In this document: one piece after another, positions 1 through 64,000 of the stretch | Position numbering within the stretch: position 1 is the stretch's first letter | Layout of the letters: each line of letters starts with the position of its first letter | Source: Tolypothrix brevis GSE-NOS-MK-07-07A | Lineage (GTDB): Bacteria; Cyanobacteriota; Cyanobacteriia; Cyanobacteriales; Nostocaceae | DNA length: 64,000 nt | Reading direction: 5' to 3' | NCBI GenBank assembly: GCA_019358985.1 | Contig: JAHHIJ010000002.1 | Coordinates: forward strand, 1 to 64,000 | Notes under the pieces: model-generated | The model's database searches: none | What the model was told of the DNA's origin: nothing | What the model saw: only the letters and a program-made list of their open reading frames with translations | Translations under genes and position numbers: made by a program

Positions 1-520
1 ACGACGATTGAAATGTTTTTATTCATGTTAATTAGGAAGAAATGATATTAGATCATTTCCGATAAATCACACATCTTGTAAAGACGTTCCGCCGGAACGT
101 CTCTACGACGATTGAAATGTTTTTATTCATGTTAATTAGGAAGAAATGATATTAGATCATTTCCGATAAATCACACATCTTGTAAAGACGTTCCGCCGGA
201 ACGTCTCTACGACGATTGAAATGTTTTTATTAATGTTAATTAGGAAGACGTGATATTATATCATTTCCGACAAATCGCACATCTTATAAAGACGTTCCGG
301 TGGAACGTCTCTACGACGGTTGAAATGTTTTTATTCATGTTAATTAGGAAGAAATGATATTAGATCATTTCCGATAAATCACACATCTTGTAAAGACGTT
401 CCGCCGGAACGTCTCTACGACGATTGAAATGTTTTTATTAATGTTAATTAGGAAGACGTGATATTATATCATTTCCGACAAATCGCACATCTTATAAAGA
501 CGTTCCGGTGGAACGTCTCT
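1..520. repeat. 104-bp tandem repeat array, 5 copies
   Basis: Five head-to-tail copies start at 1, 105, 209, 313 and 417, each exactly 104 bp. Each ends in a perfect hairpin of the GACGTTCC/GGAACGTC type. Two sequence versions exist and are ordered A, A, B, A, B; B differs at matching sites, including GGTGG for GCCGG in the hairpin loop. The window edge cuts the array, so more copies may lie upstream. It stops 7 bp before the modBC start codon and therefore forms its leader. No reading frame is evident. Confidence 0.95.
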
Positions 521-526
521 TGAATT

Positions 527-2377
527 ATGCCCTTCGATTTAACCCCTTTGTGGATATCCCTGAAAACCTCTTTACTTGCGACAATTATTACTTTTTTTCT
601 TGGTATTTATGCTGCTTATTGGATGTTGGGATACCGAGGTAAAGGCAAATCACTGATTGAGGGAATCTTCGTTTCTCCGCTGATTTTGCCCCCAACAGTC
701 GTAGGCTTTTTATTACTAATGTTTTTTGGCAAATATGGACCGGTTGGACAATTTCTGGATAAGTTTAACTTTAGCATCGTTTTTAATTGGTATGGTGCAG
801 CGATCGCTGCTACAGTTGTCTCTTTCCCATTGATGTATAGAACCGCACTGGGAGCTTTTGAACAAATTGACCAAAATCTCCTTTTAGTCGCCAAAACCCT
901 TGGTGCTTCCCAATGGACGATGTTTTGGCGTATCATCTTACCTTTATCACTTCCGGGAGTTTTAGCGGGAACGACGCTGGCTTTTGCTCGTGCTTTGGGT
1001 GAATTTGGAGCTACTTTGATGTTAGCTGGCAATATTCCCGGACAAACCCAGACTATGCCATTAGCAATTTATTTTGCTGTGGAAGCAGGTGATAATAATG
1101 AAGCTTGGCTTTGGTCGCTGGTAATTATGGCTACTTCCCTATCGGGGATAGTTGCAGTGAATATTTGGCAAGAAGCAAGGGGGGAGAGGGGGAGAGGGGG
1201 ACGACTTGGGAGATTTGGGAGACAACGCAGACAAGGGGACTCGCCCACTCCTCCACTCCCCCACTCCTCCACTCCCCCACTCCCCCACTCCCCCGACTCT
1301 GGACTTTTTGTTGATATTGAGAAAAAGCTTGCTGGTTTTGAGTTGAAAGTATCATTTAGTGCTGAGAAACAGGAACCCTTGGGATTGTTGGGGGGTTCTG
1401 GAGCCGGGAAGAGTATGATTTTACGCTGTTTGGCGGGAGTAGAAACACCGAGTTGGGGGCGGATTATTTTAAATGGTCGGGTGTTATTTGATGGGGAACG
1501 TAAAATTAATTTACCTGCACGCGATCGCCATATTGGTTTTTTAGTGCAGAACTACGCGCTTTTCCCACACATGACGGTAGCACAAAACATCGCCTTTGGT
1601 TTGCCGAAGGGATTATCTTCTACAGCAGTGAAGCAGCAAGTAGAGGCTCAACTTATAGGGGTACAATTGCAAGGATTGAGCGATCGCTATCCTTCACAAC
1701 TTTCTGGTGGTCAACAGCAACGAGTCGCATTAGCCAGAGCTTTAGCATCACATCCTGAAGCTTTACTTTTAGACGAACCATTTTCAGCACTCGATACTCA
1801 CTTGCGGAGTCAACTAGAACAGCAAATGATTGCTATCCTAGCAGATTACCAGGGAACCACTTTATTTGTCACCCACAATTTGGAAGAAGCTTACCGAATT
1901 TGTCCAAATTTGTTGGTGATGGACTCTGGACAACAAGTTCATTATGGTTCAAAATACGAAATTTTTGAACATCCTGCTACAGTTACTGTTGCTCAATTAA
2001 CAGGGTGTAAGAACTTTTCTGTCGCTCGCAGTTTTAAACCCCACGAAGTAGAGGCTATTGATTGGGGTTGTACACTAAGAGTAGTTGAAACCATTCCAGA
2101 GGAATTATCCTTCATAGGGATTCGCGCCCATCATATTACCTTTAAAAGCGACTCAAAAAGTGAAAATACATTTCCTTGTTGGTTGGTAAAAACCATTGAA
2201 ACACCCCACCGAATGACGTTATTTTTGAAGTTGCATTCGTCTAGTACAGGTAATCAAGATTATCATTTACAAGGCGAAGTATTCAAAGAGAAATGGACGA
2301 CACTAAAAGACCAACCTTTCCCTTGGTATGTTCATTTAGATCCCATGCGACTTATGCTCATGTCCGGGGAAAGATGA
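527..2377 (+). CDS. modBC: Fused molybdate ABC transporter, ModB permease + ModC ATPase
   Basis: A 616-residue fusion for molybdate import across the inner membrane. Residues 1-215 form a ModB-type permease with about five membrane segments and the EAA-like loop VAKTLGASQWTMFWRIILP. Residues 260-616 are the ATPase: Walker A GGSGAGKS near 290, signature LSGGQQQ near 391, Walker B LLLDEPFSALD near 411, then a C-terminal TOBE-like part. A fused modBC is known from Anabaena variabilis. The linker (about 218-262) is unusual: it is rich in Arg/Gly, then Pro/Ser, because it is translated from a low-complexity DNA repeat. The binding protein ModA is not in the window and may lie upstream. The ATG follows the 104-bp array by 7 bp, so the array may affect expression (inference). 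Confidence 0.9.
   Translation: MPFDLTPLWISLKTSLLATIITFFLGIYAAYWMLGYRGKGKSLIEGIFVSPLILPPTVVGFLLLMFFGKYGPVGQFLDKFNFSIVFNWYGAAIAATVVSFPLMYRTALGAFEQIDQNLLLVAKTLGASQWTMFWRIILPLSLPGVLAGTTLAFARALGEFGATLMLAGNIPGQTQTMPLAIYFAVEAGDNNEAWLWSLVIMATSLSGIVAVNIWQEARGERGRGGRLGRFGRQRRQGDSPTPPLPHSSTPPLPHSPDSGLFVDIEKKLAGFELKVSFSAEKQEPLGLLGGSGAGKSMILRCLAGVETPSWGRIILNGRVLFDGERKINLPARDRHIGFLVQNYALFPHMTVAQNIAFGLPKGLSSTAVKQQVEAQLIGVQLQGLSDRYPSQLSGGQQQRVALARALASHPEALLLDEPFSALDTHLRSQLEQQMIAILADYQGTTLFVTHNLEEAYRICPNLLVMDSGQQVHYGSKYEIFEHPATVTVAQLTGCKNFSVARSFKPHEVEAIDWGCTLRVVETIPEELSFIGIRAHHITFKSDSKSENTFPCWLVKTIETPHRMTLFLKLHSSSTGNQDYHLQGEVFKEKWTTLKDQPFPWYVHLDPMRLMLMSGER
1178..1303 (+). repeat. Low-complexity purine/pyrimidine repeat inside modBC
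   Basis: A G-rich half (AGGGGGGAGAGG type) is followed by a C-rich half (CCACTCCCC type). The same pyrimidine-rich motif occurs between genes here (51120-51180, 51730-51785) and inside pbpC (12363-12412). It is read in frame and encodes the ModB-ModC linker. Confidence 0.85.
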
Positions 2378-2412
2378 AATAGGATGACTTCGAGAGGTAT
2401 AGAATATTGAAT

Positions 2413-2458
2413 TAACCGCAGATGAAGATAGATAAACGCTGATGGACGCAGATAAATT
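2413..2458. repeat. AACCGCAGATGAA-type interspersed repeat
   Basis: A degenerate copy of a repeat with core AACCGCAGATGAACGCAG, which recurs at about 10700-10740 inside a MITE and twice inside nifJ. The remainder of the 2378-2542 gap holds nothing I recognise. Confidence 0.7.
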
Positions 2459-2542
2459 TGTACCTCAGCAGACTGGGGGGCGCTTTAGAATGGTTTAATA
2501 TGGGAAAATAAAATAATCATTATTGAGTCGCTAGGCGATCGC

Positions 2543-3094
2543 ATGACTTTTATCGCTGCTAAGTGGACGATTGACGAATATCACCGGATGATTGCTGCTG
2601 AGATTTTGCGCGATCGCCGAGTTGAACTGTTGAAGGGAGAAATTGTCGAAATGTCCCCAGAAGGAGAACCACACGCTTATTGTAGTCATGAGGCTGGAGA
2701 GTATCTGGCAAAATTACTGGCTGAACGTGCCACAATACGTCAAGCCAAACCTATCACCTTACCCAACGATTCCGAACCAGAGCCAGATGTTGCCATTGTC
2801 CAACGTTTAGGGCGCGATTATCGAGAGCATCACCCCTATCCAGAAAATATTTTTTGGCTGATTGAGTATGCTAACTCTAGTTTGGAGAAAGATTTAGAGA
2901 TAAAAAGCAAAATCTACGCCGAAGCGGGTATTCCTGAGTATTGGGTTGTAAATCTCAAAAAGTTACATTTGGTGGTGTTTAGAGAACCCTTAGAGGGAGA
3001 TTACGCCACAAAATTGACACTAACTGCGGGAATAATTCAACCCCTTGCATTCCCAGATGTTTCTGTTTCGGTGGAGCAAATTATTAACAGATGA
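2543..3094 (+). CDS. Uma2 family (DUF820) putative endonuclease
   Basis: A 183-residue member of the Uma2/DUF820 family, a PD-(D/E)XK nuclease fold hugely expanded in cyanobacteria and of unknown biological role. The family signature is visible: EPEPDVAIV (acidic residue of the core), then FWLIEYANSS and a downstream Lys in KDLEIKSK, followed by AGIPEYWVV. Length is normal for the family. It is one of four intact Uma2 genes here. Part of it (2850-2945) is duplicated as a fragment about 1.1 kb downstream. DNA cleavage has not been shown for most members, so the function is inferred from fold only. Confidence 0.85.
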   Translation: MTFIAAKWTIDEYHRMIAAEILRDRRVELLKGEIVEMSPEGEPHAYCSHEAGEYLAKLLAERATIRQAKPITLPNDSEPEPDVAIVQRLGRDYREHHPYPENIFWLIEYANSSLEKDLEIKSKIYAEAGIPEYWVVNLKKLHLVVFREPLEGDYATKLTLTAGIIQPLAFPDVSVSVEQIINR

Positions 3095-3257
3095 GATTTT
3101 TGTGTCGAATTGACCAAAAAAGTATCGTGAAGCCAAAATATTATGGGATAAGGCGTTGATTGAGGAACATCCACCAATACTGGGATGCTGATTTGGGCGA
3201 TCGCCAATGCAATGTCTCCAATCTTAATCACTAAAAAGCTTACTCCATATTACTTTT

Positions 3258-3283
3258 GAATGAGTGAATGAGTGAATGAGTGA
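3258..3283. repeat. Octamer tandem repeat (GAATGAGT)3
   Basis: Three full copies of an 8-bp unit in the gap between two convergent Uma2 genes. A simple sequence repeat with no other visible function. Confidence 0.8.
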
Positions 3284-3305
3284 CTTCACGGCGGTACTAG
3301 ATAAG

Positions 3306-3902
3306 CTATTCTTGAAGCGATCGCTGAAAAGTCTTGATGGCATCAACATGATTTACCATATTAATGCAGCGTAACAACAAATCCAGATCGATTCCTTTGA
3401 CCTCTTCACTACTGGAAACCCTTTCATAGTCAAGTCCGTCGCCCTCTTGACGCAGGTGATAAACTTCTAATACCCCATCTTCCCAGAGCCACACTTCCGG
3501 AATCAAGAGCCGCTTGTATGCCTCCAGTTTGTTAATTCCGCCACTGGTAAACACCACCTCGATCGCCAAATCGGGACGCACTCGACCAGGAGCGAGTTTA
3601 TAAGATTCATCTGCTTCTCGCTTCACCGCACCTGATTCACTTTCCAAGGTCATTGAGCCTGTTGGAGTAAAGTCAAATCCTGCCATGAGCAGGTAAAGTT
3701 CCAACAATGCGGCAATTCTCTTCTTAACGGTTTCGTGGGGTTCTCCAGGCATTTTTCGGATCTCCAAAATACCATCTAGGAAAGACAGCCGATATCCTGG
3801 ACGGTCTAATAACTGCTCAATGGCTTTGAATTCTCTCCAGGTCATTCCCTCAAACAAAAGGGGTGATTCCTTTGTGGGTATAGCGATCGCTGCTGAGGTC
3901 AT
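3306..3902 (-). CDS. Uma2 family (DUF820) putative endonuclease
   Basis: A 198-residue Uma2-family protein, clearly a different subgroup from the neighbour at 2543. It contains RPDLAIEVVFTSGG (core acidic residues), GINKLEAYKRL and IPEVWLWEDGVLEVY, the usual second half of the PD-(D/E)XK fold. Start ATG at 3902. Convergent with the 2543 gene. Role unknown beyond the nuclease-like fold. Confidence 0.85.
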   Translation of the reverse strand: MTSAAIAIPTKESPLLFEGMTWREFKAIEQLLDRPGYRLSFLDGILEIRKMPGEPHETVKKRIAALLELYLLMAGFDFTPTGSMTLESESGAVKREADESYKLAPGRVRPDLAIEVVFTSGGINKLEAYKRLLIPEVWLWEDGVLEVYHLRQEGDGLDYERVSSSEEVKGIDLDLLLRCINMVNHVDAIKTFQRSLQE

Positions 3903-3969
3903 TTGAGTCTCCAGTCACATGCCTGATGAGAAATAATCACCTTTGTCGGGCAATTTGTTCATTCTAACT

Positions 3970-4068
3970 TTTTTTGGCTGATTGAGTATGCTAACTCCAG
4001 TTTGGAGAAAGATTTAGAGAGAAAAAGCAAAATCTACGCCGAAGCGGGTATCCCTGAGTTGGGTAACG
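3970..4068 (+). pseudogene. Fragment of a Uma2 gene
   Basis: About 95 bp nearly identical to 2850-2945 of the intact Uma2 gene upstream (the FWLIEYANSS...AGIPE part), with a few substitutions and divergence after the CCTGAGT point. It has no start, no 5' half and no 3' end, so it is a decayed duplication or gene-conversion remnant. Confidence 0.85.
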
Positions 4069-4095
4069 TGGATAAACTTCTAACCCCAAAGACAC

Positions 4096-4175
4096 GTAGG
4101 GTGTGTTAGCGCTTCTCGTAACGCACCATTTTTAGGGAGAGGAGTGCGTTAGACGGAACGTCTAACGCACCCTAC
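4096..4175. repeat. 80-bp inverted-repeat element (GTAGGGTG ends)
   Basis: Ends are GTAGGGTGTGTTAG and CTAACGCACCCTAC, an inverted pair. It has further internal palindromes around TAACGCACC and a GACGGAACGTC core. This looks like a small MITE or REP-type unit. It lies 14 bp past the end of the coiled-coil gene at 4190. Confidence 0.75.
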
Positions 4176-4189
4176 AATTAATTTTTAAG

Positions 4190-4552
4190 TCAACGTTGTG
4201 GTGTACTGCTGCCACCATTGCGGTCTCGTAAATACTCCCAAATTTGTCTAATCTCAGTTCGGAACTCTTGGCGGTCAATGGCTGCTTGCTGACGGTCTTG
4301 TGCTGCTTGCTCTGCCAAAGAATCTACACGGTTGGCAACTTCAGTAACATTTGTAGTTAGCGCGTCGATTCTTCGGTCTACTGCGGCAGCATTCTCGGTT
4401 AATTGCTGGATATTTGCAACTAAAACATCAATTGTTGCGCTTTGTGCGGTTATGGCGTCATTCTGACTGAGTACTGTCTCGCCCACATTCGTGAAAAGAG
4501 TCTCTAGGCGAGTTAAACGGGTTTCTATGGAATTAGGTTGGTTCGTAGTCAT
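4190..4552 (-). CDS. Small coiled-coil protein of unknown function
   Basis: 120 residues, not assignable to an enzyme family. From about residue 8 to 108 it is a continuous heptad-like pattern (for example IETRLTRLETLF, VDRRIDALTTNVTEVANRV), predicting a long coiled coil; the C-terminus is a short Gly/Ser tail. No signal peptide or membrane segment. Similar short coiled-coil proteins are common in cyanobacteria. It probably acts as an oligomerising or scaffold protein (inference only). Confidence 0.75.
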   Translation of the reverse strand: MTTNQPNSIETRLTRLETLFTNVGETVLSQNDAITAQSATIDVLVANIQQLTENAAAVDRRIDALTTNVTEVANRVDSLAEQAAQDRQQAAIDRQEFRTEIRQIWEYLRDRNGGSSTPQR

Positions 4553-4683
4553 ATGCTTGTATTTTCTAACTTGAAAAAAGGTCTATTTTGTGGTTACGCC
4601 TATACTTTGGGAATATTTGTTAGGTTGGTTCTGTGATTCTAAATTTTCACCTGCTTTATCTTCTAAAATCTCATTCCAATTAA

Positions 4684-4708
4684 AGACGTTCCAGCGGAAC
4701 GTCTCTAC
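4684..4708. repeat. GACGTTCC hairpin overlapping a gene end
   Basis: Palindrome AGACGTTCC..GGAACGTCT with flanking CTCTACGA. Its edge contains the complement of the TAG stop of the macroglobulin gene at 4705-4707. Confidence 0.85.
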
Positions 4709-7700
4709 GATTTACGCTCCTCCAAAACTAACGTAGAATCAGCCGATCGCCCAAATTCTTCTGGTGCGTATTGCAGATATACTTTCGCACCTGGATAAAT
4801 AAATGTGCCAGGTGTCACTCCACGCACTAAGTAATGCAGACTATAAACGCCTGGATCTAAATGGTCGGCATAGGCGATAATGCGATCGCCATAAATTGTC
4901 TTAAAGTTAACTTGCCAATTATCGGCTTTTGCTTTTAACGCAGATGTGGCAGTTTGAAAGCTTTCATCGACAGCTTCAAATCCCGCAGGTAGCGGATCGT
5001 TTATCACCACATGCTCCACAGGATGATCTACAATAACTTCTAAACCGATATCAAATACCTGCCCTGTCTCTATGGTCAACGGCTTATCTGTAGCATAAAG
5101 TCCGATTTTTTGCAACACTTTTTCATCACCGACACGGCTAATTTCTCGCGATATTCGTAAACCGTTAAATCTCCCAGGTTGATTTCCTGGCAAGCGATAG
5201 CGGTAAGCTAGTAGATAGTGCAATTTGCCCGAACCTGATTTTTGCAGAATTAAATCATGACGTCCGCGAGGTAAGTTAGCGATCGCCACATTTAGCTGTA
5301 AACTAGAATTACGGTATCCTTCAAACCGACTTTCGCCGATTTTCTTACCAGCTAATTTCACAGTGGCAACAAAATTCGGTGGTGTTGGTTGCAATTTGGC
5401 ATATTCCACCAAAGCTGTCAGCGCTTGAGCATTGTCATAACTAGTTTGCCATGTGCCATTGCGTCGCAGAGTTAAAAGACTTTGAAATAACTTATCGATA
5501 ACTTCTTGTCTGACTTTGGCAGCGATAAACAAACGTAAAGCTTGAGCTTGCGCTGTTGTCGGTGAATTCATCCATCCCCAACTGCTGGGTAAATTTATAA
5601 GTGCCGTGCGACCAGTTTCATATATATTTTGTTGTAACTGCTGTAAAAGTTGTTTAGATTCATCTTCCCATTCCGGCAACTCAGATAGATATCGCGTCAA
5701 TTTAATTTGCGTCACTAAATCAAACTTGTTGCGTTGTTGGTAAATATCTGTCAAAAAGCTATTGCGTTTTTCGCCAAATTGTGCAGTGGCAATTAAAGCA
5801 TTAAGTTGCATTTGGCTTTTACAAAGTTGCTGCTTACAAAACTCAAATTGTCCGGGGTTGGCGAGGATTTTCGGCAAATATCCCTTCAGGCGTGGTATCA
5901 TTCCTGCATCGACATTTGCTTTCGCCAGAGATTCAGCCACATAAAGAGAAATCCAAGGATCTGACTTTTCTTGTCCCGGATAAGCTGCAAAACCACCATC
6001 GGCAAGTTGGAGTTTTTGCAATTGGGCGATCGCTTGGGTTGATTGTTTGGTAAAATCAAACTCTGGGATTTGACCGTATTTCTCAGAAAGTGTTTTCAGA
6101 TTAGCGGCAATAATCAATTGACTCGCAGCGGGTTCTGCAAAAGGTAAATCATCATCTTCCATAACCTGTTTTGCGGGTGCCTTAATTTCCGGAATCAGAG
6201 TACTTGCCAATTGAATGTCTAAACCTCCCACTCCAGGTAAGACATTTTTATCGACATTCAAAGGAATTTTTACTTGATTTGCAACTTGACTCTTAAAAAC
6301 TCTGCGATCCTTTGCGTTACCCTTTGCGCTCCTTTGCGTTTCAAACGAATTTGATATTACACCAGTTTCGACAACTTCTTCTGTAACTTCCAGGGGTTTA
6401 ACTTCCAAAGGAACTTCAAAAGCATCTGCGTTGCCATTTAGTTGAGTGTTGAAGCGGACTTTACTTTCACCAACATTTGAAACGACGATGGGAAAGCGAT
6501 AAGCAGAAGTAGCTGATTCAACTTGAGTTTGTAAAGAAACGGCTATGGGATTTTTACCTTCAAACTTGATTGTACCATCAATCGCCAAAGTACCAGATGA
6601 GTTAGTGTTGTTAGTTATGGATAAACCAGCGTTTAGGCGATCGCCTGGACGCGCAAATTGTGGCAAAATTGGATTAGTTAGCAGTGGCTTTGTGGTGATA
6701 AACGTCGCTTCACCATTACCAAAACGCAGATTTCCATCAGTAGCTACAGCCATTATTCGCCATGTAGTTAAGTTATCTGGCAATTTAAATGTTATCTGTG
6801 CCTTACCATCAGCGTCTGTAACTACATTACTATAGTAAGCTAAAGCTTGAAAATCTCTGCGGATGCGCGTATTTGCTGCACCGGCTGAGAAACCACCACC
6901 ATAACCCCAACCTTTCGGTTCCGCTAAACCGTTTTGTTCTACCACCACATTTGGACGATTATCGCTAAAGCGGGTAGATATTGATTGTTCAGCATAAACC
7001 GTATTTACCAAATCTGGGGGACGATAGCCAGAAAGTTGTAACACTGCTTCATTCACCACCATAACGGTGAATTGTCCTTTGGTGGGATTTCCTTGATTGT
7101 CTTTGAGTTCCAATTGTACCGTTTCTGAAGCACCAGGTTCCAATGAAGTTTGCAAAGGTGTAACTTGCAGCTTTAAATATTTCTCTGCCAAATTAACTTT
7201 AAAAGGTGCAAAGCCAATTTTTCCCAAATTATTTAAACTTCCTGGTTCCGATTTATTCAGAGGAACACCTTGACGTACCAACACAGCTTCAACTGCTGCA
7301 TTTGGGAGCATTTCTGGTGTAACTTTAAATTGAATTTGTGGCGCACCGCCCTTAACTTTGGTAATCTGTTGATAGAGCGGTTTATCTTTGACAACGGCAA
7401 AGTATAATTCTCCTTCTTTATAAGGAGATTGAATTAGTGCGGTAGCAATTTCACCGACTTTAAACTCTTTTTTATCAAGTTTCACCTCCAACTTATCTTT
7501 TTCACCTTCACTCCATAGCACTGGATTTTCACCAGTTGCCCAAATTTGCAAATCTGTAACTGTAAAGACGTTACATGTAACGTCTCTACAACCATCGCTA
7601 AAATTAGCTCTAATTCTGTAAGAACCGGATTCGGGTGGTGTTAAACTTACAGATTGAGGAATGTTAGTGGATGTAACTTCTACTTTTCCGACAGTCTTAT

Positions 7701-10473
7701 ATTCAACTTGATTTTTCGCAGTTTTACTACCTTCCACCACTTGAGTTAAACTGCTGTATTTCATCTGCTGCAATTCTAACCGAATCCGTTCACCTTCCAG
7801 CACTTTTCCTGTAAAGTCAGAAACGACAACTTGAATCGGAAAAGCTTTTCCAGCTTCAGCGACAAAGTTGCTTTTCAAACCGATGAGACGATTACTCGGC
7901 AAAGCTGTAAAAGTTTGAGAATTCGCTACAGATAAATTAGAAACATCTGCAACTTCAACATCTACCCGATAAATCATCGGATAAGGTAAATCTTTTTCCA
8001 CATTTACAATTTGACTACTTTTACCATTCGCATCTAGCTGAGTATCAGTTTGTAAAACATCGCTTGGTAAAGAAGGAGATTCTTCCGGGAAAAACCATTG
8101 TCTACCAAAACTGAATTCTTCCCAACCCTTAGGAATAAAATTCGTTTGGCTTCTCGTCACAAAATATTTTGCCTTTCCTGCTTCCACAGGTGATCCGAAT
8201 AGATAATTACTTGTGGTTTTCGCATCAATCTTATCACCAATCAGAGCAAATTGCTTATCTAAAGCTAATTCAACTTTGAAATTTGGCGGTTTAAATTCAG
8301 CTACGCGAAATTCTCCAGAAATTTCGTGTCCGTTTTTCCCCTTCCCTTGAATTGTATAATAGCCTAATTTTTGATTGCTCTTAATAGGGACTTCTACAGA
8401 AAACGTCCCAAACTCATTCGTGGTTTGCGTACCTAAATCTGTCTTTTGTCCATCTGGATTTATAGTAGTTAATTGATAAACAGCATTTTTATCTTGCTGA
8501 ATCGTACCATTTTGTAAATAATCAGCAAAGCCGGTAAAATAAGCTTTTTCGTTTGGTTGATACAACTGCCTATCAGAAAAAATTACTCCCCGTGATTCTG
8601 GTTTATCATTTTGCCAACCTGCATCAATCCCATAACCATAACTACCACTATATTCATCAGTGCGTGCAAATGCCCAATCTTGATTTTCCCGCGCTACAAC
8701 TAATAGTTCTGGTGATTTTTTCAAGCTTTTACTTTGAGCATAACATGACTGCAAATCTGAACGATTCAGCTTTAAATTTCCATTTTCATCAGTTTTCGCT
8801 GATGCACAACGTATCGGTTGCGGACGAGATTTGGCATTCAATTTTGATTCATAAATTTCCACAGTAGCACCTTTTACAGGTGAACCATCAGCAAGATGAT
8901 GAACCCGAATCAAACTCGATTCTGGAAACCACTGGGAAAATACACCCAAATTCGTCAATTGAACTAACCCATAATTAGTAGGTTCTCTCCAAAGTTGTTT
9001 ATTATCCTCTTTATATTGATTAGTGCGTCCCTGTACTCCATAAGCTAGCATTCCTGTAGACGTACCCAGCTTTTCTCGTAAAGGAACACTCACATCAACT
9101 GATTGATTCTTCTTGGCAGCGATTTTGAAACTTTGCCATTCCGAGGTTTGAGGTAATAAATCATTCCCGCTGTTGAAATAAACTAAATCTGTTGGTTGAA
9201 CTACCTTATAAGCAGCTTTATATTTCGACTCTGGCAAATTGACTGTATTTATATTTAGCTGTAAATTCTTACCCGCAGGGAAAATATTTAAACCATCAGG
9301 AACCCAAATATCCCCAGCTAAATCTCCCGTATCATAATTCACGGTAACTGGTTTACCTAAAGTCTGTCCAAACTTATCTTTGACATTTCCATTAATCGTG
9401 ATTTTATAATGAGTGGCAGGTTTTAAAGCATAAGGATTGATGCTGACAAGTTTATCTTGATTGTTTACTTGAATAATTCGAGAAATATCTTGCGGAGCAG
9501 GATTAATTGTAATATTTTCAATAGCCGAATCTGGTATGACGACGTTATTAAATTCTAGCTGGGGACTACCTTGAATAAATCTGCCATATGTTCCACTTGC
9601 ATCAGGTTGTCCGTAAGATTTAATTCCTTGAAAAGTCAATGGGGAATAAGTTATTAACTTACTGACAAACTCCTTCTCACTTAACAGATTACCATCAGCC
9701 GGACGGACACCGGGAGAAAATTGCAAGCGATAACGAGTTGCTTTATCAAGATTTTGCTGCGGAATTAAGTTATAAACCCAATTCCGTGCTGAAGGGTCAA
9801 ATTTTTCCAACGGTTCTTCATTCTCTAAAGGTTTTTCTTCCTTCGCTAAATCAACTTTGAAGCGAACACCTCCCTTCTTACCTTCAGGAAGAAGTTGCAA
9901 ATGCTTTTTCACTGAAGCTAAATTCAATTCTACATTTGAGGTAAATTGCAACTTCTCTTTTAAATCAATCGATTCAGCTTCAACCTTTTCTATAGGGTTA
10001 ACACCTGGTAAATTACTTAAATTAATGAGTTCTGTATTAAAAGTCCAAGCTAAATCTTGTTCAAGACGGTGTTTTTTTAAATCAGCTAAACCTGCTTTGA
10101 GAGTAACTTTAAACCGCGTTGCTTTAGGTAACGCTTTCTCAGATCGAAATCCGACCATACGCGGTGTCAAAAATCGAAAATGACCAGGTAAATTTGGCGT
10201 AAGTTCAAATTTTTGCAACAAACTTTCTTGTTCTGGATTATCAAGACTCTCAAGAGGAATTAAAGCTTCTTTAAAGCGGACGCGAATTTGCTGAAGAGGT
10301 TTTGCATCTCCGAGTGGACTAATTTGTTCAATCCAATCTGGTAAAATCGGGGGAATTAGTGCAGAAACTTCTGGTAGTTGTTCCTTACCTGGAACGATAC
10401 CAATTAAATTACACCCTGTTATTCCTAATACAAATGCTAAAATAAGCAACGAGCGGATTATTTTTATGAGCAT
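4705..10473 (-). CDS. Alpha-2-macroglobulin family lipoprotein lacking the thioester
   Basis: A 1922-residue bacterial alpha-2-macroglobulin, an envelope protein thought to trap proteases. The N-terminus is a lipoprotein signal with lipobox ITGC (Cys21). A long series of macroglobulin-type beta domains follows. The central A2M region contains GYRPPDLVNTVYAEQS and LPDNLTTWRIMAVATDG. The helical thioester-type domain near 1450-1700 includes LQLADGGFAAYPGQ. Where thioester forms carry CxEQ, this protein reads LPFAEPAASQ (about 1443-1452), so no covalent thioester is expected. Two repeat-encoded inserts are visible, GCRDVTCNVFT near 966 and FETQRSAKGNAKDRRVFK near 1380. It is divergent from pbpC, a partner also linked to macroglobulin genes in E. 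coli (yfhM-pbpC). Its stop codon lies in a palindromic repeat. Confidence 0.88.
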   Translation of the reverse strand: MLIKIIRSLLILAFVLGITGCNLIGIVPGKEQLPEVSALIPPILPDWIEQISPLGDAKPLQQIRVRFKEALIPLESLDNPEQESLLQKFELTPNLPGHFRFLTPRMVGFRSEKALPKATRFKVTLKAGLADLKKHRLEQDLAWTFNTELINLSNLPGVNPIEKVEAESIDLKEKLQFTSNVELNLASVKKHLQLLPEGKKGGVRFKVDLAKEEKPLENEEPLEKFDPSARNWVYNLIPQQNLDKATRYRLQFSPGVRPADGNLLSEKEFVSKLITYSPLTFQGIKSYGQPDASGTYGRFIQGSPQLEFNNVVIPDSAIENITINPAPQDISRIIQVNNQDKLVSINPYALKPATHYKITINGNVKDKFGQTLGKPVTVNYDTGDLAGDIWVPDGLNIFPAGKNLQLNINTVNLPESKYKAAYKVVQPTDLVYFNSGNDLLPQTSEWQSFKIAAKKNQSVDVSVPLREKLGTSTGMLAYGVQGRTNQYKEDNKQLWREPTNYGLVQLTNLGVFSQWFPESSLIRVHHLADGSPVKGATVEIYESKLNAKSRPQPIRCASAKTDENGNLKLNRSDLQSCYAQSKSLKKSPELLVVARENQDWAFARTDEYSGSYGYGIDAGWQNDKPESRGVIFSDRQLYQPNEKAYFTGFADYLQNGTIQQDKNAVYQLTTINPDGQKTDLGTQTTNEFGTFSVEVPIKSNQKLGYYTIQGKGKNGHEISGEFRVAEFKPPNFKVELALDKQFALIGDKIDAKTTSNYLFGSPVEAGKAKYFVTRSQTNFIPKGWEEFSFGRQWFFPEESPSLPSDVLQTDTQLDANGKSSQIVNVEKDLPYPMIYRVDVEVADVSNLSVANSQTFTALPSNRLIGLKSNFVAEAGKAFPIQVVVSDFTGKVLEGERIRLELQQMKYSSLTQVVEGSKTAKNQVEYKTVGKVEVTSTNIPQSVSLTPPESGSYRIRANFSDGCRDVTCNVFTVTDLQIWATGENPVLWSEGEKDKLEVKLDKKEFKVGEIATALIQSPYKEGELYFAVVKDKPLYQQITKVKGGAPQIQFKVTPEMLPNAAVEAVLVRQGVPLNKSEPGSLNNLGKIGFAPFKVNLAEKYLKLQVTPLQTSLEPGASETVQLELKDNQGNPTKGQFTVMVVNEAVLQLSGYRPPDLVNTVYAEQSISTRFSDNRPNVVVEQNGLAEPKGWGYGGGFSAGAANTRIRRDFQALAYYSNVVTDADGKAQITFKLPDNLTTWRIMAVATDGNLRFGNGEATFITTKPLLTNPILPQFARPGDRLNAGLSITNNTNSSGTLAIDGTIKFEGKNPIAVSLQTQVESATSAYRFPIVVSNVGESKVRFNTQLNGNADAFEVPLEVKPLEVTEEVVETGVISNSFETQRSAKGNAKDRRVFKSQVANQVKIPLNVDKNVLPGVGGLDIQLASTLIPEIKAPAKQVMEDDDLPFAEPAASQLIIAANLKTLSEKYGQIPEFDFTKQSTQAIAQLQKLQLADGGFAAYPGQEKSDPWISLYVAESLAKANVDAGMIPRLKGYLPKILANPGQFEFCKQQLCKSQMQLNALIATAQFGEKRNSFLTDIYQQRNKFDLVTQIKLTRYLSELPEWEDESKQLLQQLQQNIYETGRTALINLPSSWGWMNSPTTAQAQALRLFIAAKVRQEVIDKLFQSLLTLRRNGTWQTSYDNAQALTALVEYAKLQPTPPNFVATVKLAGKKIGESRFEGYRNSSLQLNVAIANLPRGRHDLILQKSGSGKLHYLLAYRYRLPGNQPGRFNGLRISREISRVGDEKVLQKIGLYATDKPLTIETGQVFDIGLEVIVDHPVEHVVINDPLPAGFEAVDESFQTATSALKAKADNWQVNFKTIYGDRIIAYADHLDPGVYSLHYLVRGVTPGTFIYPGAKVYLQYAPEEFGRSADSTLVLEERKS
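6300..6345 (-). repeat. TTTGCGTT-type repeat inside macroglobulin gene
   Basis: Several near copies of CCTTTGCGTT in tandem, a known style of cyanobacterial intergenic repeat, read in frame as the basic peptide QRSAKGNAKDRRVFK. It lies between two macroglobulin segments. Confidence 0.7.
7562..7590 (-). repeat. GACGTTAC hairpin inside macroglobulin gene
   Basis: Perfect palindrome AGACGTTACATGTAACGTCT with the family flanks GTAA and CTAC. It is read in frame as GCRDVTCNVFT and adds two cysteines to an exported protein. Confidence 0.9.
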
Positions 10474-10617
10474 CTAAAATAAACTAATATGGCAATAGTA
10501 TAACTGTTATAGCAATCCTAAATAAGAGCGTCAAAATTTCTCTCTTTTCTTTCCTCTGCGGTTCGTTAACTAGACAACCGATGTGGAAATTAATTATGCG
10601 TTACCCAGAACTCCTAA

Positions 10618-10644
10618 AGACGTAGCAATGCTACGTCTTTACAT
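10618..10644. repeat. GACGTAGC hairpin
   Basis: Palindrome AAGACGTAGC..GCTACGTCTT in the divergent macroglobulin-pbpC intergenic region, one of over 30 members of this hairpin family in the window. Confidence 0.85.
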
Positions 10645-10672
10645 CTTTTTCCTGTTGCAAATAAGACTGCTA

Positions 10673-10779
10673 TATAGCGCTTCTCGTTTGAATCAAATAC
10701 AGATTTATCTGCGTCCATCTGCGTTCATCTGCGGTTCCTTAATTCTTTGATGTATTGCACTCAACTGAGAAGCGCTATA
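10673..10779. mobile_element. MITE-like element B (107 bp)
   Basis: Terminal inverted repeats TATAGCGCTTCTC and GAGAAGCGCTATA are exact. The interior carries an ATCTGCGTTCATCTGCGGTT-type repeat. A second copy with diverged ends is at 31018-31215. No coding capacity. Together with the hairpin at 10618 this accounts for much of the 391-bp macroglobulin-pbpC spacer; the rest is AT-rich, and I could not fix a promoter. Confidence 0.8.
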
Positions 10780-10864
10780 GTAATTATGACAAAAATGGTA
10801 TGGATTCTCTAAACAACCAATTGAATCTTATTATTTCCGAAAAACATTACAAATCTTAATATAA

Positions 10865-13186
10865 ATGAGTAGAAAGAAGTTTGTAGTCAGGGCTTCAGCC
10901 CTTAAAATTATGATGAGTGCTAAAGCCCTCACTACGGTTATCGTAATCCTGCTATTATGCGTGACAATACGCTTATTGCCATATTTAGCGCCAATTCGTA
11001 CCGCAGATATTGCCCAAGATAAACAAGCGATCGCTTTTACAGATCGTAATGGGCTATCATTAGGAACACTACTCACACGCGTAGACGCGAAGCGGCTTGT
11101 CGTCAGACATCGCGAGCATACCGCAGTCGTACCATTAAATCAAGTTTCCCCCCAATTTATCCACGCCATTTTAGCAGCGGAAGATGGTACGTTTTATCAC
11201 CACGGCGCATTAGACCTCAAAGCGATCGCTCGTGCTATCAAAGACGCAATTCACGTGAAACGAATAGTTTCGGGTGCTTCTACCATCACCATGCAACTAG
11301 CTCGCATGTTAGATTCACTGCCTCGCACGGTATCAGGTAAAACTCAGGAAATTTGGTTATCTTGGCGGTTAACAGCCGGCATGAACAAAGATGATATCCT
11401 AAGTGCATACATCAATCGTTTGCCAATGGGAGGAAATATCTATGGTGTAGAAGCTGCATCTCGAATCTATTTTTCCATACCTGCAAAAGATTTAAATCTC
11501 GCACAAGCGAGCTTATTAGCTGCTATCCCCAATAATCCCACTTACTTTAATCCTTACGAACATTATCAACGGTTGAAACAGCGACAAAAATATGTCCTTA
11601 ATCGGATGATACAGGATGGGTATATCCAGAAGGCGATCGCACAACGAGCATACACCGAAAAAGTTATATTTGCCTCTCGTCAACCAGGAATCATTGCCGC
11701 ACCACATTTTTTATTTTGGCTATCAACTTCCCTTAACAAATCTTCATCTCCCATCCGCACAACCATCAATCGTCCTTTACAGCAGTTTGTGGAAGCACAA
11801 GTACAGCAAATACTTACCAACCTTGCTGCGAACAACGTTCATGACGCAGCTGCTTTAGTAATTGACAACCACACGGGAGAAGTTTTGGCTTATGTCGGTT
11901 CCCCTGATTACTTTAACGAAGCCAAACTCGGACGTAATGATGGAGTTCAGGCGTTGCGTCAACCAGGTTCTACACTCAAGCCGTTTTTGTATGAGTTAGC
12001 TTTAGAAAAATCTGTGATACGTCCGAACTCTATTTTAGCAGATGTACCTGTAAATTACGCAATTCCTGGGGCAAAACTTTACACTCCTACAGATTATACC
12101 CGAAGCTTTACAGGACCAGTGCGGGTACGTGTCGCTTTGGCAAATTCGCTGAATATACCAGCAGTCAGGGTTTTAGAAAAGGTTGGTGTGCAGACTTTTT
12201 TGGCTCGTCTGCGTGACTTGGGGTTTGCACACTTGAATGAGCCGGCAGAATATTATGGGTTGGGGTTGACTTTGGGTAGTGGCGAAGTCAGTTTATGGGA
12301 ATTAGCTCAAGCTTATGTAACTATAGCACGACAAGGACTAGCCACCCAAATTATAACCACATTTCCCCCCTCCCCCACTCTCCCCCTCTCCCCCTCCCCC
12401 CCTCTCTCCCCGACGACGTGGGAATTGATAGTTGACATGTTGAGCGATCGCTATGCTCGTGCGGCAGCTTTTGGTGTAGAATCGGTACTAAACTTACCAT
12501 TTTCCACTGCCGTCAAAACAGGCACATCCTCTAATTTTCGTGATACATGGACTGTCGGCTTTTCTAGCGATTACACAGTGGCTACCTGGGTAGGTAATTT
12601 CGACGGGGAACCCATGCGGCAAATTTCTGGAGTTACAGGTGCAGCGCCTTTGTGGAATCGAATTATGTTACATTTACACTCCTCACAAGAACCAGCTAAT
12701 TTTCCTCCTCCATCCGGGATGGTGAAACTACCTATGTGTGCAATTTCGGGGTTAAAACCTACACCAAGTTGTACCTCAGTTGTGGAAGAATATTTCTATC
12801 CAGAAGACAAAAGTGACTATGAACGTCTTGAGTTGAATTTACCCGGTGAGTATGATGAATGGTTAGCAAGACAAAATCAATTCAGTTTGACTTCTAATAA
12901 TTTCAAGATTTTATCGCCTCATAATCGCGATTTATTCTTATTATATCCAGGTGAAGAAGGAAAGCAAAAATTAGAATTTAAGTTAGGGGGAATATCATCT
13001 AAACCTGTAGAGTGGTGGTTGAATAATCAAAAGTTAGATACATCAGCGAATGCGTTGTTTTGGACATTACGTCCCGGTAACTGGACTTTATCAGCAAAAA
13101 GTGGTGAAACCAGTGACAAAGTAACTTTTCAAGTACAATTAGCTAATATCAAACCCACACATCACGGCTTTTCTGTAGTTAAATAG
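10865..13186 (+). CDS. pbpC: Penicillin-binding protein 1C (peptidoglycan glycosyltransferase/transpeptidase)
   Basis: A 773-residue class A PBP of the 1C type that polymerises and may cross-link peptidoglycan in the periplasm. One N-terminal membrane anchor (about 18-40). The GT51 domain has AAEDGTFYHHGALD and GASTITMQLARML. The transpeptidase has GSTLKPF (SxxK), LANSLN (SxN) and VKTGTSSNF (KTG). A C-terminal PBP1C-type beta domain follows (about 640-773). The first 16 codons and part of the anchor are encoded by a palindromic repeat; ATGs at 10910 and 10913 are in frame and equally plausible starts. Two more repeat-derived peptides are present: RVDAKRLVVRHR before the GT51 core, and a Pro/Ser/Leu run PPSPTLPLSPSPPLSP inside the transpeptidase. 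Pairing with the macroglobulin suggests joint envelope repair and defence. Confidence 0.9.
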   Translation: MSRKKFVVRASALKIMMSAKALTTVIVILLLCVTIRLLPYLAPIRTADIAQDKQAIAFTDRNGLSLGTLLTRVDAKRLVVRHREHTAVVPLNQVSPQFIHAILAAEDGTFYHHGALDLKAIARAIKDAIHVKRIVSGASTITMQLARMLDSLPRTVSGKTQEIWLSWRLTAGMNKDDILSAYINRLPMGGNIYGVEAASRIYFSIPAKDLNLAQASLLAAIPNNPTYFNPYEHYQRLKQRQKYVLNRMIQDGYIQKAIAQRAYTEKVIFASRQPGIIAAPHFLFWLSTSLNKSSSPIRTTINRPLQQFVEAQVQQILTNLAANNVHDAAALVIDNHTGEVLAYVGSPDYFNEAKLGRNDGVQALRQPGSTLKPFLYELALEKSVIRPNSILADVPVNYAIPGAKLYTPTDYTRSFTGPVRVRVALANSLNIPAVRVLEKVGVQTFLARLRDLGFAHLNEPAEYYGLGLTLGSGEVSLWELAQAYVTIARQGLATQIITTFPPSPTLPLSPSPPLSPTTWELIVDMLSDRYARAAAFGVESVLNLPFSTAVKTGTSSNFRDTWTVGFSSDYTVATWVGNFDGEPMRQISGVTGAAPLWNRIMLHLHSSQEPANFPPPSGMVKLPMCAISGLKPTPSCTSVVEEYFYPEDKSDYERLELNLPGEYDEWLARQNQFSLTSNNFKILSPHNRDLFLLYPGEEGKQKLEFKLGGISSKPVEWWLNNQKLDTSANALFWTLRPGNWTLSAKSGETSDKVTFQVQLANIKPTHHGFSVVK
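10883..10935 (+). repeat. GGGCTTCAGCCC-type inverted repeat at pbpC start
   Basis: GTAGTCAGGGCTTCAGCCC pairs with a later half ending GAGTGCTAAAGCCCTCACTAC. Family members recur at 55641-55691 and 59371-59433 between genes. Here it is within the first codons of pbpC and contains two alternative ATGs. Confidence 0.75.
11076..11116 (+). repeat. GCGTAGACGCG/GTCGTCAGACATCGC repeat inside pbpC
   Basis: A repeat of about 40 bp read in frame. Its reverse complement occurs in frame in the histidine kinase gene at 19464-19506 (TGTCTGACGACAAGCCGCT core). Confidence 0.85.
12363..12412 (+). repeat. Pyrimidine-rich repeat inside pbpC transpeptidase
   Basis: Runs of CCCCCTC/CCCCACTC type, read in frame as a Pro/Ser/Leu stretch between AYVTIARQG and TTWELIVDML. 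It resembles the modBC linker and intergenic C-rich tracts. Confidence 0.85.
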
Positions 13187-13202
13187 ACAGACATATCAAA
13201 AA

Positions 13203-13231
13203 TGTAGAGACGTAGCAATGCTACGTCTCTT
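13203..13231. repeat. GACGTAGC hairpin after pbpC
   Basis: Palindrome AGAGACGTAGC..GCTACGTCTCT 17 bp after the pbpC stop. It may act as a transcript-end structure but lacks a T-tract. Confidence 0.8.
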
Positions 13232-13408
13232 GGGGATCTGAAATTAATTGAGACTGCAATTTTATTTTTTCTTTTTTTCGGGAAATAGCTTTCTCTTGAG
13301 TGAAGAGATAAATAAAGGCTTAGGCTTTAATTGTAAATTAAACGATGTCACTGTGATTTTTTCGCTTAAAATAACTAAAATCTCACTGACAACAGGAAGG
13401 TAAATAAA

Positions 13409-13573
13409 ATGACAACCACACAAATTAGCTCAAAGAAAGCAGAAAACAAATCAGTGAAGAAGAAACAACAGTCTTCTTATCATACAGATATCGGTACACC
13501 TAAAGTACCAATTCGCCAACACAAAATGAACCAGCAACATGAAGTCTTAAGTGACTGGAACCACGCAAGTTAG
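13409..13573 (+). CDS. Small basic protein, 54 aa
   Basis: An ATG preceded by a good ribosome-binding site (AGGAAGG about 8 bp upstream) opens a 54-codon frame. The product starts MTTTQISSKKAENKSVKKK and ends with VLSDWNHAS; it is Lys/Gln/Ser-rich with no membrane segment. I do not recognise a family. The strong Shine-Dalgarno sequence and the isolated position make it a credible small gene, possibly a nucleic-acid-binding or stress peptide (speculative). Confidence 0.6.
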   Translation: MTTTQISSKKAENKSVKKKQQSSYHTDIGTPKVPIRQHKMNQQHEVLSDWNHAS

Positions 13574-13642
13574 TATGCTAAAACATGGTATTTGCTAGCT
13601 AGAAGCTGGATAATTGATGTATCCTAGCTTTTTGTATCTTTA

Positions 13643-15490
13643 CTATCTAATATTCACCTCTTGCATGTAATTTCCTGGTTGAAAATTGTCTAGCTTAGTA
13701 GCGGTTTTGCTGCTGATGAATGAATCTGTCCACATAGCTTTGGCTATTGGTGATGTAGCTACCTTTTCTTCTTGTGGAAGTTGCGATCGCTTGTTATCAT
13801 TAGGAATTGTGTCAGCTTGTAGACGCTGCTTTTGCGTATACTCTATTAGTTTAGCTTGAGCTTGAGCATAAATTGAAGTACCTGGGGAAACTTGTTGGAG
13901 AAACTCCACAGCACCATTAAAGTCACCTGCTGCTGCTTTGTTGTAAGCCTTTTGGACTAAGTAAGCTGCTCTAATTTGCTGCTTTTGATTGTACTCTGTT
14001 AACTTTTGTTGAACTACAGTTTTAGAAGAGCTTTCTTGGGGAATTTGCTGCAAGTAGTTTAAAGCAGTGGAGAAATCTTTTTCACCTGCTCTCTGATAAG
14101 CCTTGGCTAATAAGCCTTTGGACTCAGTTTCGAGGTTAGCGCGTGCTGATTTAACTAGTTTATCAGATTTCGATTGCCAATATAAAATATCGGGAACCTG
14201 AGGAGCATTACGAAGTACATCTGCCCAACGATTTTCGTTAAAAGCATTTTCAACAGTTTGGTAACGTTGTGCTGCAACTTTCCATTGTTGTTGCCATTCG
14301 GTAATTGTGGTTTGAGCTTCTGAATAAACGTTGCTGTTTGGCTTAATTGATCTTGCTAAAGCTAAAGCTCCTTCTAAATTCCCCGCTTGATATTGTTCTG
14401 TTGCTTTATATAAAGCTTCTGTTTCTGAATATGCTGGAGAATTATTGATTAAAGAATATACTCCAAATCCCATCACCAAAGAATTAGCCGCTAACCCGAC
14501 TCTCATTCCTGTAACTAGGGAAGGTGATTTTATAAACTTAAACCGTCCTTGGGAGTTATCACCTTCAGACACACTATATTCTGCATCTAGTATTTGCGAC
14601 TTATCCAAAGACATTTGCTTAAGGACTTGCAACACCTCAACCGCTGACTGAAAGCGGGTTTCATGGTTATAACGAATCATTTGGCTGAGGACAGCAGCTA
14701 GATAATCATTAACCCGTGTGTCATTTAAACGCCAATAAATATCATTTGTATAAGGATCTATTTTTAATTGTAACGGTGCTAACCCTGTTAAACCTTGGAT
14801 AGCAATCATGCCCAAAGAATAAATATCACTATTGGGCTGCGCTTGACTAATGAATTGCTCTGGGGGTATATATCCCAAAGAGGTGACGGGAAGGTGATAA
14901 ATCGGCATTGCCGCATCTACACCAAAATCAACCGGCTGGATTGAACCAAAGTCGATCAAAACTAGTTTACCATCACAAGCGCGTCTGATCAAGTTTTCTG
15001 GTTTAACATCGCAGTGAATAACTCCTTGGGAGTGAACAAATTCGAGAATTTCGAGAACATCATTGAGAAATTGAATAACTTCCCTTTCATTCCAAAGACT
15101 CCCCCATTGTTGACCCATAGGCAATTCAGCCGTCAACGCATGTCCTTCAATAAACTCTTGTACTAGATAGAATCTTTCCTTTTCTTCAAAACAACCAAGA
15201 AGTTCGGGAATCTGGTTATGGTGCCCCAACTGCTTGAGAGTTTCGGTTTCCGTGAGAAAGCGCAACCTGAGAGTGTCCAAGTAACTCGGTTGAGAACCAG
15301 TCGCTTTTAGCTGTTTAACTACGCATTTTGGATTTTCAGGGTGATCTATGTCTACGGCGATGTATGTTTGTCCAAATACCCCTGCACCGAGGGCTTGAAC
15401 GATTTGGTACCGTCCTTGTAGTACTTTACCGATCATGTATTGAGTCATGAGTAGGTTACTGAATAAGTCGTTATTTAAGCTTTCTGACAT
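13643..15490 (-). CDS. Membrane Ser/Thr protein kinase with C-terminal TPR-like repeats
   Basis: A 615-residue Hanks-type kinase. Kinase domain about 25-300: glycine loop LGAGVFGQTY, ATP-binding Lys in CVVKQL, catalytic loop HCDVKPEN, IDFGSIQ as DFG, and GYIPPEQ as the APE-equivalent. One membrane segment lies near 330-350, so the C-terminal half should be outside the cytoplasm. That half has three related blocks of about 45 residues (AGNLEGALALARSI, EKDFSTALNYLQQI, AGDFNGAVEFLQQV) resembling TPR helices, likely for ligand or protein binding. Met1 is used here; Met15 and Met19 are possible later starts. No target gene is evident nearby. Confidence 0.88.
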   Translation of the reverse strand: MSESLNNDLFSNLLMTQYMIGKVLQGRYQIVQALGAGVFGQTYIAVDIDHPENPKCVVKQLKATGSQPSYLDTLRLRFLTETETLKQLGHHNQIPELLGCFEEKERFYLVQEFIEGHALTAELPMGQQWGSLWNEREVIQFLNDVLEILEFVHSQGVIHCDVKPENLIRRACDGKLVLIDFGSIQPVDFGVDAAMPIYHLPVTSLGYIPPEQFISQAQPNSDIYSLGMIAIQGLTGLAPLQLKIDPYTNDIYWRLNDTRVNDYLAAVLSQMIRYNHETRFQSAVEVLQVLKQMSLDKSQILDAEYSVSEGDNSQGRFKFIKSPSLVTGMRVGLAANSLVMGFGVYSLINNSPAYSETEALYKATEQYQAGNLEGALALARSIKPNSNVYSEAQTTITEWQQQWKVAAQRYQTVENAFNENRWADVLRNAPQVPDILYWQSKSDKLVKSARANLETESKGLLAKAYQRAGEKDFSTALNYLQQIPQESSSKTVVQQKLTEYNQKQQIRAAYLVQKAYNKAAAGDFNGAVEFLQQVSPGTSIYAQAQAKLIEYTQKQRLQADTIPNDNKRSQLPQEEKVATSPIAKAMWTDSFISSKTATKLDNFQPGNYMQEVNIR

Positions 15491-15752
15491 TGCCCGGTTT
15501 TTCCGGAAACCCTTACAAATTCTTCAATATAGCGCTGATTCATTCGATAATACTTTATATTTTGTATGTATTATTACGTAAAATCTTTATTTAAAACTAT
15601 AATTTTTAATACGGTTGACAAGATGGCGCATCACGTATGAAATATTGCTCTATTATGGAATATTGAGATTATTCTTCACATTTCTACTATACCAGTTTGG
15701 GTATTTGGTGCTTTGTAAGTATTTTGACGATGGGTTAGGAGTTAAGAGTTAT

Positions 15753-16016
15753 CTACTTATAGTGCGTCCACATCCGAATGACTTTAACTGTTCGCTCGGA
15801 TTCAATAACTTCATATACCAAGCGGTGCTGGATATTTATCCGTCGGGAGTAAGCACCTGATAAATCACCAACTAACTTTTCATAGGGTGGAGGATTTTGA
15901 AGAGGATTTTCTTTGAGTATTTCGAGTAATTCCTCGGCTTTACCTTTTAAATTGCTTGCCGCTAACTTCTTTGCGTCTTTTTGAGCTTGCTTTGTGTAAA
16001 CCAGGTTCCAATTCAT
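15753..16016 (-). CDS. yoeB: Txe/YoeB family mRNA interferase toxin
   Basis: An 87-residue RelE-superfamily toxin that would cut mRNA on the ribosome. The YoeB pattern is clear: YTKQAQKDAKKL at the start, then GAYSRRINIQHRLVYEV and the C-terminal MWTHYK with its catalytic-type His/Tyr. Full length. It lies 14 bp downstream of its antitoxin on the same strand, the usual antitoxin-first operon order. Confidence 0.9.
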   Translation of the reverse strand: MNWNLVYTKQAQKDAKKLAASNLKGKAEELLEILKENPLQNPPPYEKLVGDLSGAYSRRINIQHRLVYEVIESERTVKVIRMWTHYK

Positions 16017-16030
16017 AAAGTGAAATGGTA

Positions 16031-16273
16031 TTACCAGTCCAATTTGTTATCGCATTCCTGAATCGGAGTTGCTAAACCTGTCTTGATAGATTCTCGCATT
16101 CCAGGGACAGATAGTAAGTATAAAGTTTCCTGAATCGCAGACCAATCTTCTTCGGCAAGGAGGATGGCATTATTATGTTCACCTCTGATGAGAACAGGTT
16201 TGTGAGATTGGACAACTTGAGCGATGAGTTGTTGTAGGTGACGAGATGCCTCGCTGACGGGAAGATCGGACAT
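16031..16273 (-). CDS. yefM: YefM/Phd family antitoxin
   Basis: An 80-residue antitoxin. The N-terminal half has the Phd/YefM DNA-binding pattern (SEASRHLQQLIAQVVQSHKPVLIRG, then NAILLAEEDW). The C-terminal half (ETLYLLSVPGMRESI) is the toxin-neutralising segment seen in YefM. It should repress its own promoter together with YoeB. Expected operator just upstream of 16273. Confidence 0.9.
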   Translation of the reverse strand: MSDLPVSEASRHLQQLIAQVVQSHKPVLIRGEHNNAILLAEEDWSAIQETLYLLSVPGMRESIKTGLATPIQECDNKLDW

Positions 16274-16343
16274 TATAACCCCTTATCTGTAATGGCAAAG
16301 AGCGATCGCGGATCGCGCTATAATTATAGTTTAAAATAAACCG

Positions 16344-17906
16344 TTAATCTCCAGTCTCCAGTTCCTTATCTTCCACGGCGTCAACTTTATCTTGCAACGG
16401 CTTGACTACTCGTGCGATCGCTTGTTGAATAAAAGCCTTAACAAACTCATCACGACGATTAATTTGAAACTGTCGCTGTACTACCTCCGTCATCCCACCA
16501 TCACCCCAATCTTGATCGTGACGGAAATACTCAATAAAACTTTTACCAGCAATCCGAGTTAAATAAGCCGCTGTGACACCTTGAATTGCCCGACCAATAA
16601 TAAATGTGGCAACATTCAGTTGCAATGCAGTTGAAAGTAATTGAATCGCTCCCTTGACAATACCCAAACTGGCAAGAGTTTTCGCCAAAGACAACGCTAA
16701 CTCTCGTCCGCGCTCCAAATTCAACTCACAGCCGTAAATTTTACCAATTTCCACCACCATTTGCGCGTTGACGGCGGCTGTAGCCAGCAAATCGACCATC
16801 GGTAAAGGTGTCACCGAAACTACACCAGCACCAATCCACTGAAACCGCTCAACAATTTTATCAGCTTGACGGCGACGTTGAGCATCGATGAGCTTCCGGG
16901 CTTCTTCTCCCAATCGCATTGATTGCAGCAAAATATTATCTGCCACTAAATCTTCACCTTCTGCCCGCAATATTGCAGCCATTCGCCGCAATAATGGTAA
17001 AATATCTGCTTCCGGCTGATAGATTTCGCCATTTTCTAATTGTGCAGCTTCGGGATTAGCAGCGATCGCCACAACATCAGTTGCGGCAATAAATCCGCGC
17101 ACTCGTTGACGCAACCGTGCGAGAATAGCCTCTTTATCTTCTTCCGTGTACATATCGATTTTGTTGAGAACCAAAAGCGATCGCTTACCAATTTCCGCCA
17201 AAGTCCGCAACGGCTCATATTCAGAACGCCGTAAATCATTATCCACTACAAACAACAGCAAATCAGCTTCAGTCGCCAGTTCTCGCGCTAATTGTTCGCG
17301 TTCGGTTCCCGCTACCCCCGCTTCTAAAATCCCCGGCGTATCCGTAATTAAAATTTTACGTTCTAATCCCTTCAAGCGCAAACAATAAGTTTCCCCTACC
17401 TGAGTGGTTCCCATCGGCGCATCTACACGTCCCACCATGCGTCCCATTACCCCATTTACCAAAGAAGTTTTACCAGCACTTCCCGTGCCAAATACGACTA
17501 CTTGAATTTCGCGACGTGCTAAATTTGCCTCAATCTCACGCGATCGACTCAGTAAAGCTTGCTTCTGCACTTCATCTTGAATTATTGATACTTGTTGCCG
17601 CACAGCTTGTAATGTAGAAGAAGCGGCTTCAGATTTGACAGCAGGAATTTCTGCCGCAGTGACACGACGTTTACGTTGCGATCGCTTCTCACTTTTTTGA
17701 ATTACCAATACATAGTAGACAAAAGCGGCAATTAATGCTCCAATCAAAACAACCAGCAGCATCAACAGCAAATTGCCCAAAAGCGGCGAATAAGACAACT
17801 GCCAATAAAGGCGTGATAGCGAATCAATCAGCCACAGGCTTAGTCCTAAAATAAGGATGAGACCAACAATCAGCGTTACTATGCGCGACAGAGGCATGGA
17901 TGGCAT
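16344..17906 (-). CDS. Membrane-associated GTPase with DUF697 domain
   Basis: 520 residues. Two hydrophobic segments at about 8-30 and 40-68 anchor the protein. An Era/EngA-like GTPase domain follows: G1 GTGSAGKTS near 141, G3 DTPGI near 191, G4 NKID near 249. The C-terminal part (about 330-490) matches the DUF697/YcjF-type region, with Gly/Ala-rich helices. This family is widespread in cyanobacteria; its physiological role is not established. It stands alone, with the YefM/YoeB pair downstream on the same strand. Confidence 0.85.
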   Translation of the reverse strand: MPSMPLSRIVTLIVGLILILGLSLWLIDSLSRLYWQLSYSPLLGNLLLMLLVVLIGALIAAFVYYVLVIQKSEKRSQRKRRVTAAEIPAVKSEAASSTLQAVRQQVSIIQDEVQKQALLSRSREIEANLARREIQVVVFGTGSAGKTSLVNGVMGRMVGRVDAPMGTTQVGETYCLRLKGLERKILITDTPGILEAGVAGTEREQLARELATEADLLLFVVDNDLRRSEYEPLRTLAEIGKRSLLVLNKIDMYTEEDKEAILARLRQRVRGFIAATDVVAIAANPEAAQLENGEIYQPEADILPLLRRMAAILRAEGEDLVADNILLQSMRLGEEARKLIDAQRRRQADKIVERFQWIGAGVVSVTPLPMVDLLATAAVNAQMVVEIGKIYGCELNLERGRELALSLAKTLASLGIVKGAIQLLSTALQLNVATFIIGRAIQGVTAAYLTRIAGKSFIEYFRHDQDWGDGGMTEVVQRQFQINRRDEFVKAFIQQAIARVVKPLQDKVDAVEDKELETGD

Positions 17907-17999
17907 AGATTAGTGTGGTAAAGCAGATGATGCTTTTTATCTTAATGGTTTGCGCTGTAGGTGGGGGAAAATGGGAATTTTTGCACCGCTATGTTTTTG

Positions 18000-18200
18000 T
18001 GCAGCTTTGCGTAAAAAGGCTCTTCGTTTTTAAACGCACAGGAGCGCACTCCCGATGCAAAGTTTTCGTATAGGTTTTGTACAATGAGTCTACTTAGTAC
18101 AGCTTTGCATAAGTTCGTAGCAAACTAAATTTGGCAAGCCGATGCAATGCCAATGCAGAGCGATCCATTTAAAAACGCTACGCTTTTACGCAAAACTGTA
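18000..18200. mobile_element. MITE-like element G (about 200 bp)
   Basis: Ends are TGCAGCTTTGCGTAAAA and TTTTACGCAAAACTGTA, an inverted pair with few mismatches. A third related end (TACAGCTTTGCATAAG) sits inside near 18097, suggesting a compound or nested element. It fills half of the 17907-18305 gap; nothing else is recognisable there apart from the ribosome-binding site of the next gene. Confidence 0.55.
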
Positions 18201-18305
18201 TTTAGTTCGATATCAAGCTAATTTCATCACACTTGCTTTCTTTAGTGGCACTCAACATGTGAAAATTTGCATTTGGTAGGCTCAAAACAAAAGGAGAAAA
18301 AAGGT

Positions 18306-18830
18306 ATGGGACTTTTCGATCAAATTATTGGTGCTGTTGCCAATCCCAATCAACAAGGTAACATCGGACAAATCGGTAGTATCATCAACACCGTGCAGCA
18401 ACTGAGTAATAGCACTGGGGCAGATTCCTCAACTATGCAGTCGGTTTTTTCAATTGTCGGTGGACAAGTACGTTCTGCTTTACAACAAAAGCGAGACACA
18501 GATGGTAATGAGGCAGCAGAAGCTCTAGTAAATCAATTTGGTGGTACTTCTGCCAATCATGACGCCGTTACTTCCCTATTCTCAGCTGGGATGCAGCAAG
18601 AACTAGCAGAAAATGTTGCCCAACGTACTGGGTTAGATGCAAATATGATTCAACAACTACTACCGATGCTAGTTCCCGTTGTGTTAAATGTGTTAAAATC
18701 TGGAGCAAATGCTCAAAATCCCGAAGGGGGAGGGAATTCGGTGCTGAATTCTTTCTTGGATGCTGACAACGATGGTGATGTCGATATTGCTGACGCGATG
18801 CAAATGGCTAATCGTTATATGGGAAGGTAA
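18306..18830 (+). CDS. DUF937 family protein with calcium-loop-like C-terminus
   Basis: 174 residues from the ATG at 18306, chosen because AAAAGGAGAAAAAAGG sits just upstream. An earlier in-frame start lacks this. It has the DUF937 pattern: N-terminal MGLFDQIIGAV, then amphipathic helices with QQLLPMLVPVVLNVL. The C-terminus has DADNDGDVDIAD, an EF-hand/dockerin-style Asp-rich loop likely to bind calcium. No signal peptide. Function of the family is unknown; similarity to dockerin loops suggests protein-protein contacts (inference). Confidence 0.8.
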   Translation: MGLFDQIIGAVANPNQQGNIGQIGSIINTVQQLSNSTGADSSTMQSVFSIVGGQVRSALQQKRDTDGNEAAEALVNQFGGTSANHDAVTSLFSAGMQQELAENVAQRTGLDANMIQQLLPMLVPVVLNVLKSGANAQNPEGGGNSVLNSFLDADNDGDVDIADAMQMANRYMGR

Positions 18831-18883
18831 ATAAAGAACGTGGATAGTGGCTAGTTGTTGGTTGCTAATTACGAGTAAATAAT

Positions 18884-19005
18884 GTAGAGACGTAGCACTG
18901 CTACGTCTCTTGGCTTCGTGGTAACGCATATTTAAAATTTGGAGATGTCTATTAGACATTTACAGAAAAGACGTAGCAATGCTACGTCTCTACAAGGGTT
19001 ATGGT
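18884..19005. mobile_element. Two abutting partial MITE-A copies
   Basis: 18884-18951 is a 3' part ending GGAGATGTCTA. 18953-19005 is a 5' part starting TAGACATTT. Each contains a GACGTAGC hairpin. They stand tail to head, leaving no complete element, and end about 20 bp before the histidine kinase start. Confidence 0.65.
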
Positions 19006-19026
19006 TCTTAGAACTGAAAGCGCAAA

Positions 19027-20538
19027 ATGAATGTTTCTTTAGCTCAGGATCTGTCTATATATCAGCTAGCTTTGAGCGTACAAACGCCTCCCCAACCATT
19101 ATCTCTTAGTCCTGGGACTTTGCTGTCACTGGTGCGATCGCAAATTGACTTATTGATTGAGCAGAAAATTGCAGCCACTTTATGGGTAAAGCTACCACCA
19201 CAGAAAATTTGGCAATCAGAATTAGCGCGTTATCACTCGTGGGTAAAAGTGTCTGATGTCATTTATAGTTGTAACGTTGGGGAAAGGGTAGATCCAGTCC
19301 AAAGTTTACATGATTCAGATGCAGACTTGGCTTATAGTCAGAAAAAAGGCATAATTCCATCATATCAGCGCCAAGTGCAACTACTGCCACAAACAAGCCT
19401 TCTGGCACGGGAATACTTTTTAATGGTATTGTCACCACAATTTTGTAGTTTAATTTTAGTAAAGCGATGTCTGACGACAAGCCGCTCCGCGAACGCGTCT
19501 ACGCACAAAATACCCAAAACCCCTAACGCAAAAGTAAAAGGCAATAAACCAAGAGCGTTACTAACAATAAATACTTTTGAGGGAAGAATAATTCAACGAG
19601 TTTTAGATGGTATAAAACAAGCAACTGCGGCAGATTCATTTTCTCTAATACCGGCTGATTTTTTTTGCCCAAGTATGCCGGATGCAACATTGATGAGTTC
19701 CCTACTAGGAAAACAACTACAGCGACAAGAAGAAATAAATCGGCAAATCGCTGTTGAACGCTCAAGGAAAGTTCAGCAGCAAAATCAAAAACAATACAAG
19801 AAAGAAGAACTTAAGGATGAATACTTAAACAATGTGTGTCAAGAATTGCGTACACCCTTAACACACATGAAGACAGCACTTTCATTGTTAAATTCTCCCA
19901 ATCTCAAACCAACCCAGCGACAACGTTATTCACAAATGTTAAATGGTTTGTGCGATCGCCAAAGCTCCCTAATTACTGGTTTACTGGATTTGGTAGAATT
20001 AGAGCGCAATTTAGACTTAACTACTTTGGAATCAGTACGCCTCTGTGACATTGTACCTGGGGTAGTCAGTACCTATCAACCTTTAGCCGAAGAAAAAGGC
20101 ATTATACTTGGTTACACTGTACCCAATGACCTGCCAGCAGTTAGATGTGTCACTGGTACATTAAGGCAGATTGTAATTAATATATTGCATAACAGTATTA
20201 AGTTTACACCTAATGGTGGTCAAGTATCGGTGCGAGCCTTTGTAAGCGGAACTTACCCGCGTGAAGGCATCCAAAAAGCATCTACCACTAGCCAGGTTCA
20301 AAGGAATTATGTCCAACTAGAATTTCGCGACACAGGTATAGGTATTGCCGAAAACGAGATTCCCAAAATCTTCGATTGCTTTTATCGCGTGCGTTCAGGA
20401 GCAACGGAAGACAAGGGAGGCGTCGGTTTAGGCTTAATGATTGTTCAGCAACTGCTGCGAGGCTCTGGAGGCTCGATATCTGTAAAAAGTAAACTGTGTG
20501 AAGGTTCTATTTTTACGGTACAGTTAGCAGTTAGTTAA
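19027..20538 (+). CDS. DICT-domain sensor histidine kinase with Gln in place of the phospho-acceptor His
   Basis: 503 residues. The N-terminal 240 residues resemble the DICT sensory region found in cyanobacterial kinases. A HisKA-like helix pair follows from about 265. The H-box reads VCQELRTPLTHMK: the expected His is Gln272 (codon CAA). The ATPase domain looks complete: N-box VINILHNSIKFT, G1 DTGIGIA, G2 GVGLGLMI. It could therefore bind ATP but not autophosphorylate in the normal way, or it may be a phosphatase or partner subunit. Residues near 147-160 (CLTTSRSANASTHK) are repeat-encoded. The stop TAA is inside a heptamer repeat tract. No response regulator adjoins it. Confidence 0.8.
   Translation: MNVSLAQDLSIYQLALSVQTPPQPLSLSPGTLLSLVRSQIDLLIEQKIAATLWVKLPPQKIWQSELARYHSWVKVSDVIYSCNVGERVDPVQSLHDSDADLAYSQKKGIIPSYQRQVQLLPQTSLLAREYFLMVLSPQFCSLILVKRCLTTSRSANASTHKIPKTPNAKVKGNKPRALLTINTFEGRIIQRVLDGIKQATAADSFSLIPADFFCPSMPDATLMSSLLGKQLQRQEEINRQIAVERSRKVQQQNQKQYKKEELKDEYLNNVCQELRTPLTHMKTALSLLNSPNLKPTQRQRYSQMLNGLCDRQSSLITGLLDLVELERNLDLTTLESVRLCDIVPGVVSTYQPLAEEKGIILGYTVPNDLPAVRCVTGTLRQIVINILHNSIKFTPNGGQVSVRAFVSGTYPREGIQKASTTSQVQRNYVQLEFRDTGIGIAENEIPKIFDCFYRVRSGATEDKGGVGLGLMIVQQLLRGSGGSISVKSKLCEGSIFTVQLAVS
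19464..19506 (+). repeat. Repeat inside histidine kinase gene (inverse of the pbpC repeat)
   Basis: GCGATGTCTGACGACAAGCC and following bases to GCGTCTACGC are the reverse complement of the repeat at 11076-11116, with a short extra CGAACG. Read in frame. Confidence 0.85.
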
Positions 20539-20654
20539 TAGTTGATAGTAAATAGTAGATAGTAGATAGTGGTTAGTGGATAGTAGATAGTGCTTAGGAG
20601 TACTTTTTAATATCCAACAACCAACAACCAACAACTAACAACTAACAACTAACA
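20532..20654. repeat. Heptamer repeats TAGTNNN and CAACTAA
   Basis: 20532-20605 is a degenerate run of TAGTAGA/TAGTTGA/TAGTGGT units; 20612-20654 is a run of CAACCAA/CAACTAA units reaching the next start codon. They are typical short tandem repeats of heterocystous cyanobacteria. No room is left for an ordinary promoter or ribosome-binding site immediately before the next gene. Confidence 0.85.
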
Positions 20655-21446
20655 ATGTTCATCACCTTAATTGCAGACTACGGAAATGGCGATCCGGCTT
20701 TTGCTGAGGTTACGCAGCGTTTATTAACAGAATTACCGCAAGCGCAAATCAATTTAGTTTCAACTCCGGCTTTTAGTACCCTTGCTACTGGGTTTTGGAT
20801 TGCTCAACTTGGTTTGAACATTGGTCAGGAAGAACGTTTAATTTATCACAATTGTGCGCCTCGCCAAGATGATAAACAAGCCAGACGGAATAATGAAGGG
20901 GAGGGATTAACTTATGCTCTGCTTTCTAATAATGTTAAAGTCGTTGGTGTTAATGCTGGTTACACCCTCTCGTTTATCAAAGATTATTCACAAGTGCTGC
21001 ATATTGTCAACGTTTCTAGAGGCGGTTCGCAATTTCGATCGCGTGATGTATTTCCCAGTGCAGCCGGTGCAATTGGTAGAGGGGATTTAAGCGTTTTGGG
21101 AGAAGTTTTGAACAAAAGTGATATTCCTGATGCACCAAGCGATCGCGTAGCCTGGATTGATGGTTATGGTAACATCAAAACCACCATCCCCGCAGATAGC
21201 ATTAACCTCAAACCCGAAGCCAAAGTAATTATCCGCGTCGGTGATGTAGTCAGCGATGCAGTATACTCTGATGGTAGCTTTAAAGTGCCAGAAGGAACAT
21301 TAGCTTTTGCACCGGGAAGTTCGGGTTGGTTAACACCTGATGGAAAGCGATCGATTCGTTGGATGGAATTATTTTTGCGCGGTGGGAACGCTTGGGAACG
21401 CTTCGGTAAACCGCGTGTAAATCAATTAGTTACTTGTATTGGGTAA
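20655..21446 (+). CDS. SAM hydroxide adenosyltransferase-like (DUF62) protein
   Basis: 263 residues resembling the DUF62/SAM hydrolase family, which splits S-adenosylmethionine to adenosine and methionine. Matching features: N-terminal ITLIADYGNGDPAF (the family's TDFG..D motif), VFPSAAGAIGRGD (compare RDxFAPxAA), and a C-terminal beta domain with GYGNIKTTI (compare FGN). The VDPGVG segment of canonical enzymes is replaced by VVGVNAGYTLSF, so this is a divergent cyanobacterial subgroup and activity is uncertain. It overlaps no neighbour and ends 10 bp before the next ATG. Confidence 0.6.
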   Translation: MFITLIADYGNGDPAFAEVTQRLLTELPQAQINLVSTPAFSTLATGFWIAQLGLNIGQEERLIYHNCAPRQDDKQARRNNEGEGLTYALLSNNVKVVGVNAGYTLSFIKDYSQVLHIVNVSRGGSQFRSRDVFPSAAGAIGRGDLSVLGEVLNKSDIPDAPSDRVAWIDGYGNIKTTIPADSINLKPEAKVIIRVGDVVSDAVYSDGSFKVPEGTLAFAPGSSGWLTPDGKRSIRWMELFLRGGNAWERFGKPRVNQLVTCIG

Positions 21447-21456
21447 CATCAGCAAT

Positions 21457-22143
21457 ATGACTCAAGCCTTAACTAAAACAATAACCTTTGACGAATTTAT
21501 CGAATCGTATCCCGACCAAGGAAGATACGAATTACGCAACGGGGTAATTGTTGAGATGCCACAACCTACGGGAATACATGAATTAATCAGAGCCTTTCTA
21601 ATTGCTGAACTTAATTTTGAATTACGGCGATTAATTTTACCTTACTTTATTCCCCCTCAAGCGCTGGTTAAAGCTGTAGATGCAGAATCAGGCTATTTAC
21701 CAGATGTTCTCATAGTTGATCGCTCTAATTTAGCTAACGAGTCACTCTGGCAGAAATCATCTACACTTTCTCAGGCTGAATCAATTCCATTAATAATTGA
21801 AGTAGTCAGCACGGCAGTCGCTTCAAGCCGGGAAACCCGTCCAACGCGCTGCCTCAGCAATTGGCGTGATGATTATTATACCAAAGCTGGTGAATATGAA
21901 GGTATTGGAATACCCGAATATTGGATTGTAGATTATGCTGCGCTAGGTGGTCGTAAATTCATCGGTAATCCCAAGCAACCAACTATCTCGATTTATCAGC
22001 TTGTGGATGGGGAATATCAAGTAAGTCAATTTCGAGGTAATGACCACTTAGTGTCGTCAACATTCCCAGAGTTGAATTTGACAGTGCAACAGATTTTTGA
22101 TTTCTTCAAGCCGCACACTCGTGACATAAGCGTCATGAGTTAG
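21457..22143 (+). CDS. Uma2 family (DUF820) protein with repeat-encoded insert
   Basis: 228 residues from the ATG at 21457; an in-frame TTG at 21439 would overlap the previous gene. Closely related to the 210-aa Uma2 protein at 39744-40376. It has SGYLPDVLIVDRS (acidic core), PLIIEVVST, NWRDDYYTKAGEYEGIGIPEYWIVDY. Between VVST and NWRDDY it carries 15 extra residues (AVASSRETRPTRCLS) absent from the paralogue. The insert falls just after the catalytic beta strand that ends in E-V-V, so it may disturb or re-shape the active site. Confidence 0.88.
   Translation: MTQALTKTITFDEFIESYPDQGRYELRNGVIVEMPQPTGIHELIRAFLIAELNFELRRLILPYFIPPQALVKAVDAESGYLPDVLIVDRSNLANESLWQKSSTLSQAESIPLIIEVVSTAVASSRETRPTRCLSNWRDDYYTKAGEYEGIGIPEYWIVDYAALGGRKFIGNPKQPTISIYQLVDGEYQVSQFRGNDHLVSSTFPELNLTVQQIFDFFKPHTRDISVMS
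21814..21858 (+). repeat. 45-bp in-frame repeat insertion
   Basis: Sequence with the GGGAAACCCG palindrome, of the kind found between genes in Nostoc-type genomes. Comparison with the paralogue at 39744 gives clean borders and a length of exactly 15 codons. Confidence 0.85.
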
Positions 22144-22317
22144 GCGCTCCATATTCGTGATAAAATAGGCAGATAGCGAAAACCAAGCTAAAACTGAACC
22201 ACGACAACTAAAGATATGGGGTTCTACCGGGAAATAGATACTTTTGTATTGCTCCTCTGGTAGGTAAAATCTTTAAGGTACAGAGGTTAAACATACTTAA
22301 CTTTTAGGTACTTGTTT

Positions 22318-22441
22318 AAAAGTCGCCGTCGGTGCGCCGGAGACTTAAAAAACGCCTGCGGAGAACTTGTAAGTCCAGAAGCAATTCCGGCACAGATCGT
22401 TGAAGCAGGAATCGCGTGACTTTTAGTCACGCGATTCCTGC
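22318..22441 (+). mobile_element. IS200/IS605 tnpB 3'-end remnant with terminal hairpin
   Basis: One frame reads CAGDLKNACGELVSPEA and then IVEAGIA stop, resembling the C-terminal tail of cyanobacterial TnpB (NACGE type). It runs into the stem-loop GCAGGAATCGCGTGAC / GTCACGCGATTCCTGC at 22403-22441, typical of the right end of such elements. The bulk of tnpB is missing. In intact elements this end is the TnpB omega-RNA region. Confidence 0.45.
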
Positions 22442-22494
22442 TGACTTACTTTAATCTACAACCTCATCCTCGCTTTACCCAAGGGTAAATCTTT

Positions 22495-22528
22495 CCCTCT
22501 CCGCAAGCTCGGAGAGGGTGAGGTTTTT
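22495..22528. terminator. Hairpin terminator between convergent genes
   Basis: CCCTCTCCG/CGGAGAGGG stem with CAAGCT loop, enclosed by AACCTCA...TGAGGTT and followed by TTTTT on the + strand. It lies between the convergent Uma2 and histidine kinase genes. The sequence is also a known style of cyanobacterial repeat. The rest of the 22144-22572 gap is the tnpB remnant and unassigned sequence. Confidence 0.55.
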
Positions 22529-22572
22529 CACTCCTTTTTGGCTAATTCGATGACTCGTGTATACACCGTAGG

Positions 22573-23982
22573 TTAATCATTCAGCGGCAAAAAGATCGTT
22601 AAAACTTCGCCATGCTGTGGACGCTGACGGACAATTAGTTTACCGCCGATCGCTTGAAATAAATGCTTTGTCGCAGAAAGATTTAAGCTAATTACACCCG
22701 TCTCTGGTTGGAACATCAACAATTGACCTAAAGCCTTACGAATTGGTGGAGTTACGGCTGCGAAGGGGTTTTCACTGTCTTTGCATTGACTATGGGGTGA
22801 TAACTGTAACTTTAATTGATCGCCAGCAAGAATTACGTGTACTTGAATATGGCTACCAGATGGTAAACTGCGGGTAAAATTTTCTATTAAACCGGTGAGT
22901 ATGCGATCGAGCATTGAAGGATTGCTCACCACCATTGGTAATTGCTGCGGTAAGATAACATCTAAAGTTAAGTTACGCCGATTTGCGGTTTGTTGCCAAC
23001 GGGGAATGCTCTGCTGTAAAACTTGATCTAGAGAAGTTGGTGTCAGTTGAGTGTTGCTCGATTTCGCTGTGGCAGAAGTTTCTAATTCTGCGGCTTTAAA
23101 GAGCAACTCCATACGATCAATTTGCTCTGTACACTCGTGGTCAATAACTTCTAAACGCTTGATAACATTTGCGGGCAAGGTTTTCTGCTTCAACAGCAGA
23201 CGTGTCATAGTGCGAATTGTTGTCAAAGGTGTGCGGACTTCGTGAGCAAAAGCTTGAAGCAATTCTACATCGGGACGGGGTGAACGGTGAGCAGAAGGAG
23301 AAGAAGGGCAATTTTCTTTATCGTATCGGTTCGTACCTTTTTCTTCTTGGGGTAGTTGCGCTAACAATAACTGACTAAATTGCATCAAAATGTGGTAATC
23401 TGGTGCAACTGGCTCGTATTTTTCCACTAAAGAATTCAGTTCTGTGTAAAAATCAGGATTATTTATCATAACTCTCGCACCAAGCGATCGCCACGCTATC
23501 TCAACCACCTCTGGATCAAAGGAAAAGGAAAACCTTTTTTTACCGCAACTATCTTCTGCTAAAACTAATACTAATCTAAATTTTTCTGTAAAAATTAAGC
23601 AAAACTGCTCACTTCCCAACGGATCGGCAGGTAATAAAGGTAGTACCGATTCATAAGGAGCAATTTCATCTAACGTTACTGCCGTACCAGTCGGCATTTG
23701 AAATGGCATCAGTGCCAACGGGTTGAATGGTTTTGCTGTAAAAGTTATTGTCTGCAAGCTTTGAGTTAATCTTGGATCGCTGAACAAAGGTGCCGGTGCA
23801 GCTAAAACTAATCCTTGGGTGGCATCAGTCGAAGTAGTTGCTAAAGTATTTAATAGCAACTGTTCTGTTGCTGCTAAACTGACGCACCACTGCCGGTCTG
23901 ATGCAGCAGGTGAACATTTAGCCACGTTTGATTGACTTTCGGCTAAAATTTCACTCAGACTTGGCAAGATCCATTTGTACAC
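22573..23982 (-). CDS. Sensor histidine kinase with degenerate ATP-binding domain
   Basis: 469 residues, soluble. The N-terminal 230 residues form no domain I can name. H-box AFAHEVRTPLTTIRTM has its His at about 247. The ATPase region has an N-box-like LTGLIENFTRSL and ends in GGKLIVRQRPQHGEVLTIFLPL, but the G1 motif DxGxG is missing: the expected place reads LSPHSQCKDSENPFAA. The protein may bind ATP weakly or act as a non-catalytic partner. A short Ser/Pro/Arg-rich linker precedes the H-box. No receiver gene is adjacent, so its partner is unknown. Confidence 0.8.
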   Translation of the reverse strand: MYKWILPSLSEILAESQSNVAKCSPAASDRQWCVSLAATEQLLLNTLATTSTDATQGLVLAAPAPLFSDPRLTQSLQTITFTAKPFNPLALMPFQMPTGTAVTLDEIAPYESVLPLLPADPLGSEQFCLIFTEKFRLVLVLAEDSCGKKRFSFSFDPEVVEIAWRSLGARVMINNPDFYTELNSLVEKYEPVAPDYHILMQFSQLLLAQLPQEEKGTNRYDKENCPSSPSAHRSPRPDVELLQAFAHEVRTPLTTIRTMTRLLLKQKTLPANVIKRLEVIDHECTEQIDRMELLFKAAELETSATAKSSNTQLTPTSLDQVLQQSIPRWQQTANRRNLTLDVILPQQLPMVVSNPSMLDRILTGLIENFTRSLPSGSHIQVHVILAGDQLKLQLSPHSQCKDSENPFAAVTPPIRKALGQLLMFQPETGVISLNLSATKHLFQAIGGKLIVRQRPQHGEVLTIFLPLND

Positions 23983-24156
23983 AGGTTTTCACCTCTTAGT
24001 TCACTCAAGGGCTGAGAGCATCTATAAAAGACATTACACTATGAGGTTATAGTTATTTGTGTAGTGCCAACAGTCGTAGAACCGAACACTCTAAGGCGCA
24101 ATTTCCCCTAGAACAGCGATTGAGTATTCATTGTGGCGAAAAAAGTCGGTTTATCA

Positions 24157-24465
24157 GAAAAATGGGTTTAAAACCCCGTCCTTCCAGGACGGCTTTGCGT
24201 GGTAGTATGTATATACCGCAAAGCCGACGGGCAACTTGACTCAACCGAACACGTCTTAGCAACGTGGTGTCCGGGCAAACGTTGCAAACGGTGTAGTACC
24301 GATGGGCTGTCGGGAATCCAAAACGCCTATGCAGACGGTTTGCCGGGGATTGGGGAAACTCAATCTAGGTCAAAGTCGAAAACCCGTAAGGGAGCAACTA
24401 GGAAATCTAAGAAGTGATTCTTAGAAGCTCCGTCCGCGACGGTCGGAGTCATGTCACATTCGTTT
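24157..24465 (+). mobile_element. Deleted IS200/IS605-type element (ends plus tnpB tail)
   Basis: Left part: CCCGTCCTTCCAGGACGG hairpin followed by a long stem CGGCTTTGCG..CGCAAAGCCG (24190-24226). Right part: a frame ending NAYADGLPGIGETQSRSK...KSKK stop at 24415-24417, like a TnpB C-terminal tail, then a terminal hairpin CTCCGTCCG/CGGTCGGAG (24428-24450) and GTCATGTCAC. The nuclease core is deleted. The 23983-24156 stretch before it holds nothing recognisable. Confidence 0.5.
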
Positions 24466-24485
24466 ACAATCAACTGTTCCCACAA

Positions 24486-24579
24486 TAGACATCTCCAGAG
24501 TCATACGTAGAGACGTAGTACTGCTACGTCTAATCAAGGGTTTGGGGCAACGCATAGTTCATTTCCACTCCTATGTCTA
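24486..24579. mobile_element. MITE-A copy (94 bp)
   Basis: Starts TAGACATCTCC and ends CCTATGTCTA. Contains a GACGTAGTACTGCTACGTC hairpin and the TAATCAAGGGTTTGGGGCAA core shared by the family. About 150 bp before ndhD. Confidence 0.8.
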
Positions 24580-24733
24580 ATGCATGAATTAACATCCGGC
24601 ATTTCTCTATGGATAGCCAAGAGAAATCATTATGATTATCTTTACTTATAGATAACCTCGATAAATAATTATGAACAATTGTTTACAAAAAGCTCTAAGA
24701 TAATTTCATTGAATAAATAAGTATTTTTGCTCA

Positions 24734-26428
24734 GTGACCACAATGGCAGAACAATTCCCCTGGCTAACTGCGATAATCCTGCTGCCTGCCGTAGCTTCCT
24801 TACTAATTCCAGTATTACCTGACAAAGACGGTAAGTGGGTACGATGGTATGCATTAGGTGTTGCGATCGCAGATTTTATCTTGATATGCTATGCTTTTTG
24901 GAACAATTACGACGCAAGCACCGCAACTTTCCAACTCGCAGAAAGTTATACTTGGGTGCCTCAGTTAAGCCTAAACTGGGCTATTTCTGTCGATGGGTTG
25001 TCAGCTCCTCTAGTTCTTTTAGCTGGATTTGTGACAACGCTTTCGATTTTTTCCGCTTGGCAAGTTGACCACAGACCAAAACTTTTCTACGCGCTGATGT
25101 TAATGTTATATTCCGCGCAGATAGGAGTTTTTGTCGCACAAGACTTGCTGCTGTTTTTCATCATGTGGGAAGTTGAACTAGTCCCCGTTTACCTACTAAT
25201 TAATATTTGGGGTGGTCAAAAGCGTCGTTACGCAGCCACAAAATTCATTATTTACACAGCAGCAGCTTCTATTTTTATACTCGTAGCTGCCTTGGGTATG
25301 GCACTCTCTGGGGGTGGTGATGTAACCTTTGATATCGCTAAACTTGCCCTCAAAGATTATCCCCTTGCCTTAGAACTCTTATTGTATGCGGGATTGGTGG
25401 TTGCATTCGGTGTCAAACTAGCTGTTTTTCCAATGCATACTTGGCTACCAGATGCCCACGGTGAAGCATCCTCACCCGTATCCATGATTCTAGCAGGTGT
25501 ACTTTTAAAAATGGGCGGATACGGATTAATTCGCTTAAATTTAGAACTTCTCTCCGACGCACATATTTACTTCGCACCGATTCTGGCAATTTTAGGTGTA
25601 GTTAACGTTATCTACGGTGCCTTAAACTCCTTTGCCCAAACAAACATGAAACGTCGTCTTGCCTACTCTTCAGTATCCCACATGGGCTTTGTGCTGTTGG
25701 GTATTGCATCCTTTACCGATATTGGTATTAACGGTGCAATGTTGCAAATGATTTCCCACGGTTTGATTGCATCAGTATTATTCTTCTTAGCTGGTGTAAC
25801 CTATGACCGCACCAAAACAATGACAATGGCTGAAATGGGTGGAATTGGTCAGGTAATGCCCAAAGTATTCGCACTGTTTACCATCGCTGTAATGGCATCT
25901 TTAGCACTCCCCGGAATGAGCGGTTTTGCTAGCGAAATCTCGGTATTCATCGGACTGACAACCAGCGATATCTACAGTTCAACATTCTGCACGGTGACAG
26001 TATTCCTTGCCGCAGTTGGAGTAATTCTTACCCCGATTTACCTGCTATCGATGTTGAAACAGGTATTTTACGGAACTGGTGCAGAACTTAAATGTAACAT
26101 TGATGATGCTGGGGTACAGAATCAACTTGAAGACGAAGCAGTTTGTTTTGGTACGGATTGCGTTATTCCCACTCAAGCTGTTTACAGAGATGCAAGTTCG
26201 CGAGAAATATTAATTGCCGCTAGTTTCATCATCTTAATTATTGGCATTGGCTTATATCCTAAATTCACAATGCAAATGTATGATGTAAAAACAGTTGCAG
26301 TTAACGCCCAAGTTCGCCAATCCTACACGCAAATAGCTCAAACAAACCCCGCAATCTACGCAAATGGATTCTTGACACCAAAAATTGCTGAAGTAGAAAA
26401 ATCACAAATTTTAGGAATCGTCAAGTAA
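24734..26428 (+). CDS. ndhD: NAD(P)H-quinone oxidoreductase (NDH-1) subunit 4, NdhD
   Basis: A 564-residue (from GTG 24734) or 561-residue (from ATG 24743) proton-pumping membrane subunit of thylakoid NDH-1, used in respiration and cyclic electron flow. About 14 membrane helices are visible. Conserved proton-channel segments include [37 protein letters not shown] and [18 protein letters not shown]. The C-terminal tail with [20 protein letters not shown] matches the NdhD1/D2 type more than the CO2-uptake NdhD3/D4 type (judged from memory). No other ndh gene is adjacent, which is usual for ndhD paralogues in cyanobacteria. Confidence 0.93.
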
Positions 26429-26472
26429 TATCATGTCCGTTTAATTGACATTAATAATAAAACCTAACCCCA

Positions 26473-26600
26473 AGAGACGTAGCTTTGTGCTACGTCTCTA
26501 CATCATATGTAATAAGCGCGGACATAATATAAGACGTTGCACCAATTGAGTTATAAATCTTTGTAGAGACGTTTCGGCGAAACGTCTCTACAAAGATTTA
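26473..26600. repeat. Two hairpins, one a 47-nt perfect palindrome
   Basis: 26473-26502 is a GACGTAGC-type hairpin after ndhD. 26554-26600 is an uninterrupted palindrome of 23+1+23 bases, from TAAATCTTTGTAGAGACG to its complement, centred on GTTTCGGCGAAAC. Confidence 0.9.
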
Positions 26601-26605
26601 GGAAC

Positions 26606-26732
26606 AGGACTTACGCATTTTAACGAGAAACTGTCATAGTGAAGTGTAGCGTTAGCGAAACGAAGAATCTCCGAGATACTTCGCTACACTTCGTTTCGCT
26701 CAGTATGACATTTTCGACTTTGCGTAAGTCCT
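26606..26732. mobile_element. MITE-C copy (127 bp)
   Basis: Terminal inverted repeats AGGACTTACGCA and TGCGTAAGTCCT are exact. The interior has an imperfect GTAGCG/CGCTAC stem. Related copies: 33748-33837, 39615-39721, and partial ones at 49891 and 56830. Sequence 26733-26875 before the next gene shows nothing recognisable. Confidence 0.85.
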
Positions 26733-26875
26733 AAGGAATTAGAAATAACTTTATCAAATATTCCTGACTTACTTACAGATACTTCCGACAGAATCTTTTT
26801 TCAAACAGTTAAGTTTTCTTTATATCTTGGGGAAGAGGTAGATAAACTTACTTGGAGCGAATGTAGGTATAAGAG

Positions 26876-28057
26876 GTGAAACTTCTGTTGAGACCCCTTT
26901 TACCAAATAAAGATTCTATGCAAAGCAATTTAGTTAGGTTCCCCATCCCTGAGATGTCGGGAAACAGTGAACAAACACTTTCTAAAACATTTACCAAGTA
27001 CGATTGTGCGGAGCAGCAATTTAGTGAACTGCTGGCAACGGAAGATTTGGATAATAAACTGGATGCACAAGTATCTATCGTTAGTGAGTTTGAAGCTACA
27101 CTACAATCGGCAATTTGTGACGCTTATCAAAAAGGCTATGGTAAAGATGACGCTCACTGTTTTTTACAGCGAATTCTTTATGGCATCAATCGGCTAAAGC
27201 TGTTTTGGTATGATGATTTGCGGCACTATAACAATGAGCGATCGCTTTATTTATCTGCATTATGCCAGCAAATTGAAGCAGCTTGGCAAAATTGGGAATT
27301 AGCGCAAATCGATGTTGCCGCACTGCAACAATTGGATGTCAAAGATGCTTTAATTAAACGTGCTGCTGAAGATTTAGAGCCGCCATTGTCGCCGCAGAGT
27401 CGCTACATCCGTGAAGAAATGAGCTTAGTTGGCTATTGTCACTTGTTAGCGATCGCTTCGTTTGATGGTTTAGTTGAAGGTAGTCGGCTTTCCCGCATTT
27501 TAGGTGGTGCAGCAAATGAGGTGCAATGTACATTGGTGCGGGTACTCCTAGAAGAATACGGCAACGGGCGTTTATCTCGCAAGCATTCGACATTTTTCAA
27601 AGCAATGATGGCTGAGTTTGATATGAACACCCAGCCGGAAGGATACTTGGATTTAGTACCTTGGGAAGTACTAGCTTGCGCTAATCATAACTTTTTGGTA
27701 ACGGAGCGTAAGCGTTATTTTCTGCGTTATAATGGGGGGTTGACCTACTTTGAAGTAGGAGGACCCGCAGCTTATAGAAATTATCTCACAGCGGCGCAAC
27801 GATTGCAACTGTCGGAGGCGGCGATGGGTTATTGGGAACTGCACATCAGGGAAGACGAACGTCACGGACGTTGGATGCTGGATGATGTAGCTTTGCCTTT
27901 GGCAGAACAATATCCCCATGATGCGTGGGAATTGGTGTTGGGGTATGACCAGGAAAAATTGATGAGCGATCGCGCTGGTGGTGCCGTCGTGCGATCGATA
28001 CGCGAAGCCGAGCATTCTGCTTCACTCATCAATGAAATAGAAAAAATTAGAAATTAA
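26876..28057 (+). CDS. Iron-containing haem-oxygenase-like (HDO fold) protein
   Basis: 393 residues from GTG 26876; ATG 26918 (MQSNLVRF) is an alternative start. The C-terminal two thirds look like the haem-oxygenase-like di-iron family: helical, with EEYGNGRLSRKHSTFF and YWELHIREDERHGRWML supplying candidate Glu/His iron ligands. The N-terminal 100 residues are variable. Members of this fold oxidise diverse substrates (N-oxygenases, desaturases), so the substrate cannot be named. It stands alone and is followed by a clear terminator. Confidence 0.7.
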   Translation: MKLLLRPLLPNKDSMQSNLVRFPIPEMSGNSEQTLSKTFTKYDCAEQQFSELLATEDLDNKLDAQVSIVSEFEATLQSAICDAYQKGYGKDDAHCFLQRILYGINRLKLFWYDDLRHYNNERSLYLSALCQQIEAAWQNWELAQIDVAALQQLDVKDALIKRAAEDLEPPLSPQSRYIREEMSLVGYCHLLAIASFDGLVEGSRLSRILGGAANEVQCTLVRVLLEEYGNGRLSRKHSTFFKAMMAEFDMNTQPEGYLDLVPWEVLACANHNFLVTERKRYFLRYNGGLTYFEVGGPAAYRNYLTAAQRLQLSEAAMGYWELHIREDERHGRWMLDDVALPLAEQYPHDAWELVLGYDQEKLMSDRAGGAVVRSIREAEHSASLINEIEKIRN

Positions 28058-28061
28058 ATAT

Positions 28062-28084
28062 GGCAAGTTTTCTCTTGCCTTTTT
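28062..28084 (+). terminator. Rho-independent terminator
   Basis: GGCAAG/CTTGCC stem with a six-base loop and TTTTT, 5 bp after the stop of the haem-oxygenase-like gene. Confidence 0.85.
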
Positions 28085-28229
28085 AATTTTGTTTCTTAAT
28101 TCTGTTACTGGAACTTGCTTATCCAAATATTCCTTTAGTCACTAATTACTAGCTAAAGGAACAATTCCTGCTCGCTTTTTTAAGCAAGTAGTTAATCTCT
28201 TCGCAAATTATATCATAAAGTGCAATCAA

Positions 28230-28925
28230 ATGAAAGAAATTTTTGTTTGTCCGGAAGAATCTAACTTTTACTCTAACTGTTTAGAAAACCTTGTCATCAG
28301 GAATTGTCAAAATGATGAGTCTGTTGTTGAATTTGGCTCTGGAGATGGTAGTCCTGTTATCAATTCCTTATTAAGAAACAAATTTGATGGCGTCATACAT
28401 GGATTTGAATTAAATACTTCTGCCTGTAAAGTTGCTAATTCCACAATTGATGAATATGATCTCGCTAATAAATACATCATCAATAATTCATGTTTGTTTA
28501 ACTCGTCTAAACCTCAAGCCGACTATCTAATTGCTAATCCGCCATATTTGCCTGCTCCAGACAAAGATATTTATATGCCATTATTATTTGGCGGTATAGA
28601 TGGAGCCGCAGTTACCAACGAGCTATTATTATTAGGTTATGAGAATGTATTACTTTTAATATCTAGTTATTCTAATCCCGAAAGCACGATTGAAAAAGCG
28701 AAAGAAAACGGCTACAATGTTAATAATTTTGTCCTCTTGCCGTTGAGATTTGGTTACTATAGTTCTGAGCCAAAAGTCAAAAAACATATCGAAGAATTAA
28801 GAAAAAATAAAATGGCGTTTTATTCGGGCGATTATTACTTCTTAGCGGGAGTCTTATTTAAAAAATGCCATGAATGTGATGTTGATTTATCTAGGGAATT
28901 AGCTCATGTGATGACAAGTCTATGA
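28230..28925 (+). CDS. Class I SAM-dependent methyltransferase with NPPY motif
   Basis: 231 residues. Motif I VVEFGSGDGSP (33-43) binds SAM, an acidic GFELN follows (58-62), and the catalytic NPPYLPAP is at 103-110. NPPY marks N6-adenine or N5-glutamine (HemK/PrmC-like) methyltransferases; no DNA-recognition domain is present, so a protein or small-molecule nitrogen is more likely. The C-terminal region (SEPKVKKHIEELRKNK) is not diagnostic. The gene is visibly more AT-rich and Asn/Ser-rich than its neighbours, which may mean recent transfer. It has its own upstream region and no operon partners. Confidence 0.7.
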   Translation: MKEIFVCPEESNFYSNCLENLVIRNCQNDESVVEFGSGDGSPVINSLLRNKFDGVIHGFELNTSACKVANSTIDEYDLANKYIINNSCLFNSSKPQADYLIANPPYLPAPDKDIYMPLLFGGIDGAAVTNELLLLGYENVLLLISSYSNPESTIEKAKENGYNVNNFVLLPLRFGYYSSEPKVKKHIEELRKNKMAFYSGDYYFLAGVLFKKCHECDVDLSRELAHVMTSL

Positions 28926-29019
28926 GAAAGAGGGGGAAAGGGCAAAGGTGAAAGGGGAAAGGTGAAGAAGTAATTTTAAATAACTCCGTCCCTTCCCCCT
29001 TTTTTCCTTCCCCACACCC

Positions 29020-30852
29020 CTACTGATACCCCGCTGCTTGCAATAAAAATAACTTCGCATAGCGTCCCTCAGCTTGCAATAACTCTTCGTGAGTTCCTTG
29101 TTCTATCACTTCCCCATTTTCAATCACCACGATTTTATCAGCCATCCGCACTGTCGAAAAGCGATGGGAAATCAACAATACCATCTGATTTTTGGTTAAA
29201 GTGCGAAAATGATTGAAAATATCAAACTCAGCTTGAGCATCCATTGCTGATGTCGGTTCATCTAAAACTAAAATATCTGCTCTATTTCGCATAAAAGCAC
29301 GAGAAAGAGCAATTTTTTGCCACTGTCCCCCAGAAAGTTCTTGTCCACCTTTAAACCATTTACCAAGTTGAGTTGTAAAACCTGCGGGTAACTTCTCAAC
29401 AAAAGGTAGTGCCATACCTTTTTCGGCAGCAATTTCCCAAAGTTCCCTATCTTCTAATCGTTCCACATCACCCACACCAATATTTTCGCCAACGGTGAAT
29501 TGGTAGCGAACAAAGTTCTGGAAAATTACACCAATACGACGCCGCAATACATCTACATCCCATTCTTGCAAATCTAAGCCATCAAGTAAGATGCGTCCGG
29601 AGTCTGGGTAATAAAGCCGAGTCAGCAGTTTAATTAAAGTCGTCTTCCCAGAACCATTTTCACCAACTATCGCTAGTTTTTCACCTGGGGGCAAATGTAG
29701 AGATATATTTCTTAACGCCGGTTGGGAATTTCCCGGATAGGTAAATGTCATGTTCTCAAAACGAATACCATCACCGGGTTTAACACCTTTAATCGCTTTA
29801 CCTTTTGCCGTTGGTACTTCTTCTTCCAGAAAATCGTACAAGTTGGAGAGATACAAGTTATCTTCGTACATCCCGCCGATGGAAGTCAACGCCCCGGAAA
29901 AAGTATTTTGTCCTTGGCGAAAGACGGTAAGATACATTGTCATATCTCCGAGAGAAATTTTACTCGCTACGGTTTCCAACACAATCCAAGCGTAGGCGAT
30001 GTAAAAACCAGCAGTAGATAGTAAACTTAATAGATATCCCCACAATCCCCGACGCAAAGTTAAATCGCGATCTTCGCCATAAAGCCGATTAAATAGTGCG
30101 TGATAACGCCCTAACAGCATATCTCCTAGCTGATAGAGTTTGACTTCTTTGGCAAAATCTTCTCTGGCAAGCAGCGTTTCTAAATAATGCTGTTGGCGGG
30201 TTTCTGGCGCCCGCCAACTAAATAGCCGGAAAGCTTGTGCCGCAAACTTCGTTTCGACAAAGAATGCAGGCATCCCGGCTAAAATTAGAACTAGCAATGC
30301 CCAAACCGAAAACTTGACAAGCAAAGCTCCATATGTTACAAGTGATAAGGCACTCTGCACCAAGCCGAATGTGCGCGTTACCAAAGAAAGGGGACGAGTC
30401 GAAGCTTCCCGCCGCGCATTGCTTAATTTGTCGTAAAATTCCGAATCCTCAAACTGGGTAAGATCCAAAGTGAGGGACTTTTCCAAGATAAGAACGTTGA
30501 CCCGCTGACCGAGTAGCACCCGCAATAAAGATTGACAGACGCTAAGTCCTCGTTGAGTGGCAGCTAATAAGGCAACAGCGATCGCTTCTAAGCCAACATA
30601 CATCAGCGGATGATAGCTATTGACAAAATCACTACCAGGTGTATGTGATTGAGCCGCAAAAATGACCGCATCGACAATTAACTTACCAATGTAAGCGATC
30701 GCAGCCGGCAAAAGACCACCCACTAAAGTTAAACTGGCAAGAATAATAGTTAGAAAGCGGCTAGTAGTCCACACCAAGTTGACAGCACGTCCACTGTAGC
30801 GGAATACAGCCAATGATTGACGCAGAGCGTTTCGATTCTTTTGAGTCCTCAT
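29020..30852 (-). CDS. ABC transporter, fused permease and ATPase (exporter type)
   Basis: 610 residues from the ATG at 30852 (MRTQKNRNALRQ); an upstream in-frame Met at 30921 would add a 23-residue tail reaching a MITE and is less likely. The N-terminal half has six membrane segments (ABC exporter type). ATPase from about 355: Walker A GENGSGKTTL, Q-loop GVIFQNFVRYQF, signature LSGGQWQK, Walker B LVLDEPTSAMD, switch His in LISHRFS. A half-transporter expected to dimerise; substrate unknown, lipid, peptide or drug being usual for the family. Confidence 0.88.
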   Translation of the reverse strand: MRTQKNRNALRQSLAVFRYSGRAVNLVWTTSRFLTIILASLTLVGGLLPAAIAYIGKLIVDAVIFAAQSHTPGSDFVNSYHPLMYVGLEAIAVALLAATQRGLSVCQSLLRVLLGQRVNVLILEKSLTLDLTQFEDSEFYDKLSNARREASTRPLSLVTRTFGLVQSALSLVTYGALLVKFSVWALLVLILAGMPAFFVETKFAAQAFRLFSWRAPETRQQHYLETLLAREDFAKEVKLYQLGDMLLGRYHALFNRLYGEDRDLTLRRGLWGYLLSLLSTAGFYIAYAWIVLETVASKISLGDMTMYLTVFRQGQNTFSGALTSIGGMYEDNLYLSNLYDFLEEEVPTAKGKAIKGVKPGDGIRFENMTFTYPGNSQPALRNISLHLPPGEKLAIVGENGSGKTTLIKLLTRLYYPDSGRILLDGLDLQEWDVDVLRRRIGVIFQNFVRYQFTVGENIGVGDVERLEDRELWEIAAEKGMALPFVEKLPAGFTTQLGKWFKGGQELSGGQWQKIALSRAFMRNRADILVLDEPTSAMDAQAEFDIFNHFRTLTKNQMVLLISHRFSTVRMADKIVVIENGEVIEQGTHEELLQAEGRYAKLFLLQAAGYQ

Positions 30853-30921
30853 TATTCTTTTTATAGCGTAAAGACATATACTCTGCACACTGATGTCGTA
30901 AAGAAAGCATTCGTAAATCAA

Positions 30922-31014
30922 TAGACATCTCCAGATTCATACGTAAAGACGTTACGAAAGGAACGTCTAATCAAGGGTTTCGGGTAACGCATAATTAAAT
31001 TTGGTCGATGTCTA
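30922..31014. mobile_element. MITE-A copy 1 of cluster (93 bp)
   Basis: TAGACATCTCC start, GATGTCTA end. Core hairpin GACGTTACGAAAGGAACGTC, then TAATCAAGGGTTTCGGGTAA. Same length as the other two copies in this cluster. Confidence 0.85.
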
Positions 31015-31017
31015 ATG

Positions 31018-31215
31018 TAGCGGTTCTCATTTGAATCACATACATGTTCAAAAAATCAATAGACATCTCCAGATTCATACGTAAAGACGTTACGAAAGGA
31101 ACGTCTAATCAAGGGTTTCGGGTAACGCATAGTTTATTTTCGGAGATGTCTAATGTAGAGACGCGAAATACCAAGTCTCTACACCGCGTATTGCACGCAA
31201 CCGAGAAGCGCTATA
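31018..31215. mobile_element. MITE-B copy interrupted by a MITE-A
   Basis: Outer ends TAGCGGTTCTCATTTGAATC and GAGAAGCGCTATA match element B at 10673-10779. A full 93-bp MITE-A (31060-31152) sits inside, followed by one more hairpin (AGAGACGCGAAATACCAAGTCTCT type). The B element was present first. Confidence 0.75.
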
Positions 31216-31220
31216 ATTAT

Positions 31221-31313
31221 TAGACATCTCCAGAGTCATACGTAGAGACGTTACGAAAGGAACGTCTAATCAAGGGTTTCGGGTAACGCATAGTTCATTT
31301 TCGGAGATGTCTA
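31221..31313. mobile_element. MITE-A copy 3 of cluster, overlapping nadC
   Basis: 93 bp, TAGACATCTCC to GGAGATGTCTA. The last three bases (CTA) are the complement of the nadC stop codon TAG. Confidence 0.88.
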
Positions 31314-32177
31314 TTGAATTCTCATACTCAAATCTAACCACTTTGACTGGGTAATCGGCGCACTACTGGAAATATAATTTACACCTGTCTGAGCTATAGG
31401 GCGAAGAGTTTCTAAAGTTACATTACCTGAGGCTTCAATTTTGATGCGGCTATCTAGGTGGCGAATCATCTGCACTGCTTCAAGCATCAAATCAAGAGAC
31501 ATATTATCCAACATAATAATATCAGCTTTATGCTCTAAAGCTTCTTTCACCTGGTCTAAACTTTCTGTCTCAACTTCTATTGTTAACGGATATGGAATTT
31601 GAGAACGAATGCGGGTAATTGCTTGTTTGATTCCTCCCGCTGCCGCGATATGATTATCTTTAATCATGACTGCATCATCTAAGCCCATGCGGTGATTCGT
31701 CGCTCCTCCAACAGCAGTTGCATACTTTTCCAAAATCCTCAACCCTGGTGTCGTTTTGCGTGTATCAACTAACTGAGCGGGTAAATCGGCTATTTCTGCT
31801 GTATATTTACGAGTTAGAGTCGCAATCCCACTCAGACGCATAGCTAAGTTGAGAGCAACCCTTTCCCCCATTAATAGTGCATCTAGTGAACCTTGCATTT
31901 CGGCGATTACTTCCCCAGGTTCGCACTGTTGCCCTTCAGCCGCAAGAGCCACAAAGCTGACTTTTTGGTTTAAAAGCTGAAACACTCTCGCAGCTACTGG
32001 TAAACCGGCGATAACTCCTGATGCTTTCGCCACCCATTTGGCTGTTCCTTCTATTGTATTCTGAGATAAGAGGCTTTGGGTTGTGCGATCGCCTCTCCCA
32101 ATATCTTCGATTAACCAACTTTGTAATAATTGATCTAGTATCAAAAAGGGCGGTAATACGGCTGTGGAAGTTTTCAT
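31311..32177 (-). CDS. nadC: Nicotinate-nucleotide pyrophosphorylase (carboxylating)
   Basis: 288 residues, normal for quinolinate phosphoribosyltransferase, which makes nicotinate mononucleotide from quinolinate and PRPP in NAD synthesis. Typical motifs: EDIGRGDRTT near the N-terminus, ERVALNLAMRLSGIATLT, VDTRKTTPGLRILEKYA (substrate-binding Arg/Lys), GGATNHRMGL and KADIIMLDNMS. Start ATG at 32177. The stop is formed at the edge of a MITE, so the original C-terminus may have been changed by a few residues. Cytosolic, monocistronic here. Confidence 0.93.
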   Translation of the reverse strand: MKTSTAVLPPFLILDQLLQSWLIEDIGRGDRTTQSLLSQNTIEGTAKWVAKASGVIAGLPVAARVFQLLNQKVSFVALAAEGQQCEPGEVIAEMQGSLDALLMGERVALNLAMRLSGIATLTRKYTAEIADLPAQLVDTRKTTPGLRILEKYATAVGGATNHRMGLDDAVMIKDNHIAAAGGIKQAITRIRSQIPYPLTIEVETESLDQVKEALEHKADIIMLDNMSLDLMLEAVQMIRHLDSRIKIEASGNVTLETLRPIAQTGVNYISSSAPITQSKWLDLSMRIQ

Positions 32178-32244
32178 TATTTAAACAAAATTAATATTTA
32201 TAGAATAACTATAGTTATATTGTTGCATCTACATTTTTCTTTCC

Positions 32245-33723
32245 ATGAATACTATTCCCACCTTACATAATTACATTAATGGTCAATGGTGTGCATCTGG
32301 TGCTACAGAATACTTAGAAGTTATCAACCCAGCGACCATAGAAATACTGGCTAAAGTCCCTTTGTCACCTGCATCTGAAGTCAATGAAGCTGTTGATGCG
32401 GCAGCGGAAGCTTTTGTCACATGGCGACGTACTCCACCCCAGGAACGGGTACAATATTTATTTAAATTGAAGAATCTGTTAGAAGAAAATTTTGAGGATT
32501 TGGCACGAACAATTACTTTAGAATGTGGTAAAACCTTGGGTGAGTCTGAAGGTGAAATGCGTCGTGCGATTGAAAATGTAGAAGTTGCCTGCGGTATTCC
32601 GATGATGATGCAGGGAACTAATTTAGAAGATGTGGCAAAGGGTATTGATGAAATGATGATTCGGCAACCTTTAGGAGTTGCAGCGGTGATTTGTCCTTTC
32701 AATTTTCCGGGGATGATTCCATTTTGGTTTCTGCCCTATGCGATCGCTTGCGGAAATACCTACATTGTCAAACCTTCGGAAAAGGTGCCGCTAACTATGC
32801 AAAAAATCTTTCAGCTTTTAGAACAAACAGGTTTGCCTAAAGGTGTAATTAACTTAATTAATGGTGCGAAGGAAGCTGTAGACGCAATTTTAGATCATCC
32901 GAAAATTCGCGCAATTAGTTTTGTTGGTTCTACAGCAGTCGCTAAATATATTTATAGTCGGGGAGCGGCAAACGGAAAACGTCTCCAATGTCAAGGGGGT
33001 GCGAAAAACCCGATTATAGTCTTGCCGGATGCAGATATGGCAATGACTACCCGGATTGCGGCTGATAGTGCTTTTGGTTGTGCGGGGCAACGTTGTTTAG
33101 CAGCTTCAATTGCGGTGACAGTGGGAGAAGCGCGTCATACATTTACGGAAGCGATCGCCGAAACTGCAATCAACCGCATTGTCGGTAATGGTTTAGACCA
33201 AGGTGTAGAAATGGGACCGGTGATTGATGTCCGCAGCAAAATGCGGATTGAAAGTTTAATTGAAGAAGGAGCAAAGGAAGGGGCAAAGTTATTAGTAGAT
33301 GGTCGCAATCCTGAGATTACGGGCTATAAAAATGGTAACTTTATTCGCCCAACGATTCTACAAAATGTAGATCCAGTTGGTGAAATTGCCCGCACAGAAA
33401 TTTTTGGTCCCGTGCTGAGTTTAATTCATTTGAATAGTATTGATGAAGCGATCGCTTTAGTTAATAGGGGTCAATACGGCAACATGGCTTGTTTATTTAC
33501 TACCAATGGTGCCGCAGCGCGGAAGTTCCGCTATGAGGCAGAAGCTGGTAATATTGGCATCAACATTGGTGTTGCCGCACCTATGGCATTCTTCCCCTTT
33601 AGCGGTTGGAAAGAAAGCTTTTTTGGTGACTTACACGGACAAAGCAATCACGCAGTCGAGTTTTTTACTCAAACGAAAGTTGTTGTTGAACGCTGGCGTG
33701 ATGAATGGGCAAGGCAATTTTAA
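32245..33723 (+). CDS. mmsA: CoA-acylating methylmalonate-semialdehyde dehydrogenase
   Basis: 492 residues of the aldehyde dehydrogenase superfamily, closest to MmsA/IolA, which turns (methyl)malonate semialdehyde into acyl-CoA with NAD. Seen: INGQW at the start, [41 protein letters not shown], and catalytic Cys284 in [10 protein letters not shown]. The C-terminal [17 protein letters not shown] is typical of MMSDH. Nothing next to it belongs to valine or inositol breakdown, so the pathway here is unclear; a different short-chain semialdehyde is possible. Confidence 0.88.
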
Positions 33724-33747
33724 AATAAGTGTGATTTCTTCTCACAT

Positions 33748-33837
33748 AGGACTTACGCACTCGTTACGAGAAAACAAGACTTAGATAGGTGCTTCCTTGC
33801 GTCGCAATGACGGAAATACGTAGACTGTGCGTAAGTC
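33748..33837. mobile_element. MITE-C copy (90 bp)
   Basis: Starts AGGACTTACGCA, ends TGCGTAAGTC followed by GTG instead of CT, so the right end is slightly decayed. Confidence 0.8.
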
Positions 33838-33878
33838 GTGTCACAGAATAATATTATAACAGGCTTATCACACAATAC

Positions 33879-34048
33879 TAGACATCTCCAGAAAAAATGT
33901 AAAGACGTAGCATTGCTACGTCTCTACAAAGGTTGTGGATTACGCATAATTCATTTTTAGAGATGTCTACTGTAGAGACGTTCCACGGTCACGTCTCTCA
34001 ATACGGCTAGGTTTAGGCAAAAGACGTAGCATTGCTACGTCTCTACAA
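33879..34048. mobile_element. MITE-A copy (33879-33969) followed by two hairpins
   Basis: TAGACATCTCC to AGAGATGTCTA, 91 bp, with a GACGTAGCATTGCTACGTC hairpin. Separate hairpins follow at 33971-33999 (GACGTTCCACGGTCACGTC, imperfect) and 34020-34047. With the MITE-C these fill most of the 33724-34182 gap; 34049-34182 shows no clear signal. Confidence 0.8.
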
Positions 34049-34182
34049 GATTCAAATTATGTATCGCTATTAACGTCAAATCGTATCAGTTCAAAGGTAA
34101 AAATAATTCTACTCTGCCTTAAGACAGACACACGCTAGACTAAAAATGCCACCATAGAAACAGAAGTTTTTATATCATAGCT

Positions 34183-35265
34183 ATGACTTCAACCCTATCT
34201 GCGCCTAATTCTATCGAATCGTTGCTAGGTAAAGAAGCAGAAGACCTGCTGACATTTAAGGCAAAGGTTTCGTCAGATTTATTGCACTTACCGGGATCAG
34301 ACTTTGTAGATCGAGTTTGGATAAATAGCGATCGCAATCCTCAAGTTTTGCGTAATCTGCAACTATTATATTCTACAGGTCGTTTGGGCAATACTGGTTA
34401 TCTCTCGATTTTACCAGTAGACCAAGGTATCGAACACTCTGCCGGCGCATCTTTTGCACCTAACCCGATTTACTTCGATTCGGAAAATATTGTCAAGTTA
34501 GCTTTAGCTGCTGAATGCAATGCGGTAGCTACCACTTTAGGAGTATTGGGCAGCGTTTCTCGCAAATACGCTCACAAAATTCCTTTTATCCTCAAACTCA
34601 ACCACAACGAATTGCTAACTTTCCCGAATCAATTCGACCAAGTTATGTTTGCGGATGTGGAACAAGCTTGGAATTTGGGTGCCGCTGCGGTAGGTGCGAC
34701 AATTTATTTTGGTTCGGAAGAATCCACCAGACAAATTCAAGAAGTCAGCCACGCATTTAAACGCGCTCACGAGTTGGGGATGGTAACGATTCTGTGGTGT
34801 TATCTGCGTAATAACGCTTTTAAACAAGACAAAGATTATCACCTTGCCGCTGACTTGACAGGACAAGCGAATCATTTGGGTGTCACCATTGAAGCTGACA
34901 TCATCAAACAAAAGTTACCTGAAGTTAACAATGGGTACGGTGCCGTTGTCAAAGCGACAGGTGAGAGTTACGGCAAAACCAATGAAAAGGTTTATACAGA
35001 CTTGACAACCGACCACCCCATCGACTTGACTCGTTACCAGGTATTAAATTGTTATTGCGGACGTGCTGGATTGATTAATTCTGGTGGTGCGTCTGGTAAA
35101 AACGACTTTGCCGAAGCGGTTCGCACTGCTGTAATTAATAAACGTGCCGGTGGTACGGGTTTAATTTCTGGACGCAAGACATTCCAACGTCCTTTTGAGG
35201 AAGGTGTGAAGTTGTTTCACGCGATTCAGGATGTTTATTTGTCGAAAGATGTGACGATCGCGTAG
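34183..35265 (+). CDS. Fructose-bisphosphate aldolase class I (DhnA/FbaB type)
   Basis: 360 residues. This Schiff-base aldolase family cleaves fructose 1,6-bisphosphate in glycolysis and the Calvin cycle. Diagnostic pieces: [46 protein letters not shown], and [10 protein letters not shown] with the candidate catalytic lysine near 259. The C-terminal [20 protein letters not shown] binds phosphate. It is not the animal-type class I nor the zinc class II enzyme. Cytosolic, single gene. Confidence 0.88.
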
Positions 35266-35414
35266 AAGGGAAGAGGGAAAGGGGAAAGGAATAAAAAACT
35301 TTCCCCTATTCAGTGAGGCAGTTCCTTTGTGAGGGATAATAGCGAAAAGTTGCGCGTTTTCCCGATTCGTGAGTTGAGTCTACAATATAAAAAAGCAAAT
35401 TATCTGTAATCTCT

Positions 35415-35603
35415 ATGGAAAAGCTCAATATTAAAGAAGAAGCTCGAAAGCTAATTGATAAATTACCTGCTAACTCAACATGGGATGACCTCATGTATGA
35501 GATTTATGTTAGGCAAGTTGTTGAAGCTGGACTTGCTGACAGTCAAGTTGGTAAAGTAATTTCCGCACAGGAAGTTAGGGCAAAATTTGGACTACCAGAG
35601 TGA
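35415..35603 (+). CDS. Antitoxin-like protein of a ParE/RelE module
   Basis: 62 residues of a common cyanobacterial antitoxin type: IKEEARKLIDKLP, STWDDLMYEIYVRQ, then a C-terminal helix ending EVRAKFGLPE. No classical ribbon-helix-helix is obvious. Its last codons overlap the start of the toxin-like gene by 4 bp (ATG inside the stop region at 35600), the tight coupling expected for toxin-antitoxin pairs. Its partner is truncated, so it may now be an orphan. Confidence 0.8.
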   Translation: MEKLNIKEEARKLIDKLPANSTWDDLMYEIYVRQVVEAGLADSQVGKVISAQEVRAKFGLPE

Positions 35604-35830
35604 AAGTTTTTTGGACAGAAACAGCCGTAGAAAACCTATCTGCAATTTATACTTACATTGCCCAGAATTCACCTCGGTACGCAACCAGGATTATTGACCG
35701 TATAACCAAACGTTCCCAGCAGCTTGCGAATTTCCCTGTATCTGGTCGAATTGTACCAGAGTTTGAAACAGAGCAAATTCGGGAAGTCATTGAAGGTTCA
35801 TATTTAATCTGGCGAGAGTCTTTGAACTAG
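35600..35830 (+). pseudogene. ParE/RelE-type toxin, C-terminally truncated
   Basis: 76 residues matching the first three quarters of a ParE toxin (VFWTETAVENLSAIYTYIAQ, RSQQLANFPVSGRIVPEF, IREVIEGSYLIW). Intact family members usually continue about 20 residues with the last beta strands. Here the frame runs into a 42-bp tandem repeat, reads RESLN and stops at TAG in the first, variant repeat unit. The end of the toxin is not found after the repeat. Loss of the C-terminal strand should inactivate it (inference). Confidence 0.8.
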
Positions 35831-36064
35831 ATTGGAGAGTCTTTGATACTCGTTGATGAGTCTTTGAAGGAGATTGGAGAGTCTTTGATACTCGTTGATG
35901 AGTCTTTGAAGGAGATTGGAGAGTCTTTGATACTCGTCGATGAGTCTTTGAAGGAGATTGGAGAGTCTTTGATACTCGTCGATGAGTCTTTGAAGGAGAT
36001 TGGAGAGTCTTTGATACTCGTCGATGAGTCTTTGAAGGAGATTGGAGAGTCTTTGATACTCGTT
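35816..36064. repeat. 42-bp tandem repeat, about 5.9 copies
   Basis: Units start at 35816, 35858, 35900, 35942, 35984 and 36026. Each unit is itself two 21-bp halves both beginning GAGTCTTTGA. The first unit has ACTA for AGGA, giving the toxin stop. Later units differ only at GTT/GTC. In another frame it would encode a 14-residue repeat, but I see no evidence of a gene. 36065-36202 holds only the leader of the next gene. Confidence 0.95.
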
Positions 36065-36202
36065 ACTACAAAAGTGAACTACGTTCTTCCCTTCCCCTTA
36101 CTTTTGATATAGATATTTAACCTTACCAGAGGAAGACGATCGCATAACGAGAATTTCTTAACATTCAAGCGTTTGGTCTAAAAATTAGAGGGAAATTCGC
36201 GA

Positions 36203-36571
36203 ATGTTAGCATTCAACAAAATATTTAACCAATTGCGTCGCATAATAGCGATCGCATTTTTAGCTGGTTTAGTCTTGTTAACTAGTTTACCTGCTTCTGC
36301 ACAAGCTGAAAGCGCTAATGATTATATCGAGAGCGGTAAGCGTGCAGCAGAAGTCATCCCCAAGGATTTGGGAACTGGAATTAAGCAAAAAAATCCCGTG
36401 GAAATGCTGAAGCGCTTTGGCTCTGAACTAACCAACGATCCTGCAAAACGCTCTTTTGGGGCAGAAGATTACGAACGTAGCCAAATTGAGCAAGAACTTG
36501 CCCGCAACAAAGCGCAACGTGGAGATTACGATCAAAATATTGAAAAAGTAAAACGCGAAACTTCTCAGTAG
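36203..36571 (+). CDS. Exported small protein of unknown function
   Basis: 122 residues. A signal peptide is evident: basic RRIIAIAFLAGLVLLTSL then ASAQA, with cleavage near residue 36. The mature part is short, charged and helical (YIESGKRAAEVIPKDLGTG, YERSQIEQELARNKAQRGDY). It resembles conserved cyanobacterial hypothetical exported proteins; no function can be given. Followed by a terminator, so it is a single-gene transcript. Confidence 0.75.
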   Translation: MLAFNKIFNQLRRIIAIAFLAGLVLLTSLPASAQAESANDYIESGKRAAEVIPKDLGTGIKQKNPVEMLKRFGSELTNDPAKRSFGAEDYERSQIEQELARNKAQRGDYDQNIEKVKRETSQ

Positions 36572-36610
36572 TTAAGTTTGTCTAATTTACTGTTGCTGAA
36601 TTTTTCAATC

Positions 36611-36640
36611 TAGGGTGAGCATTGCTTACCCTATTTTTTA
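36611..36640 (+). terminator. Rho-independent terminator
   Basis: TAGGGTGAGC/GCTTACCCTA stem (one internal mismatch) with a short loop, followed by a TTTTTT tract, 40 bp after the stop of the exported protein gene. Confidence 0.8.
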
Positions 36641-36669
36641 TATTAGGTAGGCAAAAATAGTAAATTAAT

Positions 36670-36783
36670 ACTAGTAGTCTGTCAAGATAAAAATGATGGT
36701 TGTAGAGACGTAGCACTGCTACGTCTGTGAGCCGGTTGTGGATTTGTACACAACCATCAAAATATAATTGACAGGCTACTAGT
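36670..36783. mobile_element. MITE-D (114 bp)
   Basis: Ends ACTAGTAGTCTGTCAA and TTGACAGGCTACTAGT match at 15 of 16 positions. Inside, GATGGTTGT and ACAACCATC form a second inverted pair enclosing a GACGTAGC hairpin. No coding capacity. Confidence 0.85.
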
Positions 36784-36811
36784 TTTGGTTGTCAGATAAA
36801 TCAAATATATA

Positions 36812-36866
36812 GTAAAGACGTTCCACGGTCACGTCTATATAGTAGAGACGTTCCGTTGGAACGTCT
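36812..36866. repeat. Two GACGTTCC hairpins
   Basis: Adjacent hairpins GACGTTCCACGGTCACGTC and GACGTTCCGTTGGAACGTC, both followed by TATAT. They lie 120 bp before the sucrose-phosphatase start. Confidence 0.8.
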
Positions 36867-36986
36867 ATATTGTTAATTATTAGTAGATTAGTACTAGTTT
36901 GTGCAATTTTGAATGAATTGGATATTTTGGGAAAAATCTACCTACTGCGATCGCACATCAAGAGCAAAAAGGACATAAACTTTTTG

Positions 36987-37766
36987 ATGGGAAAGCTGGC
37001 AACACAATCAGAGGTAGCTGTGGATAAATTTCTTTTTGTAACAGACTTAGATAATACCTTCGTGGGACATGACGAAGCTTTAACAGAACTTCAGCAAACA
37101 CTGGGGGAACATCGCCAAAAGTATGGTACCAAAATTGTTTATGCTACGGGGCGATCGCGTGTACTTTATCAAGAACTGCAAATTGAAAAAAACCTCATCA
37201 AACCAGACGCTTTGGTCGTTTCTGTCGGAACAGAAATTTATTTTGATGGAAGCGATAATCCTGATTCTACTTGGTCAACGCGACTTGCCGACGGCTGGAA
37301 TCGTGACACTGTATTAGCCGAAACCGCAAAACATCCAGAATTAGTCCCCCAACCCGACTCAGAACAGCGTCCTTTTAAGATAAGTTTTTTCCTCAAAGAA
37401 GAATCAGCACATAAAATTTTACCATTACTTGACACAAATCTGTCAAAATGTGGTTTAAATATAAAGTTAATCTATAGCAGCGGTGTTGACCTTGACATCG
37501 TACCCCACCACAGCGATAAGGGTCAGGCTATGCAATTTCTCCGCCAAAAGTGGGGAATTGCAGCAGAGGAAACAGTTGTCTGTGGCGATTCTGGCAATGA
37601 TATTGCTTTATTTGCCGTGGGGAACGAAAGAGGAATTCTCGTTGGGAATGCCCGTCCGGAATTACTCCAATGGCACAATGAAAATCCCGCTGACTATCGT
37701 TACCTCGCACAAAGCTTTTGTGCAGGTGGAATTCTCGAAGGTTTAAAACACTTTGGCTTTATTTAA
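36987..37766 (+). CDS. spp: Sucrose-phosphate phosphatase (HAD superfamily)
   Basis: 259 residues from the ATG at 36987, chosen for its upstream AAAGGA and because the family begins near this point; an open frame extends upstream without homology. It removes phosphate from sucrose-6-phosphate, the last step of sucrose synthesis. HAD motifs: [16 protein letters not shown] (nucleophile Asp), [10 protein letters not shown], the lysine in RPFKISFF, and [13 protein letters not shown]. Its stop overlaps the ruvA start (TAATG), indicating translational coupling though the two functions are unrelated. Cytosolic. Confidence 0.9.
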
Positions 37767-38404
37767 TGATTAGCTATCTAAAAGGTTTGGTTGCTGGTGT
37801 CCAAAAAATTGGCGCAAATCGCGTCATGCTGACTCTCGAAGTAAATGGCATCGGGTACGATTTACAAGTTCCCCAACGACTGGAAAAACAGTTACCACCA
37901 ACGGGAGGGGAGATACAAATTTTTACCCATTACCAAATTCGGGAAGAATTGCCTTTCCTATATGGCTTTGCTTCACCAGCCGAAAGAGACTTATTTCGCC
38001 ACTTTTTGAGTGTAAATGGAATTGGTGCAGCAAGCGCGATCGCTTTATTGGACACTCTGGAATTACCAGAATTAGTCCAAGCCATCATTGCTGCTAATAT
38101 ACAAATCTTAATTCAAGCGCCAGGAGTGGGCAAAAAGACCGCTGAACGCATCTGTTTGGAACTAAAAAGCAAATTAATCGAATGGCGGAAATCAGCAGGC
38201 TTCTTCGTGGCTACAGGTGGTCCTGCCCCAAATATTCTCGAAGAAGTGCAAATGACCCTCTTCGCTTTGGGGTATACTGCTCATGAAGTCAGTCACGCTT
38301 TACACGTAGTAAGTGAGGATATTGGACTACCAAAAGATGCTTATGTAGAAGATTGGATCAAACAAGCGATCGCACTTCTAAGTAGCGAACCAGTTGAATC
38401 TTAG
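37766..38404 (+). CDS. ruvA: Holliday junction branch migration protein RuvA
   Basis: 212 residues from the ATG overlapping the previous stop by one base. RuvA tetramers clamp Holliday junctions and load RuvB. Domain I is the OB fold ([25 protein letters not shown]). Domain II has helix-hairpin-helix motifs ([29 protein letters not shown] with LELKSKL). The C-terminal three-helix domain (about 160-212) contacts RuvB. ruvB is not in the window. The TAG stop is the first unit of a (TAGTCAA)4 repeat. Confidence 0.95.
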
Positions 38405-38429
38405 TCAATAGTCAATAGTCAATAGTCAA
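38402..38429. repeat. Heptamer repeat (TAGTCAA)4
   Basis: Four exact units beginning with the ruvA stop codon, in the 54-bp ruvA-bioF spacer. Confidence 0.95.
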
Positions 38430-38458
38430 GGGTCGATAGTTATTAACCCCACTCCCCC

Positions 38459-39616
38459 ATGTCCCCAAATCCTTATGCTTGGATAAACGAGTCACTGGCA
38501 ACGATTCACCGGGCAGACTGGTATCGTTCAGTACAAACCATCCACGGTCGCCCTGGTGCGATGGTGATTGTGGATGGTCGAGAGGTAATTAATTTTGCCA
38601 GTAACGATTATTTGGGATTAGCAGGGGACGATCGCTTAATTGAAGCTGGGGTTGCAGCTACCAAACAATTTGGGACGGGAAGCACTGGTTCTAGATTACT
38701 CAGCGGGCATCGTGAATTACACCGAGATTTGGAAGTAGCGATCGCTTCTCTCAAACAAACAGAAAATGCTCTAGTATTCAGTTCTGGCTATTTAGCAAAT
38801 TTAGGAGCAATAACCGCTTTAGTTGGCAAGCGTGATTTAATACTTTCTGACGAGTACAATCATTCCAGCTTGAAAAATGGAGCCATTCTCAGTGGTGCGA
38901 CAATTATCGAATATCCGCACTCTGATGTAACAGCTTTAAAAAATCTCTTGAGTCAGCGGCAAAATTACCGACGCTGTTTAATTATCACTGATAGCGTCTT
39001 CAGCATGGATGGGGATTTATGTCCATTGCCGACGCTGTTAAATTTAGCTGAAGAATTTAGCTGTATGCTGCTAATTGATGAGGCTCATGCTACTGGAGTA
39101 ATGGGTAAAACTGGCGCCGGTTGTGTCGAACATTTCGGCTGTACAGGAAAGCAATTAATTCAAGTTGGTACTTTGAGTAAAGCTTTAGGCAGTTTAGGCG
39201 GTTATGTTGCCGGCAGTGCCACTTTAATTGACTTTTTGCGAAATCGCGCCCCCAGTTGGATTTACACCACTGCGTTGTCACCCGCAGACACCGCAGCAGC
39301 GTTAGCAGCAATCAAGATTATACAACTTGAACCGCAACGCCGCAAGCAATTATGGGAGAATGTCGATGAGTTGAAAAAGTTGCTGCAATTATTACCGAAG
39401 TTGAAATTATTGCCTTCGGAATCTCCTATATTATGTTTTCAATTGCCAAGTGCAGCGGCAGCTTTAGAAGCAGGAAAGCAACTTAAAGCTTGTGGCATTT
39501 TTGCAAGTGCGATTCGTCCTCCAACTGTTCCCACAAGTCGCATCCGCATATCTTTGATGGCAACCCATGAATCGATACATATTCAGAAGTTGGTGGAAGC
39601 GCTTTTAAGTATCTAG
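38459..39616 (+). CDS. bioF: 8-amino-7-oxononanoate synthase
   Basis: 385 residues, a PLP enzyme that condenses pimeloyl thioester with alanine in biotin synthesis. Motifs: [77 protein letters not shown], and the PLP-lysine in [13 protein letters not shown] near 240. Full length. It may be co-transcribed with spp-ruvA. Its TAG stop shares two bases with the terminal repeat of the following MITE-C. No other bio gene is nearby. Confidence 0.93.
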
Positions 39617-39721
39617 GACTTACGCAAAAACTCTCTTAAACTCTTATTCCTTGGCTTCCTTCTCCTGTCGGAGACGCTGCGCGAAGGCGGTTCGTTTTTT
39701 GGTTCTAAAAGCGTAAGTCCT
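39615..39721. mobile_element. MITE-C copy abutting bioF stop (107 bp)
   Basis: AGGACTTACGCA to GCGTAAGTCCT. The interior contains the GTCGGAGACGCTGCGCGAAG repeat common in this genus. Left end overlaps the last two bases of the bioF stop. Confidence 0.88.
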
Positions 39722-39743
39722 AATATCTATATAGTTTCAATCC

Positions 39744-40376
39744 CTAATAGGTAGCAGATTGAAAAATCTGTTCGGCGGTTAAATTCAATTCCGGGAAAGT
39801 GATTGAGACAATTTTATCACTGCCTCGAAACTGTCTGACATGGTATTCTCCTTCAACTAAAAAGTAAACCCAGATAGTTGGTTGTTTGGGATTGCCAATA
39901 AACCGCTTACCACCCAACGCTTTATAATCTACAATCCAGTATTCGCTTATGCCTACTGCCTCATAATCAGCTGCTTTTTTTAAATAATCGTCTCTCCAGT
40001 TGGTACTAACCACCTCAACTACCAAAGGAATTGATGCTGCACAGGTAATGCAAGATTCTTTTTTCCACAGAGGTTCATTCACTAAATTGGGCTGATTTAA
40101 TATCAGCACATCCGGTGAGTAAGCTGATTCACTCATGCTTGGTTTAATGAATGCCGTTTTGGGGATAAAATAAGGCAGTTTTAAACGTTTATATTCTGCA
40201 ACTATTTCTCCAACTAAAAATCCAATAATCTCTTCATGGTCGCCTGTTGGTGGTGCCATCTCAACAATTACTCCATCATGCAGTTCATAGCGATTAAGTG
40301 TATTTACTGGATACCAAGTAATAAATTCATCGAATGTTACTAGTTTGCGTAACGTTTGGGGTTGAAAGTTCGTCAT
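39744..40376 (-). CDS. Uma2 family (DUF820) putative endonuclease
   Basis: 210 residues, the close paralogue of the gene at 21457 and lacking its 15-residue insert. Contains SAYSPDVLILNQP, PLVVEVVSTNWRDDYLKKAADYEAVGISEYWIVDY and the C-terminal FPELNLTAEQIF. All expected PD-(D/E)XK core positions appear present. Start ATG at 40376. It lies beside an IS200/IS605-type remnant and the HEARO-like RNA. Role unknown. Confidence 0.88.
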   Translation of the reverse strand: MTNFQPQTLRKLVTFDEFITWYPVNTLNRYELHDGVIVEMAPPTGDHEEIIGFLVGEIVAEYKRLKLPYFIPKTAFIKPSMSESAYSPDVLILNQPNLVNEPLWKKESCITCAASIPLVVEVVSTNWRDDYLKKAADYEAVGISEYWIVDYKALGGKRFIGNPKQPTIWVYFLVEGEYHVRQFRGSDKIVSITFPELNLTAEQIFQSATY

Positions 40377-40387
40377 CAGAAAATTGG

Positions 40388-40445
40388 GTATGAAACCCCG
40401 TCCTTTAGTACCGGTTTATATTTGCTCCATTACACGGGGGTTGTT
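40388..40445. mobile_element. IS200/IS605-type end fragment
   Basis: ATGAAACCCCGTCCTTTAGT is the typical sequence at ends of cyanobacterial IS200/IS605 elements (compare 24170-24190), but the second arm of the hairpin is decayed. Part of a 622-bp region without an intact gene. Confidence 0.4.
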
Positions 40446-40519
40446 TAATTCGGTGTGCTGTTGTACTGCACTTTCAATGGGACAATTACCATTTCAAATT
40501 TTACAACCCGCGATCGCGT

Positions 40520-40768
40520 AACGGTTTTGCTCCATAGAGCCTCCCATTTCTGGGGTTATGTTAGCTTCGACCTGTTATAAGAGCTTGTTAAGCTCGCAAC
40601 ACTGTTCCAGTGACCTTAGAACTGTTTAATTACAAGCGACAGAGCGGGGAACTAGCTGCGCATTCCGAGGTGTCGTGACTCAAATAACGGCTACTCGTTT
40701 TACCGAGTGGTCTGGTCAGAATGACTTGATGATTTCTCATGCAAGCCCTATGCCTTTAGGCTAGGGTT
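40520..40768 (+). ncRNA. HEARO / IscB omega-RNA-like structured RNA (stand-alone)
   Basis: A dense series of stems on the + strand: GCTC/GAGC (40529-40540), GAGCTT/AAGCTC (40581-40595), CACTG/CAGTG (40600-40612), CGACA/TGTCG (40637-40675), CTACTCG/CGAGTGG (40691-40710), and a terminal CCCTA.GCC/GGC.TAGGG hairpin (40746-40766). The order TAAG, stem, CGCAACACTG, CAGTGACC, AGAACTG resembles the HEARO/IscB guide-RNA scaffold as I recall it. No iscB gene is present; many cyanobacterial HEARO copies are stand-alone. A guide would lie just 5' of about 40520. Identification is from memory of the motif, not from a model search. Confidence 0.5.
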
Positions 40769-40998
40769 CCTGACACTAGTTTTTCGTATTCTACACCTAT
40801 CCATCCGCGCACTCAGCAGATGAAAATAGCGTTTATCTTCATAAATATTATACGTGACAACTACAAACGAGGACAAATTAAAAAAGCGATCGCATTTAAA
40901 ACTTGAGCTTTTAATGCATCCGACTGTCAAGGCAAAAGTCTCTAGAAGCGTTTTCGTAGTATTGAATAAGAGCGAAACTCCAGGTTTTAATCTCAGAT

Positions 40999-41661
40999 TT
41001 AATTATTTAAATAAGCCGAAAATGTGTTGGCAAAAATTGCGGCTTGAGTGCGATCACGTAAATTTAATCTATTCAAAATATTTGTGACATGATTTTTTAC
41101 TGTTCCCTCAGAAATGTATAATTGTTGAGCAATTTCTTTATTATTTGCACCTGTTGCAATTAACTGCAAAACCTCTTTTTCTCTAGGGGTAAGTTCAGCT
41201 AAACTTGCTGGCAATGGAGATAATTGAGATGCTGTTGTTGTGGGAAATTGAGTCAACAGTTTTTTGACTATTCCTGGTCCTAATTGAGTATATCCTTTGT
41301 GGACGGCGCGAATCGCCACAGCTAATTCTTCTGAAGGTGTATCTTTAAGTAAATAACCCATTGCTCCATTTTGCAATGCTGCTGTCACATATTCATCATT
41401 ATCAAAAGTTGTCAGTACTAAAACTTTGACTTTGGCAAAACGCTTGTGAATTTCTCGCGTAGCTGCAACTCCATCCATAATCGGCATTCTGACATCCATC
41501 AATACCACATCTGGCGGCTGTTGAGCAATAAGATTAATTGCTTGTTCACCGTTTTCCGCTTCTCCAATAATTTCTAAATCTGCTTCTAATTCCAATAATG
41601 CTTTTAATCCTTGGCGAATTAAATTTTGGTCATCTACAATTAAAACTTTAATCATATTCAT
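40999..41661 (-). CDS. NarL/FixJ-type response regulator
   Basis: 220 residues. Receiver domain: VDDQN acidic pocket, phospho-acceptor Asp56 in VLMDVRMPIMDG, switch Thr in LVLTTFDND, Lys in GYLLKDTPSEE. C-terminal LuxR helix-turn-helix: LTPREKEVLQLIATGANNKE, GTVKNHVTNIL. Start MNMIKVL at 41661. It lies 86 bp downstream of a matching DesK/NarX-type kinase, forming one operon. Targets are not known; the two Spy-like genes divergent from the kinase are candidates. Confidence 0.93.
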   Translation of the reverse strand: MNMIKVLIVDDQNLIRQGLKALLELEADLEIIGEAENGEQAINLIAQQPPDVVLMDVRMPIMDGVAATREIHKRFAKVKVLVLTTFDNDEYVTAALQNGAMGYLLKDTPSEELAVAIRAVHKGYTQLGPGIVKKLLTQFPTTTASQLSPLPASLAELTPREKEVLQLIATGANNKEIAQQLYISEGTVKNHVTNILNRLNLRDRTQAAIFANTFSAYLNN

Positions 41662-41747
41662 TTTTAATTTTATATATTATGAAAAATCTGATATTATCAC
41701 TAATTATTATTTCTTTTCTTGGCAGACTTGGGGTACTTGGCGGTTCG

Positions 41748-42950
41748 TTATGAAAACGAGGGAAAAGGAATATCAACTATGATCTTACAACCAAAACCGG
41801 GAGCGCTGTTAATTTGAAATTCGCCTCCTCGTGCTAGAGTGCGATCGCGCATACTTTGCAATCCAAAACCAGTTGTATTTTGCTCTACATCAAATCCTCT
41901 ACCATTATCCTCAATTATTAAATTTATATTTTTTATTGTAGTTAATTGTATTTTAATTTCTGTAGCATTTGCATATTTAGAAATGTTTGTTAATGATTCT
42001 TGAATAATCCTGTAAATAGCGGTGCTAATTTCTGGTGGTAGGGGATAAGCGAGGTCAATTTGACAAATTGGCACAACACCAGTTGAGCGATAAAATATAG
42101 CTGCAAGTAAAGCGATGGCTTCTTCTAAAGATTGCGAGTGTAAAGGTTGAGAGCGCATTGTCGAAACTGATTGTCGCACATCTTGCAATGCTTTGGAACC
42201 TAATTCTTTTGCTCTAGCTAAGAAATCTTGAGCTTTGGTAGGATTAGATTGCCATAATTTTAAAGCAGTTTCTAGTTGTAGATTCAAAGCAGTGAGAGAA
42301 TGTCCTAAAGAATCATGAATTTCTCGTGCGATGCGGTTACGTTCTTCGAGAGTAGCTTGATTTTCAATTCTCAGGGCATATTCTCGGAGTTTTTCGTTAG
42401 CGATCGCTAGTTTTTCTCGACTCTGCCGTTCAGATAATATGGCATTCATTAATAACAACACAAAAACTAAAGCTAATCCAAAGGAAACCATAAAACTTAA
42501 TGTCAAAAACCAAAATCGCTCTTGTGCCTTTGGTGGTAATGGAAATCGGGAAAATCGTTGTGTAAGTGTTATTAAAATTAAGACAAATGATAAACTAGCG
42601 ACTACTAAACGACCAGTCAACTGAAATATTAAGCAACTGCGAGTGACTATAATCATGTTAAGAAATGGAAATAATCTAGCAGTTCCACCCCCCAAAAAAG
42701 CAGTTATTAAAATCAAGATTATTTCCAAAGCTGTATAAAGTAATTTATTTTTTTGATTATTTGTAGGTAATCTTAAGCCCATTAAACCAAAAATAATCAG
42801 ACAAGCAATTGTCAGTTCTGGAAAGTTGGTCTGAAATCGCTCAGATCGAAATGGTAAAACTGCGCTGATAGCTGAAAATGCGAGTAATATCCACTCTAAA
42901 TAAAGCAAAAACCTAAAAGGATGATTTTTAAATTCAATTGGGCGGCTCAT
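41748..42950 (-). CDS. DesK/NarX-type membrane histidine kinase (HisKA_3)
   Basis: 400 residues. About five membrane helices occupy 13-170. HisKA_3 motif ERNRIAREIHDSLGHSLTAL has its phospho-acceptor at His212. The ATPase domain has IQESLTNISKYANAT (N-box), EDNGRGFD (G1) and TGFGLQSMRDR (G2). Few residues lie outside the membrane, so it probably senses the membrane itself, as DesK does, or intramembrane stress. Paired with the response regulator just downstream. Confidence 0.92.
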   Translation of the reverse strand: MSRPIEFKNHPFRFLLYLEWILLAFSAISAVLPFRSERFQTNFPELTIACLIIFGLMGLRLPTNNQKNKLLYTALEIILILITAFLGGGTARLFPFLNMIIVTRSCLIFQLTGRLVVASLSFVLILITLTQRFSRFPLPPKAQERFWFLTLSFMVSFGLALVFVLLLMNAILSERQSREKLAIANEKLREYALRIENQATLEERNRIAREIHDSLGHSLTALNLQLETALKLWQSNPTKAQDFLARAKELGSKALQDVRQSVSTMRSQPLHSQSLEEAIALLAAIFYRSTGVVPICQIDLAYPLPPEISTAIYRIIQESLTNISKYANATEIKIQLTTIKNINLIIEDNGRGFDVEQNTTGFGLQSMRDRTLARGGEFQINSAPGFGCKIIVDIPFPSFS

Positions 42951-43033
42951 AAGTTGCTACACTTTAGTAATTAGTTAATAGCCAAAAGTTAAATCATGTC
43001 CGTTTAATTAAGATCAATAAAAACATACCTACC

Positions 43034-43063
43034 GTCGTAGAGACGTTCCGCCGGAACGTCTCT
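43034..43063. repeat. GACGTTCC hairpin
   Basis: CGTAGAGACGTTCCGCCGGA and its complement arm. Located in the divergent kinase/Spy-like spacer (42951-43294). The same spacer has a TAAGCGATTTATCGCTTT stem near 43108 and a CATGACTAAAGTCATG stem near 43192; no promoter could be fixed. Confidence 0.85.
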
Positions 43064-43294
43064 ACTTTAGTTTACCAATGAAACTTTGCTTTCTTTCGTA
43101 GTAAGCGATTTATCGCTTTTTGAGGACTAAAATCCTTACTATCAACTAGTTAGTGTGATAGATTACTAGCCAGATTTATCAAATTTTAATCATGACTAAA
43201 GTCATGGGTTTATTCATGACTTTTTCCTCATGTCGTTGCAACAGATAAATTTATATGATGGTGACAGCAAACAAGCAAAGCCAAAAACTAATAA

Positions 43295-43774
43295 ATGAAA
43301 CTTAAAAATTTATCCTTGATAGCTGGAGCGATCGCCCTCACTTTAAGTGCAACTCCTTTTGTTGTCAACGCGCAACCAATATCGCAAACAGCAACAGAAG
43401 TTAAACCACCTCACAATAGTCCATTTGAACAGTTGGGACTAACGGATGCACAAAAAACCCAAATTAAAGAGATTCGTCGCAATAGTCGCACTCAAATGGA
43501 AGCAATTCTCACCCCAGAACAAAAACAACAGCTAGAAGCTGCAAAACAAGCACGTCAGGATCAACCACGGCAAGAAAGAAGTCAAGGTGAGCGTCCAAAG
43601 AAGGGTTTTGCTTCTTTGAATCTTACCCCAGAACAGAAAACCAAGATGCGTGAAATTAAGGAATCAGAGAAAAATCAGATCCAAGCAATCCTGACTCCCG
43701 AACAGCAGCAACAACTAAAGGAATTTCAAGATAATAGACGTTCTCGTCGTCAACAGCCGAATTCAGGCAACTAA
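43295..43774 (+). CDS. Spy/CpxP-like periplasmic protein (LTxxQ family)
   Basis: 159 residues with a clear signal peptide (MKLKNLSLIAGAIALTLSATPFVVNAQ, cut near 27; motif split here: hydrophobic core IAGAIALTLSA). The mature part has two related helical units with LTxxQ-type motifs: LGLTDAQKTQIKEIRR..ILTPEQKQQL and LNLTPEQKTKMREIKE..ILTPEQQQQL. This is the architecture of Spy/CpxP, small periplasmic chaperones or stress sensors. A paralogue follows at 43971. Divergent from the kinase/regulator operon. Confidence 0.8.
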   Translation: MKLKNLSLIAGAIALTLSATPFVVNAQPISQTATEVKPPHNSPFEQLGLTDAQKTQIKEIRRNSRTQMEAILTPEQKQQLEAAKQARQDQPRQERSQGERPKKGFASLNLTPEQKTKMREIKESEKNQIQAILTPEQQQQLKEFQDNRRSRRQQPNSGN

Positions 43775-43803
43775 TTAACCTTAAGCGCTGATATTCACTT
43801 GAT

Positions 43804-43827
43804 TGTGGCGGAAAATCTCATCCGCCA
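43804..43827. repeat. Hairpin after first Spy-like gene
   Basis: GTGGCGGA/TCCGCCAC stem with an eight-base loop, 30 bp after the stop. It lacks a T-tract; it may be a processing or stability element rather than a terminator. Confidence 0.6.
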
Positions 43828-43970
43828 CACACAAAAATATAGGTGACAATCGTCCAAAAAAAATATAATTTTAGTCAAAAATACTTGTATTTGTCATTTT
43901 CCCGGACGTGATGATTAATTGGGGATTCTATAATAGTGAAGACAAACTGGAGAAATCCACGAGGCAATAA

Positions 43971-44426
43971 ATGAAGTTCAAAAACTTATCACTGATAGCA
44001 GGAGCGTTCGCCCTAACTTTAACGGCAGTTCCCTTCTCGGTCAAGGCAGAAACCACTTCTAATGCACCAGCAAGACTAGCACAAGCACAGCCAACAAAGC
44101 CTGCTCAACAAAGCGGTGGTATCCAACTCACACCGGAACAACAAACCCAAATCGAGCAAATTCGCGGTAATGTCCGCAAGCAAATTGAGGAAGTGCTAAC
44201 AAAAGACCAACGCACACAAATCCAAACCGCTACGCAGTCAGGGAAGTCTGGACGCGAAGCTTTTCAAGCGCTAACATTTACCCCAAAACAGCGCACTCAA
44301 TTGCAGCAAATCATGCTAACGTCGCAACAACAAATGGAAGCAGTTCTGACCGCTGAACAAAAGACAGAACTAGCGCGATTGCGTCAGCAAAATTCCATTC
44401 CTGGTACTTCAGCACCTAAAAAATAA
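43971..44426 (+). CDS. Spy/CpxP-like periplasmic protein (LTxxQ family), paralogue
   Basis: 151 residues, paralogous to the gene at 43295: same signal peptide style (KNLSLIAGAFALTLTAVPF) and LTxxQ units (IQLTPEQQTQIEQIRGN, LTKDQRTQIQ, LTFTPKQRTQLQQIM, LTAEQKTELARL). It sits 196 bp downstream with its own leader and ends in a strong terminator. The tandem pair probably arose by duplication. Expected location is the periplasm; likely role is folding protection under envelope stress (family knowledge). Confidence 0.8.
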   Translation: MKFKNLSLIAGAFALTLTAVPFSVKAETTSNAPARLAQAQPTKPAQQSGGIQLTPEQQTQIEQIRGNVRKQIEEVLTKDQRTQIQTATQSGKSGREAFQALTFTPKQRTQLQQIMLTSQQQMEAVLTAEQKTELARLRQQNSIPGTSAPKK

Positions 44427-44430
44427 TCAA

Positions 44431-44530
44431 TAGACATAGGTGTGGAAAAGATGTAGAGACGTAGCAATGCTACGTCTCCACCCTCGTCCGATTAGGCAAC
44501 GCAAAATTAATTTTCATGCCTATATTCCTA
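44431..44530. mobile_element. Degenerate MITE-A variant
   Basis: Starts TAGACATAGGTGTGGAAAAG, with a GACGTAGCAATGCTACGTC hairpin and the ATTAGGCAACGCAAAATTAA core; the right end is poorly kept. Starts 5 bp after the Spy-like stop. Confidence 0.55.
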
Positions 44531-44563
44531 AATAGATTTAGGATACACTACCTACTTTTCATA

Positions 44564-44606
44564 GCGATCGCCTGATTAACATGTACAGGCGATCGCTTGT
44601 TTTTTG
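44564..44606 (+). terminator. Strong terminator built from two HIP1 sites
   Basis: GCGATCGCCTG/CAGGCGATCGC, an 11-bp perfect stem with an 11-base loop, then TTGTTTTTTG. Both arms contain HIP1. Likely ends the second Spy-like transcript. Confidence 0.85.
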
Positions 44607-44758
44607 TATCCAGTATCACAAATTCAATTATTTTGATTGTCAAACTTATCACACATTTATATAAGAACTTTAAAATAATATTTTGAAAGACTTCTTGTTT
44701 GCTTATTTAAATTGAAACACTAAATATAGCGCTTTGCACATTCTTTAAATACAGACCT

Positions 44759-44875
44759 ATACAGCAGATTTCGCTCTCATCGAATACACGTAGAGACGTT
44801 CCACCGGAACGTCTCTACAAAGGTTTCGGGTAACGCACGGTTAATTTTCACTTTCTATGTCTAATATAAATATTT
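44759..44875. repeat. Half of element E plus GACGTTCC hairpin and MITE-A tail
   Basis: TATACAGCAGATTTCGCTC matches the left end of element E (54869). A GACGTTCCACCGGAACGTC hairpin (44789-44818) follows, then a MITE-A-like tail ending TATGTCTA. The pieces suggest a recombined element in the nifJ leader. Confidence 0.55.
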
Positions 44876-44903
44876 TCGCATCCGGGCAATCTAGCAGGAG
44901 AAA

Positions 44904-47900
44904 ATGATGAAGAAAAAATTTGCAACCATCGACGGCAACGAGGCTGTTGCCCGTGTTGCTTATCGGTTAAATGAAGTAATTGCTATTTATCCCATTACCC
45001 CCTCTTCAGCAATGGGTGAATGGGCAGATGCATGGTCTTCTGAAAGCCGCCGTAATTTGTGGGGTACTGTGCCAAGCGTGATAGTAATGCAAAGTGAAGG
45101 TGGAGCCGCTGCTGCCGTACATGGAGCATTACAAACAGGTTCCCTGACTACCACCTTCACGGCATCTCAGGGATTATTGTTGATGATTCCCAACCTCTAC
45201 AAAATCGCTGGGGAACTTACTAGCGCGGTGATTCACGTTGCGGCACGTTCTTTGGCTACCCACGCATTATCAATTTTTGGCGACCAAAGTGATGTCATGG
45301 CAGCGCGTGCTACTGGCTTTGGGATGCTGTGTTCTGCCTCAGTGCAGGAAAGTCAAGATTTTGCCCTGATTGCTCACGCTGCCACCTTAGAAGCGCGAGT
45401 GCCGTTTATGCACTTCTTCGACGGTTTCCGCACCTCTCATGAAGTGCAAAAAGTCGAATTGTTGGAAGACGAGGATTTGCGATCGCTTATTAACGATGAT
45501 CTCATATTCGCTCACCGCCATCGCTCTCTTACCCCAGATCGTCCAGTATTGCGAGGAACGGCTCAAAACCCGGATGTCTACTTTCAATCCCGCGAAGCCG
45601 CTAACTTATACTACAACGCTTGTCCAGATATTGTTCAGCGAATCATGGACAAATTAGGCGATCGCACTGGACGACATTACCAAATCTTTGAATATCATGG
45701 TGCAGTTGATGCAGAACGTGTCATTATACTTATGGGGTCCGGCTGTGAGACAGTACACGAAACCGTAGATTATCTGAACGCTGGTGGGGAAAAAGTCGGT
45801 GTCCTCAAAGTCAGATTATATCGCCCCTTTGACGCAACACGGTTTGTATCAGCCTTGCCGAAAAGTGTGAAAGCGATCGCAGTCCTCGACCGCACCAAAG
45901 AACCAGGTAGCGCCGGCGAACCGTTGTATCTTGATGTAGTTGCTGCTATTTATGAAGAATGGCGTCCCGTAGAGACGTTCCGGTGGAACGTCTCAGAGTC
46001 GTTCCACGGTCACGACTCTACCCCTATGCCCAAAATCATCGGTGGTCGTTACGGTCTTTCTTCTAAAGAATTTACCCCAGCGATGGTTAAAGGTGTTTTC
46101 GACAACCTTGCCCAACCACAACCGAAAAACCACTTTACCATCGGTATCAACGACGACGTAAGCCACACTTCCCTAAACTTTGACCCTAACTTCTCCACCG
46201 AAGCAGATAACGTCGTCCGAGCAATGTTCTACGGATTAGGTTCTGATGGCACAGTTGGTGCTAATAAAAACTCCATCAAGATTATTGGTGAACAAACAGA
46301 CAACAACGCTCAAGGCTACTTTGTCTACGACTCCAAAAAATCTGGCTCAATGACCGTTTCCCATCTACGCTTTGGTCAACAACTTATTCGCTCAACCTAC
46401 CTAATTGACAAAGCCAACTTTATCGGCTGCCATCACTGGGAATTCCTAGAGCGGGTAGATGTACTGAAAGCGGCTGCGTTTGGGGCAACTTTATTACTCA
46501 ACAGTCCTTATGATGCTGATATTGTCTGGGAACATCTCCCGGAAAAAGTACAGCAACAAATTATCGCCAAGCAACTTAAATTATACGTCATCAATGCGAC
46601 CGAAGTTGCCCGGAACAGCGGCATGGGCGGTAGAATTAACACTATTATGCAAGTGTGCTTCTTTGCCTTAGCAGGTGTTTTGCCACAAGAAGAAGCCATA
46701 ACCAAAATCAAGCAAGCAATTGAAAAAACCTACGGCAAAAAAGGCACAGAAGTCGTCCAGAAGAATCTGCAAGCTGTAGATCAGACGCTGGAGAATTTGC
46801 ATAAAGTCGATGTCGGAGATATTGACTCATCACTTTTGTACAGACGTTCCGACGGAACGTCTCTACCTGAATACAGACGTTCCGACGGAACGTCTCTACC
46901 TGAATACAGACGTTCCGACGGAACGTCTCTACCTTTGAATGATGCTCCCGAATTTGTGCAGTCAGTTTTAGGTAAAATAATGGCATGGGAAGGTGATGAT
47001 TTACCTGTAAGTGCGCTGCCTGTTGATGGGACTTTTCCTACCGGCACTGCTAAATGGGAAAAACGCAATATTGCTACAGAGATTCCCGTTTGGGATGCGG
47101 ATGTCTGCGTGCAGTGTGGCAAATGTATTATGGTTTGTCCTCATGGAGTCATTCGAGGCAAGGTTTATCAACCAGGGGAATTAATTAACGCACCGGCAAG
47201 CTTCAAGTCAATCGATGCCAAAGATAAAGACTTTGCTTGCTCAAAATTTACCATTCAGGTAGCCCCAGAAGACTGTACAGGCTGCGTTATCTGTGTAGAG
47301 ATTTGTCCGGCTAAAAATAAGTTAGAGCCGACGCGCAAGGCGATTAATATGGAAGCGCAGTTGCCTTTACGCGAGCAAGAGCGGGAAAACTGGAATTTCT
47401 TTCTCAGTTTACCAAATCCTGACCGCCGGGAATTAAAACTAAACCAGATTCGCCAACAGCAATTGCAAGAACCTTTATTTGAATTTTCTGGTGCTTGTGC
47501 TGGTTGTGGGGAGACACCTTATTTAAAATTATTAACACAACTGTTTGGCGATCGCTCTGTCATTGCCAATGCCACAGGTTGTTCGTCAATTTACGGGGGA
47601 AACCTTCCCACCACCCCTTGGACGACAAATGCTGAAGGAAGAGGTCCTGCTTGGTCGAATAGTCTTTTTGAAGACAACGCAGAATTCGGTCTTGGCTTTC
47701 GTCTTTCTCTAGACAAGCAAGCCGAATTTGCTGCCGAACTACTGCAACAATTAAGTGGTGAAATCGGCGATAATCTTGTTCAATCTATTCTCAACCAGAA
47801 GCAAAAATCTGAAGCGGATATTTGGGAACAACGCGAACAAGTAGCGCTGTTGAAACAAAGATTAGATGAAATCCAAGATTATAATTTAACCGCAGATGAA

Positions 47901-48743
47901 CGCAGATGGACGCAGATGGAAGAGAGAAGCATCAGCGTTAATCCGCGTTCATCTGATGAAATCCAAGATTATAATTTAACCGCAGATGAACGCAGATGGA
48001 CGCAGATGGAAGAGAGAAGCATCAGCGTTAATCCGCGTTCATCTGCGGTTAATAATCTTAAATCCCTAGCTGACTACTTGGTGAGAAAAAGCGTCTGGAT
48101 TGTTGGGGGTGATGGTTGGGCGTATGATATTGATTTTGGCGGATTGGATCATGTTCTTGCCACTGGTCGCAATGTCAACATTTTGGTCATGGATACCGAA
48201 GTTTATTCTAACACTGGCGGGCAATCTTCTAAAGCTACACCACGAGGAGCGATCGCTAAATTTGCCGCTAGTGGTAAGCCAGCACCGAAGAAAGATTTAG
48301 GCTTGATTGCCATGACTTATGGTAATGTCTACGTAGCGAGTGTAGCCCTTGGTGCGAGAGATGAACACACCCTCAAAGCATTTCTCGAAGCCGAAGCTTA
48401 TGAAGGACCATCCTTAATTATCGCTTACAGTCATTGCATCGCCCACGGCATCAACATGACCACGGCAATGAATCATCAAAAAGCTTTGGTAGAATCAGGA
48501 AGGTGGTTGCTGTATCGTTACAATCCCGAATTGCAGCAAGCGGGTAAAAATCCATTGCAATTGGATATGCGTCAGCCGAAGCAGCCGGTAGAAGAGTCAA
48601 TGTATCAAGAAAATCGCTTCAAGATGCTGACTAAGAGTAAACCCGAAGTTGCTAAACGTCTTTTAGAAGAAGCGCAAGCTGAAGTGGATGCGCGTTGGAA
48701 AATGTACGAGTATCTCGCTGCGCGTAATGTAGGAGAGGTCTAA
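44904..48743 (+). CDS. nifJ: Pyruvate:ferredoxin (flavodoxin) oxidoreductase
   Basis: 1279 residues, longer than the roughly 1200 usual for NifJ. It oxidises pyruvate to acetyl-CoA and passes electrons to ferredoxin or flavodoxin, for nitrogenase or fermentation. Seen: N-terminal GNEAVARVAYRLNEVIAIYP, two 4Fe-4S motifs CVQCGKCIMVCP (about 734) and CTGCVICVEICP, a further cluster ligand FSGACAGCGETPY, and TPP/Mg binding WIVGGDGWAYDIDFGGLDH. The excess length comes from three repeat-encoded insertions at about 355-373, 646-678 and 988-1047. None hits a cluster or TPP motif. AGGAG precedes the ATG by about 5 bp. The frame is intact, so the protein is probably functional. Confidence 0.95.
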   Translation: MMKKKFATIDGNEAVARVAYRLNEVIAIYPITPSSAMGEWADAWSSESRRNLWGTVPSVIVMQSEGGAAAAVHGALQTGSLTTTFTASQGLLLMIPNLYKIAGELTSAVIHVAARSLATHALSIFGDQSDVMAARATGFGMLCSASVQESQDFALIAHAATLEARVPFMHFFDGFRTSHEVQKVELLEDEDLRSLINDDLIFAHRHRSLTPDRPVLRGTAQNPDVYFQSREAANLYYNACPDIVQRIMDKLGDRTGRHYQIFEYHGAVDAERVIILMGSGCETVHETVDYLNAGGEKVGVLKVRLYRPFDATRFVSALPKSVKAIAVLDRTKEPGSAGEPLYLDVVAAIYEEWRPVETFRWNVSESFHGHDSTPMPKIIGGRYGLSSKEFTPAMVKGVFDNLAQPQPKNHFTIGINDDVSHTSLNFDPNFSTEADNVVRAMFYGLGSDGTVGANKNSIKIIGEQTDNNAQGYFVYDSKKSGSMTVSHLRFGQQLIRSTYLIDKANFIGCHHWEFLERVDVLKAAAFGATLLLNSPYDADIVWEHLPEKVQQQIIAKQLKLYVINATEVARNSGMGGRINTIMQVCFFALAGVLPQEEAITKIKQAIEKTYGKKGTEVVQKNLQAVDQTLENLHKVDVGDIDSSLLYRRSDGTSLPEYRRSDGTSLPEYRRSDGTSLPLNDAPEFVQSVLGKIMAWEGDDLPVSALPVDGTFPTGTAKWEKRNIATEIPVWDADVCVQCGKCIMVCPHGVIRGKVYQPGELINAPASFKSIDAKDKDFACSKFTIQVAPEDCTGCVICVEICPAKNKLEPTRKAINMEAQLPLREQERENWNFFLSLPNPDRRELKLNQIRQQQLQEPLFEFSGACAGCGETPYLKLLTQLFGDRSVIANATGCSSIYGGNLPTTPWTTNAEGRGPAWSNSLFEDNAEFGLGFRLSLDKQAEFAAELLQQLSGEIGDNLVQSILNQKQKSEADIWEQREQVALLKQRLDEIQDYNLTADERRWTQMEERSISVNPRSSDEIQDYNLTADERRWTQMEERSISVNPRSSAVNNLKSLADYLVRKSVWIVGGDGWAYDIDFGGLDHVLATGRNVNILVMDTEVYSNTGGQSSKATPRGAIAKFAASGKPAPKKDLGLIAMTYGNVYVASVALGARDEHTLKAFLEAEAYEGPSLIIAYSHCIAHGINMTTAMNHQKALVESGRWLLYRYNPELQQAGKNPLQLDMRQPKQPVEESMYQENRFKMLTKSKPEVAKRLLEEAQAEVDARWKMYEYLAARNVGEV
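45969..46021 (+). repeat. In-frame double hairpin in nifJ (site 1)
   Basis: Two successive palindromes, AGACGTTCCGGTGGAACGTC and AGTCGTTCCACGGTCACGAC, read as VETFRWNVSESFHGHDST between EEWRP and MPKIIGGRYG. Confidence 0.9.
46839..46937 (+). repeat. In-frame 33-bp tandem repeat x3 in nifJ (site 2)
   Basis: Three identical 33-bp units (the last diverges at its final bases), each a CAGACGTTCCGACGGAACGT hairpin plus CTCTACCTGAA. Each encodes the 11-mer YRRSDGTSLPE. Confidence 0.95.
47865..48054 (+). repeat. In-frame 90-bp tandem repeat x2 in nifJ (site 3)
   Basis: Units at 47865-47954 and 47955-48044, plus a trailing GCGGTTAAT. Each unit is an AACCGCAGATGAACGC... repeat closed by its complement GCGTTCATCTGCGGTT at the end of the array. 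Encodes two copies of a 30-residue peptide beginning DEIQDYNLTADERRWTQ. Confidence 0.95.
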
Positions 48744-48776
48744 AATCAGTCCCAAAAATCCTTAACTGAACCGTAT

Positions 48777-48956
48777 TAGACATCTCCCGAAAAGATGTAG
48801 AGACGTAGCACTGCTACGTCTAATCAAGGGTTTTGGGTAACGTATAGTTCATTACTGAACCGTATTAGACATCTCCCGAAAAGATGTAGAGACGTAGCAC
48901 TGCTACGTCTAATCAAGGGTTTTGGGTAACGCATAGTTCATTTCTGGAGATGTCTA
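48777..48956. mobile_element. Tandem MITE-A pair
   Basis: Copy 1 (48777-48865) has the left end TAGACATCTCC but no right end. Copy 2 (48866-48956) is complete, ending GGAGATGTCTA. The two are almost identical over an 89-bp period, so the pair arose by tandem duplication. Confidence 0.88.
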
Positions 48957-48986
48957 TTGTCTATAGCGGCTTTTCTTTTAAGCTCG

Positions 48987-49838
48987 TCAAGGTTTTTCCG
49001 AACACCGCAAAAAAGGTAATAAATCTTCTAAAATCGTTTCATGATAATGTTCTTGAGGATAGTGTCCGACGTTATTAAGTTTTATTAATTCGGTATGAGA
49101 TACAAAATCGGCAAAATTTTCTGCTATATCTACAGAAAGCCAAGGGTCAATCATTCCCCATTGAATTAAAATTGGCTTTTGCCATTCTTTAAAGCCAGAT
49201 TCTATTTCGATCATTGCTGGCTGAAGTTGTAAATTGCGGATAGTTGATAAAAGTCCTCTTCCAGAAGAGGAACTTTTGAGATACGGCTTTCGATAAATAT
49301 CTAAATCTTTCTCTTCGATGACGTAACGACAACCACCTTCTAAAGTTCTATCAACTAATAAAGGGTCTTGGGTCATCATTTCACCTGCTAGAGGTAAACC
49401 CAATTGTTGAATTTTCCAAGGTAATTTTGCCGCACTAGTAATCGGTGTGTTGATGATAGCTATGTTGGCAATTTTTTCTGGATATCGCAAAGCGTATTGT
49501 AAGCCTACAGAACCTAGAAATCCTTGGACAACTAAAGAAAAACGTTGTAGTTCTAAGGCTTGGATAAATTCTGATAAAGCTGTAATAAATGCATCTGGGG
49601 TGTAAGCAAAGTCTCTTTTTTCAGGTTTGGATGAAAAACCATAACCAATCCAATCTGGTGCGATCGCTCTTGTACCCTGTTTCCCTAAAGCTGGTAAAAT
49701 ATTACGCCAACTGTAACTTTGTGACACTATGCCGTGTAGCAATAATACAGGCAATAAGTCTGTTTGACCAATAGGTTCAACTTCGCGATAAAACCATTCT
49801 AAGGAATTGACGGTTATTTTATGTTCTTGTATTGACAT
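48987..49838 (-). CDS. Alpha/beta hydrolase fold protein
   Basis: 283 residues resembling haloalkane dehalogenase/epoxide hydrolase-type proteins: oxyanion LLLHGIVSQSYSWRN, DWIGYGFSSKP, and the C-terminal NNVGHYPQEHYHE with the base His. At the nucleophile elbow, where relatives have a Ser or Asp (GxSxG or xDWG), it reads LVVQGFLGSVGLQ, so the usual nucleophile is not evident. The protein may be non-catalytic or use another residue. Start ATG at 49838. Upstream lies the ThiO-like gene on the same strand, separated by a MITE. Confidence 0.8.
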   Translation of the reverse strand: MSIQEHKITVNSLEWFYREVEPIGQTDLLPVLLLHGIVSQSYSWRNILPALGKQGTRAIAPDWIGYGFSSKPEKRDFAYTPDAFITALSEFIQALELQRFSLVVQGFLGSVGLQYALRYPEKIANIAIINTPITSAAKLPWKIQQLGLPLAGEMMTQDPLLVDRTLEGGCRYVIEEKDLDIYRKPYLKSSSSGRGLLSTIRNLQLQPAMIEIESGFKEWQKPILIQWGMIDPWLSVDIAENFADFVSHTELIKLNNVGHYPQEHYHETILEDLLPFLRCSEKP

Positions 49839-49890
49839 GAAGAAAATTATTACGCAAAGGGCTAGAGAGGCAAAGTGGTTTTTGTTAAGA

Positions 49891-49979
49891 TTAGGACTTA
49901 GGCAGAATTATGAAAAAAACGAACCGCTAAGTACGCCAAGTACGCTAAGGAATAAGAGAAGCGAGAGAGTTTTTGCGCT
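49891..49979. mobile_element. Truncated MITE-C abutting the thiO-like gene
   Basis: Begins AGGACTTAGGCAGAATTATG and ends GAGAGTTTTTGCGCTA, matching the inverse of the 39615 copy without its right terminal bases. The stop of the next gene (complement CTA, 49978-49980) lies at the broken end. Confidence 0.7.
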
Positions 49980-51069
49980 AGCAATCGTTGGAGATAATCA
50001 TCTCACGAATTGCGTATGCTGTTGCAGGTGCTAATAAAACGCCGTTGCGATAATGTCCGGTGGCGAGGAGAATGTTATTAAAGCCTGGTAGTTTGCCTAT
50101 GATTGGTGCGGGTCGTTTTTCGGGACGGGGACGCAACCCAGACCAGGTAAGCTTAATTGTGGCTGATACTAATTCTGGGCAAAAGGCGATCGCTTGAGTT
50201 AAAACTTGCTTCAATAGTTCTTTATCAGGTGGTATTTCATCGCTATCATTGGGAAACTCCACCGTTGCACCAATCCAATAATCTCCGTTACCTACAGGAA
50301 CAATGTGAACATCATCACCTGTAATCACTGGTTGAAAGTCTGAATTTCCTAAAGGATGTCCTAAGCTTACTTGCAAAGCTTGCCCCAACACAGGGCGAAT
50401 ATCAATCATTTGGTTTAATTGGGCTGTCAAAAGTGATGAACCCAATCCAGCGGCAATTACAAACCAATCAGCAGTAATTTTACCCTCTGTCGTCTCAAGT
50501 TCATTGCATGAATTCGCAAAAGTGGAAGTTCCGTTGACAGTAACACCGAATTTAAATGTAACGCCGTTGCGTTGAGATGCATCAACTAAAGCTAAAGTTA
50601 AGGCTGTTGGGTCAAGTTGACGGTCTTGGGGAGAATAAACAGCACCAATAATATTATCGTTATTTATCTGCGGACACATTGACTTTAATTTCGCTACGTC
50701 CCAAACTTCCAGATTCCAGTTTTGAGAAGAGCGAATTTCCGCGAGTTTTTGCCAATCTGCTAAATTATCTTCTTGCAAACAAAGCTTAAGAATTCCTTGA
50801 CGATTAAAAGGGATTTTACGACCTGCGATCGCTTCTAGTTCCGGAATTAAAGTTTCGTAACGTTCAATACTAGAAGAGCGCATTCGCCACGCATTACCCT
50901 TAATTTTATGGCTAATCACACCCATCAAAACGCCTAATGCCGCTCCTGTAGAGGCTTGGGCGGGTGGTTGTTTATCAATGACAGTGATTTTTAGGTCTTT
51001 AACTTGACTGAGTTCATAGGCGATCGCCGCCCCAACAATACCACAACCGATAATGACTACATGATTCAT
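49978..51069 (-). CDS. FAD-dependent amine/glycine oxidase (ThiO/DadA family)
   Basis: 363 residues of the DAO family. The Rossmann fold is clear: VVIIGCGIVGAAIAYELSQ, acidic VIDKQP, and a second flavin segment FVIAAGLGSS near 210. The C-terminal WSGLRPRPEKRPAPIIG and ATGHYRNGVLLAPATAYAI are typical of ThiO-type glycine oxidase, which supplies iminoglycine for thiamine thiazole. No thi gene is adjacent, so another amino acid or sarcosine substrate is possible. Start ATG at 51069. The stop lies at the edge of a truncated MITE. Confidence 0.82.
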   Translation of the reverse strand: MNHVVIIGCGIVGAAIAYELSQVKDLKITVIDKQPPAQASTGAALGVLMGVISHKIKGNAWRMRSSSIERYETLIPELEAIAGRKIPFNRQGILKLCLQEDNLADWQKLAEIRSSQNWNLEVWDVAKLKSMCPQINNDNIIGAVYSPQDRQLDPTALTLALVDASQRNGVTFKFGVTVNGTSTFANSCNELETTEGKITADWFVIAAGLGSSLLTAQLNQMIDIRPVLGQALQVSLGHPLGNSDFQPVITGDDVHIVPVGNGDYWIGATVEFPNDSDEIPPDKELLKQVLTQAIAFCPELVSATIKLTWSGLRPRPEKRPAPIIGKLPGFNNILLATGHYRNGVLLAPATAYAIREMIISNDC

Positions 51070-51097
51070 TGCTTTTTGATTCAGTTAGGAATGGGGT

Positions 51098-51123
51098 ACA
51101 GACGTGACCGTGGAACGTCTGTA
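51098..51123. repeat. GACGT hairpin (imperfect)
   Basis: TACAGACGTGACCGTGGAAC and GTCTGTAC arms. Located between the thiO-like gene and psbQ, followed by a C-rich tract. Confidence 0.7.
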
Positions 51124-51185
51124 CGGGAGTCAACAGTCAACAATTCCCTTGTCCCCCACTCCCCCTTTTCCCCTCTTAAAAAAGC

Positions 51186-51638
51186 CTAGTTGCTGGTTTG
51201 TGGTAACAATTGTAGGAAATTGTCAATGTCAGCAAAAGCGGCTTTGTTGTTACTTAAAGCTAGTTGAGAGTTGCTGGCGCCTGCGGCTTGATCTATTTTT
51301 ACTAGGTGCTTCAATAAATCTCGCGTTATCTGACGTGCTTTGGTTTGGTCTTTAGGTAGCAGATTGGAAGTAATATAACTCATATTCTGCTTTGCGGATG
51401 TCATCGGACCGTGGATAAAATTCCCTACATAGATCCAATCTTTTTTTTGGATCAGCTTTTGCAATTCTTGTGAGCGATCGCGTACCGAAAGAATTTCAGG
51501 AACATATTCCTGAATTTTCTCTAACTGAGACGTAGTATAGGTTGGAGGTGCTGTAGCGACAGTAGGACTGCCACAACTAATCAGGAATGTTGCCAAAATT
51601 ACCAGAATCAATGACAATATCGAGCGTTGACGCGCCAT
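51186..51638 (-). CDS. psbQ: Photosystem II lipoprotein PsbQ (CyanoQ)
   Basis: 150 residues. Lipoprotein signal ILSLILVILATFLISCGS with lipobox Cys22, so it is anchored at the lumenal side of thylakoids. The mature four-helix bundle shows the CyanoQ pattern: KKDWIYVGNFIHGPM, ITSNLLPKDQ, ARQITRDLLKHLVKIDQAA. It stabilises the oxygen-evolving complex. Normal length. Monocistronic as far as the context shows. Confidence 0.92.
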   Translation of the reverse strand: MARQRSILSLILVILATFLISCGSPTVATAPPTYTTSQLEKIQEYVPEILSVRDRSQELQKLIQKKDWIYVGNFIHGPMTSAKQNMSYITSNLLPKDQTKARQITRDLLKHLVKIDQAAGASNSQLALSNNKAAFADIDNFLQLLPQTSN

Positions 51639-51702
51639 ATATTAAATTTCTTGTGTGCCTATGAACAGTGTCATTTTAGATCGCTAAGGCAATTTCTCGT
51701 TA

Positions 51703-51785
51703 GTCAAAAGTCAAAAGTCAAAAGCTCCCCCTGCCTCCCCTGCCTCCCCTGCCTCCCCTGCCTCCCCGACTCCCCCACTCCCCCC
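51703..51785. repeat. Heptamer (AGTCAAA)3 and 9-bp (CTGCCTCCC)4 repeats
   Basis: 51703-51724 is an AGTCAAA run; 51730-51770 holds four CTGCCTCCC units, then CCCCACTCCC. Both lie in the divergent psbQ/M16 spacer, so neither gene has much unique promoter DNA. Confidence 0.88.
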
Positions 51786-51866
51786 TTTCCCCAACATCGT
51801 AAAATACTTGCCAAGATGGATTTATCCGATGCGTAAATTTTCAGTTTTGAATTTCAATTACTAACA

Positions 51867-54650
51867 ATGCCTTTCTTTCCTAAAATGCGTCCATACATTC
51901 TTCTAGGCTTGTTCCTCAGCCTTTTTCTCAGTCTTGATTTGTTTTCAGACAATTTTATCAACGCGGCAACACCAACTACAGTTGCACCTATATCAGGTTC
52001 AGCACTAACCCAAGGGGTAACAAAAACAGTATTAGACAACGGTTTAATCGTGCTAACCAAAGAAATCCATACTGCACCAGTGGTCAGCGTGCAGGTTTGG
52101 TATAAAGTTGGTTCACGCAACGAGGGGACGGGGGAAAATGGGATCTCCCACCAACTGGAACATTTAATGTTTAAAGGCACTTCTACCCGTCCAGTACAAT
52201 TTGGACGACTGTTTAGTGCTTTAGGTAGTCAATTTAACGCTTTCACCAGCTATGACGAAACTGCTTACTTTGGTACAGTGCAGCGAGATAAACTCGAAGC
52301 ACTGCTAACCTTAGAAGCCGATCGCATGGAAGGTGCAATAGTTGGATCTGAGCAACTAACGAGTGAAAAGCGTGTAGTCATTTCCGAACTACAGGGATAC
52401 GAAAATTCCCCTAGCTATCGTCTCAGTCGAGCGGTGTTGCGGGCTGCTTTCCCGAATCGAACTTATGGCTTACCTGTAGGAGGCACAAAAGCCGATGTCG
52501 AGAAATTCACGGTGGAACAGGTGCGGAATTATTACCAAACCTTCTACAGTCCAGATAATGCCACATTGGTAGTTACAGGGGATTTTACCACCGCACCAAC
52601 GTTGAAAGTTATCAAGGATACTTTCGGCAAGGTTCCCAAACGAGTTAAGACGGTTCCAATCAAAGGTTCTGTATCTGTAGCTCCTAATACTCCTGGGAAA
52701 AAAGAGCCAATTGTTCTCAAACAACCGGGAAGCGCTGCACTGCTGCAAGTTGTCTATCCTTTACCAGATGTCAAGCATCCCGATGTCGCGGCGATTGATT
52801 TGATGGATGGTATTCTTACAGGCGGTCGTAGTTCCCGACTTTACCAAGACTTGGTAGAATCCGGACTTAGTAGTTCAGTAAGTGCGAGTGCAGCAGAATT
52901 AATTGAACCAGGTTGGTATGAAATTAATGCTACAGCCGCACCCGGTCAAGAATTATCAAAAATTGCTTTGGTACTGCAACAATCGTTAACGAAACTACAA
53001 CAACAGCCAGTTACTAACGAAGAATTGAATCGGGCAAAGACGCAATTACAAGCTTCTTTTATACTGAATAATCAGGATATCACCAGTCAGGCAAATCAAC
53101 TGGGGTATAATCAAACTGTCGCCGGAGATTATCGTTTTATTGAGGGGTATCTCGCAGCGATCGCTAAAGTTACACCAGCTGATGTGCAGAAAGCAGCGAA
53201 AACTTACCTCAATCCCGCTAAACAAACCATCGGCTTTTTTGAACCTACCCAATCTGATGGTAAACCAGGAACTTCTAATGCTGGTTCTAGTCGCACCGCT
53301 GAGAACTTCAACCCAGGTAAACCGGTAGATCCGGCAGAATTGGCAAAATATCTTCCCCCTGCCACTTCAGCCACCACTAATAGGAAACAATCGCTACCAG
53401 AACAGTTTACCCTATCGAATGGGATGCGGGTTCTTTTGTTAAGCGATCGCAGTTTTCCCTCCATCAACCTCACCGGACAAATTGACGCTGGTGCTGAATT
53501 TGACAAAATTCCAAAAGCTGGACTAGCGAGTTTGACTGCTGGTAACTTAATGAATGGCACCAAAACTCAAAATGCTCTCACCCTGGCGAAATCCTTAGAA
53601 GATAAAGGAGCCAGTTTAGGTTTTAGTGCTAGCCGTGAGGGTGTCGCTATTGGTGGTCAAGGTTTGTCCGCGAATCTGCCATTACTGATAGATACTCTGG
53701 CAGATGTAGTCCAAAATGCTACTTTCCCCCCAGACCAATTAGAACTCAGCCGGCGCCGGTCATTAACGGGGTTGAAAGCACAGCTAGATGACCCCCGTGG
53801 ACTGGGACGAAGAGTTTTTCAGCAAGCAATTTACCCCGAAAATCATCCATTCCACAGCTTTCCGACAGAAGAAAGTTTGAAGAATATTACTCGCGATGAT
53901 TTACTTGGCTTTTATCAAGCACATTATCGACCGGATACAACAACGTTAGCGATAGTGGGTGATTTCGATTCTACGAAGTTAAAAGCTTCACTAAATAAAG
54001 CTTTCGGTAAATGGCAAGCAAAAGGTAAAGCGCCGATTTTGAATATCACCTCAGTACCGTTGCCGCCAAGTTTGACACGTTTGAGTAAAGTAATTCCCGG
54101 CAAGGCAGAGGCAGTTACTTATATAGGCTACAACGGCATCTCGCGCAAAGATCCTCGCTATTATGCAGCGCTGATACTGAATCAAATTTTGGGTGGTGAT
54201 ACATTGTCTAGCCGCTTGGGTACGGAAGTACGCGATCGCCAAGGTTTAACTTACGGTATTTACAGTGCTTTTGCCGCTGGAGTTAATCCAGGTCCCTTCT
54301 TAATTCAGATGCAAACTTCTCCAGGAGATGCGAGGAAAGCGATCGCCAGCGCTGTTGGTTTACTCAAACAAGTGCGAGAACAAGGAATTACAGAGGCTGA
54401 ATTAAACTCGGCAAAACGCTCAATTACCAACAGTTATCCTGTAGATTTGGCAAATCCTAGCGATGTCGCTACCATCATTTTAGACAATTCTGTTTACGGG
54501 CTTTCATCTACAGAAATTCGAGAATTTCCTAACCGCATCCAAGCCGTAACCATGACTCAAATGCAGCAAGCAATCAAAGACTTAATTAATCCTGACAAAC
54601 TGGTGATTGTCACAGCAGGACCTGGAGACACTCCTTCTCAAGGCAGTTGA
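51867..54650 (+). CDS. Exported M16 zinc metallopeptidase, two-domain
   Basis: 927 residues. N-terminal signal (PYILLGLFLSLFLSL, cut near NAA). Two M16 halves are fused. The first (about 45-470) has the inverted zinc motif HQLEH at 95-99, with a downstream Glu in LEADRMEGAIV. The second (about 510-920) has the same fold but no HxxEH, as in other two-domain M16 enzymes where only one half is catalytic. Substrates are likely small peptides or misfolded protein pieces in the periplasm. A MITE and a terminator follow it. Confidence 0.9.
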   Translation: MPFFPKMRPYILLGLFLSLFLSLDLFSDNFINAATPTTVAPISGSALTQGVTKTVLDNGLIVLTKEIHTAPVVSVQVWYKVGSRNEGTGENGISHQLEHLMFKGTSTRPVQFGRLFSALGSQFNAFTSYDETAYFGTVQRDKLEALLTLEADRMEGAIVGSEQLTSEKRVVISELQGYENSPSYRLSRAVLRAAFPNRTYGLPVGGTKADVEKFTVEQVRNYYQTFYSPDNATLVVTGDFTTAPTLKVIKDTFGKVPKRVKTVPIKGSVSVAPNTPGKKEPIVLKQPGSAALLQVVYPLPDVKHPDVAAIDLMDGILTGGRSSRLYQDLVESGLSSSVSASAAELIEPGWYEINATAAPGQELSKIALVLQQSLTKLQQQPVTNEELNRAKTQLQASFILNNQDITSQANQLGYNQTVAGDYRFIEGYLAAIAKVTPADVQKAAKTYLNPAKQTIGFFEPTQSDGKPGTSNAGSSRTAENFNPGKPVDPAELAKYLPPATSATTNRKQSLPEQFTLSNGMRVLLLSDRSFPSINLTGQIDAGAEFDKIPKAGLASLTAGNLMNGTKTQNALTLAKSLEDKGASLGFSASREGVAIGGQGLSANLPLLIDTLADVVQNATFPPDQLELSRRRSLTGLKAQLDDPRGLGRRVFQQAIYPENHPFHSFPTEESLKNITRDDLLGFYQAHYRPDTTTLAIVGDFDSTKLKASLNKAFGKWQAKGKAPILNITSVPLPPSLTRLSKVIPGKAEAVTYIGYNGISRKDPRYYAALILNQILGGDTLSSRLGTEVRDRQGLTYGIYSAFAAGVNPGPFLIQMQTSPGDARKAIASAVGLLKQVREQGITEAELNSAKRSITNSYPVDLANPSDVATIILDNSVYGLSSTEIREFPNRIQAVTMTQMQQAIKDLINPDKLVIVTAGPGDTPSQGS

Positions 54651-54676
54651 TGACTTTGGGCATTGGGGAATTTCAA

Positions 54677-54727
54677 TAGACATCTCCAGAAAAGACATAG
54701 AGACGTAGCATTGCTACGTCTCTACAT
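54677..54727. mobile_element. Partial MITE-A
   Basis: TAGACATCTCCAGAAAAGAC followed by a GACGTAGCATTGCTACGTC hairpin; right half missing. Confidence 0.65.
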
Positions 54728-54765
54728 CCGGATTCATAACACCGAAAAAAGAAATATTTCTCCCC

Positions 54766-54802
54766 GCTCTCTTGTTAAATAAATAACAAGGGAGTTTTTT
54801 GT
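54766..54802 (+). terminator. Rho-independent terminator
   Basis: CTCTTGTTA/TAACAAGGGAG stem with a short AT loop and TTTTTT tract, 115 bp after the M16 gene. Confidence 0.8.
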
Positions 54803-54868
54803 GTCCAAAGTTACTCTATTATTGGTATAAAAAGAATGGTGTGATATTTATGGCTATTAATTGCCATA

Positions 54869-54977
54869 GATACAGCAGATTCCGCTTTCATCGAATACAA
54901 GAGACGTAGCAGTGCTACGTCTCTACAAGGAAAGGGGTTTTATATATGTACTTCATTTACCTCAAATCTGCTGTATC
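54869..54977. mobile_element. MITE-like element E (109 bp)
   Basis: Ends GATACAGCAGATT and AATCTGCTGTATC are exact complements; the interior holds a GACGTAGCAGTGCTACGTC hairpin. A half copy sits at 44759. The remaining bases of the 54651-55094 gap show nothing further. Confidence 0.82.
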
Positions 54978-55094
54978 GCCTCATTTTTCGCTCTTTCCTT
55001 ATTTTCCAAATAATACTTATCGGATTCCGTAATCAGTGTTGAATTGTTTGAACTTATTCTGTAACCAACAAATATTTAAAGAGAATAAAAGAGG

Positions 55095-55613
55095 ATGTCT
55101 ACTACAATTAAATGTCCGACCAATCGACCAACCTTGCGATTTGGTGCAACTAGTCAATTTGTCAAAGAAATGCAAAAAGCATTAAACCAGCGGCTTGCAG
55201 AACTGGATACTTTATCAGATTATCCTTTACAAGTTATTGTCACAAGTCACTTTGAAGAACAAACCCAAGATGCTGTTAAATATTTTCAGTGTCTTGCCTT
55301 CCTCAAAGCTGATGGTATTGTCGGAAAAAATACCTGGAGATATTTATGTGAAGGTGCAAATAGTTTGCCAGAGTTAAGTCAAGGAAGTAGCGGTTCCTTG
55401 GTGGAAGCAGTTCAGCAAGCACTCAAGAATGGTAAATATTATTTTGGGGAAGTCGATGGTATCTTTGGCACGAAAACAACTGAAGCAATACAAGCTTTTC
55501 AGACATCGTGCTATCAACAATCCAACGGCATCATTGGATATCGCACATGGAATGCTTTAAGTAGATTCCATGCCCATATCTCTCACTGTATTATTGATAC
55601 TTTTGATGAATAA
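55095..55613 (+). CDS. Peptidoglycan-binding (PG_binding_1) two-repeat protein
   Basis: 172 residues made of two PG_binding_1 units: residues 12-85 (LRFGATSQFVKEMQKAL ... GIVGKNTWRYL) and 92-162 (LSQGSSGSLVEAVQQAL ... GIFGTKTTEAIQAFQ, GIIGYRTWNAL). No catalytic domain and no signal peptide are seen, unusual for a wall-binding protein. It may be exported by a non-classical route or bind something else. GAGG lies just before the ATG. Confidence 0.82.
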   Translation: MSTTIKCPTNRPTLRFGATSQFVKEMQKALNQRLAELDTLSDYPLQVIVTSHFEEQTQDAVKYFQCLAFLKADGIVGKNTWRYLCEGANSLPELSQGSSGSLVEAVQQALKNGKYYFGEVDGIFGTKTTEAIQAFQTSCYQQSNGIIGYRTWNALSRFHAHISHCIIDTFDE

Positions 55614-55640
55614 GTAGACATTAAAACTAAAATATCCTCT

Positions 55641-55691
55641 TGCGTAGTGAGGGCTTCAGCACTCAAAACAAAGAGCTTCAGCCCTCACTAA
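55641..55691. repeat. GGGCTTCAGC-type inverted repeat
   Basis: GTAGTGAGGGCTTCAGCACTC pairs with AGCTTCAGCCCTCACTA. Same family as at the pbpC start and at 59371. It ends 12 bp from the SNase-like stop. Confidence 0.75.
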
Positions 55692-55702
55692 ATTTAAGCA
55701 AG

Positions 55703-56569
55703 CTATTTCTCCATGAAAACTAAATCTTCCGGTTGAACAGTTAATTTGATATCTTGACCATCGACTTTCACCACAAAATCAAATCCTGTAACATGACCAT
55801 CGGGGAGAATTATCACTTTATCTTTCTTAGATTCTAGAAAGTTCATAAATCCGTCTAGAGCTACACTACCATCATTAATTGCGAGATAATCAAGCAGCCG
55901 ACGAAACAGTTTTGGTAAAATAACAACTTTGTCGGTGATAGTTTCTAACTCTTCCAACACAAAACCTTTATTACTTTTATCTGATGCCCATAAACCCTTT
56001 TTATCACTACGAGCTTTTTCGGTGACAGCAATTAATTGCTTGCGGATATCAGGATATAACTTAGAGTAAAAGGTAGGGTAAACTAACCCTTTAGCTAAAA
56101 GATGATAATTTGCACTCTTTTTTAGTAAAGGTTTTTCTAAATAGATGCTACTGCCATCCTCTTGTTCCAAATTGCCTTTAAAAACAAAAGCTATAGCTCT
56201 GCCATACTTGTCTGCAAAACGGGTGAGAATGAAACCAGGTGTCTCTTCCGGTTCTGCGGCAGTAATTACTTGATTGGAACCACGGGTAACGTTTTGAAAT
56301 CCCAAAAATTTTAACAGTTCGCTAGCAGCAGCATCAGCAAATTCCGCCGGTTGGTGCTGTATGCCTAGACTACCCATTTTCGGGCGATAATGTGTTTCCA
56401 AAGCATCGATGGCATCCAAACGCAGCTGGGCACCTCCTGAGCGGTTGGGACTTACTGGTGTCTCCAATGTCTTCCACAATTCGGTATTGTGGGGATAAAA
56501 GCGGATAGAATCGCCATCAGGAGCAGTTTTTAAGATTTTAAAGTTGCCCTGGATAAGCGTCATTGTCAT
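55703..56569 (-). CDS. SNase-like (thermonuclease fold) protein
   Basis: 288 residues. The N-terminal 200 residues match a staphylococcal-nuclease-like OB fold: DGDSIRFYP, QLRLDAIDALETHY (Arg and acidic calcium-site positions), DKYGRAIAFVF, and KARSDKKGLWA, the usual end of the domain. The C-terminal 85 residues are unlike known nucleases. Start ATG at 56569. No signal peptide, so if active it cuts nucleic acid in the cytoplasm or leaves by another path. Confidence 0.75.
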   Translation of the reverse strand: MTMTLIQGNFKILKTAPDGDSIRFYPHNTELWKTLETPVSPNRSGGAQLRLDAIDALETHYRPKMGSLGIQHQPAEFADAAASELLKFLGFQNVTRGSNQVITAAEPEETPGFILTRFADKYGRAIAFVFKGNLEQEDGSSIYLEKPLLKKSANYHLLAKGLVYPTFYSKLYPDIRKQLIAVTEKARSDKKGLWASDKSNKGFVLEELETITDKVVILPKLFRRLLDYLAINDGSVALDGFMNFLESKKDKVIILPDGHVTGFDFVVKVDGQDIKLTVQPEDLVFMEK

Positions 56570-56729
56570 TTGTTGGGTTCCTTTGATGAAGATGAATTAG
56601 GGACTGGGGACTGGGAATTCCTGACTCTTTATTAGCGATCGCATTTCCATAATATGCAAATCAAGGTTGGGAAAGCGATCGCAAAAAAATAATAACCGCC
56701 TATCTCATTCTCTCGCTAAACTTATGTTA

Positions 56730-56802
56730 AGCAAACGTCCAGTTTGCTCCTCACAGAACACTTTTGCTCTCTTGTTAGGTAACTAGCAAGAGGGCTTTTT
56801 TT
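56730..56802 (+). ncRNA. Candidate Yfr1-type small RNA with terminator
   Basis: AGCAAAC/GTTTGCT stem-loop (56730-56748), a single-stranded CTCCTCACAGAACAC segment, then a long stem from GCTCTCTTGTTAG with a GTAA tetraloop (56766-56795) and seven T. This is the Yfr1 layout (two hairpins around ACUCCUCACAC), with a 9-base match, CTCCTCACA. No + strand gene lies upstream that needs this terminator. TAAACT at 56717 could be a -10 box. The rest of the 56570-57030 gap contains two HIP1-like sites and a partial MITE-C end at 56830. Confidence 0.45.
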
Positions 56803-56829
56803 ATACAAACGGGGAGTGGGGACAAGAAC

Positions 56830-56870
56830 AGGACTTACGCAAAAACTCTCTCAAACTCTCATTCGCTTTT
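56830..56870. mobile_element. Solo left end of MITE-C
   Basis: AGGACTTACGCAAAAACTCT, matching the left end of the 39615 copy; no right end found. Confidence 0.6.
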
Positions 56871-57030
56871 AAAGCCTTCTCATTAGTGTAATGAAACACT
56901 TGACACTACGGAACTATTTTTTGGCGATCGCTATGCAGGAAAAACTTTTTGGTTTACTGACTGTGTAAAATGCGCCATAACGCTCCGTTTCCAGTAGACA
57001 ATTGACATAACTACTGGTATCCCGTATATT

Positions 57031-57336
57031 ATGAATGATGCAGATAACTTTGAATGGGACGATCAAAAAGCTCTCGTAAACTATGCCAAGCACGGTGTGA
57101 GTTTTGAGGAAGCTTCTGAGGTATTTAATGACCTTTTCGGCATTGAAAAACAGGACGACAGAGAAGCATACGGTGAGGAAAGGTTTATCCGTATTGGCAT
57201 AGCAGGTAACAAGCTTCTGATGGTTGTGTATACGGAACGGGGCGAGAAAACCAGAATTATATCAGCACGCGAGGTAACAAAGAATGAACGAAACGACTAT
57301 TACCGCGAGAATGCACAAGGATGGGACGGTAGTTGA
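57031..57336 (+). CDS. brnT: BrnT family toxin
   Basis: 101 residues of the BrnT (DUF497) ribonuclease-toxin family, RelE-like fold. Diagnostic: FEWDDQKALVNYAKHGVSFEEA at the start, DDREAYGEERFIRIGIAG, and the C-terminal RIISAREVTKNERNDYY. Toxin-first order is normal for this family. It overlaps the following HTH gene by 53 bp, so the two are translationally linked. Confidence 0.9.
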   Translation: MNDADNFEWDDQKALVNYAKHGVSFEEASEVFNDLFGIEKQDDREAYGEERFIRIGIAGNKLLMVVYTERGEKTRIISAREVTKNERNDYYRENAQGWDGS

Positions 57337-57676
57337 GGTGTTGGCTGACGGTAGCGAGCGACCATTTCCAGAAAAGCCTATGCGTCACATGACCGAAGAA
57401 GAAATTCACGCGGCGGCTCTTAGCGATCCTGATGCACAACCGCTTACGGATGAAGATTTAGCCCGTATGAAGCGGGTATCCCGTGTAAAAATTATCCGCC
57501 GTGCATTGCGATTGACGCAGGAGGAATTTGCAGCGCGTTACCATATCCCGCTTGGCACCTTGCGGGACTGGGAGCAAGGACGCAGCGAACCAGATCAAAC
57601 AGCAAAGGCATACCTTAAGGTTATTGCCGCCAATCCCGAAGCTATCTATCAGGCATTGCAGTTTACCCCACATTGA
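57284..57676 (+). CDS. HTH (XRE-type) antitoxin paired with BrnT
   Basis: 130 residues. The usual BrnT partner, BrnA, is a ribbon-helix-helix protein. This one has an N-terminal 60-residue extension (HMTEEEIHAAALSDPDAQPLT) like BrnA, then an XRE helix-turn-helix: RRALRLTQEEFAARYHIPLG and TLRDWEQGRSEPDQ, ending with AYLKVIAANPE. It begins inside brnT with GAGG about 8 bp before its ATG. It likely neutralises BrnT and represses the operon. Confidence 0.85.
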   Translation: MNETTITARMHKDGTVVEVLADGSERPFPEKPMRHMTEEEIHAAALSDPDAQPLTDEDLARMKRVSRVKIIRRALRLTQEEFAARYHIPLGTLRDWEQGRSEPDQTAKAYLKVIAANPEAIYQALQFTPH

Positions 57677-57716
57677 GAGGCTTTACCCGTTCTACCTGCC
57701 ATATTCTCAAAAATGA

Positions 57717-57744
57717 CCGTTTTGGCATCACCGTGCCAAAACGG
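57717..57744. terminator. Hairpin after the toxin-antitoxin pair
   Basis: CCGTTTTGGCA/TGCCAAAACGG, 11 perfect pairs, six-base loop, 40 bp past the antitoxin stop. The + strand side has AAAAATT rather than a T-run, so termination is uncertain. Confidence 0.55.
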
Positions 57745-57881
57745 AAAAATTGGACGCTAAGGCTAAAACCATTATCAAATAAGCGTTTCAGTGATACTTG
57801 TTTTCCTTAACTCGCAAAAAACGCAACTTGTCAAAACTGGTGATTTAACCTAACCTCGGCTAAAATTGCATCTACCAAAAA

Positions 57882-59366
57882 ATGAAGAAACGCAAAGCTT
57901 TGCTATTTAAGGTGCTGTTTGCTGCAATGGTGACAATTAGCATCGTTACGAGTTACAGCAATCCTTTACAAGCTTCGTCTGTGGGGAAAGATACGCTGAC
58001 GTTGATTACCTCACCTGATTATCCTCCCTACGAGTATTACGATACCAAAGGAGGCGATCGCAAAATCATTGGCTTTGATGTTGATATTGCGAATACTATT
58101 GCCAAAGAACTCGGATTTAAACTTAAGGTGATGGAGTCGGATTTCAACGGCTTAATTCCGGCACTCCAAGCAAATCGGGCTGATTTTGTTATGGCAGGGA
58201 TGACTCCGACTCCAGAACGCAAGAAAAACGCCGACTTCTCAATTATCTATTACCAAGCCAAAGATACCATTGTCGCACCGAAAGGTAGCAACTTGAAGCA
58301 ACCGCAAGACTTGGCAGGTAAAAGAGTCGGTGTCCAACTGGGGACAATTCAGGAAACAAATGCGAAAAAAATTGCCCAAAAAGTTACAGGTATCCAGTTA
58401 AAACAACTCAACAAAGTGCCGGAAGCGATTCAAGAAATTAAATCGCGGCGAATTGATGCGGCTATTGTTGAGGATACCGTGGCGAAGGGATTCGCGCAAG
58501 CTAATCCTGATTTAGAAGTTAACTTGATTCCCTCAGAAGAAGCAAGTGGATCAGCGATCGCTTTCCCAAAAAATTCTTCTTTAGTTGAACCTTTCAACAA
58601 AGTTCTTCAGCAAATGAAGGATAAAGGTGAAATACAACAATTAGCAACCAAATGGTTTTCCCAAAATACAGCCGCATCCTCATCACTACCCACACCCAAA
58701 ACCGGATTAAATCTCGATTTTAGCAGAATTCTTCCCGACATTCCCTTTATTCTTCAGGGAATACCATTAACTCTTTTGTTCACTTTCTTGTCAGTATTTT
58801 TAGGTTTAATTTGGGGGACAATATTATCTTTATTCAAAATTACCGACATCAAGCCCCTGACTTTATTTGCTAATGCCTACACCTCTGTATTTAGAGGTAC
58901 TCCGCTGCTTTTACAATTGGCTTTGGTTTACTACGCAACGCCTCAACTTACAGGTTATGATATTTCCGCATTGCAAGCAGGTGTGCTAACATTTACACTC
59001 AACTCTGGGGCATATATGTCAGAAACTATCCGGGGAGGAATTCAAGCAGTAGACAAAGGACAAAGTGAAGCGGCGATGTCGATGGGTGTTTCTTACTGGT
59101 TAATGATGTGGGATGTAATTTTACCCCAAGCTTTAAAGAACATTTTACCAGCTTTGGTGAATGAAACTATCGGACTATTAAAAGATTCCGCGTTGGTGTC
59201 AACCATTGGTGTGGTGGAAATTCTACGCAGCGCTCAAATTATCGGCGCAAATAAATATATCTACTTTGAGCCGTTGTTGTTTGCAGGTTTGATTTACTAT
59301 GTTTTAGTCATGGGTTTGACTTTTGGTGCCTCCGCTTTAGAAACAAAATTAAGACGAAGTGAGTAA
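57882..59366 (+). CDS. bgtB: Amino-acid ABC transporter, fused binding protein and permease (BgtB type)
   Basis: 494 residues. Signal-like N-terminus to about 30. A family-3 binding domain follows (35-255): SPDYPPYEYYD, IGFDVDIANTIAKELG, ADFVMAGMTPTPERKK, GKRVGVQLGT. A HisM/GlnP-type permease occupies about 280-494: IPFILQGIPLTLLFTF, FRGTPLLLQLALVYY, and the EAA loop EAAMSMGVSYWLMMWDVILP. Such fusions in cyanobacteria include BgtB of the basic amino acid/glutamine system, partner of ATPase BgtA, which follows 70 bp later. Substrate by homology is basic amino acids and glutamine/glutamate; GlnHP is an alternative name. Confidence 0.87.
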   Translation: MKKRKALLFKVLFAAMVTISIVTSYSNPLQASSVGKDTLTLITSPDYPPYEYYDTKGGDRKIIGFDVDIANTIAKELGFKLKVMESDFNGLIPALQANRADFVMAGMTPTPERKKNADFSIIYYQAKDTIVAPKGSNLKQPQDLAGKRVGVQLGTIQETNAKKIAQKVTGIQLKQLNKVPEAIQEIKSRRIDAAIVEDTVAKGFAQANPDLEVNLIPSEEASGSAIAFPKNSSLVEPFNKVLQQMKDKGEIQQLATKWFSQNTAASSSLPTPKTGLNLDFSRILPDIPFILQGIPLTLLFTFLSVFLGLIWGTILSLFKITDIKPLTLFANAYTSVFRGTPLLLQLALVYYATPQLTGYDISALQAGVLTFTLNSGAYMSETIRGGIQAVDKGQSEAAMSMGVSYWLMMWDVILPQALKNILPALVNETIGLLKDSALVSTIGVVEILRSAQIIGANKYIYFEPLLFAGLIYYVLVMGLTFGASALETKLRRSE

Positions 59367-59370
59367 TTTC

Positions 59371-59433
59371 GTAGTGAGCGCTTCAGCGCTCTTCAAAACT
59401 ATAAAATTTAATGGCTGAAGCCATTACTACAAA
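59371..59433. repeat. GCGCTTCAGCGC-type inverted repeat between bgtB and bgtA
   Basis: GTAGTGAGCGCTTCAGCGCTC, then AATGGCTGAAGCCATTACTAC. Fills nearly the whole 70-bp spacer and may affect relative expression of the two genes. Confidence 0.75.
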
Positions 59434-59436
59434 AAT

Positions 59437-60171
59437 ATGAATCAAGCTGTAATTCGCACCGAGTTTCTCTATAAATCTTTTGGCAAACTCGATGTCCTCA
59501 AAGATATTTCGACGAAGATTTATCAAGGTGAAGTAGTGGCTATTCTTGGTCCTTCGGGTTCGGGTAAGTCTACTTTTCTCCGATGTATGAATTTGTTAGA
59601 ACGTCCGACTAAAGGACGAGTTTACTTTAATGAACAAGAAATTACTCAACCGAAGACAAATATTCTCAAAGTTCGCTCTTCTTTGGTGATGGTGTTTCAA
59701 CACTTTAATTTATTTCCTCACATGACGGTGCTACAAAATGTCACTTATGCACCGATTAAAGTGAAAAAAGTTGATAAAGAAGAAGCAAAACAGAAAGGGT
59801 TAGAGTTACTTAATAAAGTCGGTTTGGCAGAAAAAGCCGATGTTTACCCATCTAAATTATCAGGGGGACAAAAACAGCGAGTTGCGATCGCTCGTGCATT
59901 AGCGATGGAACCGGAAATGATTTTGTTTGATGAACCAACCTCGGCTTTAGATCCAGAAATGGTCAAAGATGTGTTAGAAGTGATGAAAGGTTTGGCGCAA
60001 TCGGGAATGACGATGGCGATTGTGACCCATGAAATGGGATTCGCTAGAGAAGTAGCCAGTCGAATTATGTTTCTCGATCAAGGAAGTCTGGCAGAGGATA
60101 CTACACCAAGGGAATTTTTCCAAAACCCTCAATGCGATCGCGCAAAGCAATTCTTAGAAAAGATGCTTTAG
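59437..60171 (+). CDS. bgtA: Amino-acid ABC transporter ATPase (BgtA/GlnQ type)
   Basis: 244 residues, typical polar-amino-acid importer ATPase. Walker [10 protein letters not shown]-loop [15 protein letters not shown], signature LSGGQKQR, Walker [15 protein letters not shown], switch His in [13 protein letters not shown]. It would drive the fused BgtB just upstream. Full length; start ATG at 59437 right after a repeat. Confidence 0.92.
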
Positions 60172-60194
60172 TATTACTTATGGCGTAAGGAAAG

Positions 60195-60399
60195 TAGACA
60201 TAGACGTGAAAATGGGCGTTGCTGAATATTAATATGAAATTCCTAATTATTGCTAAAGACGTTCCGCCGGAACGTCTCTACAAAGGCGGGTTTTAATGTT
60301 ACAATCACCCGTCAAAATTTAAAATTCATATTTCAAATCAGCAACGCCTGAAAATGAGGGTTTGGGGCAACGTATAGTTCATTTCCACTTTTATGTCTA
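60195..60399. mobile_element. MITE-A variant carrying a nested MITE-F with target duplication
   Basis: Outer ends TAGACATAGACGTG and TTTTATGTCTA. Inserted element 60215-60348 (134 bp) has ends GGCGTTGCTGA and TCAGCAACGCC and is flanked by TGAAAATG on both sides (60207-60214, 60349-60356). It carries a GACGTTCC hairpin inside. Confidence 0.9.
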
Positions 60400-60401
60400 T
60401 T

Positions 60402-60428
60402 GTAGAGACGTTCCGCCGGAACGTCTCC
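60402..60428. repeat. GACGTTCC hairpin at the ugd 3' end
   Basis: AGAGACGTTCCGCCGGAACG with CTC arm, 10 bp beyond the ugd stop. Confidence 0.8.
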
Positions 60429-60437
60429 AAAATCGAT

Positions 60438-61829
60438 TTAGCGTCCAACGCCTATATATTGGAATCCAGCCCGTACCATTGTTTCAGGATCGAGGAAGTT
60501 ACGACCGTCAATCATTACCGCGTGGGACATCAACTTTGCCATTTTGGCGTAATCGAGATTGCTAAACTGTTCCCATTCAGTAACCAATACTAAAGCATCA
60601 CAACCATCTGCAAGGCGTTCGGCGTCGGTTTCTACCAACACACCAGAAAGACCATGACGCATTCCGGTTTGAGAAATAATTGGATCGTATGCTTTAACTT
60701 TGGCTCCGAGTCGGTTCAACTGCTCAATCAAGTTAAGTGCGGGAGCGTCGCGCAAATCGTCAGTATCAGGCTTAAATGTCAAACCGAGTAATCCGACAGT
60801 TTTGCCTTTGAGGATTTTCAGGGCTTGTTGGAGTTTTTCTAGAGCAATCAAGCGCTGACGTTCGTTGACGCTGACGGCAGCTTTCAGGAGTTGAGCTTCA
60901 TAGCCGTAGTCATCAGCAGTATGAACCAAGGCAGAGACATCTTTCGGGAAGCAAGAACCACCCCAGCCGATACCAGCTTGCAAGAATTTGCTACCAATGC
61001 GAGAATCTAAACCGATACCTTTTGCTACTTGGGTAACATCAGCACCAACGCGATCGCAAATATTCGCAACTTCGTTAATAAAACTAATCTTAGTTGCCAA
61101 AAAAGCGTTGGCAGCATATTTAATCATTTCTGCCGAGCTTAAATCTGTTGCCAATACTGGCACTTGGGGTAAAGATTTATCAGAAGCAAAGTTGCGCTCG
61201 ACAATTGGGGCATACAATTCTTTCATCATGCCGATCGCTCTGGGAGAGTTACCACCCAAGACAATGCGATCGGGGTTAAAGGTGTCGTAGACTGCCGAAC
61301 CTTCGCGCAAAAATTCTGGATTGCTGAGTACATCAAACTGAGATGTATACTCAGGTAATTTCTCTTCACTTCCAACCCCACCTGCGGGAACTAATGTTTT
61401 TTGGCGTTCAGCGATACCATCCATCACAATCATCCGTACCCAGTCACCTGAGCCAATAGGCACTGTAGATTTGTTAACGATGACCTTATAACCACCGTCA
61501 AGATGTGCGCCAATACTACGGGCTACAGCCTCAACGTAACGGGTATCACTTTCACCATTGGGTAAGGGTGGTGTTCCCACTGCAATAAACAAAATTTCCC
61601 CGTGGCTAACGCCTGCACCGATGTCAGTTGTGAACTCAATATTGCCCGATTGAATGGCAGAATGCATAATTTCCGAGAGTCCCGGCTCGAAAATTGGCGA
61701 CTGTCCAGACTTCATTAACTTGACTTTTTCTTCGTTGTTGTCTACGCAAATTACATTATGTCCAATATGAGCCAAGCAAGCGCCTGTCACCAAACCAACG
61801 TAGCCAGTACCAATTACACAAACACGCAT
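60438..61829 (-). CDS. ugd: UDP-glucose 6-dehydrogenase
   Basis: 463 residues. Oxidises UDP-glucose to UDP-glucuronate with 2 NAD. NAD fold VCVIGTGYVGLVTGACLA with acidic CVDNNEEKV; IAVGTPPLPNGESD; VNKSTVPIGSG; NPEFLREGSAVYD; catalytic Cys near 293 in GIGWGGSCFPKD; C-terminal GLTFKPDTDDLRDAPAL. A segment near 150-172 (IAERQKTLVPAGGVGSEEKL) looks longer than in many relatives. It lies 111 bp downstream of uxs on the same strand, so the two make UDP-xylose for exopolysaccharide or glycan synthesis. Confidence 0.94.
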   Translation of the reverse strand: MRVCVIGTGYVGLVTGACLAHIGHNVICVDNNEEKVKLMKSGQSPIFEPGLSEIMHSAIQSGNIEFTTDIGAGVSHGEILFIAVGTPPLPNGESDTRYVEAVARSIGAHLDGGYKVIVNKSTVPIGSGDWVRMIVMDGIAERQKTLVPAGGVGSEEKLPEYTSQFDVLSNPEFLREGSAVYDTFNPDRIVLGGNSPRAIGMMKELYAPIVERNFASDKSLPQVPVLATDLSSAEMIKYAANAFLATKISFINEVANICDRVGADVTQVAKGIGLDSRIGSKFLQAGIGWGGSCFPKDVSALVHTADDYGYEAQLLKAAVSVNERQRLIALEKLQQALKILKGKTVGLLGLTFKPDTDDLRDAPALNLIEQLNRLGAKVKAYDPIISQTGMRHGLSGVLVETDAERLADGCDALVLVTEWEQFSNLDYAKMAKLMSHAVMIDGRNFLDPETMVRAGFQYIGVGR

Positions 61830-61908
61830 TTTGTTAATTCCTTAGTTTTTTGGGGTTAGTTGTCAAAAAGAAGTTTTCAGCAGTCTAGAGTCCATAATTA
61901 ATAGTTTT

Positions 61909-61948
61909 TTGACTATTGACTATTGACTGTTGACTATTGACTATTGAT
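61909..61948. repeat. Heptamer repeat (TGACTAT)n at the uxs 3' end
   Basis: Five to six TGACTAT/TGACTGT units. The last contains CTA at 61941-61943, the complement of the uxs stop codon. Confidence 0.92.
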
Positions 61949-62876
61949 TACCTTTGATGCGATCGCGGAAATCTTCTATGGTCAGTTTTAACCCCTCTTG
62001 TAGAGGAACGGTAGGTTCCCAATCTAACAAAGTTTTTGCTTTGGTAATATCGGGACGACGGCGACGCGGATCGTCAGAAGGCAAAGGCTCAAATTTTATT
62101 TCTGCATCCGGATTTATCAGGTTCTGCACGGCTTGAGCTAATTCTAAGATCGTGTATTCACCAGGATTACCTATATTTACTGGACCTACGTAGTCACTCT
62201 TCATCAACCGTAAAAATCCTTCGATCAAGTCGGAAACGTAGCAGAAACTACGGGTTTGTGAACCATCCCCGTATATTGTCAAAGGATTGCCCCGTAAAGC
62301 CTGAACGATAAAATTACTTACTACCCGACCATCATTTTCTAACATCCGAGGACCATAGGTGTTGAAAATACGGACAACTCTAATATCAACTTTATTTTGT
62401 CTGTAATAGTCAAATGCCAAAGTTTCCGCAACTCGTTTGCCTTCGTCGTAACATGAACGCAGCCCAATGGGATTGACGCTACCTCTGTACTCTTCAGTTT
62501 GCGGATGAATTTCTGGATCTCCGTACACTTCGCTGGTTGAAGCTAAGAAAAATCGTGCTTTGACACGTTTAGCCAACCCCAGCATATTCAAGGTTCCGAT
62601 AACGTTGGTTTTTACTGTTTTGACTGGATTGTATTGATAATGTACTGGGGAAGCAGGACAAGCCAGATGATAAATTTGATCCACTTCTAACCGAATTGGT
62701 TCGGTGATGTCGTGGCGGATGAGTTCAAAGTATGGATTATTCATCCATTTGAGGATGTTTTGTTTGTTACCTGTGTAGAAGTTATCCAAGCAGATAACTT
62801 CATGCCCCTCAGCCATTAGTCTGTCGATCAGATGGGAACCAAGAAACCCAGCACCGCCTGTCACCAAAATTCTCAT
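61941..62876 (-). CDS. uxs: UDP-glucuronate decarboxylase (UDP-xylose synthase)
   Basis: 311 residues of the short-chain dehydrogenase family. NAD motif [50 protein letters not shown]; Ser/Thr in [11 protein letters not shown]; catalytic pair in CYDEGKR (Tyr and Lys). The C-terminal [13 protein letters not shown] is typical of UXS. Acts right after Ugd. Start ATG at 62876. Its stop codon is contributed by a heptamer repeat. In the 749-bp gap upstream (62877-63625) I see short GC-rich palindromes and no gene of more than 35 codons. Confidence 0.93.
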
Positions 62877-63259
62877 AGTTTACCAGTTACTTACATGTTT
62901 TTGTAAAGTGCGATCGGCGCTTCGCCGCAGCGCTTCGCTATCGCGTCTGTTTTTAGAATACCCAGCCTGACAACAAAAATAGAACACTTCCACGGGTAAC
63001 TAAAAAAGTATTTTTATCCGCGATTTACTTCTAGATGCAATCAATCACTTAAATTACTTCACAATTCACTTAGCAAAATAACAAACATTCACAGTCTAAT
63101 TTGGGCTTTTCGGCAATAATTTACAAAGTCTTTAAAAATATAAAGTTTTGAAACCTGGGAATGGGATTAGGACTACTAGTCTGGCAAGTCAACTTTGCGC
63201 TTGTGATACCGATAATTAAGCTACCTCAAGACGGCAGTAGATTTTGCCAAGCCAAGGTT

Positions 63260-63410
63260 GAATTTAGCACATAATGCCCTTAGGCTGTAAGCCTGGACGC
63301 CAGGTGCTTCAAGTCGGCGGAGCCGCCCAACGCACTGGCTCGGCTATACGAACAAGGAACACCTGCGTGGGCACTCATTAGGCGCATCTTCATACATAAA
63401 TGGTATTAGG
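63260..63410. repeat. GC-rich palindromic patch in a long intergenic region
   Basis: Contains AGGCTGTAAGCCT, GGCGGAGCCGCC, and CAGGTG (63300) facing CACCTG (63369). It stands out from the AT-rich surroundings. The GGAGCCGCCCAACGCACTGG piece is of the kind dispersed in Nostoc-type genomes. Could be a degraded repeat cluster or IS remnant. Confidence 0.4.
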
Positions 63411-63511
63411 CGCAGACCAAGAGCGAACTTGATGTAGCTGAAATCAATCGTAAATCAATATTTTGAGTTAATGGCAGAATCAAGATATTTTTGATGATGC
63501 TGTGAGAAATT

Positions 63512-63619
63512 ATGGCACTAAATGCGATCGCCACAGATCACGCTTTCACTTTTAATGCAGGTCAAAAACTACGTGTATTTCAAACATTTGTTAAAATAGA
63601 GAAAAAACAACAGTTATAA
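63512..63619 (+). CDS. Possible 35-aa peptide upstream of DUF433 gene
   Basis: ATG at 63512 to TAA at 63619; begins MALNAIATDHAFTFNAG and ends IEKKQQL. It stops 7 bp before the DUF433 ATG. Only a weak GAGAA precedes it. It may be a leader peptide or the tail of a lost gene; low certainty. Confidence 0.2.
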   Translation: MALNAIATDHAFTFNAGQKLRVFQTFVKIEKKQQL

Positions 63620-63625
63620 TCAACT

Positions 63626-63922
63626 ATGTCAACTACTATTACTGATATTGGTACTCTCATTACCCGTCAGCCTGGAATTCATGGGGGCTGTCCGATTATT
63701 GCTGGAACTGGTGTCACAGTACGACGAATTGCTATCTGGTATAAGCAAGGTTTGAGAGCAGAAGAGATTGCTGCACGAATTGGGCATTTAAGCATTGCAC
63801 AAGTTTATGCGGCATTAACTTACTATCATATAAATCGAGAAGAAATTGATCATGATATTGCTGAAGAAGAAGGGGAAGCTGACCGGATAGAGTCATTACA
63901 TAGAGCAAGCAGACAGTCGTGA
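63626..63922 (+). CDS. DUF433 (VapB-like antitoxin) protein
   Basis: 98 residues. The DUF433 pattern: ITRQPGIHGGCPIIAGTGVTVRRI, then a helix-turn-helix-like GLRAEEIAARIGHLSIAQVYAALTYYH. An acidic tail (DHDIAEEEGEADRIE) follows. These proteins are usually antitoxins of a PIN-like (DUF5615) toxin. The expected toxin gene does not begin in the remaining 78 bases: the only overlapping frame stops within 25 codons. It may be an orphan or its partner may lie elsewhere. Confidence 0.85.
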   Translation: MSTTITDIGTLITRQPGIHGGCPIIAGTGVTVRRIAIWYKQGLRAEEIAARIGHLSIAQVYAALTYYHINREEIDHDIAEEEGEADRIESLHRASRQS

Positions 63923-64000
63923 GTCGATCGCCCCAAATCACCCTTCCATTGGATAATAACAAGTGCGCGCTCTATGCTTTTAGGGATTAGGAACTAGGTA

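Follow-up and report, generated by a model that had tools for sequence, protein, structure and literature searches.

NifJ repeats and their dispersed families

In the Tolypothrix brevis GSE-NOS-MK-07-07A genome, repeats lie in frame at three sites of nifJ. Very probably, dispersed repeats land in tolerant linkers of NifJ and RecJ, where those insertions that keep the frame survive. The window analysed is the 64,000-nucleotide stretch at the start of contig JAHHIJ010000002.1; this genome is called G000 below and its congeners G001 to G004. Genes were called as longest open reading frames (ORFs) only. The following features of the window are used:

44904..48743, + strand: nifJ, pyruvate:ferredoxin (flavodoxin) oxidoreductase, 1279 aa, intact (ORF, domain order, TIGR02176)
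45969..46018, + strand: site 1, double hairpin, aa 356-372, between the PFOR_II and POR matches, directly behind the former
46839..46937, + strand: site 2, three 33-bp units (YRRSDGTSLPE), aa 646-678, flanked by the POR and EKR matches
47865..48044, + strand: site 3, two identical 90-bp units (90 bp x 2.0), aa 988-1047, before the TPP_enzyme_C match
47886..47955, + strand: site-3 element copy 1, positions 1-70 of 77 (element search)
47976..48052, + strand: site-3 element copy 2, full 77 bp, the query of the element search
48765..48942, no strand: for contrast, an 89-bp unit in two copies (89 bp x2) that holds a different palindrome (GACGTAGC); each of the six frames has stops
1..520, no strand: 104 bp x5 intergenic array with GACGTTCC palindrome at the window start, stops in all six frames, for contrast

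The nifJ product scores 1838.8 bits against TIGR02176 (cut-off 911.35), and its Pfam matches run in the order POR_N, PFOR_II, POR, EKR, Fer4 and TPP_enzyme_C. The invariant cysteines are residues 735, 738, 741, 745, 791, 794, 797, 801, 865, 868, 893 and 1178, which we take to have iron-sulphur cluster roles. All repeats are stop-free and in frame within the single ORF, and the double hairpin, triplicate and duplicate described in an earlier sequence-only reading of this DNA were all recovered. Site 1 consists of a palindrome (45969-45994) followed, at a 24-bp step, by a diverged second palindrome (45996-46018). At site 2, 2.9 copies of 33 bp match at 100% (46839-46934), and the third unit, taken to 46937, is 91% identical. 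Each 90-bp unit of site 3 is composed of part of the DEIQD flank and most of a 77-bp inverted-repeat element. The sequence-only reading had counted three unrelated families; a 25-nt stretch (92% complementary) and one genome-wide palindrome are common to the first two sites, and the number is therefore two. Its estimate of about 80 additional residues also has to be lowered to about 60, as the stop-to-stop frame has 1282 codons and the median of 111 distinct NifJ frames is 1221. The three linkers total 180 aa here, compared to 104 for the summed medians.

None of the three sites overlaps a Pfam match or comes near an invariant cysteine, and the TPP_enzyme_C match begins at residue 1061, so that the repeats do avoid the Fe-S and TPP motifs. 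A position between domains holds strictly for site 2 only, because two profile matches are incomplete: PFOR_II was matched to position 85 of 102, so that site 1 possibly touches its end, and TPP_enzyme_C was matched from position 46 of 151, so that a larger TPP-binding domain possibly includes site 3. The linkers are probably disordered and surface-exposed; an AlphaFold model of residues 1-1200, built with a 34-sequence alignment, showed no usable loops (mean pLDDT 45.5, pTM 0.36). The NifJ core is under purifying selection, with dN/dS values of 0.095, 0.089 and 0.080 against three congeners.

The nifJ of congener G003 has a single copy at each site: the palindrome, the 33-bp unit and the 77-bp element for sites 1, 2 and 3 respectively. 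The tandem growth therefore appears to be recent, as had been proposed for sites 2 and 3, and copy number has, judging from the assembled genes, changed recently between congeners. In G001 and G002, site 1 is filled by other repeats and the site-3 element is absent; the site-2 repeat is present singly in G002, as in G003. Exact repeats such as these could be an assembly artefact or mark nifJ as a decaying pseudogene: G004 nifJ is split between two contigs that both end within its site-1 array, and the copy numbers of G000, taken from assembled sequence only, could be an assembly effect. We find this scarcely credible given the single site-2 repeats of G002 and G003, the single site-1 palindrome of G003, the shortness of the arrays (96 and 180 bp) and a core dN/dS under 0.1.

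The palindrome found at both site 1 and site 2 has the 29-nt consensus GTAGAGACGTTCCGNCGGAACGTCTCTAC. Its exact core occurs in 651 copies in G000, where the reversed control pattern has none, and in 27, 161, 184 (G003) and 304 copies in four congeners. It is absent from 30 of 34 other relatives and numbers 1-7 copies in the remaining four; the palindrome is thus nearly confined to the genus. ORFs of at least 200 aa make up 66% of an 848-kb sample of G000, yet only 9 of its 129 palindromes lie inside them, while 111 are intergenic and 9 are at ORF edges or in short ORFs.

This short, high-copy and mostly intergenic palindrome resembles the GTAG REPs, whose size range of 20-40 bp includes its 29 nt, but the unpaired GTAG tag at one end that marks those is absent: in the consensus, the GTAG end is base-paired with a CTAC at the opposite end, and 55% of arms have G as their fourth base. 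A REP-associated tyrosine transposase may move the palindrome. A transposase-like ORF (C14:39821-40483) matches NF047646 with an E-value of 9.1e-18 and 64.5 bits, under the cut-off of 80, has no Pfam family, and is accompanied by six palindromes, one of them within the ORF. The palindrome was found in the flank of one of six Y1_Tnp loci examined, and G003, whose assembly is 54% complete, gave no match to a REP-associated transposase despite its 184 palindromes.

TACA is present in all six palindromes (three loci, in ORFs of at least 200 aa) whose phase makes TAGA a stop, and in 15 of 222 intergenic palindrome arms. We regard this stop avoidance as a hint and do not accept it as proof of selection after insertion, the intergenic TACA arms being clustered. 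As these 15 arms come from four loci, of which three are arrays (step sizes near 33, 39 and 42), TACA may represent an older sub-family.

Linkers in relatives and in RecJ

A linker is present at all three places in the NifJ relatives aligned. Its length varies considerably (SD 13.2, 7.7 and 11.5 aa; n=103, 109 and 110 of 111 frames), in comparison with SDs of 0.7, 1.3, 6.1 and 0.9 for the four core segments (n=91, 111, 108 and 100), of which all but the third are nearly constant; regex anchors missed some segments wherever n is below 111. Direct or inverted 9-nt repeats occur inside 55/103, 49/109 and 74/110 linkers (45-67%), versus 4.7%, 7.6% and 6.3% of core windows of the same length. Linker peptides and repeats differ among species, and some of the repeats can be found elsewhere in the genome that carries them. 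The linker repeat ACAGACGCGATTAATCGCGTCT of G001 nifJ has 29 hits in its genome (both strands counted) and is also present in the recJ linker of G002 (10 hits in that genome), and AATCCAAAATC heptads occupy both nifJ and recJ of G007 (75 genome hits, overlapping ones counted).

On the sequence level RecJ shows the same pattern, with in-frame repeats in one linker. The recJ gene, 25 kb from nifJ, holds eight in-frame 33-bp units in G000, and one each in G003 and G004.

The sequence-only reading itself named the possibility that the repeats are ancient NifJ loops, inherited by descent and not inserted. We consider this unlikely, although a linker is found at each place in the relatives aligned. 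The refuting test given in that reading comes out divided: the sites are variable linkers in the relatives aligned, but the palindrome at the first two hardly occurs outside the genus, and congeners G001 and G002 carry other repeats at site 1; the place of the linkers is therefore old, and their content is not. The dispersed 77-bp inverted-repeat element of site 3 occupies the corresponding position in 7 of 101 NifJ (the sequences of the tree, in which all three linkers were found) from scattered lineages, and the second of the two nifJ copies of G034 holds a partial match to it, as descent would allow. Against descent, the G000 element matches the copies in the G034 nifJ pair less well (81% and 74%) than it does another copy from the G000 genome (86%).

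Inserts between conserved blocks could also be adaptive, with mRNA hairpins or peptides that tune NifJ folding, stability or partner binding at domain boundaries. The RNA folding z-scores of the G000 linkers (-3.6, -4.9 and -9.3) agree with such a role. Across relatives, G000 included, z falls below -2 in only 26/103, 14/109 and 16/110 linkers, with medians of -0.6 to -0.2; a conserved RNA hairpin was thus rejected, strong folding being limited to a minority. Nor do the peptides fit, as they are unlike between species and the DNA of one palindrome is read in three phases, as VETFRWNVS at NifJ site 1, YRRSDGTSLP at site 2 and TDVPAERLYPN in RecJ, which counts against a peptide function. Linker dN/dS is higher than that of the core (0.32-0.49, from 86-87 poorly aligned codons). 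Adaptation is on these grounds quite improbable.

Reading frame and multiples of three

The sequence-only reading had suggested that a mechanism or strong selection keeps repeat insertion and expansion in multiples of three. The selection part agrees with the low dN/dS of the core and with the tandem arrays that have a period of at least 20: the period is a multiple of three in 14 of 15 arrays within robust ORFs, versus 23 of 46 intergenic ones. A further 33 arrays, near ORF ends or within short ORFs and of uncertain coding status, were counted apart; 25 of these are divisible by three, which weighs against the frame filter. With periods that are multiples of seven removed, the values are 11/12 coding and 9/27 intergenic arrays (Fisher p 0.0012). 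Many of the coding arrays are, by eye, ordinary TPR-like or coiled-coil protein repeats and not dispersed elements, so that this statistic shows a frame filter in general. The sole coding array with a non-three period (C32:76086-76124) is, by eye, possibly upstream of the true ORF start.

The mechanism part does not stand as a strict rule. A mechanism that adds DNA only in threes, and so keeps the frame without selection, would account for the steps of 24, 33 and 90 in NifJ and 33 in RecJ, which any intact gene requires as well, and for the recurrence of 33-bp steps at separate loci. It is refuted as a strict rule by the 89 bp x2 duplication, which begins 21 bases past the nifJ stop, and by the 104 bp x5 array, neither period being divisible by three. 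Palindrome steps of 59, 41 and 112 bp, located outside ORFs or at ORF edges, and the 29-nt length of the consensus element point the same way. As tandem growth of frame-breaking length occurs outside genes, we regard a strict multiple-of-three mechanism as highly unlikely. Twelve of the 19 distinct intergenic palindrome spacings are nevertheless multiples of three (p 0.007 vs 1/3, spacings not independent); this excess speaks against a pure frame-filter view. Selection on frame explains most of the in-frame pattern.

Proposed origin of the inserts

We propose that short dispersed repeats would multiply, insert and expand in tandem throughout the genome without strict regard to frame, and that nearly all such events within genes would be lost. 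Survival would need a length that is a multiple of three, a unit that is stop-free in its frame and a flexible linker between conserved blocks, all three together. NifJ would offer three such linkers and RecJ one, which Nostocaceae may refill repeatedly with the genome's own repeats, and the repeat peptides would be by-products without conserved sequence. Insertion probably came first and selection followed, and the NifJ protein made presumably contains the repeat peptides and works. A bolder version remains doubtful: repeats might be shaped for gene life, with unit lengths divisible by three and variants that lack a stop (TACAGACG replacing TAGAGACG), linkers serving as safe harbours and the site-3 element re-entering the same place in NifJ in several lineages. 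If the element did so, this would mean target choice or extreme constraint.

On the proposed course of insertion and survival, the linkers form a natural repeated insertion experiment, in which more than 100 NifJ variants map where a large iron-sulphur enzyme accepts extra sequence and where it refuses it. Dispersed repeats can turn over the linker sequence of core enzymes inside one genus, with consequences for how cyanobacterial proteins are annotated and aligned and how their structures are predicted. The neutrality of such inserts becomes directly testable.

Comparison with known repeat systems

In Nostoc and relatives, Elhai et al. in 2008 and Mazel et al. in 1990 reportedly described small dispersed repeats and heptanucleotide short tandemly repeated repeats, and these too are dispersed short repeats of heterocystous cyanobacteria. 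Rickettsia palindromic elements (RPEs) are said to go back to Ogata et al. in 2000. Among the titles and abstracts listed, there was no report of repeat-filled NifJ or RecJ linkers in cyanobacteria.

An RPE is described as a palindromic mobile sequence translated in frame within conserved enzymes, and a guanylate kinase with such an insert is reported to be active (PMC2229807, PMC10969869). The repeats of NifJ and RecJ are likewise palindromic and in frame inside conserved enzyme genes. They differ from RPEs, which measure 105-146 bp, in size (29 nt for the palindrome, 77 bp for the site-3 element), and the 29-nt palindrome grows in tandem.

GTAG/CGTC REPs are described as short palindromes that are mostly intergenic, some lying in frame in genes that include DNA repair genes (Di Nocera et al. 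2013, PMC3733652). The same authors suggest that REP inserts may be neutral in flexible linkers or loops, note intragenic clusters coding for 43-82 aa, report different REPs at about the same site in recB of two Xanthomonas, and tie REPs to RAYT, with families also in filamentous cyanobacteria. The present palindromes agree with this in being short, mostly intergenic and sometimes in frame within genes. The paired tag sets our palindrome apart from GTAG REPs as described there, and two further differences are tandem growth between congeners and the family-wide re-use of the same NifJ and RecJ linkers by unrelated repeats (palindromes, heptads and the 77-bp element). The NifJ repeats are a variant of a known phenomenon, that of in-frame REPs and RPEs, and what seems less known about it is that unrelated repeats return again and again to the same linkers.

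In-frame repeats in nifJ

ORF analysis of the window placed an intact nifJ at 44904-48743, with a product of 1279 aa (TIGR02176 match of 1838.8 bits) whose domain matches follow the usual order of POR_N, PFOR_II, POR, EKR, ferredoxin-type Fe-S and TPP_enzyme_C. The coordinates and reading frame that a sequence-only reading had assigned to three repeat sites in the gene were correct according to ORF and repeat analysis:

45969-46018: site 1, double hairpin, in frame, aa 356-372
46839-46937: site 2, 33-bp unit in three copies, in frame, aa 646-678
47865-48044: site 3, 90-bp unit in two identical copies, in frame, aa 988-1047

Site 1 comes directly after the PFOR_II match, which ends at 355 (profile position 85 of 102), site 2 is flanked by POR (ending at 629) and EKR (beginning at 679), and site 3 precedes the TPP_enzyme_C match, which begins at 1061 (profile position 46 of 151). 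When aligned with the solved PFOR 6cin, residues 636-674 and 949-1054 lie between the stretches that align, and site 1 shows up as a gap within the first of these; the predicted NifJ structure model was of too poor quality to add anything on site placement.

The sites had been read as three unrelated repeat families, but only two were found. Sites 1 and 2 are made up of one 29-nt palindrome (consensus GTAGAGACGTTCCGNCGGAACGTCTCTAC), whose core is present in 651 copies in this genome and in 27, 161, 184 and 304 copies in four congeners. Among 34 relatives beyond the congeners, 30 have no copy and the remaining four have 1 to 7. Site 3 carries a different, 77-bp inverted-repeat element that is dispersed as well (79 search matches in this genome, many of them partial and many counted on both strands).

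NifJ linkers in relatives

We examined 130 NifJ loci (30 + 20 + 80, from partly overlapping genomes); 127 have the full frame, and 111 frames are distinct. The linkers, i.e. the variable-length segments at the three sites between conserved core segments, have length SDs of 13.2, 7.7 and 11.5 aa (n = 103, 109 and 110), and the core segments 0.7-1.3 in three and 6.1 in the one with the Fe-S domains. Internal repeats occur in 55/103, 49/109 and 74/110 linkers versus 5-8% of same-length core windows. The fillings are diverse, including KDKEDKED, PPSPPSPPS, GGQGGQGG, NPKSKIQNLKS, TDAINRVS and RGSGRDKVPS among others. The sites are thus common to relatives and their contents are not: the sequence-only reading had named the same peptides at the same sites as the finding that would speak against recent insertion, and the outcome is split: the sites recur, the palindrome of sites 1 and 2 is nearly confined to the genus, and the site-3 element recurs at its site in a minority of sequences. 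In the three genomes checked (congeners G001 and G002, and relative G007), the nifJ or recJ linker is filled by a repeat present many times elsewhere in the same genome.

The site-3 element lies inside NifJ in 7 of the 101 sequences of the tree and needs 6 changes, versus 6.9 with shuffled labels, so gains or losses at this one position have happened repeatedly. The second nifJ copy in relative G034 also has a match to it (81%, 67 bp) at the third-linker place (C1:2845645-2845711). One relative, G018, has a pseudogene-like nifJ match with many stops (C1:210387-213848).

Within the genus, tandem growth at these sites is recent. The nifJ of congener G003 (core dS 0.19 from ours) has a single palindrome at site 1, a single unit at site 2 and a single element at site 3, in agreement with the proposal that sites 2 and 3 had expanded in tandem. 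That of congener G004 has different arrays: a longer one at site 1, with 21-bp steps and interrupted by contig ends, and at site 2 a 42-codon unit in three copies (counted by eye) that includes core codons. The G004 gene is divided between two contigs (C59 and C189; loci L047 and L048), and the break falls within its site-1 array; repeats of this kind may therefore interrupt assemblies.

RecJ and other carriers

In-frame copies of the palindrome also occur further along the same contig, 25 kb downstream, in recJ between DHH and DHHA1:

C32:73356-75761 (locus L146:9356-11758): recJ with eight in-frame 33-bp units

Several of the eight units have altered bases, and G003 and G004 have one copy each. 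The recJ linker was readable in 26 of 30 RecJ loci and, by eye, looks repeat-filled in many. A response regulator with DUF3685 has copies as well, as does an LpxB-like protein scoring 22.7 bits against a cut-off of 22.6. Since the palindrome is read in three phases (VETFRWNVS, YRRSDGTSLP and TDVPAERLYPN), what is conserved is not the peptide.

The consensus has TAG in one frame per strand. All six in-ORF copies read in that phase, from three loci, have TACA instead, which hints at stop avoidance; of 222 intergenic arms, 117 have TAGA, 67 TAAA and 15 TACA. The 15 TACA arms trace to four loci, of which three are arrays, so TACA may be a pre-existing sub-family. Arrays whose steps measure about 33, 39 and 42 hold most of the TACA arms.

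Selection, mechanism and reading frame

Purifying selection acts on the NifJ core (dN/dS 0.095, 0.089 and 0.080 versus three congeners), which fits one half of the earlier proposal that a mechanism or strong selection holds these repeats to multiples of three. Among tandem arrays of period 20 or more in 848 kb of this genome, the period is divisible by three in 14 of 15 inside robust ORFs, many of them ordinary protein repeats, versus 23 of 46 intergenic ones; arrays at the edges of ORFs or within short ones (33, of which 25 divisible) were counted separately. With multiples of seven excluded, the counts are 11/12 versus 9/27 (Fisher p 0.0012). A strict mechanism is contradicted by two arrays with stops in every frame: an 89-bp duplication starting 21 bases beyond the stop codon of nifJ, and five copies of a 104-bp unit with which the window opens. 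Expansion therefore also proceeds in steps that are not divisible by three. Of the 19 distinct spacings between intergenic palindromes in the sample, however, 12 are divisible by three, which selection on these genes leaves unexplained. At window 35816-36063, a 42-bp unit in 5.9 copies was called intergenic and has one plus-strand frame open across the array (ESLKEIGESLILVD).

Candidate mobiliser

C14:39821-40483 of this genome (loci L159/L160): REP-associated tyrosine transposase-like ORF, candidate mobiliser

Six GACGTTCC palindromes accompany this ORF, one lying within it and adjoining a VETLHQ-type in-frame array; its score is below the curated cut-off. Such transposases are present in 22 of 24 genomes, including genomes without the palindrome, and none was found in G003 (54% complete) despite its 184 palindromes. 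A REP-associated tyrosine transposase may move the palindrome, though the tie between the two is weak.

Comparison with known systems

Genes of Rickettsia are known to carry in-frame palindromes (PMC2229807, PMC10969869). For REPs, which also form in-frame palindromes in bacterial genes, Di Nocera et al. had already proposed tolerance of such inserts in linkers, with DNA repair genes named among the carriers (PMC3733652). The repeated re-use of the same NifJ and RecJ linkers by unrelated repeats across a cyanobacterial family is seemingly new among the literature matches listed.
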